Assembly: GCF_900683735.1 (NCBI RefSeq)
Contig: NZ_LR215979.1
Span: 2,480,001 to 2,544,000 of the forward strand
From: Fusobacterium ulcerans ATCC 49185
GTDB taxonomy: Bacteria > Fusobacteriota > Fusobacteriia > Fusobacteriales > Fusobacteriaceae
Reading direction: 5' to 3'
DNA: 64,000 nucleotides
Shown: piece by piece, positions 1-64,000 of the stretch
Layout of the letters: each line of letters begins with the position of its first letter
Numbering within the stretch: position 1 is the stretch's first letter
Made by a program: the position numbers and the translations under genes
The notes under the pieces: generated by a model
Told to the model about the DNA's origin: nothing
What the model saw: only the letters and a program-made list of their open reading frames with translations
Database searches by the model: none

Positions 1-199
1 GGGAACCTGCTCTGTCCATTTCTTCTCTTACTATATTTTCTACTTTTTTCAAAGCTTTATACCCTAGTGGTAAGTATGTATAAACTCCACTTGTAAGTTT
101 TTTTATCATGCTTGCTCTCAATAGAAGTTTATGACTTGCTGTTTCTGCTTCTTTTGGAGTTTCTTTAAGTGTTTTTATATAACTCTTGCTAAATCTCAT
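1..199 (-). CDS. proS: Prolyl-tRNA synthetase, N-terminal fragment (cut by window edge)
   Basis: The reverse strand starts at ATG 199-197, seven bases after a GGAGG, and stays open to base 1. The 66 visible residues begin [13 protein letters not shown] and contain [14 protein letters not shown] and [18 protein letters not shown]. This is the characteristic opening of bacterial-type ProRS, a class II aminoacyl-tRNA synthetase that charges tRNA-Pro with proline in the cytoplasm. The catalytic motifs 2 and 3 lie outside the window, so only the N-terminal part of motif 1 and the dimer region can be judged. The nearest upstream gene ends at 386 and has a terminator, so proS is probably transcribed separately. 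Confidence 0.93.
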
Positions 200-321
200 T
201 TTACCCTCCGAATTTTCTATAATTTACTCTATATTTTATCACATTTCAAATATTTTTTCCATACCCTAATTATTCAAGTGTTTTATTCTCTACTTTTTCT
301 CGATATTAAAAAGTCGTATAT

Positions 322-354
322 AAATAAAATAAGGACAGCTCAAAAGCCATCCCT
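322..354 (-). terminator. Rho-independent terminator after the NifX-like gene
   Basis: Read on the minus strand, AGGGATGGC and GCTGTCCTT form a nine-pair stem (with G-U pairs) around a six-base loop, followed by ATTTTATTT. It lies 32 bases past the stop of the NifX-like gene and would separate it from proS. Confidence 0.6.
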
Positions 355-385
355 ATCAATCTACCAAATATTTTTTAGATATAAA

Positions 386-769
386 TTATTTAGCTTTACA
401 GCATTCTCCATGAGAATGATCTGTATAATGATGAACATATTCCTCTTTACCTCTACATATAAGTGTTCCTTGAATATATGCTTTTATTGTATCTTCAATA
501 TTTCCCTCAGCTCCAAGTATTATTTCTACTCCATTATTTTTTATAGCTTCAAATACTGTTGAAGCCATATGCCCAGTAATTACAACATTTACATCTTTAT
601 CTTTTAATAGTTTTGCTGCTGCCCCATGAGCCTTTTCCAATTTTTCTGTAATACCTTGTGCTTCCACTACACCATTTTCTATTACACAAATAAAAAATTT
701 GTCACTGTGACCAAAATGTTTTTCAATATTTACTCCATCCTTTGTTGGAAATCCTACTACTTTTTTCAT
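386..769 (-). CDS. NifX/NifB-type iron-molybdenum cofactor-binding family protein
   Basis: The 127-residue protein matches the small dinitrogenase iron-molybdenum cofactor family (PF02579), whose members bind or carry metal clusters. It starts MKKVVGFPTKDG and has the family-typical HFGHSDKF at residues 18-25, then a Rossmann-like alternation ending near residue 100. The tail HHYTDHSHGECC (residues 113-124) is rich in His and Cys and looks like an added metal site. An AGGAGG sits before the ATG. No nif genes are visible. It lies directly downstream of the chelatase operon with only 38 bases between, and those bases overlap a Fur-box-like palindrome, so it may be read both from the operon and from its own iron-responsive promoter. 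The specific ligand cannot be told from sequence. Confidence 0.8.
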   Translation of the reverse strand: MKKVVGFPTKDGVNIEKHFGHSDKFFICVIENGVVEAQGITEKLEKAHGAAAKLLKDKDVNVVITGHMASTVFEAIKNNGVEIILGAEGNIEDTIKAYIQGTLICRGKEEYVHHYTDHSHGECCKAK

Positions 770-793
770 TTTTTCCTCCTTTGTACTCCTTTA

Positions 794-812
794 GTTTATG
801 ATAATCATTATT
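794..812 (-). promoter_or_regulatory. Fur-box-like palindrome
   Basis: The 19 bases GTTTATGATAATCATTATT match the classical Fur consensus (GATAATGATAATCATTATC) at 16 of 19 positions. The site overlaps the stop codon of the TIM-barrel gene and lies 25 bases before the NifX-like start. No fur gene is in the window and no convincing -35/-10 pair was found beside it, so the regulator is an inference. Confidence 0.45.
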
Positions 813-1776
813 TTTTATAAAACTTTCTTAATATTTTATCTTGTCTTTCTATTTTATCTTCCAGTTCTGCTTTGGTTTTTGCAATCATTTCATATACAAG
901 ATATTCAATAGGTAAAGATTCTATTATATCTATTACTCCTTTATTTTCAAAAGGATCATGATAATCTATAGAGTTAATGTGGATGTATATGTTATTCATA
1001 ACATCTTCTATATTCAATTCTTTATCCTTATGTTCTTTTACTGCCTGCTTCACATACTCTCCTGATAAAGAATAATTGAGATGTATTCCAAAAATATAAC
1101 TTTTGTACTCTCCAAGATTTTCTATATTCTGCTTTACATAAGCTACAGCTTCATCTGAATTTTTAATATCTCTATTATTGTTTATCATATGCCCAGTATC
1201 CAACATAAACCCTATATTTTTATATTTTACATTCTTTAAGATATATTCTACTTCTTTCTTATTGATAAGTTTTAATCCTGGCCACCATAAGTTTTCCAAT
1301 AAAAGTTTAAAAGTATATTCTTCATTAGCAAATAAATCATTTATCAATGACACAACGCTTTTTAAAACTTCTTCATCTGAATATTTGAAATCATAGGTCA
1401 TACTTTCTGTGACTTTTGAATTACAAGCATGAAGTACTACATACTCCACTTCTAATTTTTTTGCTGTTTTTAATTCTTTTTTATAATATTCAATTAATTC
1501 TTCCTTGCCGTTTTCTCCACCACATAAAGATTTAAAATATTTTTTATCCCTTAACTCTTCATATAGTGCATTTAAATCTTCATTGTATAGCTCCAGCCAA
1601 GATGGAAAGAAACGCATATGATAACCTTTAATATAATCTTTTAAATAAGTATTATCTACCTCTGTAAATTTTATTAATTCAAACCCATCAAACCCATATT
1701 TTGAAATATAATACAACATATCTTTTTCTATTTCATCACTGTTAAAAAAGTCTGTTCTGTTCAATAGCTTATACAT
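808..1776 (-). CDS. Sugar phosphate isomerase/epimerase-like TIM-barrel protein
   Basis: This 322-residue protein belongs to the xylose-isomerase-like TIM-barrel superfamily (AP_endonuc_2 type). Candidate metal ligands occur in the expected order: E161 in LLLENLWW, D193 and H196 in MLDTGH, H232 in GIHLN, H273-D274 in DYHDPF and E296 in LVYEM. I chose ATG 1776 because AAGGAATAAGA precedes it correctly; a GTG seven codons earlier has no ribosome site and sits four bases from the upstream stop. It is the last gene of the cobalamin-riboswitch operon, 25 bases after chlD. No member with a corrinoid role is known to me, so its substrate is unknown. A sugar or nucleotide-loop fragment is possible by context only. 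Confidence 0.72.
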   Translation of the reverse strand: MYKLLNRTDFFNSDEIEKDMLYYISKYGFDGFELIKFTEVDNTYLKDYIKGYHMRFFPSWLELYNEDLNALYEELRDKKYFKSLCGGENGKEELIEYYKKELKTAKKLEVEYVVLHACNSKVTESMTYDFKYSDEEVLKSVVSLINDLFANEEYTFKLLLENLWWPGLKLINKKEVEYILKNVKYKNIGFMLDTGHMINNNRDIKNSDEAVAYVKQNIENLGEYKSYIFGIHLNYSLSGEYVKQAVKEHKDKELNIEDVMNNIYIHINSIDYHDPFENKGVIDIIESLPIEYLVYEMIAKTKAELEDKIERQDKILRKFYKK

Positions 1777-1801
1777 TCTTATTCCTTTCCAATACACTCT
1801 T

Positions 1802-3709
1802 TCATATATTATCTTTTATAAGCTTTAGCATATCTTCACTTTTCAGATTTTCAAGTTTATAATAATCTGCTTTCATGGCTTCACTCAATGTCTTTGCCAT
1901 TTCAAGTTTTATAAACCCTTCTTCTGTATCTATTACTATGGCTCTTATTCCATCATTTTTTATTTTTTCAGCCATTTCAATACTCTCTTTCACTGGATCT
2001 TTTCCTGAAACAGAAAAATTTCCTTTTCCATCAGTTAAGAATACTATTAAAGGAACAATTTCTTTATCTTTTCTTATTTCGTTTTTCATTATTGTATATG
2101 CTTTTGCAATACCTTCTGCTAATGGAGTTTTTCCTCCTGTTGTTAACTTTTCCAGCTTTTTCTGTGCTAGATCTATACTTCTGGTAATAGGCAACAATTC
2201 CTCTGCTCTATCTCTTCTGAAAGATACCATTCCTACTTTATCTCTTTTTTCATAGGCATCTTTTAACAAAGACATAATTGCTCCCTTTACTGCTTCCATT
2301 CTTTTTTTAACTCCCATAGAACCACTTGAATCTACCACAAAAAGAATATTTGCCCCTGTTCTTTTTTCTCTTATCTTGACTCTTATATGCTCTTTTTTTA
2401 TACTTATCATCAGATTATTTTCTTTATTCTTTGTCTGATATGGAGCTGCTGCTCTTATTGTTGCATCAAAAGCAAAATCTCTAATTTTTCCCTTTGGCAA
2501 AGTACTCTTTATATATCTTCCTTGTAAAGAACCACTTTTAGTTTTACATCTCTTTCCTGTTCCAGCTCTTTTTTTAGTATCATGTACAGTATCTATGAGT
2601 ATATCCTTTACTTTAAAGATTTCTCCTATTTCAAACTCTTCTTCAGATTCTGTGTTTTCATTATTTTTCTTTTCCTCTTCATTCTTATCTGAATTTTCAG
2701 AGATTTCAGAATCATTTTTCTCTTCATTTTCTTTTCCACTCTCTTCTGGGGTTTCTTTTTCCTGTTTTTCATCTGGAAGATTATTTTCTTCTGAGTCCTT
2801 ATCTTCTTGTTCATCTTCATGATTATTATCTTTCAGTTCATTTCCCTTATTTTGAGGTGTACTTTCCTGTTTTTGATTTGTTCTGTGAGGAAGAACAAAT
2901 ATAGCTGCTTCCTTTAAATCATCTATATTTAAATAACTTCTTCCATCTAATGCTGCCAAGGATTTAGCTGTTTCTACAAGAATTATTTCAGCTCTATTAC
3001 CTATTGTATTAGCTTCTTCTACAATCTTTACAGCTATATTCATTATCTGTTCACTAACTTTTATCTTTTCTACTCTTTCTTTGGCACGATTTACTTTTTC
3101 TTTTAATATTTCTTCCTCTTCAACATATTTTTTACAAAATTCTATGGGGTTATTTTCATATTCCAACCTTTTCTTTACTATTCTTACTCTTTCCAAAACA
3201 TTGCGAGTTCCAACAGCATTTACATAAAGTCCAAATTTATCTAATAATTGAGGTCTTAAATCTCCCTCTTCTGGATTCATTGTCCCTATTAAAACAAATC
3301 TGCATTCATGAGAAAAACTTACTCCATCTCTTTCTACATAATTCATCTCTCGTGAAGCTACTTCTAATATACTGCTTACTATACTGTCTCCTAATAGATT
3401 TATTTCATCTACATATAAAATATTTCCATGACATTTTTTTAAAAGTCCTTCCTGAAATATTTTTTTTCCAGATTTCATAGTTTTTTCTATATCTATACTT
3501 CCTACCAGATTATCTTCTGTTATATTTAAAGGAAGATTTATCACTTTCATTTCAGAAAATAATTCTCCTAATCCTCTGACCAATGTAGATTTTGCTGTTC
3601 CCTTTTCTCCATTTATCAGCACTCCTCCTATTTTTTTATTTACTATATTTAGAAGAAGAGCTTTTTTTATTCTTTCCTGTCCTTCAACTGCTACAAAAGG
3701 AAATATCAT
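1802..3709 (-). CDS. chlD: Magnesium/cobalt chelatase ChlD-like subunit (AAA+ plus VWA)
   Basis: The 635-residue protein has an AAA+ module with Walker [10 protein letters not shown] at 34-42 and Walker B LYVDE at 98-102. An Asp/Glu/Lys/Asn-rich linker runs from about 285 to 360, and a C-terminal von Willebrand A domain carries the MIDAS motif DSSGS at 460-464, TGGKTPL near 524-530 and TDG at 559-561. This layout is that of the D subunit of class I chelatases, which forms a double ring with the I subunit and drives the H/CobN subunit. Unlike many ChlD proteins, its Walker motifs look intact, so it may hydrolyse ATP itself. An AAGGAGG overlapping the ChlI stop gives tight coupling (ten bases between genes). 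Whether it serves insertion or removal of metal cannot be seen. Confidence 0.88.
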   Translation of the reverse strand: MIFPFVAVEGQERIKKALLLNIVNKKIGGVLINGEKGTAKSTLVRGLGELFSEMKVINLPLNITEDNLVGSIDIEKTMKSGKKIFQEGLLKKCHGNILYVDEINLLGDSIVSSILEVASREMNYVERDGVSFSHECRFVLIGTMNPEEGDLRPQLLDKFGLYVNAVGTRNVLERVRIVKKRLEYENNPIEFCKKYVEEEEILKEKVNRAKERVEKIKVSEQIMNIAVKIVEEANTIGNRAEIILVETAKSLAALDGRSYLNIDDLKEAAIFVLPHRTNQKQESTPQNKGNELKDNNHEDEQEDKDSEENNLPDEKQEKETPEESGKENEEKNDSEISENSDKNEEEKKNNENTESEEEFEIGEIFKVKDILIDTVHDTKKRAGTGKRCKTKSGSLQGRYIKSTLPKGKIRDFAFDATIRAAAPYQTKNKENNLMISIKKEHIRVKIREKRTGANILFVVDSSGSMGVKKRMEAVKGAIMSLLKDAYEKRDKVGMVSFRRDRAEELLPITRSIDLAQKKLEKLTTGGKTPLAEGIAKAYTIMKNEIRKDKEIVPLIVFLTDGKGNFSVSGKDPVKESIEMAEKIKNDGIRAIVIDTEEGFIKLEMAKTLSEAMKADYYKLENLKSEDMLKLIKDNI

Positions 3710-3719
3710 ATTTCCCTCC

Positions 3720-4748
3720 TTATAAGTTTTCTATGAGCTTTTCTAATTTGCTTTCTTCCAACACACCATCTTCAAAAGGAGTTTTTCTCATTCTATGAGG
3801 TAATGTCAATACTGCTGCTCTCAACATATCCTCCTTAGCTACATCTTCTCTTCCTTCATATGCAGCTATTGTTATAGCTGTTTTTATAACACTTATATCT
3901 GCTCTGTGCCCATCAACATTCAAAGCTATTGATATTTTAGCTGCAATTTCATACATTTCATCACTGCATTTAATATTTTTTAATATTTTTTTACTTTTTT
4001 CTATTTTTTCTTTTAATTCATTTTCGTCTTTTTCATATTTTTTTATAAATTTTTCGGAGTCTGCTTCAAATTCAAGCCTTCTTTTAACTACTTCTACTCT
4101 TTTACTTGTTTCTTTTTCTCCAGCTACATCTACCACCAGTCCAAACCTGTCTAATAATTGAGGCCTCAAATCTCCTTCTTCTGGATTCATTGTCCCTACC
4201 AATATAAATTTAGCTGGGTGGCTGAATGATATCCCTTCTCTTTCTATACTGTTTACTCCCATAGCTGCTGAATCCAATAAAACATCAACTATATGATCAT
4301 CCAATAAATTTATTTCATCTACATAGAGAATATTTCTATTACTTTGAGCAAGTATTCCCTTTTCAAATTTCTTTTCTCCATTTTTTATTGCATGTTCAAT
4401 ATCCAATGTTCCTACCACTCTGTCTTCTGTAGCACTTATTGGAAGATTTATTACTTTCATTTTACCTTGAATTATCTGAATCTCTTCTCCTGCTTTATAT
4501 TTTTTTAGGCACTCATCACAAAACTCATCAGGTTTCTCAGGGTCGCAATGAAATTCACAATGATTTTCATCCCTCTCTGCAAGAAGACTGGCAAGACCCC
4601 TAACTAATGTAGATTTTGCCGTTCCCTTCTCTCCTCTTATAAGTACCCCTCCTAAAGCTGGGTTTATTATATTCAATATTAATGCTTCTTTCATTTTTTC
4701 TTGCCCTACTATCCCTGTAAAAGGATAGAGAAAATTTCTATTACTCAT
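3720..4748 (-). CDS. chlI: Magnesium/cobalt chelatase ChlI-like AAA+ ATPase
   Basis: The 342-residue protein is a BchI/ChlI-type AAA+ motor: Walker [10 protein letters not shown] at 39-47, Walker B LYVDE at 141-145, [19 protein letters not shown] as sensor and arginine-finger region, and a C-terminal helical lid ending in [13 protein letters not shown] Cys/His segment with C64, C68, C77 and C80 lies between Walker A and the next strand; comparable Cys-rich insertions are common in ChlI, so this is not unusual. The start overlaps the radical-SAM stop by eight bases, with AAAGGA in front. It is the only I subunit seen for two CobN paralogues, so one motor probably serves both. Confidence 0.9.
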
Positions 4749-5766
4749 TTATTTTCCTTTCTTCATCCAGTATTTTAAACACTGCCTTTCGCAGAATACA
4801 ATCTTTATCTTCTGTTTCATATTTTTGATTATACAGCATTCTCGAAGGACAGCACCCTTTACAAATTTTCCTATATTCACATATATTACATCTTTCATAT
4901 TTCCCTGAAGATAATTTTTTCATCTCAATTTCTTCATCTATATTTCCCATATAATATTCTATATTTCCTACAAGAGAACTGCATGGATAAGTATCTCCAG
5001 CTGGAGTTACTACTATGGCCTGCCCCAATGACGAATAACAATAATTATCACTGCTGCACTCCATACATTCTCTCATTTTCGTTTCTTCTATTTCTCTTAT
5101 TCCTACTTTTTTTCCTGTGAGTTCTATAAGAAGCTGAATCTTTTCATATGCCTTTTTTATATTAATATAAATATCTCCATCATTTGGAGGTTTTATCTCT
5201 TTATTACTATTACAGTTTCCAGCAGTTCGTAAAAGATCAAGCCCTATTCCTCTTACATTTCCTAAGTAATATGCCATTTCTATTAATTTTTCAAGTTTTT
5301 CAATATTTTTATTAGTTACCACACAATTTATATTTATATCTTTTTTATACTCTCTAAGAAAATTTATCCCTTGAAGAACTTTTTTAGTTCCTCCCCTCAA
5401 CTCCTCATTAACAGCTACAGTTCCATCAAAACTAATTCCTATATTTATATCCATTTTTGCAAGTTTTTTGGCTATTTCTTCTGTTATCAATGTCCCATTG
5501 CTTTGGAGTCCTATCTTGCATTTATATCCATTTTCTTTCAAGTATTGATAAAGCTTTTCTATTACCTTGAAATTAAGCAGTGGTTCTCCCCCTGCCAATA
5601 TCAGAATAAAGTTTTTATTTTCACAAAGATTTATTGCTTTTTTAGCAGTTTCAAAAGACATTAATTTATGAGTAAATGCAGGGTGGGCATAGCAATATTT
5701 GCAATTTAAATTACAATCATCAGCCAGCCACAACACAAGATATTTAATATTTTTTTTACTCTTCAT
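4741..5766 (-). CDS. Radical SAM enzyme with SPASM-type C-terminal cluster domain
   Basis: The 341-residue protein has the radical-SAM cluster motif CNLNCKYC (C18, C22, C25), the AdoMet-binding GGEP at 59-62 and a C-terminal SPASM-type Cys array (C234, C237, C243, C262, C293, C296, C302, C305, C306, C323) likely to hold auxiliary 4Fe-4S clusters. SPASM enzymes modify peptides, but the related AhbC, AhbD and NirJ act on tetrapyrroles. The gene overlaps the cobN stop by 11 bases and the chlI start by eight, so it sits inside a chelatase cassette with no room for a precursor peptide. That favours a tetrapyrrole or corrinoid side-chain reaction, which is an inference. Its exact subfamily cannot be fixed without a profile search. 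Confidence 0.82.
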
Positions 5767-8700
5767 ATGCCTCTACATCACCTTCAATGCTTAAATATAT
5801 TTTTCTTAAACTTTCTAGTTTTTCTGGAGATGCACTCCACATATTTCTTTGATTAGCTTCTAAAAGCTTTTCAGCTATATTCATCACTGCATGTGGATTA
5901 TTTTCTTTTATCCACTCTCTGTTTTCTTCATTTTCAATATATTTTTCAGTTATTTTATCATACATCCAGTCTTCAGCTATCTCAGATGTTGCATCCCACC
6001 CAAAGAATATATCTACCATAAAACTTACTTCCTGAGCTCCTTTATATCCATGTCTCTTTAACCCCTCAAACCACTTTGGATTCAGTATTCTTGACCTCAT
6101 TATTTTGGCAGTTTCTTCTTTTAAACTTTTTATTTTTGTTGACTCTGGATCACTTGCATTTGCACTATATGAACGAGGATCTTTTCCACTGGCACATTTT
6201 ACTGCTGCTACCAATCCACCATGATATGTATAGTAATCATCACTTTCCAGCATATCTATTTCAACTGAACTTTCATTTTTTACTGTTATTTCTGACTTAG
6301 CCATTCTCTTAGTGAATATCTTTTCTACTTTGGTTCCATGATAGCTGCTTCCATAAGCATGACTGCTCCAATTTATATATGCTTTTCCTAAATCTTCTCT
6401 TGTTTCCCATTCCTTTGAATTGATAAGCACTCCCACCCCAGCGCCATAGGTACCTGGCGGACATCCAAAGACTCTCATTTTTGAAATATGTTCAGCTTCA
6501 CTCAATTGGTATCCCTCTTTTAAAAGCTCTTCTATCTCTTCATTCATATTTTTTCTAATGTAGTTTATTTCCTCAGGTTCATCTAATTGTGATACCAGAT
6601 TTACTGCTTCTTCTAATAATCTTATAAGAATTGGAAAAGTATCTCTGAATAATCCTGTTATCCTTAATGTTACATCTATTCTAGGTCTTTTCAATTCTTC
6701 ATAGGGAATAACTTCTAATCCTATTACTCTATCTCCATTATTCAGCCATATTGGTCTTACTCCCATAAGGTATAATGCTTCTGCAATATCATCTCCATTG
6801 GTTTTCATTGTTTCTCCACCATAGATCAACATAGCTATATTTTGAGGTATTTTCCCCTCATCCTCAATATATCTTTCTATAAGTTTATCTCCTAACTGCA
6901 TTCCTACTTTCCATGATGCTCTTGATGGAATTTTGTTAGGATCTATTGCATAAAAATTAGTTCCTGTAGGTAAAATATTTATATTTCCTCTTGTGGGACA
7001 TCCTGATTGTCCTGGAATAATAAATTTTCCCTCAGCACCTTTTATTGTACTTTCTTTTTCTCTTACTACTCCTCTTATTTTAGGTAAAACAGTTCCTAAT
7101 ATATTATTTCTAAGAGTTAAAATATATTTTCTATTTTTTACTTCATATCCTGAATATTCACCTTTTAATTCTGTTTTATTATCTGATAATATTTCTTTTA
7201 TGATATCTAAAGTTATATTTCTTATATCATCTAAAATCATAAGATTACTTTTTCCATTTTCAGAAAAATCATATGGCTCATTCTTCAATTGTTCCAAATC
7301 ATATCCCAAAGCTTTTCCAACAGATTTATCTGCTGCCAACATTCCACAGTTATCTATTCTCATAAGAGCTTGAATTAAAGTAGCACATCTATCTCCTTCT
7401 GCTGGTTCTCCTAATATATGAAGACCATCTTTGATTGTTGAACTTTTTAATTCCTCTATATATGAATGAAGCTTATTTATAAAGATCTTATAATCTTCTA
7501 AAACTTTTTCTTTGTCTAAATTCATATCCAAATTATAGTTATACTTAAACACTCTGTCTAATATATCCTTTTTAATTCCTTCCACTTTTGAATCTTTTGC
7601 ATTTTCAGCTTGATAATACTGCTTTATCAATTCATCTATTTCTTCTATGTCCTCATACTCTCCTGCTAAAGTAAGAGCTGGAATCATATATGATATGAGA
7701 GCTGCATAACTTCTTCTTTTAGCCTGTAATCCCTCACCTGTTACATTAATAGAATAATCATACAAATGTGGAATATCATCTATATTAAAATCTGGACAAC
7801 AACTGCTGCTTAATCCTATCTCTTTTCCTGGCAGCCATTCTAAAGTTCCATGAGTTCCCACATGATAAATCACATCTGCTTTAAATACTTCCTTTATCCA
7901 CTTATAAAAAGAATAATATTGATGGGGAATCATAAAATTTGTATTATGATACATTTCTTCTGCTCTGCATATCATCCCTCTTGCAGGCTGTAGTCCTATA
8001 AAAATATTTCCATTGAGTATCCCAGGAACTGGCAATACATCTTCATACACCATAAATTCTCCTGGACCTTTTCCCCATTGCTCCTCCATTTTCTTTTGAA
8101 CTTTTTCATCAAGCTGATCAAACCACTTCAAATATTTTTTCTTGTCTATTATATCTATACTTTTTTTTAATACCTTTTCAGAAGTTAACCATTTCTGATC
8201 ATTTGATACTCCTTTTATAATCTTCTGAATTATCTCATTTCCATCTTTAAATTTATATTCAGTTTTAATACCCATTTCATCAAAAGCTTCTACCATATTA
8301 TATACAGAATTAGGTGTATCCAATCCAAAGGCACACCCTATCATGTCATTTCTTGGAGGCATATTGTGAAATATTACTGCTATTTTTTTATCTTCATTCT
8401 TTTTTTGAGATAACCTCGCCCATCCCATAGCCATTCTTGCTATTTTATTTACTCTTTCATTAATTGGAATAAAAACAGACTTTTCTCCAAATTCATCTTT
8501 AATAATTTCATGAGTACAACAAGTAACTGAAATAATCTGTCCATCAAACTCTGGATAATAAACCCCTGTTGTAAGAGACATAGTATCCAATCCACGAACA
8601 TCTTCTTCCCATGTTTCTCTATTTTGATATGTAGTCATAGCTTGGATGACAGGAACTCCCATATCTTCAAATATACTTTTTTCTACTACAGATGTTCCAT

Positions 8701-9493
8701 CTCCAGGTTCATTAAATATACTTTGAGAATACCCAATAAGATTTATTATGACACTAGGTATAACTTTTTCATTTTTTTTGAAATAATTTTCTATTACCCA
8801 TTTTGTTCCCCTTGATTTTATAGATTGATCTGGAATAGAATTAGTAAAGACAACTAAAGGAATTCCACCTTCTCTTTTTATTTCTTCTATGAATTTATCT
8901 ATAACTTCCATTCTTCTACTCTGCCATTCTCGTCCATGAAAAAGTATTCCCACTATATTTTTTTCTTTTGCTATACTTTCAATAAATTTATCTGTATCTT
9001 TTACTATTTCTCCATTGGCATAAATTCCTTCCCATTGTGGATATTGACACTCTTCTATTTCATATTTATCTTTTCCTAGAGTATTGGCTGCATATAGAAT
9101 CATATTTCTATAATTCTTTTCTCCACCTAAAAGATAGTATTTGGTTAATTTGTCCTGTACTAAAGATGAAAGTCCTGAATTTGCAGTAAATTCTCTTGTT
9201 TCATCTTCTATTGTAGAATGTATAAAAAATGGTTTTTTCCCCTGAAATTTCTTTTTAAACATTAAAAACTTTTTAAATGTTGATATTCCTCCATGTATCA
9301 TCATACATATTAAATCACTTTTTTTAGTATGAGTTTCTAATTGATTGTATACTGCATCAGAAGAATCTATTTCAAAAGCTGTAAAAAATTTAAACTCAAA
9401 CTTTCCTTGATATTCTTTAGTTATAGAGCTGCATACTTTATTTAAACTATACATATTATCAAACATTGAAGTTATAAATATTATTTTAAACAT
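5756..9493 (-). CDS. cobN: CobN/ChlH-type chelatase large subunit (copy 1)
   Basis: At 1245 residues this matches the length of CobN, the large substrate-binding subunit of class I chelatases. The conserved stretch HVGTHGTLEW lies at 544-553, with IFIGLQPARG near 497-506 and PGQSGCPTRGN later on. CobN normally inserts Co(II) into hydrogenobyrinate diamide together with CobS/CobT or ChlI/ChlD. In Bacteroides a CobN homologue (HmuS) in a heme-uptake operon instead removes metal. Here it follows TonB, ABC and cbiZ genes under a cobalamin riboswitch and is followed by rSAM, chlI and chlD. No other corrin-ring synthesis gene is in the window. The ATG overlaps the cbiZ stop by eight bases, with GGGGGAA in front. 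Copy 2 at 15764-19504 is closely similar end to end. Confidence 0.9.
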   Translation of the reverse strand: MFKIIFITSMFDNMYSLNKVCSSITKEYQGKFEFKFFTAFEIDSSDAVYNQLETHTKKSDLICMMIHGGISTFKKFLMFKKKFQGKKPFFIHSTIEDETREFTANSGLSSLVQDKLTKYYLLGGEKNYRNMILYAANTLGKDKYEIEECQYPQWEGIYANGEIVKDTDKFIESIAKEKNIVGILFHGREWQSRRMEVIDKFIEEIKREGGIPLVVFTNSIPDQSIKSRGTKWVIENYFKKNEKVIPSVIINLIGYSQSIFNEPGDGTSVVEKSIFEDMGVPVIQAMTTYQNRETWEEDVRGLDTMSLTTGVYYPEFDGQIISVTCCTHEIIKDEFGEKSVFIPINERVNKIARMAMGWARLSQKKNEDKKIAVIFHNMPPRNDMIGCAFGLDTPNSVYNMVEAFDEMGIKTEYKFKDGNEIIQKIIKGVSNDQKWLTSEKVLKKSIDIIDKKKYLKWFDQLDEKVQKKMEEQWGKGPGEFMVYEDVLPVPGILNGNIFIGLQPARGMICRAEEMYHNTNFMIPHQYYSFYKWIKEVFKADVIYHVGTHGTLEWLPGKEIGLSSSCCPDFNIDDIPHLYDYSINVTGEGLQAKRRSYAALISYMIPALTLAGEYEDIEEIDELIKQYYQAENAKDSKVEGIKKDILDRVFKYNYNLDMNLDKEKVLEDYKIFINKLHSYIEELKSSTIKDGLHILGEPAEGDRCATLIQALMRIDNCGMLAADKSVGKALGYDLEQLKNEPYDFSENGKSNLMILDDIRNITLDIIKEILSDNKTELKGEYSGYEVKNRKYILTLRNNILGTVLPKIRGVVREKESTIKGAEGKFIIPGQSGCPTRGNINILPTGTNFYAIDPNKIPSRASWKVGMQLGDKLIERYIEDEGKIPQNIAMLIYGGETMKTNGDDIAEALYLMGVRPIWLNNGDRVIGLEVIPYEELKRPRIDVTLRITGLFRDTFPILIRLLEEAVNLVSQLDEPEEINYIRKNMNEEIEELLKEGYQLSEAEHISKMRVFGCPPGTYGAGVGVLINSKEWETREDLGKAYINWSSHAYGSSYHGTKVEKIFTKRMAKSEITVKNESSVEIDMLESDDYYTYHGGLVAAVKCASGKDPRSYSANASDPESTKIKSLKEETAKIMRSRILNPKWFEGLKRHGYKGAQEVSFMVDIFFGWDATSEIAEDWMYDKITEKYIENEENREWIKENNPHAVMNIAEKLLEANQRNMWSASPEKLESLRKIYLSIEGDVEAYEE

Positions 9494-10589
9494 CGTTCCC
9501 CCATTTTTCTGTAATATATTTTACAAAGGTCATGATATATTTTCCTAGCAAATAGTTTAATGTCTTTTCTTCCTTTTCTTCTAATTCATAGTTAATTTGT
9601 AATTTATCACAAATAAGTTTCCTTATTTGCTCACACTGCTCTTTCACTGTTTCTTCTGAAAGCAGATTCCACTCTAGCTGATCCAGTAAATGAATATACA
9701 ATGAAGTAAGAGCAACTGTCTCCTCATTCTTTTCTATCTTCTCAATAAACTCTATGTATTCTAATTTTTCCTCAGTTTTTTTTGGATATTTTTCAATATA
9801 TCTATTCCATATTTCTTCAGCTGTTATGCCATATCTTCTTCCTCTTCTAAATATAGACTTTTGTTTTTCAGGAGTTAAGCCTGATTGTCTTGCTAAAGCT
9901 TCTTTTACTCCTTTTTTTACAGCTTTTCCTATTAATTCTCCTAATTTCGAATGTTTTCCAGAATCATTATATATAGCTTCACTTTCAAGATTACTGTAAA
10001 CTATAACTCCATCTGTTCCAGATCCAGTTGCTATTCCATTTGAATATTTACTTCCTTCCAACAATTCCTGTATTGCTGCTGTTTTCGCTTCAGTTATAGT
10101 AATCATTGCCCTAGTCAAAGTTCTTGGAGGCAAATTTCCATTGATAGCTACAATTATATTTATAGTTCCATGCTTTATTTTCTCTGTTTTTCCATTATTT
10201 TCAACATAAGAAGCTGGATCCCCAACACGTCCTCCATTTGTTTCTATTCCTCCTGTTATCAAGGCAGTAACACTTAAATCTCCATATTTTTCTACAATTA
10301 TACTCATATTTTTCATGTCTGCTGCTGTTCCCATTCCAGTTGTATATTGAGGGTCAAGTCCTAATTCTTCTGCTATGATTTCCATATGCTCCTTATATGT
10401 TGGAGCTTTTAACTGACATCCCATTCCTGGTGCAGTTTTTGCATCATTATTAAAAACAGAAGTCAGGTGTTCACTATATCCTCCATTTATAACTCCTGTG
10501 CTTAGTACAGCTCTCTTTCCAGAAAATTTTACTATAACACTTTTATTATATTTATATATTTTATCTCCTGTTTCTAATACTTTTAGCAT
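9486..10589 (-). CDS. cbiZ: Adenosylcobinamide amidohydrolase CbiZ with C-terminal extension
   Basis: Residues 1-240 match CbiZ (PF01955): LSTGVINGGY at 29-38, MGCQLKAPTYKEH near 57-69, a long TALITGGIETNGG segment, AMITITEAKTAA at 161-172 and GIATGSGTDG at 185-194. CbiZ hydrolyses the aminopropanol (or pseudocobalamin) side chain of adenosylated corrinoids to cobyric acid, letting a cell rebuild a preferred cobamide. Residues 240-367 form an extra, helical, charged region rich in Glu and Lys, with no motif I recognise; typical CbiZ is near 220-240 residues, though fused forms exist. An AGGAGG precedes the ATG. Its place between the BtuD-like ATPase and CobN is the best evidence that the operon handles corrinoids rather than heme. 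Confidence 0.9.
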   Translation of the reverse strand: MLKVLETGDKIYKYNKSVIVKFSGKRAVLSTGVINGGYSEHLTSVFNNDAKTAPGMGCQLKAPTYKEHMEIIAEELGLDPQYTTGMGTAADMKNMSIIVEKYGDLSVTALITGGIETNGGRVGDPASYVENNGKTEKIKHGTINIIVAINGNLPPRTLTRAMITITEAKTAAIQELLEGSKYSNGIATGSGTDGVIVYSNLESEAIYNDSGKHSKLGELIGKAVKKGVKEALARQSGLTPEKQKSIFRRGRRYGITAEEIWNRYIEKYPKKTEEKLEYIEFIEKIEKNEETVALTSLYIHLLDQLEWNLLSEETVKEQCEQIRKLICDKLQINYELEEKEEKTLNYLLGKYIMTFVKYITEKWGNDV

Positions 10590-10605
10590 TTGTTCCTCCT
10601 AAGTT

Positions 10606-11382
10606 CTATAATATACAAAAATCTAATAACCCAGATATAGAATTATGGTAAACTCTCGCATTTATTCCATATACCTTATTTAAATTTTCTTCTGTCATAA
10701 CTTCTTCTGGCTTTCCATCTTTAACTATTTCTCCATTGGAAAGCAGTATAAGTCTTGTACAATATTTTACTGCTATTCTCAAATTATGAATTACTGATAT
10801 CACTGTTTTAGATTCCTCTTTTATACTTTCTAGATGCTTAAATAGCTCATCTTCATACATCATATCTAAACTGGCTGATGGTTCATCTAAAAGCATTATG
10901 TCACTTTCCTGTGTAAGTACTTTGGCAAAAAGCACTCTCTGTCTTTCTCCTCCAGAAAGTTCTAATATAGATTTATCCTTAAAGCCTAAAGTATTTGTCA
11001 TTTTCATATATTTTTCTGCTATTTCTATATCTTTTTTAGTATATTCCTGAAAGCTTTCTAGATAGGGATATCTTCCTAAAACTACTACATCTATACATGA
11101 AAAATCAAAACCAAGATTTGTATTTTGATTCATAAATGAAATTTTCCTTGCTAATTCTTTTTCCTTATATTCATCTATACTTTTATCATTAAGAAGTATT
11201 ACCCCTCTATCTATTTTATTTATTCCATTTATTGTTTTCAAAAGAGTAGTTTTTCCAGAACCATTAGGACCTATTATCCCTATAATTTCTCCTTGACTGC
11301 ATTTAAAACATATATTTTTTAGTATTTCTCTTTCACCTATTTTGTAACACACATTTTTAAGCTTCAAAGTAAAGTTATTCAT
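10606..11382 (-). CDS. FecE/BtuD-type ABC transporter ATPase
   Basis: The 258-residue ATPase has Walker A GPNGSGKTT at 38-46, the signature LSGGERQR at 140-147, Walker B MLLDEP at 161-166 and an H-loop in SVIHNLR. It is the FecE/BtuD/FhuC class that powers uptake of corrinoids, heme or ferric siderophores across the inner membrane. The start overlaps the permease stop by four bases (ATGA), so the two are translationally coupled. With the downstream cbiZ and the upstream permease and binding protein it forms one complete importer, which presumably serves TonB receptor 1 and perhaps also receptor 2, whose operon lacks a permease and ATPase. Confidence 0.9.
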   Translation of the reverse strand: MNNFTLKLKNVCYKIGEREILKNICFKCSQGEIIGIIGPNGSGKTTLLKTINGINKIDRGVILLNDKSIDEYKEKELARKISFMNQNTNLGFDFSCIDVVVLGRYPYLESFQEYTKKDIEIAEKYMKMTNTLGFKDKSILELSGGERQRVLFAKVLTQESDIMLLDEPSASLDMMYEDELFKHLESIKEESKTVISVIHNLRIAVKYCTRLILLSNGEIVKDGKPEEVMTEENLNKVYGINARVYHNSISGLLDFCIL

Positions 11383-12407
11383 AGCCCTTTTCCCTCTTTT
11401 CTAATTTTAATTATTAGATAAATAAAATATGGTGCTCCTATTAATGAAGTAATTATTCCTACACTTATTTCACTTGGAGCTAAAATTACTCTCGATATTA
11501 AATCGCTTAAAGTAAGAAAAAAAGCTCCTGCCAAAAATGATCCCTTTAATAGTTTTCTATTGTCTGCTCCAATTATTTTTCTCAGCATATGTGGGACAAC
11601 AAGTCCAACAAATCCTATATTTCCACTTATACATACAGAAACAGCTGTTAATACAGCAACTATCACAAGTATTTTCTTTCTCATTTTTCTTATATTTATT
11701 CCCAAAGACTTTGCTTCCTCATCTCCCAACAAAAGTATATTCAGCTCTTTTCCATAACAAAACAAAATAAAAGCTAAAACTATAACAGGACCTACCCCAA
11801 ATAGAAAATGCTCCCATCTTCTCCCACTGAGGCTTCCTATAGACCAGAAAATATATTCCTTTATTTGAGATTCCATAAGATTTGTAAGTATTATAGATGA
11901 TATAGCCCCTACAAAACTGCTTATGGCAATTCCAGAAAGTATCAATAGTAAGTTATCACTTTTACCTCTTAAAGTTGAAAGTCTATACACAATAGCTGAC
12001 ACCACCAAAGAAAAGAATATAGAAAATAATGGCATTGCAAAAATATATTTTGAACTTAATCCTAAGGCTATGGATATAACTGCTCCAAGACTTGCTCCAC
12101 TAGAAATACCAATTATTCCTGAATCAGCTATGGGATTTTTTAAAAGACTCTGCATTGTACACCCACATACAGCTAAAGCTCCTCCCACAATTGCTGCTGT
12201 CATTATCCTAGGAAATCTTACATAATATACAATTGGAATAAAACTTTTTTTCATTATGTCAAAATTAGTTATTCCAGTTTTATTTAACAATATTTTTATA
12301 ACTTCTGATATTGGTACTTTTACTGCTCCATAGAAAAGAGAAAAAATAATTACTATAATCAAAAAGAAAGTTATCATAACATTAAAATTTAATTTAGTCT
12401 TTCCCAT
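11379..12407 (-). CDS. FecCD/BtuC-type ABC transporter permease
   Basis: The 342-residue protein has about ten hydrophobic membrane segments and the motifs of the FecCD family: VRFPRIMTAAIVGGALAVCGCTMQSLLKNPIADSGIIGISSGASLGA in the first third and GFVGLVVPHMLRKIIGADNR in the second half, which is the coupling-helix region facing the ATPase. It would form a homodimeric channel with the neighbouring ATPase for corrinoid or metal-chelate import. An AAAGGAGG precedes the ATG, and the gene starts four bases after the binding-protein stop. The substrate is inferred from cbiZ and the riboswitch, since family members share the fold across siderophores, heme and B12. Confidence 0.9.
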   Translation of the reverse strand: MGKTKLNFNVMITFFLIIVIIFSLFYGAVKVPISEVIKILLNKTGITNFDIMKKSFIPIVYYVRFPRIMTAAIVGGALAVCGCTMQSLLKNPIADSGIIGISSGASLGAVISIALGLSSKYIFAMPLFSIFFSLVVSAIVYRLSTLRGKSDNLLLILSGIAISSFVGAISSIILTNLMESQIKEYIFWSIGSLSGRRWEHFLFGVGPVIVLAFILFCYGKELNILLLGDEEAKSLGINIRKMRKKILVIVAVLTAVSVCISGNIGFVGLVVPHMLRKIIGADNRKLLKGSFLAGAFFLTLSDLISRVILAPSEISVGIITSLIGAPYFIYLIIKIRKEGKGL

Positions 12408-12410
12408 TGA

Positions 12411-13286
12411 TTATTCCTCCTTTAAATTATAGATAGCTTTTCCAAGATTTTCTATTCCTTCAATCATATATTGGGAAGTTGGAGAAATATCTTTATATTT
12501 CAATAAATATATTCTTTTGTTTTTTACTGCTTTGACATCTTCATAACTCGGATCATTCATAACAAATTCTGAAAACTCCTCTGAATTTATATGCCCTTTC
12601 CATATAGGTATTATTATCACATCTGGATTTAATTCTATCACTTTTTCTTTTGATATCTTCTGTGATCCTATAATTTCAGCCTCACTAGCTGCATTTATTC
12701 CTCCAATAAGACTTACCATATTATCAAAAGTAGTTCCTTTTCCACTGGTATTTTCATAAGAGGTATACAATAATATTCTTAATTTTTCCCCTTTATATCC
12801 ATCATGTATTTGTTTTTGAAGAATAGAAAGTCTAGTTTCCATATTTTTCACTATTTCTTCTCCTTTTTCTTCTTCACCTACTAAAACTGCTAATTCTTTT
12901 ATAAGTTCTTTTTGTTCTTTAAAATTTTTAGGAGTTTTATAGGTATATACATTTGCTCCAGTTTCTTGTATTTGCAGAAGTATTTCTTTTTTCATCCAAT
13001 CTGCTGTTATTACTAAATCTGGTTCTAATTCTATCATTGTTTCAATATTGCTTTCTATTTTAGGAAACTTCTTTGCTTCTTCTTCCACATGAGACATATC
13101 TGGTTCTTCATTAATTTGCCCACATAATCCCGCTATTCTTCCATGATCTACAAGGCTCAATATCATCTCATCCCCACTTAATGTCAGAGAGGCTATTCGA
13201 TTAAATTTTTTTCCCTCTGCTCCCAGAATAGATATTGAAATGGTAAGTATAAAAATTATATAAATTAGAGAGATTATTTTTTTCAA
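12411..13286 (-). CDS. BtuF/FepB-type periplasmic binding protein (copy 1)
   Basis: This is a periplasmic binding protein of the BtuF/FepB class, about 291 residues. It has a signal peptide (basic start, hydrophobic core LIYIIFILTISISIL, likely cleavage near GAEG), then FNRIASLTLSGDEMILSLV, the inter-lobe helix region and a C-terminal IPIWKGH...MIEGIENLGKAIY. There is no lipobox Cys, so it should be soluble. I chose TTG 13286 because it aligns the signal peptide with the paralogue at 19526-20407; another TTG at 13319 lacks a ribosome site. The ribosome signal at 13286 (GAGGG) is close, so the start is uncertain. It delivers substrate to the permease that follows immediately. Confidence 0.85.
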   Translation of the reverse strand: MKKIISLIYIIFILTISISILGAEGKKFNRIASLTLSGDEMILSLVDHGRIAGLCGQINEEPDMSHVEEEAKKFPKIESNIETMIELEPDLVITADWMKKEILLQIQETGANVYTYKTPKNFKEQKELIKELAVLVGEEEKGEEIVKNMETRLSILQKQIHDGYKGEKLRILLYTSYENTSGKGTTFDNMVSLIGGINAASEAEIIGSQKISKEKVIELNPDVIIIPIWKGHINSEEFSEFVMNDPSYEDVKAVKNKRIYLLKYKDISPTSQYMIEGIENLGKAIYNLKEE

Positions 13287-13325
13287 TACCCTCACATCCC
13301 TTTTTAAATTCTTCTTCAATAGTAA

Positions 13326-13352
13326 TAAAGCAGGGGGAAATCTATCTCCCTG
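13326..13352 (-). terminator. Intra-operon stem-loop after TonB receptor 1
   Basis: AGCAGGG and CCCTGCT pair around a 12-base loop, followed on the minus strand by TTATTAC. The T-run is poor, so this is more likely a partial terminator or mRNA-stabilising hairpin that sets the receptor-to-transporter expression ratio. A comparable hairpin occupies the same place in operon B. Confidence 0.5.
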
Positions 13353-13372
13353 CTCTATACTTAATTTAATAA

Positions 13373-15352
13373 TTAGAAGTTATATTTAAATCCTGCATAG
13401 AAACTTCTTCCATCTGCTGGGTAATAAACTTTTCTTGGCCCAGGACTATAAGAAGATCTTGTTGATGTTATTGTATTGCAGTATTCTTTATCAAAAAGAT
13501 TTCTCACTCCTCCATAAAGTTCTAATCCACTACTCAGTGTATAAGATATATTTGCATCTACTGTTATATAATCATTATCTTTTCCAAAATAATTGTCAAA
13601 ATCATCTTCAGCATATGATTTTCCTACATAATATGCATCTCCATTTACTAAAAGATTACTTGTTATATTATATGTAGCACCTATATTCCCTTGCCATTTT
13701 GCTACTCCTGCAAATTCATTTCCATCATATACTCCACTTGTTATTTTTGGTTCAATATATGAAATATTTTCTCTCAAAGTTAATTTATCAAAGTAATGAA
13801 CAAATGATAACTGGGCTCCAATTCTTCTGACAGTTCCATCAAAATTTCTATTAGTTGAAGTATTGGCATCAGTTTTATCATAATAAATTTCATTATCTGA
13901 ATCTATATAAAAAACAGATGTTGAAATGGCTGTATTCCTAATCATATCTCTTATTCCTAGTTCATAAACATCATTCTTTTGAGTTTTTACATCTCCTGAC
14001 CAAGCTCCAGCATCTCCTATAGTTGGTGTTCTTACTGCCCTTGTATAATTAAAATAGACATTTCCACTATCAGAATACAAATAGTTTGCTCCTATCTCAA
14101 AACTATCATTATTTGAGTAATCTGAAGAGTGAGGAGTTATTTCTTGTAAAACCCAACCAGGACCATAAGTTTTTGTACTGTACTTATATTTAACCCTCTC
14201 CCTTCGATATCCTTGAGTAAATTGTAGTTTTCCAAATGTAGTCTTATTCATTATATATCCAGCATATGATTCTCTTTCATCATCTGGTGCTTTTTGAACT
14301 TTGCCATTTACAGATACAGGAGTTTTAAACTCTCTATTTCCATCTCTATAATCTCCACCTATAATAATGTAACTATTTTCTTCATAAGAATACTTTAATT
14401 GTGGATTTATATAATATTCTTTTGTAAGTTGATTTTGATTCTTACTTTCATCTTCATAATAACCTCCATAAACTAATAAATCTAATTTATCAGTTAGCTT
14501 TTTATTATAAGATAAATTCCAAATATCAGTTATATTATGCATAACTCCACCATAACTTCCAGGTTTAGTAGGATCTTTATCATACTGACCTTTTTCTAAA
14601 TAACCAGTATAATAATCTTTAGTTTCATTATGATTATATCTTAATTCAATGTTTCCATCTTTTAAAAGATACTTACCTCTTAACCAAACCGATTCTCTTT
14701 TATCTTCATCATTTTTATATTCAGTATTTCTATCTCTATAATCCATACTTGAGTATCCTGAATACGAAGCATTTAATAATAACTTATCTCCAATCTTAGT
14801 TCCATAACTTAGATTCGCTCTTGTAGTTTCCCAAGAACCAGCTTCTAATCCAACACTTCCATAATTTATCTTATTTTCTGGTGTTTTAGTTATAATATTT
14901 ACAACTCCTCCAATAGCACCATCACCATACATAACAGCTCCTCCACCTTGAACAACTTCAATTCTTTCTACTTCTGTAATTGGAATTTGGTTTATATTGA
15001 ATCCTGCTACACCATTCAAAGGAATTCCATCTAAAAGAACTATTGTATTATATTTTGCTGTTGCTCCTGACCCTCTTAAGTCTATTACTGGTGAAGCTCC
15101 ATCCATTTTTCTGATTGTAACACCTGGAACTCCTTTCAATGCATCATCGATAGTTGCTGCTCCTCTTTCTTTAATTTCCTCACTCGTTATCACAGTTACA
15201 TTTTTAGCTGTTTCATGAGTTAAAGTTCCAAAGCTTTCTCCTGTTGTTATTACTGTTTCATTAAGTCTTTGACTTGCAATATTTTCCTCTCCCATTGCTG
15301 CCATTGATGCTCCAACTGTCAATATAGCAGCTAACATTAAAGTCCTTTTCAT
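13373..15352 (-). CDS. TonB-dependent outer-membrane receptor (BtuB-like, copy 1)
   Basis: The 659-residue protein starts with a signal peptide (MKRTLMLAAILTVGASMAA), then a TonB-box-like NETVITT, a plug domain (NVTVITSEEIKERGAATIDDALKGVPGV, VQGGGAVMYGDGAIGGVVNIITK) and a long series of amphipathic strands typical of a 22-strand barrel, ending YPADGRSFYAGFKYNF with the usual terminal aromatic residue. It imports a scarce nutrient across the outer membrane using TonB energy. It is the first gene after a cobalamin riboswitch and terminator, so a corrinoid is the likely ligand. An extended plug-side Gly-rich stretch is normal. Sequence similarity to copy 2 is clear but lower than that between the two CobN copies. 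Confidence 0.92.
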   Translation of the reverse strand: MKRTLMLAAILTVGASMAAMGEENIASQRLNETVITTGESFGTLTHETAKNVTVITSEEIKERGAATIDDALKGVPGVTIRKMDGASPVIDLRGSGATAKYNTIVLLDGIPLNGVAGFNINQIPITEVERIEVVQGGGAVMYGDGAIGGVVNIITKTPENKINYGSVGLEAGSWETTRANLSYGTKIGDKLLLNASYSGYSSMDYRDRNTEYKNDEDKRESVWLRGKYLLKDGNIELRYNHNETKDYYTGYLEKGQYDKDPTKPGSYGGVMHNITDIWNLSYNKKLTDKLDLLVYGGYYEDESKNQNQLTKEYYINPQLKYSYEENSYIIIGGDYRDGNREFKTPVSVNGKVQKAPDDERESYAGYIMNKTTFGKLQFTQGYRRERVKYKYSTKTYGPGWVLQEITPHSSDYSNNDSFEIGANYLYSDSGNVYFNYTRAVRTPTIGDAGAWSGDVKTQKNDVYELGIRDMIRNTAISTSVFYIDSDNEIYYDKTDANTSTNRNFDGTVRRIGAQLSFVHYFDKLTLRENISYIEPKITSGVYDGNEFAGVAKWQGNIGATYNITSNLLVNGDAYYVGKSYAEDDFDNYFGKDNDYITVDANISYTLSSGLELYGGVRNLFDKEYCNTITSTRSSYSPGPRKVYYPADGRSFYAGFKYNF

Positions 15353-15384
15353 TATTTCCTCCCAGATATTTATTTTGTAATAAA

Positions 15385-15424
15385 CAAAAAACTCTGATCA
15401 GGCAAAAACTTTACCTAACCAGAG
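15385..15424 (-). terminator. Riboswitch-controlled terminator of operon A
   Basis: On the minus strand CTCTGGTTAGG and CCTGATCAGAG form an 11-pair stem (with G-U pairs) followed by TTTTTTG. It lies between the cobalamin aptamer and the receptor start, the expected place for a transcriptional expression platform. AATTGGT just before the stem is complementary to ACCAATT at the aptamer end, a possible competing helix. Confidence 0.85.
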
Positions 15425-15485
15425 CACCAATTCCGAAATAATGAAATTCAAAAAATAACAGAAATTTACATTTTCAAATATATTA

Positions 15486-15635
15486 ATTGGTAAGTCTTCT
15501 GACTTAGCTTCATCCTACTCTCACGCCTTCCCAGTTTCCCAGTGACATAATGTGATTTCGTCCGCCATACAGCAGCTTGCGCTGTGGGGGATTCTCACCC
15601 CTCTTCCTCTATTAAGCATATGCACCTAATCATCT
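15486..15635 (-). promoter_or_regulatory. Cobalamin riboswitch (operon A)
   Basis: Read on the minus strand, the element runs from ATTAGGTGC through AATAGAGGAAGAGGGGTGAGAATCCCCCAC, CACTGGGAAACTGGGAAGGC and GATGAAGCTAAGTCAGAAGACTTACC. These are the conserved blocks of the B12 aptamer: the GGTGC start, the GGTGAGAATCCC-type segment, the CACTGGGAA core and the AAGTCAGAAGAC 3-prime block. Adenosylcobalamin or another corrinoid would be expected to bind and favour the downstream terminator, shutting off the whole uptake and chelatase operon. Confidence 0.95.
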
Positions 15636-15656
15636 TTTTGTTTTATTCTAATTTTA

Positions 15657-15685
15657 ATAGTACATTATCCAAACAAAATTGTCAA
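15657..15685 (-). promoter_or_regulatory. Promoter of operon A
   Basis: TTGACA (minus strand, 15685-15680) and TACTAT (15662-15657) are separated by 17 bases. The predicted start lies just before the aptamer 5-prime end, which makes this the natural promoter for the riboswitch leader. Confidence 0.8.
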
Positions 15686-15763
15686 GTGTATTATCTCTCA
15701 CAATTATTCTTTTCATAAATCAAATATACATATCTTAATAATTAAATTTATAGTTTAATTTTT

Positions 15764-18700
15764 TTACTCTTCATATTCCTCAATATCACCTTCTATGCTC
15801 ATATATATCTTCCTTAATTCATCAAGTTTTTCTTTTGAAGTATTCCACATTCCTCTTTGTTCAGCCTCTAATAACCTTTCAGTTATATTCATTAAAGCAT
15901 GAGGATTGTTTTCTTTTATCCATTCTCTATTTTCTATATTTTGCACATATTTCTCTGTTATTCTGTCATACATCCAGTCTTCTGCAACTTCAGCAGTGGC
16001 ATCCCAGCCAAACACAATATCTACCATTGCACTTACTTCCATGGCTCCTTTATATCCATGCCTTTTCAAACCTTCAAGCCATTTTGGATTTAGTATCCTT
16101 GATCTCATTATTCTTGCTGTTTCCTCTTTTAAACTTTTTATTTTCACATTATTTGGATCACTTGTATTTCCACTATAGGATCTTGCTTCTTTCCCACTGG
16201 CATATTTTACTGCTGCCGTTAATCCACCATGATATGCATAGTAATCATCGCTTTCCAACATATCTAACTCTACTGATGCTTCATTTTTTACTGTAACATC
16301 TATGTTTTTCAATCTTTTTACAAACATATTTTCTAATTTCGTTCCATGATAATTACTACTGTAGGCATGACTGCTCCAATTTATATATGCCTGACCTAAA
16401 TCATCTCTTGTTTCCCATTGTTGTGATTCTATTAATACTCTTACTCCTGTTCCATATGTTCCTGGTGGACATCCAAATATTCTGACTTTAGATAAGTTTT
16501 CAGCATCACTAAAACTGTATCCATCTTCCAAAAGTTTTTCTATATCATCTTTTAAGTTCTTTTTTATATAATTTACTTCATCACTCTCATCTAATTGAGA
16601 AACTGTATTTACAGCATCTTCTAAAAGCTTAATCAGAGTAGGAAAAGTATCTCTAAACAATCCAGATATTCTTAATGTTACATCTATTCTAGGTCTTCTC
16701 AGCTCTTCATAAGGAATAGCTTCTAGCCCTATTACTCTATCTCCATTGTTCAGCCATACTGGTTTTACTCCCATAAGATACAATGCTTCAGCTATATCAT
16801 CTCCATTAGTTTTTATTGTATCACCACTATATAGAATCATAGCAATATTCTTTGGCAGTTTTCCTTCATCTTCAATGTATCTGTTCATAAGTTCTTCTGC
16901 TAGTTTTATTCCTACTTTCCATGAAGCTCTTGATGGAATTTTATATGGATCAATAGAATAAAAATTTGTTCCTGTTGGAAGAATATTTATATTCCCTCTT
17001 GTTGGATATCCTGACTGTCCTGGAACAATAAACTTTCCATTAGCTCCATCTACTACACTTTTACTTTCTCTTTTTGTTTCCAATATTTTAGGCAATACTA
17101 TCTCTAAAATATTTTTTTCTAAAAGTAAAATATAGCTTTCATCTATTATTTTATATTCTTTTGTTTTTTCAACTACAGTTTGATATTTCTTTTCTCCTAA
17201 TATTTCCCTTACTATCTCTACTGTTATATTTCTTATATCATCCAGTATCATTAAATTAGTTTTTCCTATTTTATTATGTCCATGAGGATTTTCTTTTAAA
17301 ACTTCTATATCATACCCTAAACTCTTTCCTACTGCTTCTTCTGCCCCCATCATTCCACAGTTTTCAATTCTCAATAGAGCATGAATCAATGATGCTAATC
17401 TATCTCCTACAGGAGCCTCTCCCAATATGTGAAGTCCATCTTTTATTACTGAACTTTTGAGTTCTTCTATGTATGAGTGAAGTTTATTTATAAAAAGAGA
17501 ATAATTTTTTCTTATTTCTTCCTCAGTAATATTCATATCTAAATTATATTTATATTCTAATACTCTTTTTATAATATTCTCTTTCAAGTCTACTATTTTT
17601 GAATCTTTTCCTATTTCAGCCAGATAATACTGTTTAATCAAATCATCTATTTCTTCTATATCTTCATATTCTCCAGAAAGTGTAAGAGCAGGGATCATGT
17701 AGGAAATCAGCACTGCATTGCTTCTTCTTTTAGCCTGTAGTCCTTCTCCAGAAATATTTATTGAGTAAGGATATAGATGTGGAATATCATCTATATTAAA
17801 ATCTGGACAGCATCTGTTACTTAATCCAACCTCTTTCCCTGGCAGCCATTCTAAAGTTCCATGAGTTCCCACATGATAAATTACATCTGCTTTAAATCCC
17901 TCTTTTATCCACTTATAGAAAGAATAATATTGATGTGGAATAATAAAATCTGTACTGTGATATACCTCTTCTGCTTTTTCTTCCATACCTCTTGAAGGCT
18001 GTAATCCTATAAATATATTTCCATTAAGAATTCCAGGTACTGGAAATACATCTTCATAAATCATAAATTCCCCTGGAGCTTTTCCCCATTGAGCTTCTAT
18101 TTTTTCCTGTACCTCTCTATCTAATTTGGAAAACCACTCCAGATACTTTTCTTTGTTTATTTTATCAATACTTTTTTCCAAAACTTTTTCACTAGTCAGC
18201 CATTTTTTATCATTAGATACACCTTTAATAATAGTATTTATTATTTCATTTCCATCTTTAAATTCATGATCTATTTTTATCCCCATTTTTGAAAATAGTT
18301 TCATCATATTATTTACTGAATTAGGAGTATCAAGTCCAAAAGCTCTCCCTATCATATCATTTCTTGGAGGCATGTTATGAAGAATAACTGCTATTTTTTT
18401 ATCTTCATTCTTTTTCATTCCTAATTTTATCCAATTTACAGCTAATCTGGATATTTTATTTACTCTCTCATCTATTGGTATAAATATTTTTTTCTCTCCA
18501 TACTCATCTTTTATAGTTTCATAAGTACAACATGTTACAGAAATAATTTGTCCATCAAACTCTGGATAATAGACTCCTGTAGTTAAAGCTTCAGAATCAA
18601 GCCCCCTTATATCTCTTTCCCATGTTTCTCTATTTTGATAAGTACTCATAGCCTGTATTACAGGAATTTTTAAATCTTCAAAAATACTTTTTTCTACTAT

Positions 18701-19504
18701 TGTGGTTCCATCTCCAGGTTCACTAAAAATAGTTTGTGAGTATGCCATTAAGTTAATAATTGCTTTAGGTATTACTTTCCCTTTATGTTTTAAGTAATTT
18801 TCTATTACCCACTTTATTCCTTTTGATTTGATTTCTTGTTTCAAAATTGAATTTGTAAAAATAGGATAAGGAGTTACTCCTAATTTTTTTAACTCTTCTA
18901 TAAATTTATCCACTACCTTTATTCGTTTACTATTCCATTCTTTTCCATGAAATAAAATAGCAACTACTATGGGCTCTTCTGCTATTTTCTTAATAAAATT
19001 CTCCTCATCTTCAACTATGTCTCCATCCTTATATATTCCTTCCCATCTCATATAAGTGTATTTTTCATATGGATATTTTTTATTCCCCAGCTCTGAAGCT
19101 GTATAGAGAATCATATTCTTATAATTCTCTTCTCCCCCTAAAGTATAATATTTTGTCATATTATATGCTGTTGCTGCTGGCATTCCTCCCTGTTCAACAA
19201 ACTCTCTATTTTCATCATCAATTGTAGTATTAATAAAAAATGGGATACTTCCCCAAAATGTTTTTTTTAGATTTATAAATTTTTTAAAGCTTGAAACTCC
19301 TCCATGTAGAAGAATATAAACTATATTGCTTGTTCTTATTTCATTTTCAAGTTTTCTATATTCCTCATCAGACTTATCCACTGTATTAGATTTAAAAAAA
19401 CTAAATTCAAAATCACCACAATGTTCTTCTGTTAGCTTTTTACATATCTTGTTAAATGTATAACTATTATCATAGTTTGATGTAACCAAAGTAATTTTAA
19501 ACAT
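15764..19504 (-). CDS. cobN: CobN/ChlH-type chelatase large subunit (copy 2)
   Basis: The 1246-residue protein aligns with copy 1 over its full length, including HVGTHGTLEW near residue 545, the GLQPSRG segment and the C-terminal WLEGLKRHGYKGAMEVSAMVD region, so it is an intact class I chelatase H subunit rather than a relic. Differences are spread over the protein and are densest in the middle linker (about residues 640-830). The gene starts 21 bases after binding protein 2, with AAGGAG in front. No chlI or chlD follows; the gene ends 79 bases before the operon A promoter, with no clear terminator. It must either use the ChlI/ChlD of operon A or act without them. Substrate specialisation against copy 1 is plausible but unproven. 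Confidence 0.9.
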   Translation of the reverse strand: MFKITLVTSNYDNSYTFNKICKKLTEEHCGDFEFSFFKSNTVDKSDEEYRKLENEIRTSNIVYILLHGGVSSFKKFINLKKTFWGSIPFFINTTIDDENREFVEQGGMPAATAYNMTKYYTLGGEENYKNMILYTASELGNKKYPYEKYTYMRWEGIYKDGDIVEDEENFIKKIAEEPIVVAILFHGKEWNSKRIKVVDKFIEELKKLGVTPYPIFTNSILKQEIKSKGIKWVIENYLKHKGKVIPKAIINLMAYSQTIFSEPGDGTTIVEKSIFEDLKIPVIQAMSTYQNRETWERDIRGLDSEALTTGVYYPEFDGQIISVTCCTYETIKDEYGEKKIFIPIDERVNKISRLAVNWIKLGMKKNEDKKIAVILHNMPPRNDMIGRAFGLDTPNSVNNMMKLFSKMGIKIDHEFKDGNEIINTIIKGVSNDKKWLTSEKVLEKSIDKINKEKYLEWFSKLDREVQEKIEAQWGKAPGEFMIYEDVFPVPGILNGNIFIGLQPSRGMEEKAEEVYHSTDFIIPHQYYSFYKWIKEGFKADVIYHVGTHGTLEWLPGKEVGLSNRCCPDFNIDDIPHLYPYSINISGEGLQAKRRSNAVLISYMIPALTLSGEYEDIEEIDDLIKQYYLAEIGKDSKIVDLKENIIKRVLEYKYNLDMNITEEEIRKNYSLFINKLHSYIEELKSSVIKDGLHILGEAPVGDRLASLIHALLRIENCGMMGAEEAVGKSLGYDIEVLKENPHGHNKIGKTNLMILDDIRNITVEIVREILGEKKYQTVVEKTKEYKIIDESYILLLEKNILEIVLPKILETKRESKSVVDGANGKFIVPGQSGYPTRGNINILPTGTNFYSIDPYKIPSRASWKVGIKLAEELMNRYIEDEGKLPKNIAMILYSGDTIKTNGDDIAEALYLMGVKPVWLNNGDRVIGLEAIPYEELRRPRIDVTLRISGLFRDTFPTLIKLLEDAVNTVSQLDESDEVNYIKKNLKDDIEKLLEDGYSFSDAENLSKVRIFGCPPGTYGTGVRVLIESQQWETRDDLGQAYINWSSHAYSSNYHGTKLENMFVKRLKNIDVTVKNEASVELDMLESDDYYAYHGGLTAAVKYASGKEARSYSGNTSDPNNVKIKSLKEETARIMRSRILNPKWLEGLKRHGYKGAMEVSAMVDIVFGWDATAEVAEDWMYDRITEKYVQNIENREWIKENNPHALMNITERLLEAEQRGMWNTSKEKLDELRKIYMSIEGDIEEYEE

Positions 19505-19525
19505 ATTTTCTCCTTTTGAAAAATA

Positions 19526-20407
19526 CTATTCTTTATCATCTTTTAATTGATAAATACTGTTAGCTAACTCTTCTATTCCATCTATAATATATTGAGAATA
19601 TATGTACACATATTTTCCTGGAATAGGATATATTCTGCCATTTTTTACAGCTTTCAAGTCTTTATAGCTTTTATCCTTACTCAAAAATTCTAAAAATCTA
19701 CTTCCATCCTTTGCAGCAGTAGAATCCCATATAGGTACTATAATTACATCTGGATTAATCTCTATAACTTTTTCCTTTGATATTTTTGCAAAACGTCCTA
19801 TCCCTGCTTCTCTAGCAGTATTTATAACATATATTTTTTGAAGCATGTCATCAAAAATACTTCCCTTTCCATTGGTTCCTTCATAATGTGAATATTCCAA
19901 TACTCTGGGTGAATTTTTTCCGCTTTTTTTTATTTTTTCTTGAACTACTGCTAATCTTTCATCCATATTTCTTATTATTTCATTTCCTTTTTCCTCTTCT
20001 TCCACTAATTTGGCAAGCTCCAGTATAAGTTTTTTCTGCTCTTCATATGTAGAAGAAGTATTATAAATATAAACATTAATTTCTGCATCCTCTAGTTGAG
20101 ATAATATATCTTTTTTCAACCAGTTAGCTGCAATTATTAAATCTGGCTCCATATCAATTATTTTTTCTACATTGTCTACTTTTTTAAAATTATCTAATTT
20201 ATTGTATAAAACAGAAGCCATTTCATTTTTATTAGAATATCCACTAAATGCAAGTATTCTGTCTTTTTCTACCAAATCAAAAAGCATTTCATCTCCTGCC
20301 ATAGACAAAGAAATTATTCTATTATATTTTTTTATAGACGTTTTCTGCCCATATAAAAAAGTTGTAGTTAATATCCCTATAAAAAATATACAAATAATTC
20401 TTTTCAT
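19526..20407 (-). CDS. BtuF/FepB-type periplasmic binding protein (copy 2)
   Basis: The 293-residue protein has a signal peptide (MKRIICIFFIGILTTTFLYG) with no lipobox, then YNRIISLSMAGDEMLFDLVEKDRI, closely parallel to copy 1, and ends YIYSQYIIDGIEELANSIYQLKDDKE. It belongs to the BtuF-type binding-protein family. AAGGAGGG precedes the ATG. The gene lies between TonB receptor 2 and cobN copy 2, but this operon has no permease or ATPase, so the protein probably docks on the importer of operon A. That pattern suggests the two operons capture different ligands that share one inner-membrane channel. Confidence 0.88.
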   Translation of the reverse strand: MKRIICIFFIGILTTTFLYGQKTSIKKYNRIISLSMAGDEMLFDLVEKDRILAFSGYSNKNEMASVLYNKLDNFKKVDNVEKIIDMEPDLIIAANWLKKDILSQLEDAEINVYIYNTSSTYEEQKKLILELAKLVEEEEKGNEIIRNMDERLAVVQEKIKKSGKNSPRVLEYSHYEGTNGKGSIFDDMLQKIYVINTAREAGIGRFAKISKEKVIEINPDVIIVPIWDSTAAKDGSRFLEFLSKDKSYKDLKAVKNGRIYPIPGKYVYIYSQYIIDGIEELANSIYQLKDDKE

Positions 20408-20435
20408 TTTCCCTCCTTAATCCTAATTAAAGAAA

Positions 20436-20468
20436 AGCAATATAAAATAATATTCTATTCTATATTGC
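20436..20468 (-). terminator. Intra-operon stem-loop after TonB receptor 2
   Basis: GCAATATA and TATATTGC pair across a loop and are followed on the minus strand by TTTTCTTT. It sits between receptor 2 and binding protein 2, matching the hairpin at 13326-13352 in operon A, and probably reduces expression of the downstream genes. Confidence 0.5.
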
Positions 20469-20494
20469 CTCTCTTATCTAATTGTTTCTAAATT

Positions 20495-22477
20495 TTAAAA
20501 GCTATATTTAAACCCAACATAGTAGTTTCTTCTTGTTCCATAATAATATTTTAATTTAGTCCCAGAAACTTTAGAATTAAAGTATTCTTCATCTAACAAA
20601 TTATTTACTCCACCATATATTGTTAATCCATTAGCCATTTGATAATTTAATGACATATTAAGTTCTGTATGTCCATCTTGTTTTCCAAAACTGTTATCAA
20701 AGTCGCTTGATGCATATGCACTACCATAATAATAGAATGATGTATTAAATGTTAAGTTATCTAAAATACTATAATCTAGTCCCAAGTTATATATATAATT
20801 TGGAACCCCTGGAATATCCTTTCCCTTGAAAACTCCACTATCTATCTCATGATGAATATAACTAAAGCTTTCTCTCAGAGTTAATTTATCAAAATATTGC
20901 TCCATTGTTAATTCAATTCCTCTTCTTATATTTTTTCCAGGTAAATTATAATTTCCAGAAGCTGGACTTGTAAGTTCATCTTCATATCTAGTATAAAAAA
21001 TTTCATTTTCTGTTCTTGTTTGAAAAATAGCTCCTGAAAAATAAAAATTATTCCATAAACTTTTTGCTCCTAATTCAAAAGTATCTGAAGTTTGAACTTC
21101 TATATCACGAACATTTTTATTCCAATATCCAACTTCATCAACTGTAGGAGCTCTGAATGCTCTGTTATATGTTAAATAAATAGAACTGCTTTCATTAATT
21201 AAATAATTTCCAGTTAGTTCGAAAGCATCTTCATTGTATGTTTTATTAAAGTTATATTTTGTTGTTTTATTATCTACTACATCATATTTCATTCTCTGAT
21301 GTCTATATCCTTGAGTAAAAATAAAGTTATTTATTTTTAAATTATTTATTGCAAAAGCACCAAAAGATTTTCTGTCTGTATTAGTACTTGTATCTATAGC
21401 CCCTATATTTTTCGAATTATAATATCTATATTTAGATTCTCCATCAGAATAGTCTCCTCCAACAATTAAATGAGAGTTCTCTAAATATTTATATTTAATT
21501 TGTGAACTTAAGTATAATGATTGAGTATCTCTTAAACTACTTGGTCCTCTTCTAGGAGGTATTGCTCCAGTTTTAAAACCAGTCGATTCATATAATTTAT
21601 CTCTATAATTTCCTGTAAACATAAATTCTAAATTATCTGACAATTTTGTCTCATAATTTAATTTATATGTTTTTACCGTTTCTTTTCCTTCAGTTAAAGA
21701 AGTATAAGGTTTTTTTACATCATCTTTACTTACAATTTCTCCTGGAAAATAAGATTCTACTTCAGAATGGCTATATCCGAATGATAAAGCTCCATTATCT
21801 AATTTATATTTTGTATTAATATCCACATATTCAATATCTCTACTGTCATGTTTTCTATAATTATCTACATTTTTATTTACATAATTAATATTTGCTGATA
21901 ATCTATCAGTTATTTGAGTTCCAGCATTTACTGTATAATTTCTTAAACTATATGAACCAGTTTCAAATCCAACAGTTCCATAATATTTTTTATCTTTACC
22001 TTCTTTAGTGATAATATTTATTACTCCAGCTACTGCTCCTTCTCCATACAGTACATTTCCTCCATTAGGAACTACTTCTATTCTTTCAACAGTTCCTATT
22101 GGAATAAGATTAAAATTAAACCCTGCTGTATCCACAAGACTATTGTAAGGAACTCCATTTAACAAGACAAGTATATTTTGATTTTCTTTTCCTGGAGCCA
22201 TACCTCTAAATGATACCTTAGGATCATCCCCACCAATATTACTAAAAGTTGTCATTCCAGGAACACCTTTTATAGCATCTTCAATAGTTTGAGCACCCCT
22301 TCTCTCAATATCTTCTGAAGTTATTACTGTTACATTTTTAGGTGTTTCCAATACACTTGTTCCAAAACTTTCAGCAGAAACTATTGTTTCATCTAGTTTA
22401 ACTGCAAACTTCTCATCAGCTGCTGAGATTGATGAACTAACAACTAAAATAGCTGCTAACATTAAATATTTTTTCAT
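20495..22477 (-). CDS. TonB-dependent outer-membrane receptor (BtuB-like, copy 2)
   Basis: The 660-residue receptor has a signal peptide (MKKYLMLAAILVVSSSISAA), a TonB-box-like DETIVSAES, a plug domain (NVTVITSEDIERRGAQTIEDAIKGVPGM; VVPNGGNVLYGEGAVAGVINIITK) and a C-terminal barrel ending in YYVGFKYSF. It shares plug-domain motifs with receptor 1, while the extracellular-loop regions differ, consistent with a different corrinoid or related ligand. GGGGGAAATA precedes the ATG. It is the first gene behind the second cobalamin riboswitch and its terminator. Confidence 0.92.
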   Translation of the reverse strand: MKKYLMLAAILVVSSSISAADEKFAVKLDETIVSAESFGTSVLETPKNVTVITSEDIERRGAQTIEDAIKGVPGMTTFSNIGGDDPKVSFRGMAPGKENQNILVLLNGVPYNSLVDTAGFNFNLIPIGTVERIEVVPNGGNVLYGEGAVAGVINIITKEGKDKKYYGTVGFETGSYSLRNYTVNAGTQITDRLSANINYVNKNVDNYRKHDSRDIEYVDINTKYKLDNGALSFGYSHSEVESYFPGEIVSKDDVKKPYTSLTEGKETVKTYKLNYETKLSDNLEFMFTGNYRDKLYESTGFKTGAIPPRRGPSSLRDTQSLYLSSQIKYKYLENSHLIVGGDYSDGESKYRYYNSKNIGAIDTSTNTDRKSFGAFAINNLKINNFIFTQGYRHQRMKYDVVDNKTTKYNFNKTYNEDAFELTGNYLINESSSIYLTYNRAFRAPTVDEVGYWNKNVRDIEVQTSDTFELGAKSLWNNFYFSGAIFQTRTENEIFYTRYEDELTSPASGNYNLPGKNIRRGIELTMEQYFDKLTLRESFSYIHHEIDSGVFKGKDIPGVPNYIYNLGLDYSILDNLTFNTSFYYYGSAYASSDFDNSFGKQDGHTELNMSLNYQMANGLTIYGGVNNLLDEEYFNSKVSGTKLKYYYGTRRNYYVGFKYSF

Positions 22478-22506
22478 TATTTCCCCCTTATTTATAAAAA
22501 ATTACA

Positions 22507-22548
22507 AATAAAAACTCTGATTAGGTAAAATAACTTACCTAATCAGAG
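22507..22548 (-). terminator. Riboswitch-controlled terminator of operon B
   Basis: CTCTGATTAGGTAA and TTACCTAATCAGAG form a perfect 14-pair stem with a six-base loop, followed on the minus strand by TTTTTATTTG. It is the counterpart of 15385-15424 but with a stronger stem, so basal read-through of operon B may be lower. Confidence 0.88.
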
Positions 22549-22608
22549 CACCAATTCTGAAATAATGAAATTCAAAAAATAATAGAAATTTGCATTTTCA
22601 AATATATT

Positions 22609-22760
22609 AATTGGTAAGTCTTCTGACTCAGTTTCATCCTACTTTCACGCCTTCCCAGTTTCCCAGTGACATCTTTGTGATTTCGTCAACCATACAGCAG
22701 CTTGCGCTGTGGGGGATTCTCACCCCTCTTCCTCTATTAAGCTTGTTTGCACCTAATCGT
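22609..22760 (-). promoter_or_regulatory. Cobalamin riboswitch (operon B)
   Basis: On the minus strand the blocks are ATTAGGTGC, GGTGAGAATCCCCCAC, CACTGGGAAACTGGGAAGGC and GAGTCAGAAGACTTACC. The aptamer and the roughly 60 bases that follow it are nearly identical to the operon A element (15420-15635), so one arose by duplication of the other. It is expected to repress operon B when corrinoid is plentiful. Confidence 0.95.
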
Positions 22761-22782
22761 TTTTATTTAATTTATCACCAAT

Positions 22783-22811
22783 ATAATACGATATACAAAC
22801 ATAATTGTCAA
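22783..22811 (-). promoter_or_regulatory. Promoter of operon B
   Basis: TTGACA (22811-22806, minus strand) and TATTAT (22788-22783) are 17 bases apart, placed just upstream of the aptamer. The arrangement copies that of operon A. Confidence 0.8.
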
Positions 22812-23015
22812 TATAAAATTTTCACTTTCTATTTTAATACAATTTAATTTTTAAAATAATATCAGTATACAAAATTACTCTAATCTTAATGAATAAAATT
22901 GATATTTTCATAATTTTTAATTTTATTTTTTCTATAATATTAAGGAGATTATTTTTCATCTTTTATAAACTAAGTTTTAAGTAATTTAAAATAAAGTATA
23001 ACTACTTTTTTATCA

Positions 23016-23044
23016 TTGACTTTCAAAGAAAATTAATATATTAT
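23016..23044 (+). promoter_or_regulatory. Promoter of the orphan riboswitch gene
   Basis: TTGACT at 23016-23021 and TATTAT at 23039-23044 have a 17-base spacer and point rightwards into the plus-strand riboswitch. The 204 bases between this promoter and the divergent operon B promoter are AT-rich and show no other feature. Confidence 0.75.
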
Positions 23045-23071
23045 TTGATCAAGAACACTACAATAAAATAT

Positions 23072-23242
23072 TTATTTTTTGGTTCTAGTTATTACTAGAT
23101 TAAAAGGGAAACAGGTTTAAATCCTGTACGGTCCCGCCACTGTAATGAGGATGAAAGCAAATTGCCACTGAAATATAACTATATATTTTGGGAAGGTATG
23201 CAAGTAAAGTGATTCTAAGTCAGGAGACCTGCCATAAAATAA
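23072..23242 (+). promoter_or_regulatory. Cobalamin riboswitch (plus strand, orphan gene)
   Basis: The conserved blocks are AAAAGGGAAACAGG, AAATCCTG followed by GGTCCCGCCACTGT, GATGAAAGCAAATTGCCACTG, TTGGGAAGGT and CTAAGTCAGGAGACCTGCC. The flanks TTATTTT and AAAATAA can pair as helix P1. This is a full-length canonical cobalamin aptamer, distinct in detail from the two duplicated minus-strand ones. Confidence 0.95.
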
Positions 23243-23265
23243 TATTATATGCTGCTCACGAGGAT

Positions 23266-23329
23266 GAGAAGTATAAAAGAATAAAATCTTTTATGCTTCT
23301 CTTATTTTTTAAGAGAAGTTTTTTATTTT
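23266..23329 (+). terminator. Two mutually exclusive hairpins, riboswitch expression platform
   Basis: Hairpin one pairs GAGAAGTATAAAAGA (from 23266) with TCTTTTATGCTTCTC (to 23301). Hairpin two pairs CTTCTCTTA (23296-23304) with TAAGAGAAG (to 23318) and is followed by TTTTTTATTTT. They share CTTCTC, so only one can form at a time. The second is the terminator; the first would act as antiterminator or as an alternative stop, since it too is followed by T-rich sequence. Confidence 0.75.
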
Positions 23330-23358
23330 AACAGATTTTATCTATCAAGGAGGATATT

Positions 23359-23775
23359 ATGATTTTAAAAGAATTAAAAGAAATATTTGAAGAAATGCTC
23401 ACAAAAGGAGAATGGAAAAATAATGTGCTACTTAATATGGAATTATCCCAATATTCAAAACATCATATTCCTATTGATATTATTTTAAAAGGAAAAGACA
23501 ATAAAGGAAATAATTTATATGTAATAGGAAATAAAAATGAGCTTGAATTTCCTAATTTTTTTCCTGAAGAAATTATCAAAACTTATAATCATATCCCCAG
23601 TCTTTTAGAATTATATTATGATATTTTTATTAATAAAAGTTTATCTTTAAATCCAGAAACAAAATTATTTTTGTCCATTGATTATGAAAAATATTTTAAT
23701 TTAGGAAATGTGGCTTCTATTGAAAGTATTAAAAAAGTATTTTCTTTTGATGATACTGTTTTGATTTCTAATTAA
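23359..23775 (+). CDS. Unrecognised 138-residue protein under cobalamin riboswitch control
   Basis: I do not recognise this family. The gene starts at ATG 23359 after AAGGAGGATATT and ends before a strong terminator, so it is a genuine one-gene unit behind a full cobalamin riboswitch. The protein is acidic, has no signal peptide, membrane segment or Cys, and begins with a helix-like MILKELKEIFEEMLTKGEW. The middle (residues about 40-65) reads as two beta strands around KGKDNKGNNLYVIGN, and it has one or more helical stretches near IPSLLELYYDIFINK. It could be a cytoplasmic adaptor, a small chaperone or a substrate-binding protein for corrinoid metabolism, but nothing in the sequence fixes the role. 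Confidence 0.75.
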   Translation: MILKELKEIFEEMLTKGEWKNNVLLNMELSQYSKHHIPIDIILKGKDNKGNNLYVIGNKNELEFPNFFPEEIIKTYNHIPSLLELYYDIFINKSLSLNPETKLFLSIDYEKYFNLGNVASIESIKKVFSFDDTVLISN

Positions 23776-23786
23776 TAATATTCACT

Positions 23787-23820
23787 AAAAAGGCTCTTCC
23801 ACATTGGAAGAGCCTTTTTT
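23787..23820 (+). terminator. Rho-independent terminator after the orphan gene
   Basis: GGCTCTTCC and GGAAGAGCC form a perfect nine-pair stem around ACATT, followed by TTTTTT. The A-run in front also makes it usable from the opposite strand. Confidence 0.93.
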
Positions 23821-23852
23821 ATATCAAATTTTTATTTTCAAATATGTTTTAA

Positions 23853-24076
23853 TTTAAAATAGCCCAATTAAGGGCTACTTTAAGTTTAAATTACACAGAA
23901 TTAAATATTATATATTAATCGCATATAACCAGAAGAAAATGTGATTAAAAACCTATTATTTGGGGTTCCACCAATAACTTCTTATCTGGTCAAAGTAAAA
24001 AATTATTGGTGGGAAAATTAATTGACGTATAAACACATTACCTGGGGGGTAATGCAGCCATGAATTTCTTCTTGGT
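23853..24076 (-). ncRNA. Candidate structured small RNA, possibly 6S-like
   Basis: This noncoding stretch contains three perfect or near-perfect stems: CATTACC/GGTAATG (24036-24054), CCACCAATAA/TTATTGGTGG (23968-24012) and TAATC-CAT/ATG-GATTA (23915-23946), plus TAGCCC/GGGCTA (23860-23877) followed on the minus strand by TATTTTAAATT as a terminator. A strong minus-strand promoter lies at 24083-24111. The predicted transcript of about 215-225 bases begins near ATTACCAAGAAGAAA, which can pair with TTTTCTTCTGGT near 23928-23939 to close the molecule into one long rod with an internal bubble. That shape and size fit 6S RNA, but I cannot confirm the family. The plus-strand reading also folds, with a G-U pair where the minus strand has a mismatch, so strand assignment rests on the promoter and terminator. 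Confidence 0.5.
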
Positions 24077-24082
24077 AATATC

Positions 24083-24111
24083 ATTATATAATATAAATAT
24101 TTTTTATACAA
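24083..24111 (-). promoter_or_regulatory. Promoter of the candidate small RNA
   Basis: TTGTAT (24111-24106, minus strand) and a consensus TATAAT (24088-24083) are separated by exactly 17 bases. No coding gene follows on this strand for over a kilobase, so the promoter points to the structured segment. Confidence 0.65.
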
Positions 24112-24518
24112 GCATATACAACATAAATAAATATATAAGTTTTAGACTTTATGAATTGACTTAATAAATAGAATTTTATAAATTTGCTCTTAAGAAATAG
24201 ATTTTAAATAAAAAAATTAAATATAATATATTCACCAAAGTAAATAATTTATTACCAAAAATAGAAAAATAAATTGAAAAAAAGAATCTTATAATTATAA
24301 AATATATATAAAAATAAACAAAATATATTATTGTATTTATTTTATTTATGTTATATACTTATAGTGAAAGAATAAAATTGTAATGTTAACTAAAATTTTT
24401 AATAAAGTAAAAAGTTATTGCTTTGTTTCTTAAAGCCCTAAATGGTATACTTACCTTAAAATATTATTTTTACAAAATAATAAAGGACAACAATGAAGTT
24501 GCTTTTTATTATAAACAC
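24112..24518. other. AT-rich intergenic stretch with no recognisable gene
   Basis: This stretch is almost pure A/T with no open frame of note. Near its right end CAAC-AATGAA-GTTG (24488-24501) followed by CTTTTTATT looks like a weaker copy of the adjacent terminator at 24519-24551. Nothing else is seen. Confidence 0.6.
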
Positions 24519-24551
24519 AAAAAAGAACAGCAATGAAGCTGTTCTTTTTTT
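24519..24551 (-). terminator. Terminator of the Nik/Opp-type operon
   Basis: GAACAGC and GCTGTTC form a perfect stem around AATGAA, with a T-run on both strands. It lies 45 bases past the last ATPase gene and probably works in both directions. Confidence 0.9.
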
Positions 24552-24595
24552 ATATACTATACTTAAAGTAAAATATTATATATTAAACTTATTTT

Positions 24596-25555
24596 TTAGT
24601 TCAAATGACAAGCTATTTTATGTTCATTATTAATTTCTTTTAAAGTTGGTTTTTCTTTTCTGCATATCTCTATTGCACACCTACAGCGATTTACAAAAGG
24701 ACATCCTTCTGGAAGATTCAAAGGACTTGGTACTTCTCCCTCTAGTAATTCTAAATTGTCTTTAGAACTCATATCCAGAGTAAATACGGCATTTACTAAA
24801 GCTTTTGTGTATGGGTGCATTGCTTCTTTTTTCACTCTTTGTCCTGGCAAAATTTCCATTATATTCCCAAGATACATTACAACAACCTCATGAGAAAAAG
24901 ATTGAACCAAAGCTAAATCATGACATACAAAAACTATACTCAAATCTTTTTCCTGCTGTAATTTTTTCAATAACTTTATAATACTGTCTTGTATAGAAAC
25001 ATCTAAAGCTGAAGTAGCTTCATCACATATCAATATTTTAGGATTCAGTGAAAGTGCTCTTGCTATTCCTACTCTTTGAAGCTGTCCTCCACTTACATTA
25101 TGAGGATATGAATATAGATATTCTCTAGAAAGTTCTACCATTTCCAGTAATTCTTCAGCCTTTTGCTTTTTATCTTTGCTGGATAACAGTCCATAGTTCA
25201 TCAAAGGTTCTGTAATAATATCTATAATTTTCATTTTTGGATTAAATGCTGCCATTGAATCCTGAAATATCATCTGCATATTTTTTCTATGCTCCCATAT
25301 TTCTTTTTTAGAAAAATGAGCTATATCTCTATTTTCATAAATTATACTCCCAGAGCTTACTTCTTCAAGCTGCATGAGCATTCTCACAAATGTAGATTTT
25401 CCACAGCCGCTTTCTCCCACTATTCCTAAAGTTTTCCCTTTATAAACATTTAAATTTATATTATCACATGCTAATAACGGTTGATTCTTTGCTGTCATAA
25501 ATATTTTGGAAATACCATTTGTTTTTAATATTATATCTGAATCTTTACACAACAT
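24596..25555 (-). CDS. Nik/Opp-type ABC transporter ATPase (second)
   Basis: The 319-residue ATPase has Walker A GESGCGKST, signature SGGQLQRVGIARAL, Walker B LICDEATSALD and the C-terminal oligopeptide-transporter extension with a Cys cluster (CPFVNRCRCAIEICRKEKP) seen in DppF, OppF and NikE. Such proteins pair with a second, different ATPase to drive uptake of peptides, nickel or cobalt complexes. It overlaps the preceding ATPase gene by 11 bases, with GGAGG in front. As the last gene of a cobalamin-riboswitch operon it is more likely to serve metal or corrinoid supply than general peptide uptake. Confidence 0.9.
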   Translation of the reverse strand: MLCKDSDIILKTNGISKIFMTAKNQPLLACDNINLNVYKGKTLGIVGESGCGKSTFVRMLMQLEEVSSGSIIYENRDIAHFSKKEIWEHRKNMQMIFQDSMAAFNPKMKIIDIITEPLMNYGLLSSKDKKQKAEELLEMVELSREYLYSYPHNVSGGQLQRVGIARALSLNPKILICDEATSALDVSIQDSIIKLLKKLQQEKDLSIVFVCHDLALVQSFSHEVVVMYLGNIMEILPGQRVKKEAMHPYTKALVNAVFTLDMSSKDNLELLEGEVPSPLNLPEGCPFVNRCRCAIEICRKEKPTLKEINNEHKIACHLN

Positions 25556-26330
25556 GTCTTTCCTCCAATCCTGGAACAGAATCTAACAGTATTTTTGTAT
25601 AATTACTCCTTGGAGAACTCAATATTTGTTCAGGTTTTCCTTTTTCTATTATATTTCCATCTTTCATTACTACTATATTATCTGACATATATGAAGCTAC
25701 TCCTAAATTATGAGTTACAATTATTATGCTTGTCTTATATGTATTTCTCAAATTTATTAACTCCTGCACAATCTGTGCCTGTGTTGTTACATCTAAAGCA
25801 CTTGTAGGCTCATCAGCTAACAATATTTTGGGATTAAATGTCATTGCCATGGCAATCCCTATTCTTTGGCACATTCCTCCACTCAACTGATGAGGATAAC
25901 TCGCCATTACATTTTCAGGATCAGGAAGCTTCATTTTTGTTAACATCAACTCAGCTTTTTTTCTCGCTTCTTCCTTTGAGCAATTTGAATGATATTGAAT
26001 ATATTCAATATATTGACTCCCTATTTTCCTAATTGGATTTAGAGTATTCCGACAGTCTTGAAATATCATAGCTATATTTTTTCCTCTGTTTTTTTTCAAT
26101 ATCTCTCCATTCTTATCTAACAATTCCTCATTATCTAAAACAATGCTTCCAGATATTATTTTACTATTATATGAAAGAGCTCCTACTATACTTTTTATTA
26201 TTGTAGTTTTCCCACTCCCGCTTTCTCCTACTATACCTAGAATTTCGCCTTTTTTTACTGATAGACTAAAATCTTTTACTACTGGTTCTTTATCTCCATA
26301 TTGTATAGTTAAATTTTTTATCTTTAACAT
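25545..26330 (-). CDS. Nik/Opp-type ABC transporter ATPase (first)
   Basis: The 261-residue ATPase has Walker A GESGSGKTT, a Q-loop in MIFQDCRN, signature LSGGMCQRIGIAMAM and Walker B LLADEPTSALD, as in DppD and NikD. Length is short for DppD (about 320) because the C-terminal oligopeptide extension is nearly absent, which is also the case for NikD of Escherichia coli. It begins nine bases after the binding-protein stop, preceded by AGGAG. Together with the next gene it makes the heterodimeric motor of the importer. Confidence 0.9.
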   Translation of the reverse strand: MLKIKNLTIQYGDKEPVVKDFSLSVKKGEILGIVGESGSGKTTIIKSIVGALSYNSKIISGSIVLDNEELLDKNGEILKKNRGKNIAMIFQDCRNTLNPIRKIGSQYIEYIQYHSNCSKEEARKKAELMLTKMKLPDPENVMASYPHQLSGGMCQRIGIAMAMTFNPKILLADEPTSALDVTTQAQIVQELINLRNTYKTSIIIVTHNLGVASYMSDNIVVMKDGNIIEKGKPEQILSSPRSNYTKILLDSVPGLEERHVV

Positions 26331-26339
26331 AATATTCTC

Positions 26340-27893
26340 CTATTTTAAATCTGTTTTATTTGTTATCCAGTAGTAGTCTGTTGGATACAATACTGTATTT
26401 ATAATATCTTTTGAAGTTATTAAATATGTTGTTTCATACCCGAAGAAAATTGTAGGAATATCATTCATTATTAACTGCTGAATTTCAATAGTAAGTTTTT
26501 TTCTTTCTTCAGAGTTAAATTCTGCTGACAGTTTATCCAATAATTCATCTACTTTTGCATTATTATACCCTGTCTGGTTAGATGGTGATTTACTATACCA
26601 GTTTTCACGTAAATATTTCTCGGGATCTCCAGTATTTGCTACTAGCATATTCCAAATTAACATATCAAATCTTCCAGCATCTCTTAAATCTAACAAAGTT
26701 TCATAGCTCACTGTATTTATTTTAACATTAATTCCAACTTCTTTAAGACTTATTTGAGCTGCCTGAGCATATATTTTCAATTCTTCTCTGCTTGTATAAA
26801 TTACAAAATCAAGTTGAATTTTTTTACCATCAGGAGTTTCTATAAAACCATCTCCATCAATATCTTTATAACCTGCATCTTTCAATAATTGTTTTGCACT
26901 TTCTGGATTATAACTATTCTCATCTATTAACTCATCAAAACCAAAATCTAATGTTGGAGGAATTGGAGCTTTTCCTGAAGTTGCTCCTCCTTCCAACAAG
27001 ACTTTACAATAGATATCTCTGTTTAAAGCTCTTGATACTGCCTGACGTAAGACTTTATCTCCAAGAACACCTTTTTCATTCATAAAGGCAAAAGTTGTTC
27101 TTAAAGATTCCAAACTTTGAATATGATATTTCTTTTCATCTGCAAAATCTTGTAAATTTTCTGTTTTAAGATTATATGCAATCTGAATTTCCCCTGACTG
27201 TAATGCCATTGAACGTGTAGCTTGATCATTTATACATCTAAAAGTTACTTTATCTAAAGGAACTTCTCCATTCCAATAGTATTTATTTTTAACCACAACA
27301 CATACCTCAGTTGGGTTAAAAGATTCCACTACATATGGTCCAGTACAAACTGGTCCTTTCATTGCAAAAGTTGAAGTATCTGCATCTGTATTAACAATTA
27401 TAAATAAAGGGTCCGCTAAACATTCTGGAAGAACAGTCACTGGAGTATCCGTACTTATTAACAAATACTCCCCATCTATCTCTATTGACTTAGGAGCAAA
27501 GAATGTTGAAGCTCTGTTATTTAATTTAAATGTACGTTCAAGAGATTTTTTTACTCTTTCAGGTGTCATTTCTGTTCCATCAGAAAATTTAACTCCCTCT
27601 CTTATTTTAAATTTCCATACTTTTCCACCTTCGCTATTCTCCCAACTTTCTGCTAATAAAGGAGCTTTTTCTCCATGTTCATCAAATTTTACTAAAGTTT
27701 CTCCCACTCCATATCTTGATACTACCCAGCTAAAATACTGCTCTGTAGTTTCAAGAGTATCAGCAAAACTTGTTACTCCCACTACTATTTCTTTTTGAGC
27801 TGCTATTATTGATGTTGATATACCAATCATAGCTAAAACCATCATCCCTATTAAAATAATTCTACTGACATACTTTCTACTTTTCACTATCAT
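26340..27893 (-). CDS. Nik/Opp-type periplasmic substrate-binding protein
   Basis: The 517-residue protein belongs to the SBP_bac_5 family. It has a signal sequence (IILIGMMVLAMIGISTSIIAA) after a basic start, then KEIVVGVTSFADTLETTEQYFSW, LAESWENSEGGKVWKFKIREGVKFSDG, the hinge region and a C-terminal IQQLIMNDIPTIFFGYE. Family members bind peptides, nickel-histidine or metallophore complexes. The N-terminal pattern, with LETTEQYFSW instead of a peptide-type opening, resembles NikA-like proteins. A lipobox Cys is lacking, so it should be a soluble periplasmic protein. It is the middle gene of the riboswitch operon; the ligand is unproven. Confidence 0.88.
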   Translation of the reverse strand: MIVKSRKYVSRIILIGMMVLAMIGISTSIIAAQKEIVVGVTSFADTLETTEQYFSWVVSRYGVGETLVKFDEHGEKAPLLAESWENSEGGKVWKFKIREGVKFSDGTEMTPERVKKSLERTFKLNNRASTFFAPKSIEIDGEYLLISTDTPVTVLPECLADPLFIIVNTDADTSTFAMKGPVCTGPYVVESFNPTEVCVVVKNKYYWNGEVPLDKVTFRCINDQATRSMALQSGEIQIAYNLKTENLQDFADEKKYHIQSLESLRTTFAFMNEKGVLGDKVLRQAVSRALNRDIYCKVLLEGGATSGKAPIPPTLDFGFDELIDENSYNPESAKQLLKDAGYKDIDGDGFIETPDGKKIQLDFVIYTSREELKIYAQAAQISLKEVGINVKINTVSYETLLDLRDAGRFDMLIWNMLVANTGDPEKYLRENWYSKSPSNQTGYNNAKVDELLDKLSAEFNSEERKKLTIEIQQLIMNDIPTIFFGYETTYLITSKDIINTVLYPTDYYWITNKTDLK

Positions 27894-27916
27894 CTCCTGT
27901 TGCCTCCTTATATTTT

Positions 27917-28741
27917 TTAGTTATCCTTAGGATCTAAAATATCACGAATACTGTCTCCCAGCATATTAAATATTATTACTACTGTTATTATGGCCATTCC
28001 TGGATACATTATCAGCCATGAAGCTCTTGTTATATATGTTCTTCCTTCGTTCAACATCAGTCCCCATTCTGGAGTGGGAGCCTGTGCCCCAAATCCCAAG
28101 AAAGACAGTGATGTAAGTTCCAACATCATTGAGCCGATGTCTGTTGTAGCTGTCACAATCATTGTTGGTATCATATTAGGAATAAGATATCTTCCAATTA
28201 TTTTTCCTGTTCTCGCTCCACCTACAACAGCAGCTTCAATATACATATTATTTTTAATTTTTAAAACCAGACTTCTTGCCAGCCTTGCATATTTTGGCCA
28301 GCTTACTAAAGCTATAGCCAGTATAGCATTAATCATATTTGGCCCTAATAATCCAGCTACTGCTATCGCTAAGACCAACCCTGGAAATGAAATCATCATA
28401 TCTGCAAATCTCATTATGACTGTATCTACAATTCCTCCAAAATATCCTGCTAATATTCCAAATCCTGTTCCCATTATAAATACAACTGTAACTAAAGTAA
28501 ATGTCATTATTAATGAGGGTCTTGTTCCATAAATTATTCTTGAAAACATATCTCTTCCTAATCTATCTGTTCCCCACATATATTTTTCCCCTGGTGGAAC
28601 TAATGAATCAGTCATTATTGCATCATAAGGATTTTTTGCTGCAATCCATGGAGCAAAAACAGCAATTAATACAACTATCAATGCCAATATAGAAAAAATT
28701 ACAAACTGCTTATTTTTCATCAATCTTTTTATTAAATCCAT
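27917..28741 (-). CDS. Nik/Opp-type ABC transporter permease (second)
   Basis: The 274-residue permease has an N-terminal OppC-type segment, about six membrane spans and the binding-protein-dependent transport signature near residues 160-185 (EAAVVGGARTGKIIGRYLIPN). The periplasmic loop WGTDRLGRDMFSRIIYGTRPSL is typical of DppC and NikC. It starts two bases before the end of the partner permease, preceded by GGGGGAG, so the two are coupled. It forms the second half of the channel. Confidence 0.92.
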   Translation of the reverse strand: MDLIKRLMKNKQFVIFSILALIVVLIAVFAPWIAAKNPYDAIMTDSLVPPGEKYMWGTDRLGRDMFSRIIYGTRPSLIMTFTLVTVVFIMGTGFGILAGYFGGIVDTVIMRFADMMISFPGLVLAIAVAGLLGPNMINAILAIALVSWPKYARLARSLVLKIKNNMYIEAAVVGGARTGKIIGRYLIPNMIPTMIVTATTDIGSMMLELTSLSFLGFGAQAPTPEWGLMLNEGRTYITRASWLIMYPGMAIITVVIIFNMLGDSIRDILDPKDN

Positions 28742-28742
28742 T

Positions 28743-29681
28743 TTAATGCTTCTCCCCCAATCTAGGATCTAAATATTTATAAGAACTGTCTACTGCCAAA
28801 TTTATTAGCATATAAAATAATGCTATAAATAAAACATACCCCTGTACTAGCGGATAGTCATGAGTTGAAATTGCTTTTACAGCCATACTTCCCATTCCAG
28901 GCCAGTTGTATACTATTTCTACAACTGCTGTTCCACTTAATAAACTTCCTAAAGATAACCCTAAAAGCGTTACTAAAGGAAGTAGCACATTAGGAAGAAT
29001 ATGTTTAATCATTATTATTTTTTCACTCATTCCCCTTATTCTTGCTCCAGTTACATAGTCCTGTCTTAATTCATCTAATACTATTGTTCTCACTTGCCTT
29101 GTATATTTTGCTGACATTGACAAAGCTAAGGTTATTGCTGGAAGAATTAAAGCTTTCAAGTTTGCTGTCCCTCCTGCTATTGGTACCAATTTCAATTTTA
29201 CTCCAAATATACTTAAAAATATTAATCCCAACCAAAAACTTGGAACTGATATTCCTATAAAAGTAAATCCCCTTACAAAATAATCTATTTTTTTATTTCT
29301 ATTTATTGCAGCAAACACTCCTAATGGTATTGATATTACCACCATTAAAACTAATGATGCTACAGCTAATTTTAATGTTATAAAAAAGTTGGAAATAAGC
29401 TTTCTCCAAACTGGAACCTTTAAAGAATAAGAGTACCCCATATCTCCTCTGCATATTTTGAGCAGCCAATCTCCATATTGAGTTAAAAATGGCTTATCTA
29501 ACCCCAATTCTATTCTTGTCTGAGCCAAAAGCTCTGGTGTTGGAATATTTCCACAGGCTGTCAGCATAATTTCTGCTGGATCTCCTGGAGATAAATATAT
29601 TAATGCAAATGTTAAAAAACTTATTCCAAATAAAACAATTCCTATTTGAAATAACTTCTTTAAAAAATTCTTTCCATTCAT
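28743..29681 (-). CDS. Nik/Opp-type ABC transporter permease (first)
   Basis: The 312-residue permease has the DppB/NikB layout: one N-terminal span, the periplasmic segment YLSPGDPAEIMLTACGNIPTPELLAQTRIELGLDKP, then five more spans with the EAA-type loop VTGARIRGMSEKIIMIKHILPNVL. It is the first gene after a cobalamin riboswitch and terminator. Comparative studies of B12 regulons have proposed Nik-like importers under this riboswitch as cobalt transporters; here the same inference applies. AAGGGGAG precedes the ATG. Confidence 0.92.
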   Translation of the reverse strand: MNGKNFLKKLFQIGIVLFGISFLTFALIYLSPGDPAEIMLTACGNIPTPELLAQTRIELGLDKPFLTQYGDWLLKICRGDMGYSYSLKVPVWRKLISNFFITLKLAVASLVLMVVISIPLGVFAAINRNKKIDYFVRGFTFIGISVPSFWLGLIFLSIFGVKLKLVPIAGGTANLKALILPAITLALSMSAKYTRQVRTIVLDELRQDYVTGARIRGMSEKIIMIKHILPNVLLPLVTLLGLSLGSLLSGTAVVEIVYNWPGMGSMAVKAISTHDYPLVQGYVLFIALFYMLINLAVDSSYKYLDPRLGEKH

Positions 29682-29734
29682 TATTTTCTGCTCCCCTTGA
29701 TTTTATCTTTATACCTCTTCTATCCAGATTTAAA

Positions 29735-29819
29735 ATAAAAAAATCAATCCTTACAGCTAAAATTTCAAAATAGAGATTTCCCCTTAATTTTAAAATTTTA
29801 GTCTTAAAGAATTGATTAT
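29735..29819 (-). terminator. Riboswitch-controlled terminator of the importer operon
   Basis: On the minus strand CTAAAATTT pairs with AAATTTTAG, and the outer AATCAAT and ATTGATT extend the stem past an internal loop, followed by TTTTTTATTTT. It lies between the aptamer and the first permease gene, where an expression platform is expected. Confidence 0.75.
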
Positions 29820-29913
29820 TTTCAATAACTATAAATATTATTTTTTAATAAATATATCATTATTATATAATAATCTATCACTCTTATCTCCCCAATAAAA
29901 GTTAAAACTAAAA

Positions 29914-30062
29914 CTAGATAAGTCTCCTGGCTTGATTTCATCTTACTCCTATCCCTTCCCAGAATTTTCCAGTGGTTTTGATAGTTTCATCAATCTTACA
30001 GTAGCGGGGGCTGCGTAGGAATTTCACCTACTTCCTCTTTTAAGCTATAAGCACCTAATTTT
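29914..30062 (-). promoter_or_regulatory. Cobalamin riboswitch (importer operon)
   Basis: The minus strand reads ATTAGGTGC, AGAGGAAGTAGGTGAAATTCCTACGCAGCCCCCGCTACTGT, CCACTGGAAAATTCTGGGAAGG and ATCAAGCCAGGAGACTTAT. These are the conserved cobalamin aptamer blocks, with a canonical CCCGCTACTGT-type segment. It differs clearly from the duplicated pair at 15.5 and 22.7 kb, so it has a separate origin. Confidence 0.93.
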
Positions 30063-30081
30063 TATTTATTTCTTAATAAGA

Positions 30082-30110
30082 ATTAAAACATATATAAAAA
30101 TTTTTGTCAA
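30082..30110 (-). promoter_or_regulatory. Promoter of the importer operon
   Basis: TTGACA (30110-30105, minus strand) and TTTAAT (30087-30082) with a 17-base spacer lie immediately upstream of the aptamer. Confidence 0.75.
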
Positions 30111-30245
30111 TTTTTTTCTTCAAATAAATGTGTTTATTTAGAGAATAATAAACGATCTATGTTAATATTTACTTTTTAACTGGCTTTATCTAAATTTAAT
30201 ATATATTTAAATTTTTATTTAATAAATAATTTTTCTCTAAAAAAT

Positions 30246-30300
30246 ACTGCCTTCATAATAGATAAATTTTTATTATTTTATCTATCTATGTAAAGGCAGC
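30246..30300 (-). terminator. Terminator downstream of recG
   Basis: CTGCCTT and AAGGCAG, extended inward by ATAGATAAA-type arms, form a long stem followed on the minus strand by TATTTTTTAG. It separates recG from the importer promoter. Confidence 0.75.
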
Positions 30301-30351
30301 ATATCATTTTTAAATTTTCTAATAAATTCTCAATAATGTTTTTATTTATTT

Positions 30352-32412
30352 TTAATTTTCTTTAAATTTTTCTTCAATATCATATTTTAGATATCTATTT
30401 TTTATTATCCCTTTATTCTCTTTCAGATAATCTGTACAAATATCCTTTACAAGTTTGATAGTTTTCACATCATGAACTATATCTGTAAATTTAAGATCAC
30501 TGAACCCACTCTGTTTTGTTCCAAATATTTCTCCTGATTTTCTAAGTTTTAAATCTTCCTCTGCTATTTTAAATCCATCCTGTGTTTCTTCCATTACCTG
30601 AAGTCTTGATTTAGAAACAGCATTATCTGTTCTTGACACTAGAAAGCAGTAAGACTGATATTCTCCTCTTCCTACTCTTCCTCTTAGCTGATGTAGGGCA
30701 GAAAGTCCGAATCTTTCAGCATTATTTATTACCATAACTGTGGCATTAGGTACATCTACTCCTACTTCGATAACAGTGGTTGAAACCATTATGTCCAGTT
30801 CCTTATTCTTAAATCTACTCATTATTTCATCTTTTTCAGCATTCTTCATCCTTCCATGAAGCACCCCAATTCTATAATCAGGAAGATATTTGCTCACTTC
30901 CTCAAGAAGTTCTTCTGTAGATTTAGCTGCCAACTTTTCACTTTCCTCTATAAGAGGGGCAACAAAATATGCCTGTCTTCCTTGAAAAAGCTTTTTTCCA
31001 ATAAATTCATACATAGTTTTTGTTTCTTCTATTGTAGCTATCCATTTAGTTTTGATAGGTTTTCTCCCTGGAGGAAGTTCATCTATTACTGATACATCTA
31101 AATCTCCATAAATACTCAATGCCAATGATCTTGGAATAGGTGTTGCACTCATTACCACAAGATTAGCCAAAACTCCCTTATCTCTCAATAATTTCCTCTG
31201 TACTACTCCAAACCTGTGCTGTTCATCTATTATTATAAGTCCAAGTCTTTCAAATTCTACATTTTCTTCTATAAGGGCATGAGTTCCTATAACTATATCC
31301 ACTTCTCCCTCTTTTATTGAATCCAGAAGCTTCTGTTTAGCTTTCCCTTTAAAACTTCCAGTGAGAAGTTCTACCTTTACTCCAAGTTTTTCAAATTTAT
31401 CCTTTACTGAAAGATAATGCTGCACTGCAAGTATCTCTGTTGGTGCCATCAACACTCCCTGATATGAGTTTTCTACCATATAAAGAAGAAGCACCATAGA
31501 CACTATTGTTTTTCCACTTCCAACATCTCCCTGTATAAGCCTATTTATTATTCTTCCATTTGAAAGATCTCTATATATTTCTGTTATAACTTTTTTTTGT
31601 GCTTTAGTAAGAGAAAAAGTCAAATTTTCAAGATATTGTTTTACCAAAGTTTTTTTATCTTCAAGCTCATATTTGCTTGTATTCTGACTGTCCATTTCGA
31701 ACCTTTTTTGAAGTATTCCCATTTCCAGTACCAGTAATTCTTCTATTGCAAATCTTCTCTTTGCTTCCTCAAGATTTTTACTGTTCTTTGGAAAATGTAT
31801 CTCTCTCATAGCATGTTCTCTATCCATTACTTTATACTTTTTCAATATCTCCTCTGGAATATTCTCCTGAAAAATATAAAGTTTGCTTTTCATAGCTTCT
31901 TTCATCAGCTTACGAAGAGTATTCTGAGGCATCTCTTTACTTGTACTATATATAGGAAGTATTTCTCCTGTTTCAAGTTTCTGCTGGTTACTACTTAGTT
32001 TGAATTCTGGATTTACCAGTTGATAGACATAACCTCTTTTTATCTGACCAATGAATATATATTCCTCTCCTATCTTTAGAGTTTTTCTAAGGTAAGGCAT
32101 TTGAAACCACACCAGTTCTATTATCCCTGTATTGTCGGTAGCAGTTGCCTTGACCATCTTCAACCCTGATCTGGTAGGAGGTGCAGTCACTGTAAGAAGT
32201 GTTCCTTTGAGAACTACATATTCATCTCCACGAAGATCTCCCATCTTCATGATATTAGTTCTGTCATCATATGCTCTTGGGAAATAATAGAATAAATCAT
32301 ACAAAGATTTTATTCCCAGTCTTTTCAGCTTATTTGTATTTTTTTCATCGAAATACTTTATTTCAGCATCTTCTATAGGCTGATACATATCTCTGTATTC
32401 TTCTTTTTTCAT
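30352..32412 (-). CDS. recG: ATP-dependent DNA helicase RecG
   Basis: The 686-residue protein is a full-length RecG, the helicase that remodels stalled replication forks and Holliday junctions. It has the N-terminal wedge (OB) domain with LKGTLLTVTAPPTRSGLKMVKATATDNTG, then superfamily 2 motifs: Walker A GDVGSGKT, the DEQH box in IIIDEQHRFG, VMSATPIPRSLALS (motif III), and the C-terminal VLHGRMK, TTVIEVGVDVPNATVMVI and QLRGRVGRG. AGGGAAATTTCC precedes the ATG. It follows yebC, separated by a terminator, so it probably has its own promoter. Confidence 0.96.
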   Translation of the reverse strand: MKKEEYRDMYQPIEDAEIKYFDEKNTNKLKRLGIKSLYDLFYYFPRAYDDRTNIMKMGDLRGDEYVVLKGTLLTVTAPPTRSGLKMVKATATDNTGIIELVWFQMPYLRKTLKIGEEYIFIGQIKRGYVYQLVNPEFKLSSNQQKLETGEILPIYSTSKEMPQNTLRKLMKEAMKSKLYIFQENIPEEILKKYKVMDREHAMREIHFPKNSKNLEEAKRRFAIEELLVLEMGILQKRFEMDSQNTSKYELEDKKTLVKQYLENLTFSLTKAQKKVITEIYRDLSNGRIINRLIQGDVGSGKTIVSMVLLLYMVENSYQGVLMAPTEILAVQHYLSVKDKFEKLGVKVELLTGSFKGKAKQKLLDSIKEGEVDIVIGTHALIEENVEFERLGLIIIDEQHRFGVVQRKLLRDKGVLANLVVMSATPIPRSLALSIYGDLDVSVIDELPPGRKPIKTKWIATIEETKTMYEFIGKKLFQGRQAYFVAPLIEESEKLAAKSTEELLEEVSKYLPDYRIGVLHGRMKNAEKDEIMSRFKNKELDIMVSTTVIEVGVDVPNATVMVINNAERFGLSALHQLRGRVGRGEYQSYCFLVSRTDNAVSKSRLQVMEETQDGFKIAEEDLKLRKSGEIFGTKQSGFSDLKFTDIVHDVKTIKLVKDICTDYLKENKGIIKNRYLKYDIEEKFKEN

Positions 32413-32433
32413 GGAAATTTCCCTCCTTCTATA

Positions 32434-32481
32434 TAAAAATTATGAGGCAGCTCAAAACTAAAATAATTTTGAGCCCCCTCA
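32434..32481 (-). terminator. Terminator between yebC and recG
   Basis: TGAGGGGGCTCAAAA and TTTTGAGCTGCCTCA pair with one mismatch around a short loop, followed on the minus strand by TAATTTTTATA. It lies just after the yebC stop. Confidence 0.85.
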
Positions 32482-32493
32482 CTATACTTTTTT

Positions 32494-33243
32494 CTAATCT
32501 AATTGATCTAGTAATTCCTCTGCGATATCAAAGTTAGCATAAACATCTTGAACATCATCAAGATCATCTAATGCATCATAAAGAACCATTACTTTTTTAG
32601 CAGTTTCAAGATCAGTGATCTCAACTTTATTTTCTGGGTTCATTGAAATTTCAGCTTCTTCATAAGCATATCCTGCTGTTTTTAGATTTTCAAGAACAGT
32701 TTGGAATTCAGTATAGTCAGTGATAACTTCAAATACTCCATCCTCTTCAGATACATCCTCTGCTCCTGCTTCTAAAGCTGCCATCATAAATTCATCTGGA
32801 TCTATTCCTTCTGATTTTACAGTAATAACTCCCTGTTTTTTAAACATCCATGCAACAGCACCATCAGTTCCAAGATTTCCACCTTTTCTAGTGAAAGTCA
32901 TTCTAACTTCTGAAGCTGATCTATTTTTATTGTCTGTAACTACATCAACTATAAAAGCTGTTCCTGCTGGACCATATCCTTCATATCTGATTTCAGAGAA
33001 TTCTACACCTTCAAGCTCTCCAGTTCCTTTTTTAATAGCTCTTTCTAATATATCTTTAGGCATATTTCCAGCTTTTGCTTTCTCTATTGCGAGTCTAAGT
33101 CTAGGGTTAAAGTTTGGATCCCCCCCACCCTCTTTAGCTGCTATTGTTAGTTCTCTTCCAAATTTAGTGAATAATTTTGCTCTTTTTCTATCTTGAGCAC
33201 CTTTTCTATGTTGGATATTATTCCATTTACTATGTCCTGACAC
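32494..33243 (-). CDS. yebC: YebC/PmpR family protein
   Basis: The 249-residue protein begins SGHSKWNNIQHRKGAQDRKRAKLFTKFGRELTIAAKEGG, the hallmark of YebC/PmpR, and ends FDIAEELLDQLD. The family has been described as DNA-binding regulators and, more recently, as ribosome-associated factors that ease translation of proline-rich motifs. The start is GTG 33243, eight bases after AGGAGG; no ATG is available nearby and the Ser-Gly-His-Ser start aligns with the family. It is a normal-length housekeeping protein. Confidence 0.95.
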   Translation of the reverse strand: MSGHSKWNNIQHRKGAQDRKRAKLFTKFGRELTIAAKEGGGDPNFNPRLRLAIEKAKAGNMPKDILERAIKKGTGELEGVEFSEIRYEGYGPAGTAFIVDVVTDNKNRSASEVRMTFTRKGGNLGTDGAVAWMFKKQGVITVKSEGIDPDEFMMAALEAGAEDVSEEDGVFEVITDYTEFQTVLENLKTAGYAYEEAEISMNPENKVEITDLETAKKVMVLYDALDDLDDVQDVYANFDIAEELLDQLD

Positions 33244-33302
33244 AAGAAACCTCCTAATTTTTTCTTAATAATATAAAATTTTATCATATTAGCTCAGATT
33301 TT

Positions 33303-33854
33303 TCAATATTTCTTAGCCTCAATCAAATTATTTTTTAAAAAAATGATATCTACTTTTTTATCATGTTTTTCAGCTTCTATTTTTTCTACAATTTGAAATT
33401 CATATGCAAGAGATGCTTTTATTGAGTCTGGATAATCTTCTAAAAACCTATCATAATATCCTTTTCCAAATCCAATTCTATTTCCCTCTTTATCAAAAGC
33501 TACCCCTGGAACTATTATCAAATCTATTTTTCCAGTATATTTATCTCCAATGGGCTCTTCTATACCCATAGTTCCTTTTTGAAAACCTTTTCCATATTCT
33601 ACAGCCTCCATATTTTCATTTCCCACTGTTCTTGGAAGTATAAGCTTTTTCCCTGCTCTCAATATGGCCTTATTTATTTCGTGAGTATCTACTTCATTTT
33701 TAAAACTCATATAGCTCATTACTGTTTCAGCTTTCTGAAAATAACTGCTTTCCAATAATGCTTCTGTTATTTTTTCACTTGTTTCTTCAACTTCAAAAAA
33801 TGAAAGTAATTCTCTTTTTCCTCTTATATAATTTCTAATATTCTTCTTCTCCAT
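33303..33854 (-). CDS. 5-formyltetrahydrofolate cyclo-ligase
   Basis: The 183-residue protein matches the 5-FTHF cyclo-ligase family: IRNYIRGKRELLSF near the start (nucleotide-binding basic segment), YMSFKNEVDT in the middle and the signature VPGVAFDKEGNRIGFGKGYYDRFL at about 115-140. It converts 5-formyl-THF to 5,10-methenyl-THF with ATP. The first 20 bases overlap the end of the upstream glycosylase-like gene, so translation is coupled. The ATG follows AAAAGGGT. Confidence 0.93.
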   Translation of the reverse strand: MEKKNIRNYIRGKRELLSFFEVEETSEKITEALLESSYFQKAETVMSYMSFKNEVDTHEINKAILRAGKKLILPRTVGNENMEAVEYGKGFQKGTMGIEEPIGDKYTGKIDLIIVPGVAFDKEGNRIGFGKGYYDRFLEDYPDSIKASLAYEFQIVEKIEAEKHDKKVDIIFLKNNLIEAKKY

Positions 33855-34443
33855 ACCCTTTTGACATCTCCTCTTTCAAAAGTTTAAGGTCACTCCAGAA
33901 TTCTATGGCTACTTTTGATTTTTTACCACTGTCATTTCTAGACTTTTTTACAAAATTTACATCATAAGTAAGTAAAAGTTTTATTCCTCCAATCCATTGT
34001 ATAAACTTTCCTCTTTCCTCCCCTATCTTTACATCCCTTTTAAGAAGAGCTCTAGCTGCTTCCGGACCTAAAGCTACAACTATTTTTGGATTTATAAGAG
34101 CTATCTGCATATCCAGCATTTCCAATAATTCATTTTGATCATCTTCCATATATTCTCTAAATTTACAGTCTTTTTTAGCAAGTGTAGTTATGTAATATTC
34201 ATCTGGAAGTATTCCTTCTATATCACATAATTTTATAAGAAATTCTCCACTAGAACCAGAAGCAACTTTCAAATCTTCATTTTGATAAAGATCTGGGTCA
34301 TCTCCTATAAAAAGGACTGAGGCATCTTTATTTCCACTTCCTATGAGAAGTTTCCTGTCAGCTCCCTCTCCATAATTATTTCCAAGACCTTCAACTTCAA
34401 ACTTTATTGTTTCCCAAAGTTCTCCTACTTCTTCATTTATCAT
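33835..34443 (-). CDS. Uracil-DNA glycosylase-like protein
   Basis: The 202-residue protein has the uracil-DNA glycosylase fold signature in outline: ASVLFIGDDPDLYQNEDLKVASGSSGEFLIKLCD corresponds to the catalytic GEAPG-type segment, YYITTLAKKDCKF to the following strand, and NPKIVVALGPEAARALL to the conserved LG..A motif. The family 4 catalytic Glu and four cluster cysteines are not evident; only two cysteines occur in this area. It may have a different specificity or be a non-enzymatic relative. AAGGAGG precedes the ATG. It is co-transcribed with the cyclo-ligase and a metallo-hydrolase. Confidence 0.72.
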   Translation of the reverse strand: MINEEVGELWETIKFEVEGLGNNYGEGADRKLLIGSGNKDASVLFIGDDPDLYQNEDLKVASGSSGEFLIKLCDIEGILPDEYYITTLAKKDCKFREYMEDDQNELLEMLDMQIALINPKIVVALGPEAARALLKRDVKIGEERGKFIQWIGGIKLLLTYDVNFVKKSRNDSGKKSKVAIEFWSDLKLLKEEMSKGYGEEEY

Positions 34444-34456
34444 TATCTACACCTCC

Positions 34457-35233
34457 TTACAACTCAAAGACATCAGTTACTTTGTCCTGCATAGCTATTT
34501 CAAAATCAAGCTTTATGTTATTTGTTAGCAATTCATCTCTTATAGTATTTTTTACTATATCATAATTATTACTGTCTTTACTGATATGAGCAAGATACAC
34601 CTTTCTCAATCTTTCAGTATACATATCTTTTATGAACTTAGCTGCATCATTATTTGAAAGATGTCCATTTCTTCCTTTTACTCTTGCTTTTAAATCCCAT
34701 GGATAACTGCATTTCATAAGCATATTATAGTCATAATTGCATTCAATAACCATTATATCCACTTCTTTAAAATATTCTCTTACTGTATTGCTCACATATC
34801 CTATATCTGTTGATATAGCCATTCTTTTACCACATTCAGTTTCCAATCTATATCCTATAGTTCTTTCTGCATCATGCATCACATCAAAAGGGCGTACTTT
34901 TATTCCATCTTTTAGAAAAAAGTCCTTTGTTATAAGTTTCAGATTTTTATCAGAAATTTTTCCCAGTTTAACTTCTCCTGCAGCATAGCTTTCAGGAGTT
35001 ATATATATTGGAATATCATATTTTCTTGATATTATCCCTGCTCCCTGTATGTGATCTGTATGTTCATGTGTTATCAATAGAGCATCTATTTCATTTATAT
35101 TTCTGTCTATACATTTTAATTTTTCCTCTATTTTTTTGCAACTGAACCCTGCATCAACTAAAAGCTTGATCCCATCATTCTCTACAAAAATAGAGTTTCC
35201 ACTACTTCCGCTTCCTAAAATTGAAACTTTCAT
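34457..35233 (-). CDS. MBL-fold metallo-hydrolase, WalJ/YycJ type
   Basis: The 258-residue protein has the metallo-beta-lactamase fold: GSGSSGNSIFVE and LLVDAGFS, the zinc motif THEHTDHIQG (HxHxDH), then AISTDIGY and the C-terminal HLSNNDAAKFI and YLAHISKDSNN. This matches the YycJ/WalJ group, proposed in Firmicutes to be an exonuclease linked to DNA repair and cell-wall signalling. Its neighbours here are DNA-repair related (glycosylase-like, RecG), which fits that view. AGAAGGGAAATAACAA precedes the ATG. Confidence 0.9.
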   Translation of the reverse strand: MKVSILGSGSSGNSIFVENDGIKLLVDAGFSCKKIEEKLKCIDRNINEIDALLITHEHTDHIQGAGIISRKYDIPIYITPESYAAGEVKLGKISDKNLKLITKDFFLKDGIKVRPFDVMHDAERTIGYRLETECGKRMAISTDIGYVSNTVREYFKEVDIMVIECNYDYNMLMKCSYPWDLKARVKGRNGHLSNNDAAKFIKDMYTERLRKVYLAHISKDSNNYDIVKNTIRDELLTNNIKLDFEIAMQDKVTDVFEL

Positions 35234-35349
35234 TTGTTATTTCCCTTCTAAAATAAAAAATTATTAACACATAAATTATATCGTAAATTACTTTTTTATA
35301 CAACTGTTATTCTCATTCTAAAAACTTCTGATTAAATATTTTTGTTTTT

Positions 35350-35442
35350 GAAATTTTATTTTTTTCTTTGTAACATTTCTGACACAATTCATTGGTATAT
35401 TAAATATATAAAATCTTTCCCCAAGATGTTTTATATATAGAT
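35350..35442. repeat. Duplicated noncoding segment with palindrome, copy A
   Basis: About 93 bases that recur with few changes at 37066-37160. The centre (35404-35439) is a palindrome with arms ATATATAAAATCTT and AAGATGTTTTATATAT around CCCC. Each copy lies directly beyond the terminator of one of the two tandem binding-protein genes, so it was copied along with the gene. It may hold the next gene's promoter region or an operator. Confidence 0.8.
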
Positions 35443-35443
35443 G

Positions 35444-35484
35444 AAAATAGCAGAGCAAACTTCCCCGTTTGTTCTGCTATTTTT
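35444..35484 (-). terminator. Terminator of binding-protein gene 2
   Basis: AAAATAGCAGAGCAAAC and GTTTGTTCTGCTATTTT pair around TTCCCC. The minus strand leaves the stem with CTATTTTCAT. The plus-strand T-run is stronger, so it can act both ways. Confidence 0.85.
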
Positions 35485-35493
35485 ATTTTTCTA

Positions 35494-36987
35494 TTATTTA
35501 CTTACATGTATCAAACGATGCTCACTTTCAGCATCAAGTATAAATCCTTTTATTGTTTTTTGTAAACCTACATTGTCATATGGATATACAAGAACTAACA
35601 TTGGAACTTCTTCCTGAACTATATCCTGAGCTTCTTTATAATACTTAATTCTATCTTCTGGAACTGTACTTTCTCTTCCAAGATCAAGAAGTTGATCCAT
35701 TCTTGAATTAGTAAAATATGTTCTATTTCCTGAACTTCCATGATTTTTAGAGTGGAATAAAGCATACAAAGCTGAATCAGAATCTGGACTTGAAGTCCAT
35801 CCTAATAAGAACATGTCATGTTCTCCTCTTGCCAATCTATCAAGATATGAACCCCATTCTAATATTTCTATTTGAAGATCTATCCCAATTTGTTTTAATT
35901 GATCTTGAAGAATAACAGCTATATCTCTTCTTACAGTATTATCATTTAACCATATTTTTGTTTTAAATCCATTTGGATATCCTGCTTGTGCTAAAAGTTC
36001 CTTAGCTTTAGCTACATCAAAAGAATATTTTTTAGCATCTTTACTATATCCAAATACACTAGGTGATACTGGAGAATTAGCTTCATTAGCTGCTCCTAAA
36101 TATACTGCATCTATAATACTCTGTCTATCTACAGCATAAGCTATTGCCTGTCTTACAAGTTTATTATCAAAAGGAGCTTTTTTAGTATTAAATCCAAGAT
36201 AATTTATATTCATTGCTGGCTCTTGAATAAGATTCAGATCTGGATGTTCTTTAACCATTCTTAAATCAACAGGATCTATATCATAAGCAATATCTGCTTC
36301 TTTTGTTTCTAAAGATATTGTTCTGTTTACTCCTTCTGGAATAACTCTAAAAACTAATGTATCTATTGCTGGTTTTCCTTTAAAATAATTAGGGTTTGCT
36401 TTTAGAGTAACTCTATCTCCTGATCTCCAAGAATCAAAAATAAACGGTCCTGTTCCTACTGGTTGTTGTCCATAATCATTTCCTGCCGCTTTTACTGCTT
36501 TTTCATTTAAAATAGCAGCACCTTTATGAGCTAGATAATTTGTCAATGGACCAAAAGGTTTTTTTGTTGTTATTTTAACTGTATTATCATCTACAGCTTC
36601 TATTTTATCCACATCATAAAAGAAACTCATTAAACTTGGAGCTTCCTTAGCTCTAGTTAAACTAAATACAACATCTGAAGCTTTTAATGGATCACCATTA
36701 TGAAATTTAACATCTTTTCTCAAATGTAATACTAAAGTTAATGGATCTACCTGTTCCCAGCTTTCTGCTAATGCTGGAACAAGTTTCATATTAGTATCTC
36801 TTTCTATCAAAGTATCATAAATATTAAGATATACTCTATGCGATGGAACGTCATTTGAAGCAGTTGGATCCATACTTTTTGCATCTGCATTTTGTGCTAC
36901 AACTACAGTAGTTTCAGCATAAACTGCATTAAAACTAAATAAAGCAATCATCATAAACATCAAAATTGTAAATATTTTCTTTCTCAT
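35494..36987 (-). CDS. Oligopeptide/dipeptide-binding protein (tandem copy 2)
   Basis: The 497-residue protein belongs to the SBP_bac_5 family of periplasmic peptide-binding proteins. It has a signal peptide (KKIFTILMFMMIALFSFNAVYA), then ETTVVVAQNADAKSMDPTASNDVPSHRVYLNIYDTLIERD and the central GTGPFIFDSWRSGDRVTLKANPNYFKG. I chose ATG 36987 since AGGAGGAGATT precedes it, 12 codons inside the longest frame. No permease or ATPase gene is adjacent, so it must work with a transporter elsewhere. It is closely similar to the next gene over its full length, evidence of tandem duplication with later divergence in binding-pocket regions. Confidence 0.92.
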   Translation of the reverse strand: MRKKIFTILMFMMIALFSFNAVYAETTVVVAQNADAKSMDPTASNDVPSHRVYLNIYDTLIERDTNMKLVPALAESWEQVDPLTLVLHLRKDVKFHNGDPLKASDVVFSLTRAKEAPSLMSFFYDVDKIEAVDDNTVKITTKKPFGPLTNYLAHKGAAILNEKAVKAAGNDYGQQPVGTGPFIFDSWRSGDRVTLKANPNYFKGKPAIDTLVFRVIPEGVNRTISLETKEADIAYDIDPVDLRMVKEHPDLNLIQEPAMNINYLGFNTKKAPFDNKLVRQAIAYAVDRQSIIDAVYLGAANEANSPVSPSVFGYSKDAKKYSFDVAKAKELLAQAGYPNGFKTKIWLNDNTVRRDIAVILQDQLKQIGIDLQIEILEWGSYLDRLARGEHDMFLLGWTSSPDSDSALYALFHSKNHGSSGNRTYFTNSRMDQLLDLGRESTVPEDRIKYYKEAQDIVQEEVPMLVLVYPYDNVGLQKTIKGFILDAESEHRLIHVSK

Positions 36988-37065
36988 AAATAATCTCCTC
37001 CTGATATTTCCAATCTGTAACAATATAAGTATACCCCATTAACGCCTAAAATCAAGATGAATTTT

Positions 37066-37160
37066 GAAATTTTATTTTTTTCTTTGTAACATTTTTGCCA
37101 CAATTAATTGGTATATTAAATATATAAAATCTTTCCCCAAGATGTTTTAATATATAGATA
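37066..37160. repeat. Duplicated noncoding segment with palindrome, copy B
   Basis: Counterpart of 35350-35442. The palindrome lies at 37121-37156. It separates the terminator of binding-protein gene 1 from the start of gene 2. Confidence 0.8.
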
Positions 37161-37163
37161 TAT

Positions 37164-37203
37164 AAAAATAGCAGGTAGCTTATCAGCCATCCTGCTATTT
37201 TTA
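37164..37203 (-). terminator. Terminator of binding-protein gene 1
   Basis: AAAAATAGCAGG and CCTGCTATTTTT pair around a 15-base loop, directly after the stop codon at 37211. The stem arms resemble those of the terminator at 35444-35484, again pointing to duplication of the whole unit. Confidence 0.85.
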
Positions 37204-37210
37204 TATTTTT

Positions 37211-38698
37211 TTATTTACTTACTGGATAAATATTATGTTGATTTTCAGGATCAAGTTCAAATCCTTTTATAGTTTTCTGCATTCCAACATTATTATCTGG
37301 ATAAACTAATGGAATTAATGGAACTTCATCCATAATTATATTTTGAGCTTCTTTATAACTTTCTATTCTGTCTGCTTCTACAGTAGTTTCTCTTCCTTTG
37401 TCAAGAAGTTCATCTACTCTCGCATTTGTATAATAAGTTCTATTTCCAGCGCTTCCATGATTTTTAGAATGGAAAACTGCATATAAAGCTGAATCAGCAT
37501 CTGGACTTGGTGTCCATCCCAATAAAAACATATCATGTTCTTTTCTTATTAGTCTATCTAAATAAGAACCCCATTCCAAAATTTCTATTGAGGCATCTAT
37601 TCCTATTTGTTTTAATTGATCTTGTAAAATAACTGCAGTATCTTTTCTAATCCCATTATCATTAGTCCATATTTTTGCTTTAAATCCATTTGGATATCCT
37701 GCTTGTGCCAAAAGTTCTTTAGCTTTAGCCACATTATATTCATAGCCTTTAGTATCTTTATTATATCCAAATACATCTGGAGATACTGGTGAATTTGCTT
37801 TAGAAGCTGCTCCTAGATATACTGCTCCAATCATACTGTCCATATCTATTGCATAGGCTATTGCTTGTCTTACTTCTTTTTTATTAAAAGGAGCTTTCTC
37901 TGTATTAAATCCTAAATAATTCATTGTTAAAGCTGATTTTTGAAGAAGAGTAAGATTAGAATGATTTCTTACCATATCATGATCAATAGGATCTATATCA
38001 TAGGCAATATCTGCTTCTTTTGTTTCTAGAGCTATTGTTCTGTTTACTCCTTCTGGAATTACTCTAAATATTAATGTATCTATTGCTGGTTTTCCTTTAT
38101 AATAATTAGGATTTGCTTTTAAAACTATTCTGTCAGCTGATATCCAAGAATCAAACATAAATGGTCCTGTTCCAACTGGATGTTGTCCATAGTTATCCCC
38201 AGCAGCTTTCACTACTTTTTCACTCATTATCCCTGCTCCTTTATGAGCTAGATAATTAACAAGTGGTCCAAAAGGCTTCTTAGTTGTTATTCTTACTGTT
38301 TCATCATCAACAGCTTCTATTTTATCTATATCAGAATAGAAACTCATCATACTTGGAGCCTCTTTAGCTTTTTGAAGACTAAATACAACATCTCCAACAG
38401 TTAATGGATCTCCATTATGAAATTTTATATTTTTTCTGATTTTTACATCTAGTGTTAAAGGGTCAACTTGTGTCCAACTTTCTGCCAATCCAGGAACAAG
38501 TTTTCCATGATCTCTATCTACTAGATTATCATATATCTGAAGAGTTACTCTGTGAGAAGGAACATCATTAGATGCTGTTGGATCTAATGTTTTTGCATCT
38601 GCATTCTGAGCAACTGTCACACTTGTTTCAGCATAAATATTTACTGATAACAAAACCATTGCTAATAAAAGAAATATCATTGATAACTTTTTTTTCAT
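37211..38698 (-). CDS. Oligopeptide/dipeptide-binding protein (tandem copy 1)
   Basis: The 495-residue protein has a signal peptide (MKKKLSMIFLLLAMVLLSVNIYA), then ETSVTVAQNADAKTLDPTASNDVPSHRVTLQIYDNLVDRD, GTGPFMFDSWISADRIVLKANPNYYKG and a C-terminal VPLIPLVYPDNNVGMQKTIKGFELDPENQHNIYPVSK. It is a periplasmic peptide-binding protein (SBP_bac_5). It is very similar to the following gene. No lipobox Cys is present. No cognate permease is in this part of the window, so this is an orphan binding protein; the cobalamin-regulated importer at 24.6-29.7 kb has its own binding protein and is less likely to be the partner. Confidence 0.92.
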   Translation of the reverse strand: MKKKLSMIFLLLAMVLLSVNIYAETSVTVAQNADAKTLDPTASNDVPSHRVTLQIYDNLVDRDHGKLVPGLAESWTQVDPLTLDVKIRKNIKFHNGDPLTVGDVVFSLQKAKEAPSMMSFYSDIDKIEAVDDETVRITTKKPFGPLVNYLAHKGAGIMSEKVVKAAGDNYGQHPVGTGPFMFDSWISADRIVLKANPNYYKGKPAIDTLIFRVIPEGVNRTIALETKEADIAYDIDPIDHDMVRNHSNLTLLQKSALTMNYLGFNTEKAPFNKKEVRQAIAYAIDMDSMIGAVYLGAASKANSPVSPDVFGYNKDTKGYEYNVAKAKELLAQAGYPNGFKAKIWTNDNGIRKDTAVILQDQLKQIGIDASIEILEWGSYLDRLIRKEHDMFLLGWTPSPDADSALYAVFHSKNHGSAGNRTYYTNARVDELLDKGRETTVEADRIESYKEAQNIIMDEVPLIPLVYPDNNVGMQKTIKGFELDPENQHNIYPVSK

Positions 38699-38826
38699 AT
38701 TTTTTAACCCCCTATTTAATTATAAACATATTATACTACAAAAATTTCCAAAATTAAAGATTATTTACGAAAATAATACATTTTCATTTCGTTTATATTT
38801 TAAAAATATTTTTTCAAAAAATTAAA

Positions 38827-38868
38827 AAATAAAAAACAGCCCAAATTATTTAAAAATTTAAAGGCTGT
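38827..38868 (-). terminator. Terminator after the S66 peptidase gene
   Basis: ACAGCC and GGCTGT pair across an AT-rich loop, with further A-T pairing inside the loop, followed on the minus strand by TTTTTTATTTTTT. It lies 55 bases past the peptidase stop. Confidence 0.8.
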
Positions 38869-38922
38869 CTTTCTTAATTAGTTTACTGCACTGAAAGTAT
38901 TTGTTTTTGATAACATATAAAA

Positions 38923-39960
38923 TTATTGCACTGTTGGATTTTCTAAAAAGGTTATTATTTTTTCTTCACAATTTAACTCTGCTATAATTCCATATGGAAT
39001 TATTCCTATTGGTTTAGCATGCCCAAAGTTTATATTATAAAAAATTGGAAGTTTCACTAATTTTTCTTCATTAACTACAACATCTTTAATTGCTGTTTTA
39101 TATTCTTCATAAAATACTTCACCTTGTGGTTTTCCTACAATAATACCACTTAATTCTTTTAATATTCCTTGGGCAGCAAGGTTTCTCAAAGTCCATTTTA
39201 TAAATTCTGGTGATGGTTTATCCTCACTTGTTTCAATGAATAATATTGAGTTTTTCCACTCTTTTAAAGATGGCCAGATTTCTGTGCAATTAGCCATCAT
39301 AAATACATCAATACATCCCCCTAAAAGATGTCCTTTTACAATTCCAAAACCATTTATAACTTCATAGCCATGTATATCTTTTTTCATTACATGTGATGTA
39401 TTTATATTACTTTCTTCCCACAAAATATAATCATCTGTCCACTCGGGACTTGGGAGAAGAGGATATTTATTCCACTCTCCAAACAATACATCATTAACCG
39501 CACTTTGAGTATAATCAAACATTTTTATATATTCACCAAACTCACACATTATGGAAGGCCCATAAAATGATATAAGTCCTGCTTTATACATCATAAAATG
39601 ATTTATTGTACTATCAGAATATCCCATAAATATTTTAGGATTATTTTTTATGATTTCTAAATCAATATATGGGAGTATACGTATTGTATCTTCTCCTCCG
39701 ATAGCACAAAAGATGGCTGAAATTGTCTTATCCAAAAAGGCATCCATTAAATCTTTAGCTCTCAGTTCTGGATGTTGAGCTATAAATTTGCTGCCTTTTA
39801 GTGCATTGGGCATACAAATAACTTCTAATCCAAAATCTTTTTCCAATCTCTCTTTTGCAATATAAAATTTATGAATAAAGTTTTCATCTCCTAGCCCGCC
39901 CCATGAAAGACTAACAATAGCAATCTTATCACCTTTTTTTAACCTTTTTGGCTTTATCAT
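38923..39960 (-). CDS. S66-family carboxypeptidase (LdcA/MccF-like)
   Basis: The 345-residue protein is a serine peptidase of family S66. It opens KPKRLKKGDKIAIVSLSWGG, has the nucleophile motif GYSDST around residue 115, the catalytic Glu in ILFIETSED and the catalytic His in NFGHAKP near the end. The family holds LD-carboxypeptidases that trim murein tetrapeptides, and MccF, which cleaves microcin C-type peptide-nucleotides. The long second-domain insert and lack of a signal peptide fit the MccF side somewhat better, with cytoplasmic action. AAAGG precedes the ATG. Confidence 0.88.
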   Translation of the reverse strand: MIKPKRLKKGDKIAIVSLSWGGLGDENFIHKFYIAKERLEKDFGLEVICMPNALKGSKFIAQHPELRAKDLMDAFLDKTISAIFCAIGGEDTIRILPYIDLEIIKNNPKIFMGYSDSTINHFMMYKAGLISFYGPSIMCEFGEYIKMFDYTQSAVNDVLFGEWNKYPLLPSPEWTDDYILWEESNINTSHVMKKDIHGYEVINGFGIVKGHLLGGCIDVFMMANCTEIWPSLKEWKNSILFIETSEDKPSPEFIKWTLRNLAAQGILKELSGIIVGKPQGEVFYEEYKTAIKDVVVNEEKLVKLPIFYNINFGHAKPIGIIPYGIIAELNCEEKIITFLENPTVQ

Positions 39961-40059
39961 TTAAATACCTTTCTTGTATAAAATGAAAAATTTTCATTTT
40001 ATTCCTTAACAAAAATCTTTTAAAAATTCAAATAATTTAGAATGAAATTATCCATTATT

Positions 40060-41103
40060 TTATTTATATTTTTTGCATAATTCTTCAAAGTCTTTTAAAA
40101 ATTCATCTACATGCTCTTTCTTAGTTGCCCAAGATGTTACAAAACGTATAGCAGAATTTTTATCATCTACCTTTTCCCAGAATTCATATCTATATTTTTT
40201 ACCTATTTCTTCTATCATTTCTATTGGAAATATTGGAAATTGCTGATTTGTATATGAATCTGTTTTCAATTCAAATCCTTTATCTAAAAATGCTTTTTTC
40301 AATGTCATGGCCATTTCATTAGAATGTTTTCCTACTTGATAATAATTGTCACCTTTAAATAATTCAGCAAATTGTACACCTAAAAGTCTTCCTTTTGCTA
40401 GAGTAGCTCCTTTTTGCTTTGTAATACGTATAAATTGACTTTTTCTCAGTTCTTTATTAATTATAACTAAAGCCTCTCCAAATAGAAGTCCACATTTTGT
40501 TCCTCCAATATAGAAAACATCTGAATACTTTGGATAATCTTCAAGCTGCAGATCATTTTTCTCAGAAGCCAGAGCTGATGCAAGCCTTGCTCCATCAATA
40601 TATAAATAAAGATCTTTAGATTTGCAATATTCAAAAAGATCAATAAGTTCTTGCTTGCTGTAAAGAGTTCCTATTTCTGTAGGATTTGATATATACACCA
40701 TTTTAGGCTGTACCATGTGAGTATCTTCATGAAGTTCTACAGACTTTCTTACTAATTCTACATTTAACTTTCCATCTCCTGAAGTCTTTAATTCAATTAC
40801 CTTATGTCCTGTAGCTTCTATAGCTCCACCTTCATGCACACTTATATGTCCTGTATCTGCTGCTATTACTGCTTCATGTGGACGAAGAGAATGAGCTATT
40901 GTAAGCAGATTTGTTTGAGTTCCTCCTACCAAAAGACGTACATAGCAATCCTCACATTTTATACTCTTTTTTATTGCTTCTACAGCCTGAGCTGTATACT
41001 CATCTTCCCCATATCCAACTGTCTGTTCCATATTTGTTTTTAATAAAGCTTCCATTACATATGGCAATGCCCCTTCACTGTAATCATTTTTAAAACTTAT
41101 CAT
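40060..41103 (-). CDS. Threonine-aldolase-type PLP enzyme
   Basis: The 347-residue protein is a fold type I PLP enzyme of the beta-eliminating-lyase/threonine aldolase family. It opens FKNDYSEGALPYVMEALLKTN and has GGTQTNL, the PLP-ring histidine region DTGHISVHEGGAIEATGHK, LYIDGARLASALAS with the cofactor Asp, and the Schiff-base lysine in YIGGTKCGLLFGE. It would cleave L-threonine or L-allo-threonine to glycine and acetaldehyde. I chose ATG 41103, which follows AAGGAGGAAAAG; an upstream ATG at 41145 has no ribosome site. It stands alone, divergent from the transporter operon. Confidence 0.9.
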   Translation of the reverse strand: MISFKNDYSEGALPYVMEALLKTNMEQTVGYGEDEYTAQAVEAIKKSIKCEDCYVRLLVGGTQTNLLTIAHSLRPHEAVIAADTGHISVHEGGAIEATGHKVIELKTSGDGKLNVELVRKSVELHEDTHMVQPKMVYISNPTEIGTLYSKQELIDLFEYCKSKDLYLYIDGARLASALASEKNDLQLEDYPKYSDVFYIGGTKCGLLFGEALVIINKELRKSQFIRITKQKGATLAKGRLLGVQFAELFKGDNYYQVGKHSNEMAMTLKKAFLDKGFELKTDSYTNQQFPIFPIEMIEEIGKKYRYEFWEKVDDKNSAIRFVTSWATKKEHVDEFLKDFEELCKKYK

Positions 41104-41145
41104 CTTTTCCTCCTTATACAGCCTTTTATTTTCATAAAAAATCAT

Positions 41146-41531
41146 ACCCTATATAAGAAAATTATAATAAGTTTATTTATATTTGTAAAGATTTCTTTTA
41201 TATATATTTATTTGTATATTTTGGAATTTTTACAATTATATCATGTTTTAATAAATTTTTTCTAATTATTTTTAGACATATTTTTCGAAATAATTTATTT
41301 TAAGTTACCTCTATTTTATGCTTAAATTCCATATTAAAAAAGTTGAATTTTATATTATCACTTTGACCAATGCTAATTATTCAAACAAAATTCTTGAATT
41401 TTTAGTCAAAATATGGTATTTTTCTTTATAATAAATAAGTTTTCTTTTTTTCGTTTTTTTCTTGAAAACGTCAAAAATAATTAGGAAATTTATCAAAATC
41501 TTTTTACTAAAGATTATAAGGGGGAATTTGT
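41146..41531. other. Divergent intergenic region with an inverted repeat
   Basis: This 386-base AT-rich gap separates the divergent aldolase gene and transporter operon. TATAAT-like CTTTATAATAAA near 41424-41435 could be the operon's -10 box, with a weak TAGTCA-type -35. At 41452-41470 CGTTTT and AAAACG form an inverted repeat flanked by T- and A-runs, which may be an operator. No other feature is seen. Confidence 0.4.
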
Positions 41532-42740
41532 ATGGTAATGAACAGTTTACAGGCTTTTATTGTATTGGCTATAGTATACTATGCTGGTGAATTTATTGGA
41601 ACAAGAACTAAGGCATGGATACCTTCAGTTTTTGTCACTGCTTGTCTATTCTTATTTGGATATTGGACATTCTTTCCAAAGAATATAGTTGATATTGCTG
41701 GATTGGGAGCTCCACTTGGAGGACTGCTGGCTATTATGCTTTGTATTACTCACATGGGTACTATCATCAGTATAGAACAGTTAAAATCTCAATGGAAGAT
41801 TATTTGTGTAACACTTGCAGGATTATTTGGAATGGTAGTTTTCTGCTGGTTCATTTGTATCCCTTTAATAGGTCGTGATTATGTTATAGCTGGACTTCCA
41901 TCTCTTACTGGAGGAATAGTTGCAGCAACAATGATGAATCAGGCTGCTGCTGCTAAAGGGCTTCAAGTAGCTGCTGTTCTTGCTATTGCTATGTATGCTA
42001 TTCAAGGATTTGTTGGATATCCATTGACTGCTATTGTATTGAAAAAAGAAGGAAAAATACTTCTTGAAAGATATCATAAAGGAGAAAGAGGAGTTCTTGG
42101 AAATGATGGTGTTGATGCTGATACTGGAAATATGACCATCAAAGAAGAAACTAAAAAAACACTTATTCCTCCTATGCCTGAAAAATATTCTACTACTGCA
42201 TTTATATTATTAAAACTTATGCTTGTATCTTACTTATCTACAGTTATATCTGGTTGGACAGGTGGAAAACTTAATGCAGCAGTTATTACTCTTATTTTAG
42301 GTATAGTTTTTACCGAACTTGGATTCTTAGATAAAAACTCTCTTCAAAAATCTGGTTCTTATGGATTTTTGATGTATGTTCTTATGATATTCGTTTTCTC
42401 TGGTCTTAAAGACGCTACTCCTGAAATGCTTTTAGAGTGTATAGGACCAATGTTTGTAATAATAGTTGTTGGAGTCATCGGAATGGGAATACTTTCTGTT
42501 CTAGTTGGGAAATTTCTTAAAGTAAGCTGGAGAATGGCACTTGCTACTTCCCTTACAGCTCTTTATGGATTCCCACCTAACTATATTCTTACTGAGGAAG
42601 CTGCAAAAGCTTTGGCACAAACACCAGAAGAAAAGCAATTCCTTATGGATAACACTCTCCCTCAAATGATTGTTGGAGGATTTGTAACTGTAACTATCAC
42701 TTCTGTTATCATAGCTGGAATATTTGTAAACCTAATTTAA
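41532..42740 (+). CDS. Unidentified integral-membrane transporter
   Basis: The 402-residue protein has about ten hydrophobic segments in two similar halves, with a soluble loop near residues 170-220. Conserved-looking stretches GLPSLTGGIVAATMMNQAAAAKG and YGFPPNYILTEEAAKAL recall the reentrant, Gly-rich motifs of secondary carboxylate or amino-acid symporters of the GltS kind, but I cannot assign a family. GGGGG precedes the ATG. It is followed within 38 bases by two M20 amidohydrolases, so it probably imports the N-acyl amino acid, peptide or p-aminobenzoyl compound that they hydrolyse. Confidence 0.75.
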   Translation: MVMNSLQAFIVLAIVYYAGEFIGTRTKAWIPSVFVTACLFLFGYWTFFPKNIVDIAGLGAPLGGLLAIMLCITHMGTIISIEQLKSQWKIICVTLAGLFGMVVFCWFICIPLIGRDYVIAGLPSLTGGIVAATMMNQAAAAKGLQVAAVLAIAMYAIQGFVGYPLTAIVLKKEGKILLERYHKGERGVLGNDGVDADTGNMTIKEETKKTLIPPMPEKYSTTAFILLKLMLVSYLSTVISGWTGGKLNAAVITLILGIVFTELGFLDKNSLQKSGSYGFLMYVLMIFVFSGLKDATPEMLLECIGPMFVIIVVGVIGMGILSVLVGKFLKVSWRMALATSLTALYGFPPNYILTEEAAKALAQTPEEKQFLMDNTLPQMIVGGFVTVTITSVIIAGIFVNLI

Positions 42741-42777
42741 ATAATTTATATCAATTTTATAAAAAGGAGATTTTTTC

Positions 42778-43974
42778 ATGGATATAAAAAAACTTGCTGA
42801 AAAATATGATGATTATATCATTGAGCAAAGAAGGTATTTTCATCAGAACCCAGAATTATCTTTTGAAGAAAAAGAAACTACTCAAGCCTTGAAAAAACAG
42901 CTTGAAAATATGGGAATAGAAGTTACTACTTTTGATGACTACTACGGTCTTGTAGGTATAATCCGTGGTGGAAAAAAATCAGGAAAAACTGTAATGCTTA
43001 GAGCTGATATCGATGCTCTTCCTATAGAAGAACATGCTGATGTTTCTTTTGCTTCTACAAATGGAAAAATGCATGCTTGTGGACATGACTGTCATATGGC
43101 TATGTTATTAGGGGCTGTTAAAATATTAAATGAAATAAAAGATGAACTTGATGGAGATGTTAAAATATTATTCCAATCAGCAGAAGAATCTTGTTATGGA
43201 GCTAAATACTATGTAGAAAAAGGAATTCTTGATGATGTTGATGCTGTATTTGGTATGCATATCTGGGGAACCCTAGATGCTCCATATTTCAATCTGGAAG
43301 CTGGTGGAAGAATGGCTTCTTGTGACAATTTTAAAATAACTGTAAAAGGTACAAGTGCTCATGGTTCTGCTCCTCATTTAGGACATGATGCTATTGTTGC
43401 TGCTGCTTCAATGATAATGAACCTTCAAACTTTTGTAAGTAGAATGAATGATCCTCTAAATACTCTGGTACTTTCTATTGGTACTTTTAAAGGGGGACAA
43501 AGATTCAACATAATTCCTAATCATGTGGAAATGGAAGGAACTATACGTACTTACTCAAGAGAATTGAGAAAAAAAATGGAAGCAAATATAAAAGCAATCA
43601 TTGAAAATGTAGCTAATATTTTTGGTTGTGATGTGGAGTTAGAATACGACGCTTTCCCTAACCCTGTTATCAATGAACATAAGGATTTAAACAGGCTTGC
43701 TCATGATGCTGCTGTAAAACTATATGGTGAAGAATCTCTTACTACTATGCCTAAGCTTACTGGATCAGAGGACTTCGCATATTTTATGGATAAAGTTCCT
43801 GGATTTTTTGGATTCTTAGGATGTGCAAATGAAGAAATAGGAGCTTGTTATTCTAATCATAATGACAAGTTTAAAGTGGATGAAACTGTACTGCACAGAG
43901 GTTCTGCCCTATATGCTCAATTTGCAGTTGACTTCCTTGCTGAAAAATCTAAAAATGAGGGAGGGAATAAATAA
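42778..43974 (+). CDS. M20-family amidohydrolase (copy 1)
   Basis: The 398-residue enzyme is an M20D zinc hydrolase (hippurate hydrolase, IAA-amino-acid hydrolase, N-acyl-L-amino-acid amidohydrolase group). It begins YIIEQRRYFHQNPELSFEE, has metal-site motifs HACGHDCHMAMLLG and QSAEESCYGAKYYVEKG, the dimerisation-domain GTSAHGSAPHLGHDAI, and the final TGSEDFAYFMD. It would release free amino acids from N-acylated forms in the cytoplasm. Start follows AAGGAG. It overlaps the next gene by one base (TAATG), so the two are coupled, perhaps as a heteromer or with split specificity. Confidence 0.93.
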   Translation: MDIKKLAEKYDDYIIEQRRYFHQNPELSFEEKETTQALKKQLENMGIEVTTFDDYYGLVGIIRGGKKSGKTVMLRADIDALPIEEHADVSFASTNGKMHACGHDCHMAMLLGAVKILNEIKDELDGDVKILFQSAEESCYGAKYYVEKGILDDVDAVFGMHIWGTLDAPYFNLEAGGRMASCDNFKITVKGTSAHGSAPHLGHDAIVAAASMIMNLQTFVSRMNDPLNTLVLSIGTFKGGQRFNIIPNHVEMEGTIRTYSRELRKKMEANIKAIIENVANIFGCDVELEYDAFPNPVINEHKDLNRLAHDAAVKLYGEESLTTMPKLTGSEDFAYFMDKVPGFFGFLGCANEEIGACYSNHNDKFKVDETVLHRGSALYAQFAVDFLAEKSKNEGGNK

Positions 43975-45152
43975 TGCTGATCAAAGAACTTTCTGAAAAA
44001 TATAATGACTATATAATAGATCGTAGAAGATATTATCATCAATATCCTGAACTTACTCTTCAAGAAGTTGAAACTACAAAATCTATAATTAAAGATTTAA
44101 AAGACATAGGAATAGAAGATATAAAAACATTTAAAGATTTCTATGGATGTGTAGGAATACTGAAAGGTGGAAAACCAGGTAAAACTGTTCTTCTCCGTGC
44201 TGATATTGATGCTCTTCCTGTATTAGAAAAAACTGGGCTTCCTTTTGCTTCAAAAATTGAAGGGAAGATGCATGCTTGTGGACATGATAATCATATAGCT
44301 ATGTTGTTGGGAGCTGCTAAAATACTATTTGATATGAAGGATGAAGTAGCTGGAACTGTAAAATTTTTATTCCAGCCAGCAGAAGAATTAGCTGTAGGAG
44401 CAAAAGCTGTAGTTGAGCAAGGTGTTATGGATGATGTTGATGCCTGCTATGGTATTCATATTTGGTCTATGGTAGATTCTCCAAAAATCAATATGGAAAT
44501 TGGAGAAAGAATGGCCTCTTGTGATAACTTTAAAGTTACTATTAAAGGATTTGGATCTCATGGTTCTGCTCCTCATCTTGGACATGATGCTATTGTGGCA
44601 GCAAGTGCTGTTATAATGGGACTTCAAACTATTGTCAGCCGTATCAATAATCCATTGAATGCTGCTGTTGTCACTATTGGAGTAGTCGATGCTGGACAAA
44701 GATTTAATATAATTGCTGACAAAGCTGTATTAGAAGGAACTGTACGTACTTTCAATAAGAAATTCAGAATGGAAATTGAAGGACTCATCAGACAGATATC
44801 AGAAGATATAGCTGCTGGATATCAATGTACTGCTGAAACTGAGTACTCATATCTGACTGGTGCTGTTATTAATGAAGATCAGCATTTAGTTGATTTAGCT
44901 CAAAATGCAGTTAAAAAACTATATGGAGAAGAGGGATTAACTGAACTTGAAAAGATGACAGGTTCTGAAGATTTTGCTTATCTTATGGAAAAAGCTCCAG
45001 CTGTGTATGGCTTCATTGGTGCAAGAAGTGCTGGAATTCCTGGTTCTGAAAAAAGTAACCATCATGAATGTTTCACAGTTGATGAAGCAGCCTTACAAAG
45101 AGGAGCAGCTGTTGCTGCACAATTTGCTTTTGACTTTTTAACTGAAAAATAA
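43974..45152 (+). CDS. M20-family amidohydrolase (copy 2)
   Basis: The 392-residue protein is a paralogue of the previous gene along its full length. It keeps RRRYYHQYPELTLQE, HACGHDNHIAMLLG, QPAEELAVGAKAVVEQG, GFGSHGSAPHLGHDAI and TGSEDFAYLME. The metal-binding Cys, His and Glu residues are in place, so both copies should be active. The one-base overlap with copy 1 and the terminator 21 bases downstream define a three-gene operon with the transporter. The reason for two copies is not clear from sequence. Confidence 0.93.
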   Translation: MLIKELSEKYNDYIIDRRRYYHQYPELTLQEVETTKSIIKDLKDIGIEDIKTFKDFYGCVGILKGGKPGKTVLLRADIDALPVLEKTGLPFASKIEGKMHACGHDNHIAMLLGAAKILFDMKDEVAGTVKFLFQPAEELAVGAKAVVEQGVMDDVDACYGIHIWSMVDSPKINMEIGERMASCDNFKVTIKGFGSHGSAPHLGHDAIVAASAVIMGLQTIVSRINNPLNAAVVTIGVVDAGQRFNIIADKAVLEGTVRTFNKKFRMEIEGLIRQISEDIAAGYQCTAETEYSYLTGAVINEDQHLVDLAQNAVKKLYGEEGLTELEKMTGSEDFAYLMEKAPAVYGFIGARSAGIPGSEKSNHHECFTVDEAALQRGAAVAAQFAFDFLTEK

Positions 45153-45173
45153 TAGATTATAATATAATTTAAT

Positions 45174-45197
45174 AAGGCAGCTGAATACAGCTGCCTT
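45174..45197. terminator. Bidirectional terminator between convergent genes
   Basis: AAGGCAGCTG and CAGCTGCCTT form a perfect ten-pair stem around AATA, with TTCTTATTTTT on the plus side and an A/T-rich flank on the minus side. It ends both the M20 operon and the flavoprotein gene. Confidence 0.92.
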
Positions 45198-45200
45198 TTC

Positions 45201-45860
45201 TTATTTTTGTATTTGCATTATCATACGTTTCCCAGCTTCAAAAGCATTTTGACAATCTATAGGAAATTGTGTACGTTTGTGTTCTGCTTTTATTTTTTCA
45301 GAAAATATTTCTATTTTATATTTATTATAATCACTAAATTGATAAGTATTAAACGCATAAATAATCTCTGGTTTTCTAAATATACTAGCTATTATTGATT
45401 CTATATTCGAAAGACGCACATCATAGCCAAATTTTTTCATTAAATCTTCAGTAACATTCATAGTATAAATCATGGCTGTGGGCATTTTCTTTGGAGCTAT
45501 TTTTTTATAGCCTTCCTCATAAGTAGAAAAAGGAAAAAGCAGTCTTTCAAAAAAGCTACGTAATTGACCTGTTATATCTCCAAAATATATTGGAGAACCA
45601 AAGACAACTCCATCAGCAGTTGAAACCTTTTCTAATACTGACTGCAATTCATCTTTTACAATACATTTCCCATAAGTATTTCCCTCTTTTCTCTTACATC
45701 CAAAACAGCTTATACAACCTTTATAATTCAAATCAAATAGATTAATTATTTCTGTTTCAACATCTGAAGAGACAGATTTTGCACCTTCCAAAAATTTATT
45801 ACACATAGTTGCAGTATTTGCTTTTTTTCTTGGACTTCCATTAATTGCAATTATTTTCAT
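45201..45860 (-). CDS. NADPH-dependent FMN reductase / iron-sulfur flavoprotein family
   Basis: The 219-residue flavodoxin-like protein has the FMN phosphate loop GSPRKKANTATM at 8-19 and GSPIYFGDITGQLRSFFERL as the flavin-ring segment. Between them lies CISCFGCKRKEGNTYGKC with C49, C52, C55 and C66, similar to the compact cluster motif of iron-sulfur flavoproteins though with a longer last spacing. Such proteins pass electrons in anaerobes, often against oxygen or quinone stress. It is divergent from an HxlR regulator, a common pairing in which the regulator senses redox or electrophile stress. AAGGAGAATG precedes the ATG. Confidence 0.85.
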   Translation of the reverse strand: MKIIAINGSPRKKANTATMCNKFLEGAKSVSSDVETEIINLFDLNYKGCISCFGCKRKEGNTYGKCIVKDELQSVLEKVSTADGVVFGSPIYFGDITGQLRSFFERLLFPFSTYEEGYKKIAPKKMPTAMIYTMNVTEDLMKKFGYDVRLSNIESIIASIFRKPEIIYAFNTYQFSDYNKYKIEIFSEKIKAEHKRTQFPIDCQNAFEAGKRMIMQIQK

Positions 45861-45894
45861 AGTTCATTCTCCTTAAATAATTATTTTTTAGTGG

Positions 45895-45923
45895 TTGACT
45901 TTATATTTATATAAGTATATAAT
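45895..45923 (+). promoter_or_regulatory. Promoter of the hxlR-type gene
   Basis: TTGACT at 45895-45900 and TATAAT at 45918-45923 have a 17-base spacer. The region is shared with the divergent flavoprotein gene, so the regulator may control both from here. Confidence 0.8.
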
Positions 45924-45998
45924 AGCAAAAACAATTATACAAGTACGCATAATTTTATTTCTTAGTATCTATTATATACCTAGGAGGATATATAAACT

Positions 45999-46370
45999 AT
46001 GGACAAGCTCAAATATATTAATGAATCTGAAAAGAGTCATGATGTAATATATAACAATAAATGCCCAATACTTTATGCATTAAAAATAATTGGGCAAAAA
46101 TGGAAACTTCCTATTCTATGGCATTTATCTAAATTTGAAATGTTGCATTACAATGAATTAAAAAGATGTGTTACAGGAATCACAAATACTATTCTTACAA
46201 AATGTTTAAGGGAGTTAGAGTCAGATGGACTTGTTTCAAGATTTCAGCATAATACTATTCCACCTTCTGTAGAATATCGACTTACTGAACGTGGAAAGTC
46301 ATTACTTCCTGCTTTAAATGAATTATATTATTGGGGGAAAGAACAGATTGAATTAAAAGATAGGAAATAA
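45999..46370 (+). CDS. HxlR-family winged-helix regulator
   Basis: The 123-residue protein has the HxlR layout: Cys22 in CPILYALKIIGQKWKLPILWHL (the conserved position used by several members for thiol sensing), then RFNEL-like MLHYNELKRCVTGITNTILTKCLRELESDGLVSR as recognition helix and wing, and YRLTERGKSLLPALN. The family usually acts as dimeric repressors of adjacent redox enzymes. It is divergent from the flavoprotein and ends inside a perfect palindromic terminator. Start follows AGGAGG. Confidence 0.92.
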   Translation: MDKLKYINESEKSHDVIYNNKCPILYALKIIGQKWKLPILWHLSKFEMLHYNELKRCVTGITNTILTKCLRELESDGLVSRFQHNTIPPSVEYRLTERGKSLLPALNELYYWGKEQIELKDRK

Positions 46371-46398
46371 TGTACAAGTACATTATTTCCTATCTTTT
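46355..46398. terminator. Palindromic terminator containing both stop codons
   Basis: A perfect stem of 21 pairs with a two-base AA loop (arms end in ATGTAC and GTACAT at 46370-46383), followed by T-runs in both directions. It includes the last codons and stop of the HxlR gene on the plus strand and the stop of the methyltransferase gene on the minus strand. Confidence 0.92.
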
Positions 46399-47124
46399 TT
46401 TAGCTGAAACTAAAAGCATCATAGGACGACGAAGCTCATCTTTCATTTCTGGAATTATTTTCAGCATTTCTTCTGATGGCTGTGCTTCTACAATTCCTGT
46501 TATTTCAAATCCTATTTTCAAAAGAGTATTGAGATAAGTAGTCAGTGTCTTATGATATTTAACTACCTTTTCCCCTAAAAAAACTGATTCTCTTTTTCCT
46601 TCTAAATAATAACTGTCTACAGGCCAATGAAGTATATTTTCATTTTCATCATAATACCAGTCTTCTTTTCCTTGAGCAGTAAAAACTGGATGTTCAACAG
46701 AAAAAACAAAATCTCCACCTTCCACCAAACACTCATTTACTTTCTCACAAATATTCTCAAAAGATTCTATGTAGTGAAAAGCTAAAGAACTTATTACCGT
46801 ATCAAAAGAATTTTTTTCAAAATCAATATCTTCAATTGGCATTTGGATATACTCAACATTAGAAAATTTAGTTTTCTTTTTTGCTTCTTCCAGCATTTTT
46901 GAAGATATATCTATTCCAACAGCCGAAACCGCTCCCTGTTCCATAGCATATATACAATGCCAGCCAAATCCACATCCAAGATCAAGTATCTTTTTCCCTT
47001 TAAAATCAGGAAGCATTTTTTTCAATTCATGCCATTCTCCTGCCCCAGCCAATCCTTTTTTAGATCTATCCATTTGACTATATTTATCAAAGAATATTTT
47101 ATCATCATATTTATTTTCTTTCAT
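46390..47124 (-). CDS. Class I SAM-dependent methyltransferase
   Basis: The 244-residue protein has the AdoMet-binding motif I KILDLGCGFGWHCIYAM, an acidic residue after strand 2 (VGIDISSKMLEEA), DIDFEKNSFDTVISSLAFHYI as motif IV region and a C-terminal half with HPVF and FLGEKVVKYHKTLTTYLN. It is a Methyltransf_11/25-type enzyme of the kind often annotated as ubiquinone/menaquinone-like, but here the acceptor is unknown. GGAGG precedes the ATG. It stands alone between two terminators. Confidence 0.88.
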   Translation of the reverse strand: MKENKYDDKIFFDKYSQMDRSKKGLAGAGEWHELKKMLPDFKGKKILDLGCGFGWHCIYAMEQGAVSAVGIDISSKMLEEAKKKTKFSNVEYIQMPIEDIDFEKNSFDTVISSLAFHYIESFENICEKVNECLVEGGDFVFSVEHPVFTAQGKEDWYYDENENILHWPVDSYYLEGKRESVFLGEKVVKYHKTLTTYLNTLLKIGFEITGIVEAQPSEEMLKIIPEMKDELRRPMMLLVSAKKR

Positions 47125-47222
47125 TTTTTTCCTCCATGTGTATACTTTTTTATATTATACTTTACATAATTATAGGTTACAAGATAAAAGACTTTTCTAT
47201 CATATTTTTTATACAAATAATA

Positions 47223-47251
47223 TAAAAAGAGGATGACTTATTATCATCCTC
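47223..47251 (-). terminator. Terminator of the reverse rubrerythrin gene
   Basis: GAGGATGA and TCATCCTC form a perfect eight-pair stem followed on the minus strand by TTTTTATATT, 27 bases beyond the stop. Confidence 0.9.
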
Positions 47252-47277
47252 AAAGTTTAACCTACTAAAGTTAAAAA

Positions 47278-47829
47278 TTATTTACCAAAATATCTATTTA
47301 ATAATCCTACAAATGCTTTTCCATGTCTAGCTTCATCTTTAGCCATTTCATGAACTGTATCGTGAATAGCATCAAATCCTAACATTTTAGCTCTTTTAGC
47401 AAGATCGAATTTTCCTGATGTAGCTCCATATTCAGCTTCAACTCTCTTAGTTAAGTTTTCTTCTGAAGATGCACTTACACATTCCCCTAATAATTCAGCG
47501 AATTTAGCAGCATGTTCAGCTTCTTCAAAAGCAATTCTTTTATAAGCTTCAGCAATTTCTGGATATCCTTCTCTGTCAGCAGCTCTAGACATAGCTAGAT
47601 ACATTCCAACTTCTGTGCATTCTCCTTCAAAGTTAGCTCTTAGACCCATTATGATTTCTTCATCTCCACAAGCTAATCCTTCTCCAATTACATGCTCAGT
47701 AGCCCAAACTTTTTCAGTTCCTTCTACTACTAGTTCCCATTTATCTTTTCCTGCTTTACATACTGGACATTTGTCAATACTCTCATCAGTTATAATTTCT
47801 CCACATACCTTACATCTGTATTTTGCCAT
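47278..47829 (-). CDS. Reverse rubrerythrin (NADH peroxidase type)
   Basis: The 183-residue protein has an N-terminal rubredoxin-like domain (C6, C9, C21, C24) followed by a four-helix ferritin-like diiron domain with [13 protein letters not shown] and [10 protein letters not shown]. This domain order is the reverse of classical rubrerythrin and matches the peroxide-reducing reverse rubrerythrins of clostridia and fusobacteria, which pass electrons from NADH through a rubredoxin reductase. AAGGGAGG precedes the ATG. Upstream DNA holds several copies of AAAAATGTAA, possibly a regulator site; no clear PerR box is seen. Confidence 0.95.
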
Positions 47830-47918
47830 TTTCCTTTTCCTCCCTTGATATTACATTTTTATTTCTACATTTCATTTCTCTTTTGTAACCATTACATTTT
47901 TATTACACTATTAATATA

Positions 47919-48641
47919 CTATACTTTACATTTTATGTCAATAACTTTTTTATTTTTTTTATTAATTAAATGTCTTTGTGGTTGAAGAGTTACATCAGTT
48001 ACAACAGTTCCATCTCTTTGAGATAAGACCATCTCTACTACTCCTGCTACACATTCAGGAGTAATATAACTATTTTCATCATCTCCCTGGCAAAAATCTA
48101 AATGATCATAGAATGGTGTTTTTGTAATATCTGGGTGAATAGTTATAACTTTTACTCCAGTTTTTCTTACTTCATCAAAAAGTCCTTTTGAAAAATGAGT
48201 TAATCCTGCTTTCGTTGCTGAATAGACACAGCCATAAGTACTTGATTCTTTAGCTGTAATAGATGATATATTTATAATGGTTCCTCTAATTTTTTTTAAA
48301 TCTCTCAAAAAAAGTTGTATAAGAACAAGAGGAGCTTCAAGATTAAGAGTCACCATATTATGTATTTTATTTACATTTATCTCTTCATGAGGACCAAAAT
48401 ATCCAACTCCTGCACAATTTATAAGGAGTTCTATTTCAGCTTCTTTCTTTATCTCTTTTACAGTTCTTTCTATTTCAAAAACTTTTGTAAGATCACATAC
48501 TATTTTTTTAAATTTATCACTTGATACTATCTTATCAAAATTTCTTCCTATTCCATAGACAGTGTACCCCATCTCTATTAATTTTTTTGTTACTGCTAAC
48601 CCTATTCCTGATGTAGCTCCTGTTACAACAGCATTCTTCAT
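47919..48641 (-). CDS. Short-chain dehydrogenase/reductase
   Basis: The 240-residue protein has the classical SDR motifs: TGATSGIG nucleotide-binding loop at 8-15, NCAGVG, the catalytic S-Y-K set (NISSIT, SSTYGCVYSATKAG) and VITIHPDITKTPF. It uses NAD(P)H on an unknown carbonyl or alcohol. I chose ATG 48641 because TAGGAG stands seven bases upstream; earlier ATGs would overlap the neighbouring gene and have poor spacing. It is the third gene of a cluster with a radical-SAM SPL-like protein and a nucleosidase; the functional link is unclear. Confidence 0.88.
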   Translation of the reverse strand: MKNAVVTGATSGIGLAVTKKLIEMGYTVYGIGRNFDKIVSSDKFKKIVCDLTKVFEIERTVKEIKKEAEIELLINCAGVGYFGPHEEINVNKIHNMVTLNLEAPLVLIQLFLRDLKKIRGTIINISSITAKESSTYGCVYSATKAGLTHFSKGLFDEVRKTGVKVITIHPDITKTPFYDHLDFCQGDDENSYITPECVAGVVEMVLSQRDGTVVTDVTLQPQRHLINKKNKKVIDIKCKV

Positions 48642-48654
48642 ATTCATTCTCCTA

Positions 48655-49665
48655 TCAGATAAATATTTTTTCATCTTCTATATATTTTCTTGTTTCTTCT
48701 TTCATAAAATCTATCATTTTCTTTATATGCTGAGGATAATAACTATATACACCTTTTTCACAGAAAAATGGATAAGATAATATTTCAGAATTTTCTCTAT
48801 ATTTTCTCATTCTTTTAAGATATTCTTTAGATATTCTGAATGTTCCTATACTTACATCTAAAATATTTTTAGAAAACAGTTCATTAAAAGTTCTTTTTAC
48901 TAGCTCTCCATATTCTTTTTCAAAATTTTCTATATATATCACTGGGTCAAAACATATCCTTACTTTCCAGCCTTTTTCCAACATTTCATCTGCAGCTTCC
49001 AATCTCTCTTCTAAAGAGGCTGCTCCCTTTTCATGTTCTGCAGCAAAACTTTCTGGAGAAAGAGTCCAGGCAAGTATAAAATTATCCAGAGGTTTCAAAT
49101 ATTTCACTGCCTTTATATTACTGCTTTTTGTTCTAAGCTCTATTTTCAAATTTCTATTTTTACTTACAAAATTATACCACTGTTCTACTAATCCTGTCAT
49201 TCCTTCTAATGCCAATAAATCTGTATCATATGAAATACATATATACATAGACTTTTCCTTAAGAATCTTTTCTATTTCATGAAAACAATCCTCTATATTT
49301 ACAAAGATTACTATATTTGCTGAGGTATAGACTCCCTGTAAATAACAGTATTCACAATCATAGATACAATTTATTACAGAAGATGTGTAATAGAAATTAT
49401 CATTCCCAAAACTCTCACAAACCTTTGCTCCTTCATAAAGATAATTTTCTTTTTTTACTGCAAGTATGAGTTTTTGGGATTTTTTCTGCATAATAAAATT
49501 TTGATTTCCCTTAGAAAAAATTTCTTTATATGTATCTAATTCTATAGTTTTACAATTAGGAAATTTTCTTAATATCTTATCAGTGAGAGGATATTTAAAA
49601 GCTTCTTTTTCTACATATATGTGTGAAAAACTAGAGTTCAATAATTTCTTTTCTAATTTTTTCAA
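48655..49665 (-). CDS. Spore-photoproduct-lyase-like radical SAM protein
   Basis: The 336-residue protein has the SPL-type radical-SAM motif CIYDCEYCYLQG (C100, C104, C107), followed by YTSANIVIFVNIED and YDTDLLALEGMTGL, and resembles the spore photoproduct lyase family, which repairs a UV thymine dimer in endospores. Fusobacteria do not sporulate, so a different role is likely. By eye the position of the H-donating Cys of true SPL is a Tyr (about 145), though C143 is close by. The start is TTG 49665, preceded by AGAGGGGAAGATAAAC; the gene overlaps the nucleosidase by 35 bases. Confidence 0.8.
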   Translation of the reverse strand: MKKLEKKLLNSSFSHIYVEKEAFKYPLTDKILRKFPNCKTIELDTYKEIFSKGNQNFIMQKKSQKLILAVKKENYLYEGAKVCESFGNDNFYYTSSVINCIYDCEYCYLQGVYTSANIVIFVNIEDCFHEIEKILKEKSMYICISYDTDLLALEGMTGLVEQWYNFVSKNRNLKIELRTKSSNIKAVKYLKPLDNFILAWTLSPESFAAEHEKGAASLEERLEAADEMLEKGWKVRICFDPVIYIENFEKEYGELVKRTFNELFSKNILDVSIGTFRISKEYLKRMRKYRENSEILSYPFFCEKGVYSYYPQHIKKMIDFMKEETRKYIEDEKIFI

Positions 49666-50464
49666 AGTTTATCTTCCCCTCTCTTTTATCTTTTATTTCA
49701 ATTTTAGAGTATTTTGAAATTACATCTTTAATATTTTTATTTTTAAGTTTATGATATTTCATAAGTTCCATAAATTCATAGTGCATACTTTCAGTGAGCC
49801 TTAAATTTTTCTCCACCATATTCATAATATCTTTTTCATTTAAAGTAAAAATTTCTTTATCACTAACATTAAATTTTTTTCTTTCATTCAGCCATTCATC
49901 TATACTTAGAATCCCACTTTCTACGATATGAGTAACTTTTTCCACTGTTATTCCTGTGGTATCAAGATAATCTGATACAATTTTTATTATATTTATCTGA
50001 TGCTGTGAAAAGAAAAGAGAAGCAGCTTCATATATCCCTGCTCCTTCCATATCCACCAGTTCTCCTTTTATCTCTGACTCCATACTTTTATCTACTACAT
50101 GAAAGAAACTTTCCAAAGTTCCCTCTTTAAATTTATGTCTGAACAACATATCTGGGTAAAAACTTTTCCCATTTCCATTATTAGTAATCTTATTACATAG
50201 AACTATATCTCCCACTTGAAATATCTCTTTCACAGCTCCACATATACCTAAATTAACAAAAATATCTTCTTCTCTTATATTCAGACTGCTTAAAAGATAG
50301 GTTGTCCCTATAGCTCCCTGCATCATCCCTGAACCAGTTATTATTAATATTATTTCTTCATTTTTAAATACCTGATATTTTTTAATTTCATTATCTCTTT
50401 TTAATTTAAAATATGTTATCAATGGCTTTGCTTCTGCTGTTAAAGCTGCCGCTACATATATCAT
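49631..50464 (-). CDS. Nucleoside-phosphorylase/nucleosidase-like protein with C-terminal extension
   Basis: Residues 1-185 match the PNP/UDP phosphorylase superfamily: GSGMMQGAIGTTYLL at 44-58, FVNLGICGAVKE at 69-80, the base/ribose-binding DMEGAG at 138-143, and the catalytic Asp in SDYLD at 164-168. That is typical of MTA/SAH nucleosidases, which cleave 5-deoxyadenosine as well. Residues 190-277 form an added charged helical region of unknown role. The overlap with the SPL-like gene suggests the nucleosidase clears 5-deoxyadenosine made by the radical-SAM partner. Start follows GAGGTAAAGAAT. Confidence 0.82.
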   Translation of the reverse strand: MIYVAAALTAEAKPLITYFKLKRDNEIKKYQVFKNEEIILIITGSGMMQGAIGTTYLLSSLNIREEDIFVNLGICGAVKEIFQVGDIVLCNKITNNGNGKSFYPDMLFRHKFKEGTLESFFHVVDKSMESEIKGELVDMEGAGIYEAASLFFSQHQINIIKIVSDYLDTTGITVEKVTHIVESGILSIDEWLNERKKFNVSDKEIFTLNEKDIMNMVEKNLRLTESMHYEFMELMKYHKLKNKNIKDVISKYSKIEIKDKREGKINFEKIRKEIIEL

Positions 50465-50514
50465 ATTCTTTACCTCATTCCTAATTTACTACTGTAAATA
50501 TTTTAGCACATATT

Positions 50515-51009
50515 TTAAAGTTTTTTATCATAACAATAAAATTCTTTTTCTTTTCCCAGAAAATTCATATTTCCTCTATGAATATATCCTAATTTCAATA
50601 AAAGAGTATTCATTTTTTTATTTACTGAATAAGTATCAGTTTTTATATAGTTTACTCCATTTTCCTTGGCAATCTTCTCTGCAAATTCAATAAGTTTTGT
50701 AGCTGTTCCCTGATTTCTATATTTAGGATTTATTGACATTCTATGAAGTATCAGACATTTCTCATCTAATGCCCATTTTATATCTTTATATTCATCAGGT
50801 TCTACAAAGTTAGCACATATAAATCCATAAAGTTCTTCATTCTCCTCATTTACATAAAGAGAGTTACTTTCTACATCCCCTAAAAAATCTTGTTTCTGAG
50901 GATAATTTTCATCCCATTGAGTATTTCCATATGTCTTCATTTCAGCAATTGTAGCTTTTATTATTTCCATTATTTTATCCAAATCTTTTGCTTCTGCTTT
51001 TCTTATCAT
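50515..51009 (-). CDS. GNAT-family acetyltransferase
   Basis: The 164-residue protein has the GNAT fold: IRKAEAKDLDKIMEIIK at the start, LYGFICANFVEP in the middle, the acetyl-CoA motif LHRMSINPKYRNQGTATKLIEFAEKIA and the final YIKTDTYSVNKKMNTLLLKLGYIHRG. The acceptor is unknown. I chose ATG 51009: it overlaps the MarR stop as ATGA with a GGGAGGAAAGGA site, a classic coupled arrangement. Regulation by the MarR protein that precedes it is thus likely. Confidence 0.9.
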   Translation of the reverse strand: MIRKAEAKDLDKIMEIIKATIAEMKTYGNTQWDENYPQKQDFLGDVESNSLYVNEENEELYGFICANFVEPDEYKDIKWALDEKCLILHRMSINPKYRNQGTATKLIEFAEKIAKENGVNYIKTDTYSVNKKMNTLLLKLGYIHRGNMNFLGKEKEFYCYDKKL

Positions 51010-51470
51010 TCCTTTCCTCCCTTTACCCTCAGCCAATCTTTAGCTGCATTTTCACTCATCTTCTCCAATAAATTCTCCACTATTTCTCTTTCCTTTTTTG
51101 TTAAACCTTCCATACATATATTTATATTTCTATTCTCTTCAGTGATTATTAAATCATATACTTCTAAAGCTTTTTTAGTTGGATAAAGTTTATATTCTCT
51201 TTTATCATTTTCATCTTGTTCCTTGTTTATATATCCAGCTTCTATTAATTTTTTTACTGCTTTGGTTGTAGTGCTCTTATCCACAGTAAGAATTTTAGAT
51301 AACTCTACAAAATTTATTCCTTGATTTTCACATATTCTTGTAAGAAATATAAACTGCCCCTTTTGTAAAGACAACTCTCTATACTTCATATCACTAGTTG
51401 AATGTATGGCTCTTGAAAGAGTTCCTATTTTTCTCAATATTTGATTATTTAATTTTTCTATATCTTTCAC
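51006..51470 (-). CDS. MarR-family regulator
   Basis: The 154-residue protein has a winged-helix domain: QFIFLTRICENQGINFVELSKILTVDKSTTTKAVKKLIEAGYINKEQDENDKREYKLYPTKKA, with the DKRE wing typical of MarR proteins. It is coupled to a GNAT acetyltransferase by a four-base overlap. Two inverted repeats around its promoter are good candidates for its own binding sites, so autorepression is likely. Start follows AAGGAGGTGAAAG. Confidence 0.93.
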   Translation of the reverse strand: MKDIEKLNNQILRKIGTLSRAIHSTSDMKYRELSLQKGQFIFLTRICENQGINFVELSKILTVDKSTTTKAVKKLIEAGYINKEQDENDKREYKLYPTKKALEVYDLIITEENRNINICMEGLTKKEREIVENLLEKMSENAAKDWLRVKGGKE

Positions 51471-51480
51471 CTCCTTATAT

Positions 51481-51534
51481 TAGTTGAACTTTCAATTATA
51501 TTCTACCTCAATATAGTTGAACTGTCAACTATAT
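51481..51534 (-). promoter_or_regulatory. Promoter with two MarR operator candidates
   Basis: TTGACA (51528-51523, minus strand) and TAGAAT (51505-51500) are 17 bases apart. A perfect palindrome at 51511-51534 (arms ATATAGTTGA and TCAACTATAT around ACTG) covers the -35 box. A second, imperfect copy (TAGTTGAACTTTCAATTA, 51481-51498) covers the start region. Both share AGTTGA half-sites. Confidence 0.82.
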
Positions 51535-51640
51535 TTTTGAAAAATTTTACTTTTTATTCTTATATAAACCTTCTGTCCTGTCATAATGAAAACATTCAAA
51601 ACTCACTCATTAATAAGTTAATAAAAGTTATATTCATATA

Positions 51641-51694
51641 AAAAAGAGTGAAGTATAAAAGAAATTTATTCTATCTTTTAATCACTCTTTTTTA
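51641..51694 (-). terminator. Terminator after the potassium transporter gene
   Basis: AAAAAGAGTGA and TCACTCTTTTT pair across an AT-rich interior. T-runs occur on both strands. It lies about 20 bases beyond the TrkH stop. Confidence 0.75.
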
Positions 51695-51712
51695 TTTTTA
51701 CTTAATTATTAT

Positions 51713-53170
51713 TTAAAAATAATTTCTATTTTTATATATTTTAGGTGAGAAGAGTATTAATATTGGAAATATTTCTAATCTCCCTAGCAGCATACTGATT
51801 GATAATATTATTTTACTTATATTTGAAAGGGAAGAGTAATCAAATGTATCTCCAAGTGTCCCTACTCCTGTTCCAATATTATTGAATGTTGCTGAAACAA
51901 CACTAAATGCTGATGTGAAATCAGAAAATTCTATTGATATGAACAACATAATTCCTAAAAATATAAATATATACATGACGAGATATGTTGATACCTTAGA
52001 AAACATTTCCTCTGGTATTTTTTTCCCATCCATTTTAACTGCAATAGTTCTATTAGGAGTTCCTATTTTCTTAAATTCTCCTATTACTTTTTTAAATACA
52101 ATAACAATTCTTGAAACTTTTATTCCTCCAGTTGTAGAACCAGCACATCCCCCAACAAAAGTTAATATCATAAGAACAGTCTTTGAAAATGTAGGCCAAG
52201 CATTAAAATTTACTGTAGAATATCCTGTTGTGGTAATAATTGAGGAAACAGTAAAAAACACATCTCTTACCATATAGATATTACTTTTATAAAATGGATA
52301 AATATTTATACAGATAATTATAATTGATACACAAATAATTAATAAGTATGCCCTCAATTCTTCATTTTTATAAACTTGTTTATAATTTTTTAAAATTAAA
52401 GCATAAAAAAGATTAAAATTTATAGCACAGAGCAGCATTCCCATTCCTAGAATAAAATCTATATAAGTATTATTATAGAAACCTACACTATTATTTTTTA
52501 TATTTGCTCCTCCTGTACTCACTGTCCCAAAGGCATGGATAATAGAATCAAAAAAGGGCATTCCTCCTGCTTTTAATAAGATAATTATTATAATAGTTAT
52601 GCAGATATACATTATATACAATATCTTAGAATTATGAGAAATTTTAGCTACCATCTTTCCTACAGATGGACCAGGAACCTCAGCTTTCATTATATGAAGA
52701 GATTGATTACTGCTTTTTGGCAGTATAGCAAGAGCCAATACAAGTATTCCCATCCCACCTATAAAGTGAGAAAACCCAATCCAAAACAGCAGTGATTTTT
52801 CTATCATTTCTATATTTGCTATAACACTAGCTCCTGTTGTTGTAAACCCTGCTACTGTTTCAAAAAAAGCATCTATAAAAGAAGGAATCCTCTCACTAAA
52901 AACAAAAGGAAGAGAGCCAAAAAAAGATAGGGCTATCCATGAAACTGAAACTATTACCATTCCTTCTTGAGTATATATTCTCTGGTCTTCTGGCATTTTT
53001 TTTGATAAAAGAAAACTTGAAATGATAAGAAGCATAATTGTCAATAAATATGCTCCATTCAATTTAAATCCCTCTTGATAAAAGAAACTAAGAGCAAGTG
53101 GAATAAGCATAAACCCTGCTTCTAATTTAAGAATATAACTTATTACATATTTTATCATTTTATTATTCAT
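51713..53170 (-). CDS. trkH: TrkH/KtrB-type potassium uptake membrane subunit
   Basis: The 485-residue protein has four repeated M1-P-M2 units of the Trk/Ktr family. Selectivity-filter-like segments are TTTGAS near residue 110, STGGAN near 218, ITTTGYSTV near 310 and NIGTGVGTLG near 430. Length and the N-terminal extra spans fit TrkH rather than KtrB. It moves K+ into the cell together with a cytoplasmic TrkA/KtrA regulator, which is not in the window. GAGGGATAGA precedes the ATG. It stands alone with its own terminator. Confidence 0.92.
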   Translation of the reverse strand: MNNKMIKYVISYILKLEAGFMLIPLALSFFYQEGFKLNGAYLLTIMLLIISSFLLSKKMPEDQRIYTQEGMVIVSVSWIALSFFGSLPFVFSERIPSFIDAFFETVAGFTTTGASVIANIEMIEKSLLFWIGFSHFIGGMGILVLALAILPKSSNQSLHIMKAEVPGPSVGKMVAKISHNSKILYIMYICITIIIIILLKAGGMPFFDSIIHAFGTVSTGGANIKNNSVGFYNNTYIDFILGMGMLLCAINFNLFYALILKNYKQVYKNEELRAYLLIICVSIIIICINIYPFYKSNIYMVRDVFFTVSSIITTTGYSTVNFNAWPTFSKTVLMILTFVGGCAGSTTGGIKVSRIVIVFKKVIGEFKKIGTPNRTIAVKMDGKKIPEEMFSKVSTYLVMYIFIFLGIMLFISIEFSDFTSAFSVVSATFNNIGTGVGTLGDTFDYSSLSNISKIILSISMLLGRLEIFPILILFSPKIYKNRNYF

Positions 53171-53382
53171 TCTATCCCTCGATGTTCATTATAAGTTACA
53201 ATTTACTAAATATATCATAGTATAAATCGAAAATAAGTCAACTATATAATATTTCTGTGTTAGGCTTTATACTATTTTTTTCAAAACTATTCTAAATTTT
53301 TTTTATAACTATTTAATTTTTAAGAGAAGTATTATATTCTAAAAATTCACTAAAATATTTTATTAATTTTTATATTTTCAAT

Positions 53383-53430
53383 AAAAAAAGCGACATATAA
53401 GTAATGATCTATCTCAACTTCTATGTCACC
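53383..53430 (-). terminator. Terminator of the nitroreductase gene
   Basis: TGACATA-type arms (TATGTC and GACATA) flank a long loop, followed on the minus strand by GCTTTTTTTATTG. The stem is short, so confidence is moderate. Confidence 0.6.
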
Positions 53431-53440
53431 TATTTTTATT

Positions 53441-54241
53441 TTATTTCCATGAAATTTCTGCTTGTTTTCTTGGAACAGTTCTTCTAAATTTTATATCTGG
53501 ATATCCCATGAGCATACATGAAATAATTTCTTTTTTATTTATTCCAAGCATTTCCTTAGCTTTTACACTATTTTTTAAAGCTCTTTCTATAAATCCAGTA
53601 AATAAAACTCCTAATCCCTCAGCATTTGCCATAAGTTCTATATTAGATGGTGCTAAAACTTCATTCAATGGAGAAATAGCTGTCACTACCAAAAGAACTG
53701 GTGCTTTAAAAAATAGCTTATCATTCAATGGATCTTTTTTATAATCCTCATACATCTTTATCCATCTAGGTGCATATGCCCCAATAACACCTTTTTCATT
53801 TAAATTTTCCAATGCAAATTCATATAAGCTTTCCCAGATTACTGGTTTTATTTCATTTAAAGTTTCTTGCACAACTATATAAGATACATCCTGCATATTT
53901 GACCCAGTAGCTGTATAACGTCCAGCTTCAAGAACTCTTTCTAGTTTCTCTTTTTCTACTGGTTTATTTTTATAATGACGTACACTCCTTCTAAATTTTA
54001 TAAAATTTAGAAGATTGTCAGAAGAAATATCAAATCTTTCTTTGTCATATTCTTCTATCCCTTCTTGTGGATAATTGGTAATAGAAACTGCATTTACTGG
54101 ACATACTGCTATACAATGTCCACACTGCATACATCTCCCCTTGATTTCTGCTTTTCCACTATCTAAAAAAAGATTCTCTGGAAAACAGTCTTCAACACAA
54201 GCCCCACAACCAATACACTTTTCCTTGTCAATACTTACCAT
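53441..54241 (-). CDS. Ferredoxin-nitroreductase fusion protein
   Basis: The 266-residue protein begins with a two-cluster ferredoxin domain (C9, C12, C15, C19 and C37, C40, C43, C47), followed by a nitroreductase domain: FRRSVRHYKNKPVEKEKLERVLEAGRYTATGSNMQD is the FMN-binding start, and GLGVLFTGFIERAL and SCMLMGYPDIKFRRTVPRK the end. Such fusions feed electrons from cluster to FMN to reduce nitro or other activated compounds. AAGGAG precedes the ATG. It lies 94 bases after the GntR gene, which may or may not regulate it. Confidence 0.93.
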   Translation of the reverse strand: MVSIDKEKCIGCGACVEDCFPENLFLDSGKAEIKGRCMQCGHCIAVCPVNAVSITNYPQEGIEEYDKERFDISSDNLLNFIKFRRSVRHYKNKPVEKEKLERVLEAGRYTATGSNMQDVSYIVVQETLNEIKPVIWESLYEFALENLNEKGVIGAYAPRWIKMYEDYKKDPLNDKLFFKAPVLLVVTAISPLNEVLAPSNIELMANAEGLGVLFTGFIERALKNSVKAKEMLGINKKEIISCMLMGYPDIKFRRTVPRKQAEISWK

Positions 54242-54335
54242 ACTATTCTCCTTGTGATGATTTAATTTCTACTATTTCAATTATATACTTTTATAAAAAA
54301 AAATTCTATTTTTTATAAAAAAAACTCTTTTTTAA

Positions 54336-54983
54336 CTACTTATTGTGGTTTTTTATAAATTCATATCCATTTCTAATATGTTTTGCCATAAGTTCAGATA
54401 CTTTTTTCTCATCTTTTTTCTTTAAATATTTGAGTATATCCAAATGTTCTGCTACTATTTCCTTTCTTCTCACTGAATATCTCCCTGAAATATCTCTATC
54501 ATAAAGAATAACTACCATAAGCTCATTAAGAAGTTTACTCAACCTCTCATTCTTTGCTATTCTCAATAGTTCATTATGAAACTCTGTATTTAATTCTATT
54601 AGAATTTCTGGTGTTTTAGCATCATTGCATCTTTCTAATATTCCTTCCAGTATATCTATATCCTCTTTAGTGATATTTCTAACTGCCAATTTCCCTACCA
54701 TACCTTCTAAAGCTTCTCTGCATTCATATATTTCCAATAAATCTTTTTGTTCTATTCCCTTTACAATCACACCTTTCCATGAGGCTACTTCTATGAGCCC
54801 ATCTGAAGCGAGTTTTCTGAAAGCTTCTCTTACAGGAGTAGGACTTACATCAAACATTTTAGCTATAGATGTTTCTGTTATTTTCGTCCCTCTTTCCAAT
54901 TCTCCATCCATTATAAGTTCTTTTAATCTATCATATACTTTTTCACCTAAGGTTCTTTTATCATCTAATTTGATAACCTTCAT
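54336..54983 (-). CDS. GntR-family regulator, FCD (FadR) subgroup
   Basis: The 215-residue protein has an N-terminal winged helix (LGEKVYDRLKELIMDGELERGTKITETSIAKMFDVSPTPVREAFRKLASDGLIEV) and a C-terminal all-helical FCD domain with metal-ligand candidates in FHNELLRIAKN and AEHLDILKYLKKKD. FCD regulators usually sense carboxylates or amino acids. It is preceded by AGGAGG. Palindromes with the core AGAATATATT occur before this gene and before gltS, so control of glutamate uptake and itself is a reasonable inference. Confidence 0.92.
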   Translation of the reverse strand: MKVIKLDDKRTLGEKVYDRLKELIMDGELERGTKITETSIAKMFDVSPTPVREAFRKLASDGLIEVASWKGVIVKGIEQKDLLEIYECREALEGMVGKLAVRNITKEDIDILEGILERCNDAKTPEILIELNTEFHNELLRIAKNERLSKLLNELMVVILYDRDISGRYSVRRKEIVAEHLDILKYLKKKDEKKVSELMAKHIRNGYEFIKNHNK

Positions 54984-55017
54984 AATTCCTCCTAATAAAA
55001 CTTTATCTTACAAGAAT

Positions 55018-55066
55018 ATTTTACTATATAAAATTAATAAATACAATTTTAAAATAGAATATATTC
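55018..55066 (-). promoter_or_regulatory. GntR gene promoter and upstream palindrome
   Basis: TTGTAT (55046-55041, minus strand) and TAAAAT (55023-55018) are 17 bases apart. The palindrome AGAATATATTCT at 55055-55066 lies just upstream of the -35 box and may be the regulator's own site. Confidence 0.55.
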
Positions 55067-55150
55067 TACAGAACAAAATTATTTTACTGCAATAAAAAAG
55101 ACATCCTGCTGTAAGAACATCCATTTCTTATAATTTTTTTAATTAAACAA

Positions 55151-55223
55151 AAAATAGACTCAAAAGATAGATTGATTTTTAGCTAAAAATACTAAATATC
55201 ATTTCTACTTTTGAGTCTATTTT
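55151..55223 (-). terminator. Terminator after the M29-like gene
   Basis: AAAATAGACTCAAAAG and CTTTTGAGTCTATTTT are perfect 16-base arms around an AT-rich loop of about 40 bases that can itself fold (TTTTTAGCTAAAAA). T-runs occur on both strands. Confidence 0.88.
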
Positions 55224-55251
55224 AGTTTGAGATTCTTATATAGGATATCTA

Positions 55252-56226
55252 TTAAATCATTAGTTCTCCATCTTTTAATATAACTACACCATCAGCAATA
55301 AGAGTTGGTTTTGTCATTATAAGGTCATAGTGACAAGCTGCTTTTATTACTCCTCCAAGAGTTATACTTGTTCCTACACCTATATGAAGTGATCCAAATA
55401 CTCCTTCATCTTCCAACATACTTCCTGTAAATTTACATTCTGGATTTAATCCTACTCCAACTTCTGCTATATTATATACTTGCGGATCTTTTTTATCTAT
55501 CCAGTCAGATGCAAGTTTTTTAGCTTCTTCTCCTCCTGAAATACTTTCAGGAATAATATATCCATCTTTTACTTCTACTTTTACTGGAGTTTTTAATAAT
55601 CCTATTCCAATATATGGTATACTTGCATCTGCAACTATTACTCCATTTGCAGTCCCTTCTACTGGTGATACATTAGCTTCTACAGTAGGAATAGGTCCAA
55701 ATTTACCAGGCTCTACCAATCCAGTCATAGCATTTCCTCTTCTTCCTTTTCCAGAAAGTTTAAGGTTAGTTCCCATAGGAGTTGTTATAGTTATAACTTC
55801 TGCTCCTGCCATTGCAGCTGCTACTTTTTTACAATTTTCTGCTGCTTCATAGAAATTTGCATTTACTCCCCCTGTTATCATTTGATCTTCATTAAACTGT
55901 GTAAGCATTACTCCTCTTGAACCTGCTGCACATGCATCTTTTACTGCATGAGTATGAGTTATTGATGTAAATACTGCTCCTATAAATGCATCAGATTCTT
56001 TCATTGCAGCTGCTATTACTTTAGGTGGTTCCTGTCCATCTCTTTCTCTAGGTGTCATTATATGTATAGTTGGTTCTGCTCCTGTTGCTATTACTGCTGC
56101 TGCTAAGGCTTCTGCTATTCTCATTTGTTTAGGCTCTGTAACTATAACTACACTTTCTCCAGCTTTTACCCCTAAATTTATTTCTACTATTGATCTTGCA
56201 CCTTTAGCCATTAATATTTTTTTCAT
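55252..56226 (-). CDS. M29-like aminopeptidase family protein
   Basis: The 324-residue protein resembles the M29/thermophilic aminopeptidase superfamily that also holds the ring-cleaving NicX-type enzymes. It has VKAGESVVIVTEPKQMRIAEALAAAV at the start, DAFIGAVFTSITHTHAV in the middle and the metal-region residues NIAEVGVGLNPECKFTGSMLEDEGVFGSLHIGVG near 250-295. The family cleaves N-terminal residues or aromatic substrates with a divalent metal. It lies 42 bases after gltS and ends at a strong terminator, so it works with glutamate or a related amino acid or peptide. Exact activity is unknown. Confidence 0.8.
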   Translation of the reverse strand: MKKILMAKGARSIVEINLGVKAGESVVIVTEPKQMRIAEALAAAVIATGAEPTIHIMTPRERDGQEPPKVIAAAMKESDAFIGAVFTSITHTHAVKDACAAGSRGVMLTQFNEDQMITGGVNANFYEAAENCKKVAAAMAGAEVITITTPMGTNLKLSGKGRRGNAMTGLVEPGKFGPIPTVEANVSPVEGTANGVIVADASIPYIGIGLLKTPVKVEVKDGYIIPESISGGEEAKKLASDWIDKKDPQVYNIAEVGVGLNPECKFTGSMLEDEGVFGSLHIGVGTSITLGGVIKAACHYDLIMTKPTLIADGVVILKDGELMI

Positions 56227-56268
56227 ATTTACCTCCTAATATTTTATATACTTTTATGTTATTTTTTA

Positions 56269-57462
56269 TTATTTATATATGTTTATAAAAGCTACTATTA
56301 TTGCTGAGTTGAAAAAGTTTATAAATAAACTTCCTACTAATGGAAGTATAAAGAATGCTGTAGGTGCTGGTCCATATTTTTCTTCAACAGACTGCATATT
56401 TGCCATAGCTGTCGGTACTGCTCCAAGTCCAAATCCACAATGTCCTACTGCCATCATTGCAGCTTCATAATTTTTTCCCATCACTTTATATGTTAAAAAT
56501 ACTGCACATAGCCCCATCAATATAGTTTGAGCTATCAATAGTATTATCATTGGAATTGCAAGATCTGTAAGCTGCCATAATTTTAAACTCATCATAGAGA
56601 ATGCTAAGAATAGTATCAACGAAATATCTCCTATTATTCTTATTTCAGTTTCTTTTATTTTCAGCCAAGTTGAGTAGTCTGCAATATTTCTTACTATTGC
56701 TGCTGCAATCATTGCTCCAACTGATGCTGGAAATGTAAGCCCTGTTTTCTTCAAAAGCATTGATATTATACTTCCAAGAGCCATAGATACCAATAATTGA
56801 TAAACAGCTGAATATATTCTTTTTTCATCAAGTTTTTCATTTCCCTTTTCAACTTTTTCTATTCCTTCTACTTTTTCTGTTTCCTTACCTGTTATAAGTT
56901 TATACTTTTCAATCAAAAACTTACCTGTAGGTCCACCTATTAAACTTCCTGCTACCAGTCCAAATGTAGCTGCTGCAAGAGTTATAGTCAGAGCATTTTG
57001 AAGTCCTGCCTCTTCCAATACTGGAGCAAATGCTGCTGATGTTCCATGTCCTCCTGTCATTGGTATAGATGCTGTTGCCAGCCCTACTAAAGGACTTAAT
57101 CCCAATAGTTTTGCTAGGTATACTCCTAAGAAGTTCTGTAGAATAACTACTATTATAGAAACTATAAGGAATTTTATAACTTTAGGTCCACCTTTTTTCA
57201 ATAATTTATAGCTTGCAGTAAATCCTATACTTGAATAAAACGCAAGCATAAATACATCACTGAGGGCAAAATTAAGCTTGAATGTAAATAATTGTGTACT
57301 GTAACCAATTGATACCAAAATTGTAAAAATAAGTCCTCCAATTACTGGTATAGGTATGCAGAATTTTCTAAGTATTTCTACTCTTTTTTTAACATAATCT
57401 CCCACTAATAAAACGATAACAGCCAATGCAGTTGTAAGAAACAAGTTTAAATCAATTACCAT
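56269..57462 (-). CDS. gltS: Sodium/glutamate symporter GltS
   Basis: The 397-residue membrane protein has about ten or more spans and the ESS-family signature SIPMTGGHGTSAAFAPVLEEAGL in the first half with a matching MAVGHCGFGLGAVPTAMANMQSVEEKYG in the second. These pseudo-symmetric reentrant loops are typical of GltS, which takes up L-glutamate with sodium. AAGGAGG precedes the ATG. It is followed by the M29-like gene. Palindromes upstream suggest control by the nearby GntR/FCD regulator. Confidence 0.94.
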   Translation of the reverse strand: MVIDLNLFLTTALAVIVLLVGDYVKKRVEILRKFCIPIPVIGGLIFTILVSIGYSTQLFTFKLNFALSDVFMLAFYSSIGFTASYKLLKKGGPKVIKFLIVSIIVVILQNFLGVYLAKLLGLSPLVGLATASIPMTGGHGTSAAFAPVLEEAGLQNALTITLAAATFGLVAGSLIGGPTGKFLIEKYKLITGKETEKVEGIEKVEKGNEKLDEKRIYSAVYQLLVSMALGSIISMLLKKTGLTFPASVGAMIAAAIVRNIADYSTWLKIKETEIRIIGDISLILFLAFSMMSLKLWQLTDLAIPMIILLIAQTILMGLCAVFLTYKVMGKNYEAAMMAVGHCGFGLGAVPTAMANMQSVEEKYGPAPTAFFILPLVGSLFINFFNSAIIVAFINIYK

Positions 57463-57491
57463 AATTTTCCTCCTTTATTCTCAGTGATTTA

Positions 57492-57569
57492 TCTATAGAA
57501 CTGCTTTGGGCTTTTTATAATGTCATAGTCATTTCCATTTTCTTTTAAACATTATACATTCTATAGAAT
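57492..57569 (-). promoter_or_regulatory. Palindromes upstream of gltS
   Basis: ATTCTATAGAAT at 57558-57569 is a perfect palindrome abutting TATAAT on the minus strand, and TCTATAGAA recurs at 57492-57500. The adjoining AGAATATATT matches the palindrome before the GntR gene at 55055-55066. Binding by that regulator is inferred. Confidence 0.45.
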
Positions 57570-57643
57570 ATATTATATTTAAAATATAAACTCTTTTATC
57601 TAAAAAGTCAATAAAAAATCTTGTTTTCTTACATAAAAATAAA

Positions 57644-57674
57644 TGAGCCTAAAAACTGAATAGTTTTTAAGCCC
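57644..57674 (-). terminator. Terminator of the D-aminoacylase operon
   Basis: GGGCTTAAAAACT and AGTTTTTAGGCTC pair around a four-base loop, followed on the minus strand by ATTTATTTTT. Confidence 0.85.
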
Positions 57675-57694
57675 ATTTTGATTAAAAAATTTTT

Positions 57695-59275
57695 TTAAAT
57701 ACATTTTCCTGCTTTTTCTCCAGTAAATCTTCCATTATTCACTGCTATTTTTCCATTAACTATAACATATTCTATTCCTTCAGACTTTATAAAAGGATTT
57801 TCAAATCCAGCTTTATCCTGAACTTTTTCATAATCAAATATTGTTATATCTGCAAAATATCCTTTTTCTATTCTTCCTCTTTCTTTTATAGAAAAAATAT
57901 CAGCAGTCTTAGAAGTTATTTTATTTACCATTTCCTCAATGCTGAACATTTTTCTTTCTCTATTTATTCTTATAAATTTAGGAAAAGTTGCAAAGTTTCT
58001 TGGATGTGGAATGCCAAATTTTTGAATTTTTTCAACTGGTACTGAACTTCCATCACTTCCTATTACCCCTATTCCAGTATTCATAAAGTTGTACATATCC
58101 TCTTCTCCAATAGAAAAATAAATTGCTTTTGCTCTTCCCGCACTTTCTCTTATGAGATAAAGAATTGTTTCTATATCCTCCATTTTAGTTTCTTCTTTTA
58201 TTTCCAAAATTGTTTTTCCAGAAAATTTATTCTCTGGGAGAAAACTATTAGATATCAATATATTAGATATTCCTCCCCTTTTATATACAATATCCATAAT
58301 ATCTTTTTTTTCATCCTCAGTAAGAATATTTATTCTCTCAATAAATTTCTTTACATCACCATCAAATATTTTTTCTGGAATAAGAACCATGAGAGTGGTA
58401 GAAGTTGCAGTATAAGGATATTGATCATATGTTATATCCAATCCTTTTTCTCTTGCTTCTATTATTAATTTTAAAATATCATCTGATTTCCCCCAAAGTC
58501 TTCTATCCATTATTTTCAAATGTGATATATTTACTCTGCACTTACTTTTTTCAGCACATTCCAGCACCTCTTTTATAGATTCTATAACATTTTCTCCTTC
58601 ATTTCTTATATGAAAAGAAGCTGTTTTATTATATTTAGCTGTAATTTTTAATATTTCTGTTATTTCATCTTTATCCATAAAATTTCCTGGCTGATATACA
58701 AGTCCAAAAGATACTCCATATGCCCCCTCCTGAAGTTCTTTTTCTAAGACTCCAAGCATATTTTTCAGCTCATCTTTATTTAATTTTTTAGTACTGAATC
58801 CTATACTATCTACTCTTATACAGCCAGTTCCTACAAGGTAAGCCTGATTTGTAATAAACCCCTTTCTATTTATTGCCTCTTTTAAATCTTTCATACTTTT
58901 TATATCTTCCAATTCAGTGTTATCATCTGGCAATACAAAATGATCTTTTACATATTGCTTAAACTCATTATTGTATTCTTCACCTGCTGGAGATATTCCT
59001 ATTCCACAATTGCCACTTACTTCTGTTGTCACTCCCTGAAGTATTTTACTTGTCATTTCTTCAGAAAAAAATGCTGCTAAATCAGAATGACAATGGGGAT
59101 CTATAAAACCTGGAGAAACAATTTTTCCAGAAGCATCTATTACTTTTTTTCCTTCTAATTTTTCTGACGATATTTCAGTTATTCTATCTCCAGTTATTCC
59201 TATATTAATATTTTCAGCTGCTTTTTCCCCTCCAAAAACAACTTTTCCATTTTCTATAACTAAATCAAATACCAT
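57695..59275 (-). CDS. N-acyl-D-amino-acid deacylase (D-aminoacylase) family
   Basis: The 526-residue amidohydrolase opens MVFDLVIENGKVVFGG, has the first metal motif DPHCHSDLAA near residue 60, an EVSGNCGIGISP segment with the D-aminoacylase metal Cys, FHIRNEGENVIESI and NISHLKI with the next His ligands, and IGSDGSSVP with the catalytic Asp. It hydrolyses N-acyl-D-amino acids to free D-amino acids. ATG 59275 is chosen since GGGAGGAGCA lies directly upstream. It follows a class-A-lactamase-like gene after 15 bases and shares its operon with a membrane transporter. Confidence 0.92.
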   Translation of the reverse strand: MVFDLVIENGKVVFGGEKAAENINIGITGDRITEISSEKLEGKKVIDASGKIVSPGFIDPHCHSDLAAFFSEEMTSKILQGVTTEVSGNCGIGISPAGEEYNNEFKQYVKDHFVLPDDNTELEDIKSMKDLKEAINRKGFITNQAYLVGTGCIRVDSIGFSTKKLNKDELKNMLGVLEKELQEGAYGVSFGLVYQPGNFMDKDEITEILKITAKYNKTASFHIRNEGENVIESIKEVLECAEKSKCRVNISHLKIMDRRLWGKSDDILKLIIEAREKGLDITYDQYPYTATSTTLMVLIPEKIFDGDVKKFIERINILTEDEKKDIMDIVYKRGGISNILISNSFLPENKFSGKTILEIKEETKMEDIETILYLIRESAGRAKAIYFSIGEEDMYNFMNTGIGVIGSDGSSVPVEKIQKFGIPHPRNFATFPKFIRINRERKMFSIEEMVNKITSKTADIFSIKERGRIEKGYFADITIFDYEKVQDKAGFENPFIKSEGIEYVIVNGKIAVNNGRFTGEKAGKCI

Positions 59276-59290
59276 TGCTCCTCCCACTCA

Positions 59291-60016
59291 TTATTTACAA
59301 TAGTTATCAAAAATTATTTTCCCAATTAAACTATTTATCTTGATTCCATCCTCATTTTTCTCTAAGTCCTTTGTAAGAATTATAATATCTACCCATCCTC
59401 CATCATAGAATAATCTTCCTGCATCATGTTCTATATACATAAGCTCTCCTGTCTTATGTGCAAAATCCACTTCTCTTGCAAAATAAAGAGGTATTTTGTT
59501 ATTAGAAGCCTGATTTCTTAACATATCTAAATCATCTGGATTTTTACATAATATTTCCAGCACTCCCAATACATCTTTTGGAGTAGTAAAATTATCTTTT
59601 CCAGCTTTTCTAGCTTCTGCATCCATCATTTTTCTTCCTAAAACAGTTCCTATAAATCCTTTTTCTTTGATACAACTATTTATTTTATCCATTCCAATAT
59701 AGTCTATAAGGATATTTGTTGCTGTATTATCACTAAGACATATCATAAGATAAGCTATATCCCTCACTGTAAGAAGAAGTCCATCTCCCATTACTTTTAG
59801 TATCCCACATCCTCCAACTTTATCTTCTTTTTTTAATTCTATCTTTTTATTGTAATCCTCTTTATTTAATGCCATAAGAATAAAAAGTTTTATTAGACTT
59901 GCTGATGGAAAAACTACTTCTTCATTTATTGTTATTATTTTCCCAACTGAATCTCTTAGCAATACTCCAGTTACTCCACTGTTTTCACTTATTATTTCTC
60001 TTATTCTTTTTTCCAT
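59291..60016 (-). CDS. Class A beta-lactamase-like serine hydrolase, cytoplasmic
   Basis: The 241-residue protein keeps the serine penicillin-recognition motifs: S40-x-x-K43 in SASLIKLF, S95-D96-N97 in CLSDNTATN, E134 in DAEARKAGKDN and K188-T189-G190 in FAHKTGEL. It lacks a signal peptide, so it should act in the cytoplasm, unlike a resistance lactamase. It falls in the beta-lactamase2 family, and may hydrolyse an amide of a D-amino acid or a cyclic peptide brought in by the operon's transporter. GGAGGGG precedes the ATG. It lies between the transporter and the D-aminoacylase. Confidence 0.85.
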   Translation of the reverse strand: MEKRIREIISENSGVTGVLLRDSVGKIITINEEVVFPSASLIKLFILMALNKEDYNKKIELKKEDKVGGCGILKVMGDGLLLTVRDIAYLMICLSDNTATNILIDYIGMDKINSCIKEKGFIGTVLGRKMMDAEARKAGKDNFTTPKDVLGVLEILCKNPDDLDMLRNQASNNKIPLYFAREVDFAHKTGELMYIEHDAGRLFYDGGWVDIIILTKDLEKNEDGIKINSLIGKIIFDNYCK

Positions 60017-60040
60017 TATTCAACCCCTCCATATTTTATT

Positions 60041-61345
60041 TTAAATTGAATAAATAACTGCTCTTACTATTACATATATTATCATTACTATGGTTATTGA
60101 CATTCCATTTCTTATCATACTTTTTAAATCTTTTGAACGTGCCAATCCCATCTGTCCTATCATATCCCCAGTTGGATAAGCAAAAGACGTTATTTGTGAA
60201 CCAATCAGAAGTACAGTTCCCCATATTGTCATAGGTAAATTTATATCTACAACTATATTTTTGAATAAGTCATTCAATACAACTGATTGTGCTACCGCTG
60301 CCCCTGATACTCCAAATATTCCTACCAGAGTACTTATTATTATAAATCCTATATCTCCACTTATATCTATCAATGGCTTCAGCATATCTCCCAATGTAGT
60401 AAATGCTCCTGTCATTGTAACAAATTTCAAGAATGGATCATATAATACAAACATGAAGAACAGCCAGAACATTCTTGTTGCACCTTTTGTAAGGCTTCCT
60501 ATAATATCCATCATACTTCTTCCTGCTGCCAGTCCTGTTGTAAAAGCTACTGCAAGCATAACTACGATTGCATAGGCTGCTCCTGCTTTTGCATATATAC
60601 CATATGCAAGCATTCCTATCATTACTATGGCAAATACCATTGTTGCTTTATTTATCTCAGGTGTAGATACAAATTCTTCATCTTTATCCATATCCTCTGT
60701 TGAATACATTTCAATTCCTTCATACTGCTTCTGTACTTTTCTTCCTGTGTAATAAGTAGTTATAAGTACAAGAACAGCTACTGGTATACCTACATTAGCC
60801 AGATATGCTCCATATGTAAGACCTGTAAGTCCCATCAATGTAATTACTGGAGGAACAAATGGCCCTAGGAACAATCCACATGCTCCTGCTCCATGAAGGA
60901 TAACTGCTAATGCATTAGGTGTCAATCCAAAACTTGCAACTATTGGTATCAATATTGGTGCTATCATAGCATTTGCTCCTGCTAGAGTTCCCAATAGAGA
61001 AACCAGCAGAGTTGAAGTTCCCATTGTTACTATTATAGCTTGATTCTGACTTTTTATTCCTACTTTTTTTATTAGTATTTCTACTAGATTTCTGGCAACT
61101 TTTGTTTCAGTCAGCACTTCTCCCAATCCTGCTCCCATCATAATAATGAATCCAATAAGTCCCAAAAATGATTTCAGTCCATTTGCTATTTCATTTGATA
61201 AACTCACTGGTGTCTGCCCTGTCAAAACTGCTCCTACTAAAACGCAGATGATAACTGTTGAAAGCAGATTTTTCCCCTTAAATGCAAGGTACAAATAAAT
61301 AACTAGTGGTAAAAAACCTATTAATGCTGGTAATCCAAATATCAT
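60041..61345 (-). CDS. Secondary transporter, NhaC/ion-transporter superfamily type
   Basis: The 434-residue protein has about 11-12 membrane spans. Recognisable segments are GFIIMMGAGLGEVLTETKVARNLVEILIKKVG, TSTLLVSLLGTLAGANAMIAPILIPI and HGAGACGLFLGPFVPPVITLMG, followed by a soluble loop near residues 205-235 and a second hydrophobic half. This matches the broad Na+/H+ antiporter/anion-symporter group, but I cannot say which substrate. The operon with a D-aminoacylase and a serine hydrolase suggests import of D-amino-acid derivatives. GAGGAGGG precedes the ATG. Confidence 0.78.
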   Translation of the reverse strand: MIFGLPALIGFLPLVIYLYLAFKGKNLLSTVIICVLVGAVLTGQTPVSLSNEIANGLKSFLGLIGFIIMMGAGLGEVLTETKVARNLVEILIKKVGIKSQNQAIIVTMGTSTLLVSLLGTLAGANAMIAPILIPIVASFGLTPNALAVILHGAGACGLFLGPFVPPVITLMGLTGLTYGAYLANVGIPVAVLVLITTYYTGRKVQKQYEGIEMYSTEDMDKDEEFVSTPEINKATMVFAIVMIGMLAYGIYAKAGAAYAIVVMLAVAFTTGLAAGRSMMDIIGSLTKGATRMFWLFFMFVLYDPFLKFVTMTGAFTTLGDMLKPLIDISGDIGFIIISTLVGIFGVSGAAVAQSVVLNDLFKNIVVDINLPMTIWGTVLLIGSQITSFAYPTGDMIGQMGLARSKDLKSMIRNGMSITIVMIIYVIVRAVIYSI

Positions 61346-61372
61346 AAAATCCCTCCTCTGTGTTTTATAAAT

Positions 61373-61424
61373 AAAAAAGGTCTAAAATTCACGCATTCAA
61401 AAAGAAATGGTAGAATTTTAGACC
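61373..61424 (-). terminator. Terminator of the DUF3870 gene
   Basis: GGTCTAAAATTC and GAATTTTAGACC are perfect 12-base arms around a 22-base loop, followed on the minus strand by TTTTTTATTT. It isolates the DUF3870 gene from the transporter operon. Confidence 0.9.
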
Positions 61425-61459
61425 TTACTTACTTAAATGTTTAACTGTAAACAAGTGTT

Positions 61460-61768
61460 TTAATTCTTAGACTTTATATATTTTTTTATCGCATCTTTAT
61501 ATGCAACTATTATCGATTTTTGTGAACTTCCTAAATAAGTTCTTTCAACTTCTGCTATTATTTTATCCTGATCTTTTATAAAATTTTTTCCTATAAATAT
61601 CTCTCTCACAAAAGAATTAGTTATTTTCAGGATAGATGATACTTCTGTTTCTAATATAATATCGTCTTTATCTGATACTATAAATGCCAGAAAAAATTTA
61701 TTATAATTTTTAGTTATAGGATTATCTAAATTAGTTTTCGCATTTCCTACAATATATTTTTTATCCAT
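61460..61768 (-). CDS. DUF3870-family protein
   Basis: This 102-residue protein looks like the uncharacterised DUF3870 family: YIVGNAKTNLDNPITKNYNKFFLAFIVSDKDDIILETEVSSILKITNSFVREIFIGKNF and the family-typical EVERTYLGSSQKSIIVAYKDAIKKY ending. ATG 61768 is chosen, with GGAG suitably spaced; a TTG five codons earlier overlaps that site. Members are often beside amino-acid or D-aminoacylase-type metabolic operons, as here, but the function is unknown. The gene forms its own unit. Confidence 0.8.
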   Translation of the reverse strand: MDKKYIVGNAKTNLDNPITKNYNKFFLAFIVSDKDDIILETEVSSILKITNSFVREIFIGKNFIKDQDKIIAEVERTYLGSSQKSIIVAYKDAIKKYIKSKN

Positions 61769-61971
61769 TTTAATGTACTCCAATAACTATATTTTTTAAT
61801 AAAAAAACCATTTTGTAATTTATTCTAACATACTAAATTTTAAAAATCAAACTTTTATCTCTATTCCATTATATATATTTTAAATATATCTATTATACGA
61901 TTCAGATAAAATGTATATATAAATACTTTACTTATATCATTCAAATAAACTTAAAAAACTCTTTATATCTT

Positions 61972-62910
61972 TTAATATATCTTACATAATTCCTCTATCC
62001 ATTCTCTTCTTGCAATAACTTTTTTCCATTCCTCTGGTATATTTTCATATCCATAAAATAACCCTGCTAACCCTCCAACTACTGCTCCAGTAGTATCTGT
62101 ATCCTCACCAAGATTAACTCCTTTCAATACTGCTTCTTTATATGATGAGGTATTTAAAATACACCATATAGATGCTTCAAGAGTATCAACTACATAGCCT
62201 GAACTTTTTATTTCATTTTCAGTAAGATTTTTAAAATTATTATCAAATATTCTAGAATAATATTTTAATTCTTCTACATATTCCATTTTTTCTTCATAAA
62301 ATTTTTTAGCTTTACTAATCCCCTTATTAACAGCATCTATTAATAATCTTTCTCCTAAAAATATTTCATGAGCAATAGAAATATAAATTCCACATGCTAT
62401 CATACTTCTCTTGTGTTTATGAGTAAGTGAAGAAATATTATGTATAATATCCATAGCTTCCTCACTAAAAGTTATCTCTTTATATTTGTCACATAAATAA
62501 AATAATATTGGCAATATTCTCATTAATGATCCATTTCCATTATCAAATTCACTATCTCCACCACATTCTAGAGGATCTATTCCATCCCAATATCTGTAAA
62601 TAGCTTTTCTTGTTCCAATCCCTATATCAAAGCATTCTCCATATGGTGCATATTTTCCTTTTTCAAACCACTCTGCAAATTTTTCCATAATGTCTCTATA
62701 ATTTAAACCATTTTTTAAACTATCCAATAACGCTAATGCCATACTTGAATCATCTGACCAACTTCCTGCTGGAAGATTGTAAGTTCCATCACTTCTCATA
62801 TCTATCACAGGATTTCTTTTTAACTCTTCTCTTTTCATAAATTCTACTGGAACTCCCAATGCATCTCCAACACATAAGCCCATGATTCCATCTAAAACTT
62901 TATTTTTCAT
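61972..62910 (-). CDS. ADP-ribosylglycohydrolase (DraG family)
   Basis: The 312-residue protein has the DraG signatures: GLCVGDALGVPVEFMKREEL at the start, SWSDDSSMALALLDSL with metal-binding Asp residues, GNGSLMRILPI and the C-terminal GVNLGEDTDTTGAVVGGLAGLFYG that closes the dinuclear Mg/Mn site. The family removes ADP-ribose from arginine residues or from other acceptors. No ADP-ribosyltransferase gene is visible nearby. AAGGGGAATAGATTT precedes the ATG. It follows a DUF1524 protein with a terminator between. Confidence 0.93.
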   Translation of the reverse strand: MKNKVLDGIMGLCVGDALGVPVEFMKREELKRNPVIDMRSDGTYNLPAGSWSDDSSMALALLDSLKNGLNYRDIMEKFAEWFEKGKYAPYGECFDIGIGTRKAIYRYWDGIDPLECGGDSEFDNGNGSLMRILPILFYLCDKYKEITFSEEAMDIIHNISSLTHKHKRSMIACGIYISIAHEIFLGERLLIDAVNKGISKAKKFYEEKMEYVEELKYYSRIFDNNFKNLTENEIKSSGYVVDTLEASIWCILNTSSYKEAVLKGVNLGEDTDTTGAVVGGLAGLFYGYENIPEEWKKVIARREWIEELCKIY

Positions 62911-63009
62911 AAATCTATTCCCCTTTTTTCTTTTTATTCTATAAATAGTTATTTTATTTAAAAATTTGTATAATTTTAAATATATAAATTTTTAAATTCC
63001 TTAATATAA

Positions 63010-63043
63010 AACTGAGAAACCTTGTCTTAGTTTCTCAGTTTTT
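63010..63043 (-). terminator. Terminator after the DUF1524 gene
   Basis: AACTGAGAAAC and GTTTCTCAGTT are perfect 11-base arms around a nine-base loop, followed on the minus strand by TTATATT; the plus strand has TTTTTAAC. Confidence 0.88.
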
Positions 63044-63058
63044 AACTTTATTTTATAG

Positions 63059-64000
63059 TTATAAATTATTTGTATCCCATATTTTTTCAGCTAACTTACA
63101 ATATAATTCAGTTCTTTCTTTCACTTCTCTTTTATTAAAATCTTCTACTGAATGAAAATTAAAATTATTATCTTTTACAAAATTTGTAAAATTAGGATTT
63201 GAAATATATGTTTCTTCACACAAAGATTGAAGTAACAAATTTTCACCTTTGTATCTTATTTTTTTCTCTCTAAAATGTTTATCCCCTAAACTTTGATTTG
63301 TTCCATTTTGTAGTAATACTAAATTTCCTATTGAACTTCTTGTTACTTGAAAATCTTCCTCTGAATCAAAAGAACTTGAATAATCTTTAAAATTACTAGC
63401 TATTATATGTTCAAGTTCATAATCTTTCCCTTTTGCTTTATTCAAATATGAATCAATTCTTGAAGAATGCCCGCTTGCTTCTTCCACATAAGATGTTATT
63501 CTCGCTAGAAAATAATGTATTCTTCTTCTATTTTGCTTATTTAAATGATATTCCATTAGTCCTTCAAATTTATCTGATAAATTGTCTAAAAGATCTTTCA
63601 AACATTCTCTTAAAGTATTTAAATCTTTTGAATTTTCACGAATTTTTTTGACATAATTAAAAATTCTATATACTACTCCTGAATACCCTAAAAGCTTGTA
63701 GTTCACAATACTTCTTACAATAAAGATATCTATGAAAGTAGAAACCATCTTTATTTTTTTATCAACAATCTCATTAGAATCTGACAATTCAATTGCTGAT
63801 AAAATAAGCATAGATTGAAGTGTAAAATCCTGATTTGCATTACAATAAACTTCTTTAAAGTCTAAATCCAATTTTGTTTCTAATTCTTTTATTCTTAAAT
63901 ATACATCACTATATTTTTTTAAGTTCATCTCTATAAAGTTTTCAAAATCTTCTTTGTCCCTTAGTCCCACTTTATTTCTATTTTCTTTAATCCATTTATG
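63059..64000 (-). CDS. DUF1524 (GmrSD-like HNH) protein, C-terminal part, cut by window edge
   Basis: The frame stays open past base 64000, reading HKWIKENRNKVGLRDKEDF, so the GTG at 63970 is not a start. About 313 residues of C-terminal sequence are visible. They hold a long helical middle and an HNH-like DUF1524 motif: YELEHIIASNF with the HNH His, SSIGNLVLLQNGTNQSLGDKHFREKK and a final TELYCKLAEKIWDTNNL. In GmrSD-type modification-dependent restriction enzymes this region follows an N-terminal DUF262 nucleotide-hydrolysing domain, which would be outside the window. The protein may therefore be a type IV-like defence nuclease. Confidence 0.75.
   Translation of the reverse strand, partial: HKWIKENRNKVGLRDKEDFENFIEMNLKKYSDVYLRIKELETKLDLDFKEVYCNANQDFTLQSMLILSAIELSDSNEIVDKKIKMVSTFIDIFIVRSIVNYKLLGYSGVVYRIFNYVKKIRENSKDLNTLRECLKDLLDNLSDKFEGLMEYHLNKQNRRRIHYFLARITSYVEEASGHSSRIDSYLNKAKGKDYELEHIIASNFKDYSSSFDSEEDFQVTRSSIGNLVLLQNGTNQSLGDKHFREKKIRYKGENLLLQSLCEETYISNPNFTNFVKDNNFNFHSVEDFNKREVKERTELYCKLAEKIWDTNNL

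Follow-up and report, generated by a model that had tools for sequence, protein, structure and literature searches.

What might a cobalamin riboswitch control when the gene behind it encodes a protein that resembles nothing known? The locus that raises this question lies in the window, the whole 64,000-nucleotide stretch of DNA analysed here, which belongs to a closed genome of 3.84 Mb. One of its transposases matches an F. varium plasmid at 98.4%, suggesting a Fusobacterium close to that species. A first-pass annotation had described it as a complete unit at positions 23072–23820. The unit itself stood up to analysis, while its 5′ boundary had cut off a few bases of the aptamer, which starts at 23063. 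The following features, all on the + strand, make up the locus:

23016..23044, +: sigma-70-like promoter TTGACT-17-TATTAT (pattern match only, 10 of 12 positions)
23063–23250, +: cobalamin riboswitch aptamer RF00174 (Rfam match, 117 bits)
23132..23136, +: L5 loop UCCCG, proposed kissing partner of L13 (Rfam consensus alignment; predicted pairing)
23255..23268, +: P13 hairpin CUCA-CGAGGA-UGAG (read from the sequence; its 3′ strand overlaps the antiterminator)
23266..23301, +: antiterminator hairpin (hairpin search and folding)
23295..23319, +: intrinsic terminator hairpin followed by a T run (hairpin search and folding)
23347..23353, +: Shine-Dalgarno sequence AAGGAGG (sequence; spacer of 5 to the ATG at 23359)
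23359..23775, +: 138-codon orphan protein gene (open reading frame with ATG at 23359; selection against its relative)
23787..23820, +: terminator hairpin 3′ of the gene (sequence; window species only, absent in G001)
23860..23877, +: weaker hairpin (conserved in G000, G001 and G002)

A full-length cobalamin aptamer with a terminator-type expression platform

Rfam detected four cobalamin riboswitches in the window, of which the one at 23063–23250 is the strongest. It matched model positions 1–189 of 189 at 117 bits (E 1.1e-28), far above the RF00174 gathering cut-off of 31.5 bits, in agreement with the full canonical aptamer that had been annotated. The block carrying the sigma-70-like promoter is kept in G001, the genome that also holds the only homologue of the downstream gene.

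The region contains five terminator-like sites where 0.3 would be expected, and the CGAGGA of P13 is kept in five related leaders. Since the hairpins at 23266–23301 and 23295–23319 have bases in common, they are mutually exclusive. In computed folds, the unconstrained minimum of the target leader was the long antiterminator (–24.0 kcal/mol). When P13 was forced with its loop unpaired—a constraint that mimics the kissing contact with L5—the minimum became P13, a short hairpin and the terminator (–22.0 kcal/mol), a swap that costs only 2 kcal/mol. Forcing P13 exchanged antiterminator for terminator in four of five leaders tested, namely those with an intact P13: the leaders of the target and of three TonB-receptor genes, two in G001 and one in G004. 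The P13 stem of the G001 orthologue leader, as written, has a mismatch; its forced fold fell short of the full terminator and did not repeat the swap. Inspection of the sequence and of the Rfam alignment by eye suggests that L5 (UCCCG) pairs with L13 (CG(A)GGA), leaving one A bulged. In a longer fold of the target leader (to 23345), the terminator form was the minimum; the two states are thus close in energy and the outcome is set by the transcript end, which fits a switch acting cotranscriptionally.

The two-hairpin switch of the first-pass annotation is therefore reproduced computationally, and the element is very probably a riboswitch of the OFF type that acts by transcription termination; its response to the ligand is predicted from this architecture. 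Without ligand, a 15-bp antiterminator would form and the gene would be read. With ligand, L5 would kiss L13 and P13 would form, removing the base of the antiterminator so that the terminator could halt transcription. The 138-codon protein would accordingly be B12-repressed, that is, made when cobalamin is scarce. As a riboswitch, the element is of a known kind and differs in nothing essential from RF00174 terminator-type OFF switches, with which it shares the full-length aptamer, the L5/L13 elements, the antiterminator–terminator swap and a B12-locus gene downstream. Only the regulated gene is new.

The open reading frame is a real gene for an orphan protein

Lack of homologues, and nothing else, would favour the view that the open reading frame is not a gene and that the riboswitch ends in a short regulatory RNA. 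This is highly improbable given the codon-position pattern, the dN/dS ratio, the good ribosome site and a length that is unlikely by chance. Among 2000 random sequences of 2.1 kb with matched dinucleotide composition, one contained an open reading frame as long as 138 codons, and the annotated ribosome site was found as AAGGAGG at 23347–23353 with a spacer of 5. The sole homologue among 61 relatives, in G001, aligns without gaps over 138 residues at 81% identity. Of the 58 base differences between the two genes, 29 fall in third positions (dN 0.094, dS 0.50, dN/dS 0.19; Fisher p 1.6e-8 for purifying selection, on rounded counts), and there are no indels in the 138 codons, compared with many in the flanks. 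On these grounds, 23359–23775 is a real gene, and the claim of one small gene holds. The strong terminator said to close the unit is present at 23787–23820, yet the relative lacks it.

The encoded protein has a mass of 16 kDa and a pI of about 5. As annotated, it contains neither a membrane segment (maximum 19-residue hydropathy 0.84) nor Cys (none in the window species, one in the G001 orthologue), nor a signal peptide or lipobox of the kind that serves BtuH-like secretion, as judged by the missing Cys, the lack of a hydrophobic N-terminus and the hydropathy. A single-sequence AlphaFold model had a mean pLDDT of 37.6 and was unusable. Sequence and profile searches of Pfam, NCBIfam, PHROGs, PADLOC and PDB returned nothing significant, in line with the earlier statement that the protein resembles nothing known, and no profile of the known corrinoid or cobalt families in Pfam and NCBIfam matched above its cut-off. 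Homology and motifs yielded no corrinoid link, and the papers found on cobalamin riboswitches in Fusobacterium say nothing about this gene. The protein is thus a new orphan without a recognised relative.

One candidate family, DUF3189 (PF11385), gave a weak match of 22–25 residues around GKDNKGNNLYVIG in both orthologues (14 and 15 bits); it was traced across the phylum and dropped. The scores lie below the 23.2-bit cut-off, and the remainder of the protein is unmatched.

Narrow distribution and loss

A profile of the two sequences found no credible further member in the other 96 of 98 Fusobacteriota genomes. Its matches (best E 6.5e-5) were attributed to chance, the best lying inside a MurD-like protein and another inside a UvrC-like one (named by eye). 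Viral contigs, phages and plasmids contained no relative, and neither did a collection of 84,980 species genomes in two pattern-based scans; these reach close relatives only, so that distant homologues may exist elsewhere.

A third species, G002, retains an intact right flank (76% over 618 bases). On the left, the sequence from the promoter into the aptamer start is kept, after which the riboswitch remainder and the gene are missing, a pattern best read as deletion of an ancestral riboswitch–gene unit. The locus appears to be absent from G003, where only the copy of the right-flank element at its other locus was seen. Being present in two species and lost in a third, the gene is dispensable, accessory and narrowly distributed.

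Such a pattern, together with the lack of relatives elsewhere in the genomes searched, could fit a lineage-specific orphan with little function left, whose riboswitch has survived its original target gene. We regard this as unlikely: a dN/dS of 0.19 and an indel-free coding sequence between indel-rich flanks speak against decay, and riboswitch, platform and ribosome site have all been retained.

The neighbourhood points to corrinoid and cobalt acquisition

The unit sits in a corrinoid/cobalt acquisition region of the window. To its left, on the opposite strand and behind their own riboswitch, lie genes for a TonB receptor, a periplasmic binding protein (BtuF-type) and CobN; to its right is an Opp-type ABC operon, again with its own riboswitch. 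In G001, a divergent operon of NifH-like and NifD-like genes with an ABC transporter takes the place of this left neighbour. Proximity to cobN, one of the associations considered in the first-pass annotation, is therefore not stable; what accompanies the gene in both genomes is its own riboswitch and the Opp operon. Both homologues follow the same cobalamin riboswitch (2/2), and as orthologues at one locus they amount to a single evolutionary observation.

Two open reading frames of nearly equal length occur in the window, at 5756–9493 and 15764–19504 (1245 and 1246 aa). The second is CobN, and the first may be a CobN paralogue.

We favour the reading that an OFF riboswitch here controls a B12-repressed, small, soluble and cytoplasmic accessory of corrinoid/cobalt acquisition: its regulation and its genomic surroundings concur, and no result speaks against it. 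The first-pass proposal of a candidate new corrinoid gene is thus plausible and partly supported. For this statement as a whole, its function read from regulation and neighbourhood only, we estimate a probability of about 0.5. Such a protein, presumably cytoplasmic and retained in a few Fusobacterium species, could act in binding or trafficking or modulate the neighbouring uptake and processing systems. A bolder version, in which it would define a new fold or family and act as a corrinoid- or cobalt-binding protein of the Fusobacterium cytoplasm—for example handing imported corrinoid to, or regulating, the neighbouring CobN-like and nitrogenase-like proteins—seems improbable.

Precedent comes from the cobamide-transport loci of Bacteroidetes, which contain BtuH and other variable accessory proteins, BtuH having been proved to bind B12 (PMC8941943). 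There too, lineage-patchy and formerly unrecognised genes occur in riboswitch-bearing transport loci (PMC8941943), and by analogy patchy genes of such loci can prove to be B12-binding. BtuH, however, is a large surface lipoprotein and unrelated to the protein studied here, which has 138 residues, no signal or lipobox and its own transcription unit.

Genes behind cobalamin riboswitches across the genus

A survey of 79 cobalamin riboswitches in 12 genomes of the genus scored the first downstream gene coding for 100 aa or more, names being assigned by eye apart from those checked by profile; each of the four largest genus genomes searched carried 9–15 such riboswitches. First genes encoded TonB receptors (22), BtuF-type proteins (12), CbiP (10), CbiK-like proteins (10), MORN-repeat proteins (7), ExbB-like proteins (6), Opp permeases (3), an unassigned 324-aa protein (3), NifH-like proteins (2) and the target (2), with two left unassigned. 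The expectation that genes under B12 riboswitches nearly always serve corrinoids or cobalt thus applies to most of the 79, but not evidently to the seven before a MORN-repeat gene of no recognised role. With this family behind such riboswitches as well, regulation alone is no proof of a corrinoid role.

These observations bear on a second reading, in which the riboswitch is functional and the protein acts outside corrinoid acquisition in a way that is useful when B12 is scarce: it might protect or replace a B12-dependent step, or serve in competition or at the surface, having been captured by a mobile riboswitch module. Near-unchanged riboswitch modules do recur before unrelated genes in the genus, and the target aptamer and that of the MORN-repeat gene in the same genome share 90% identity over 155 nt. 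With corrinoid/cobalt uptake on both sides of the unit, and with the nearest relatives of the whole leader (aptamer and platform) preceding TonB-receptor genes in G001 and G004, we consider this reading possible and less likely than a role in acquisition.

The protein is a modest new lead for B12 biology, the riboswitch providing a sharp condition, cobalamin limitation, for a protein without a recognised relative. The roles of this protein and of the MORN-repeat protein would tell whether orphans of this kind add to corrinoid acquisition or B12 governs further traits in Fusobacterium. Both are unrecognised soluble proteins behind nearly identical aptamers; the MORN-repeat gene differs in its unrelated sequence, wider distribution and two further small genes downstream.

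Several side observations emerged. The MORN_2-repeat protein (about 248 aa), followed by two small genes, has a cobalamin riboswitch upstream in seven genomes (L059:7743-8902, G000:C1 near 905,742; relatives in G001–G005 and G007). NifH-like and nitrogenase-component-1-like genes lie behind cobalamin riboswitches, with BtuF-type transport genes alongside, at L053:9354-11670 (G001), L065:803-3665 (G002) and L078 (G004). In three species (L061, G000:C1:708254 on; L066; L069), the gene for the 324-aa protein lies between a cobalamin riboswitch, which it directly follows, and a TonB receptor gene.

Just past the orphan gene, a noncoding element at 23958–24150 is conserved at 75–77% identity in three species and has a second copy in each genome, close to a sir2-like gene (G000:C1:915083-915448, L118). 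It matched no Rfam family and is possibly a novel structured RNA; across seven copies, compensatory changes affect three pairs of its first hairpin.
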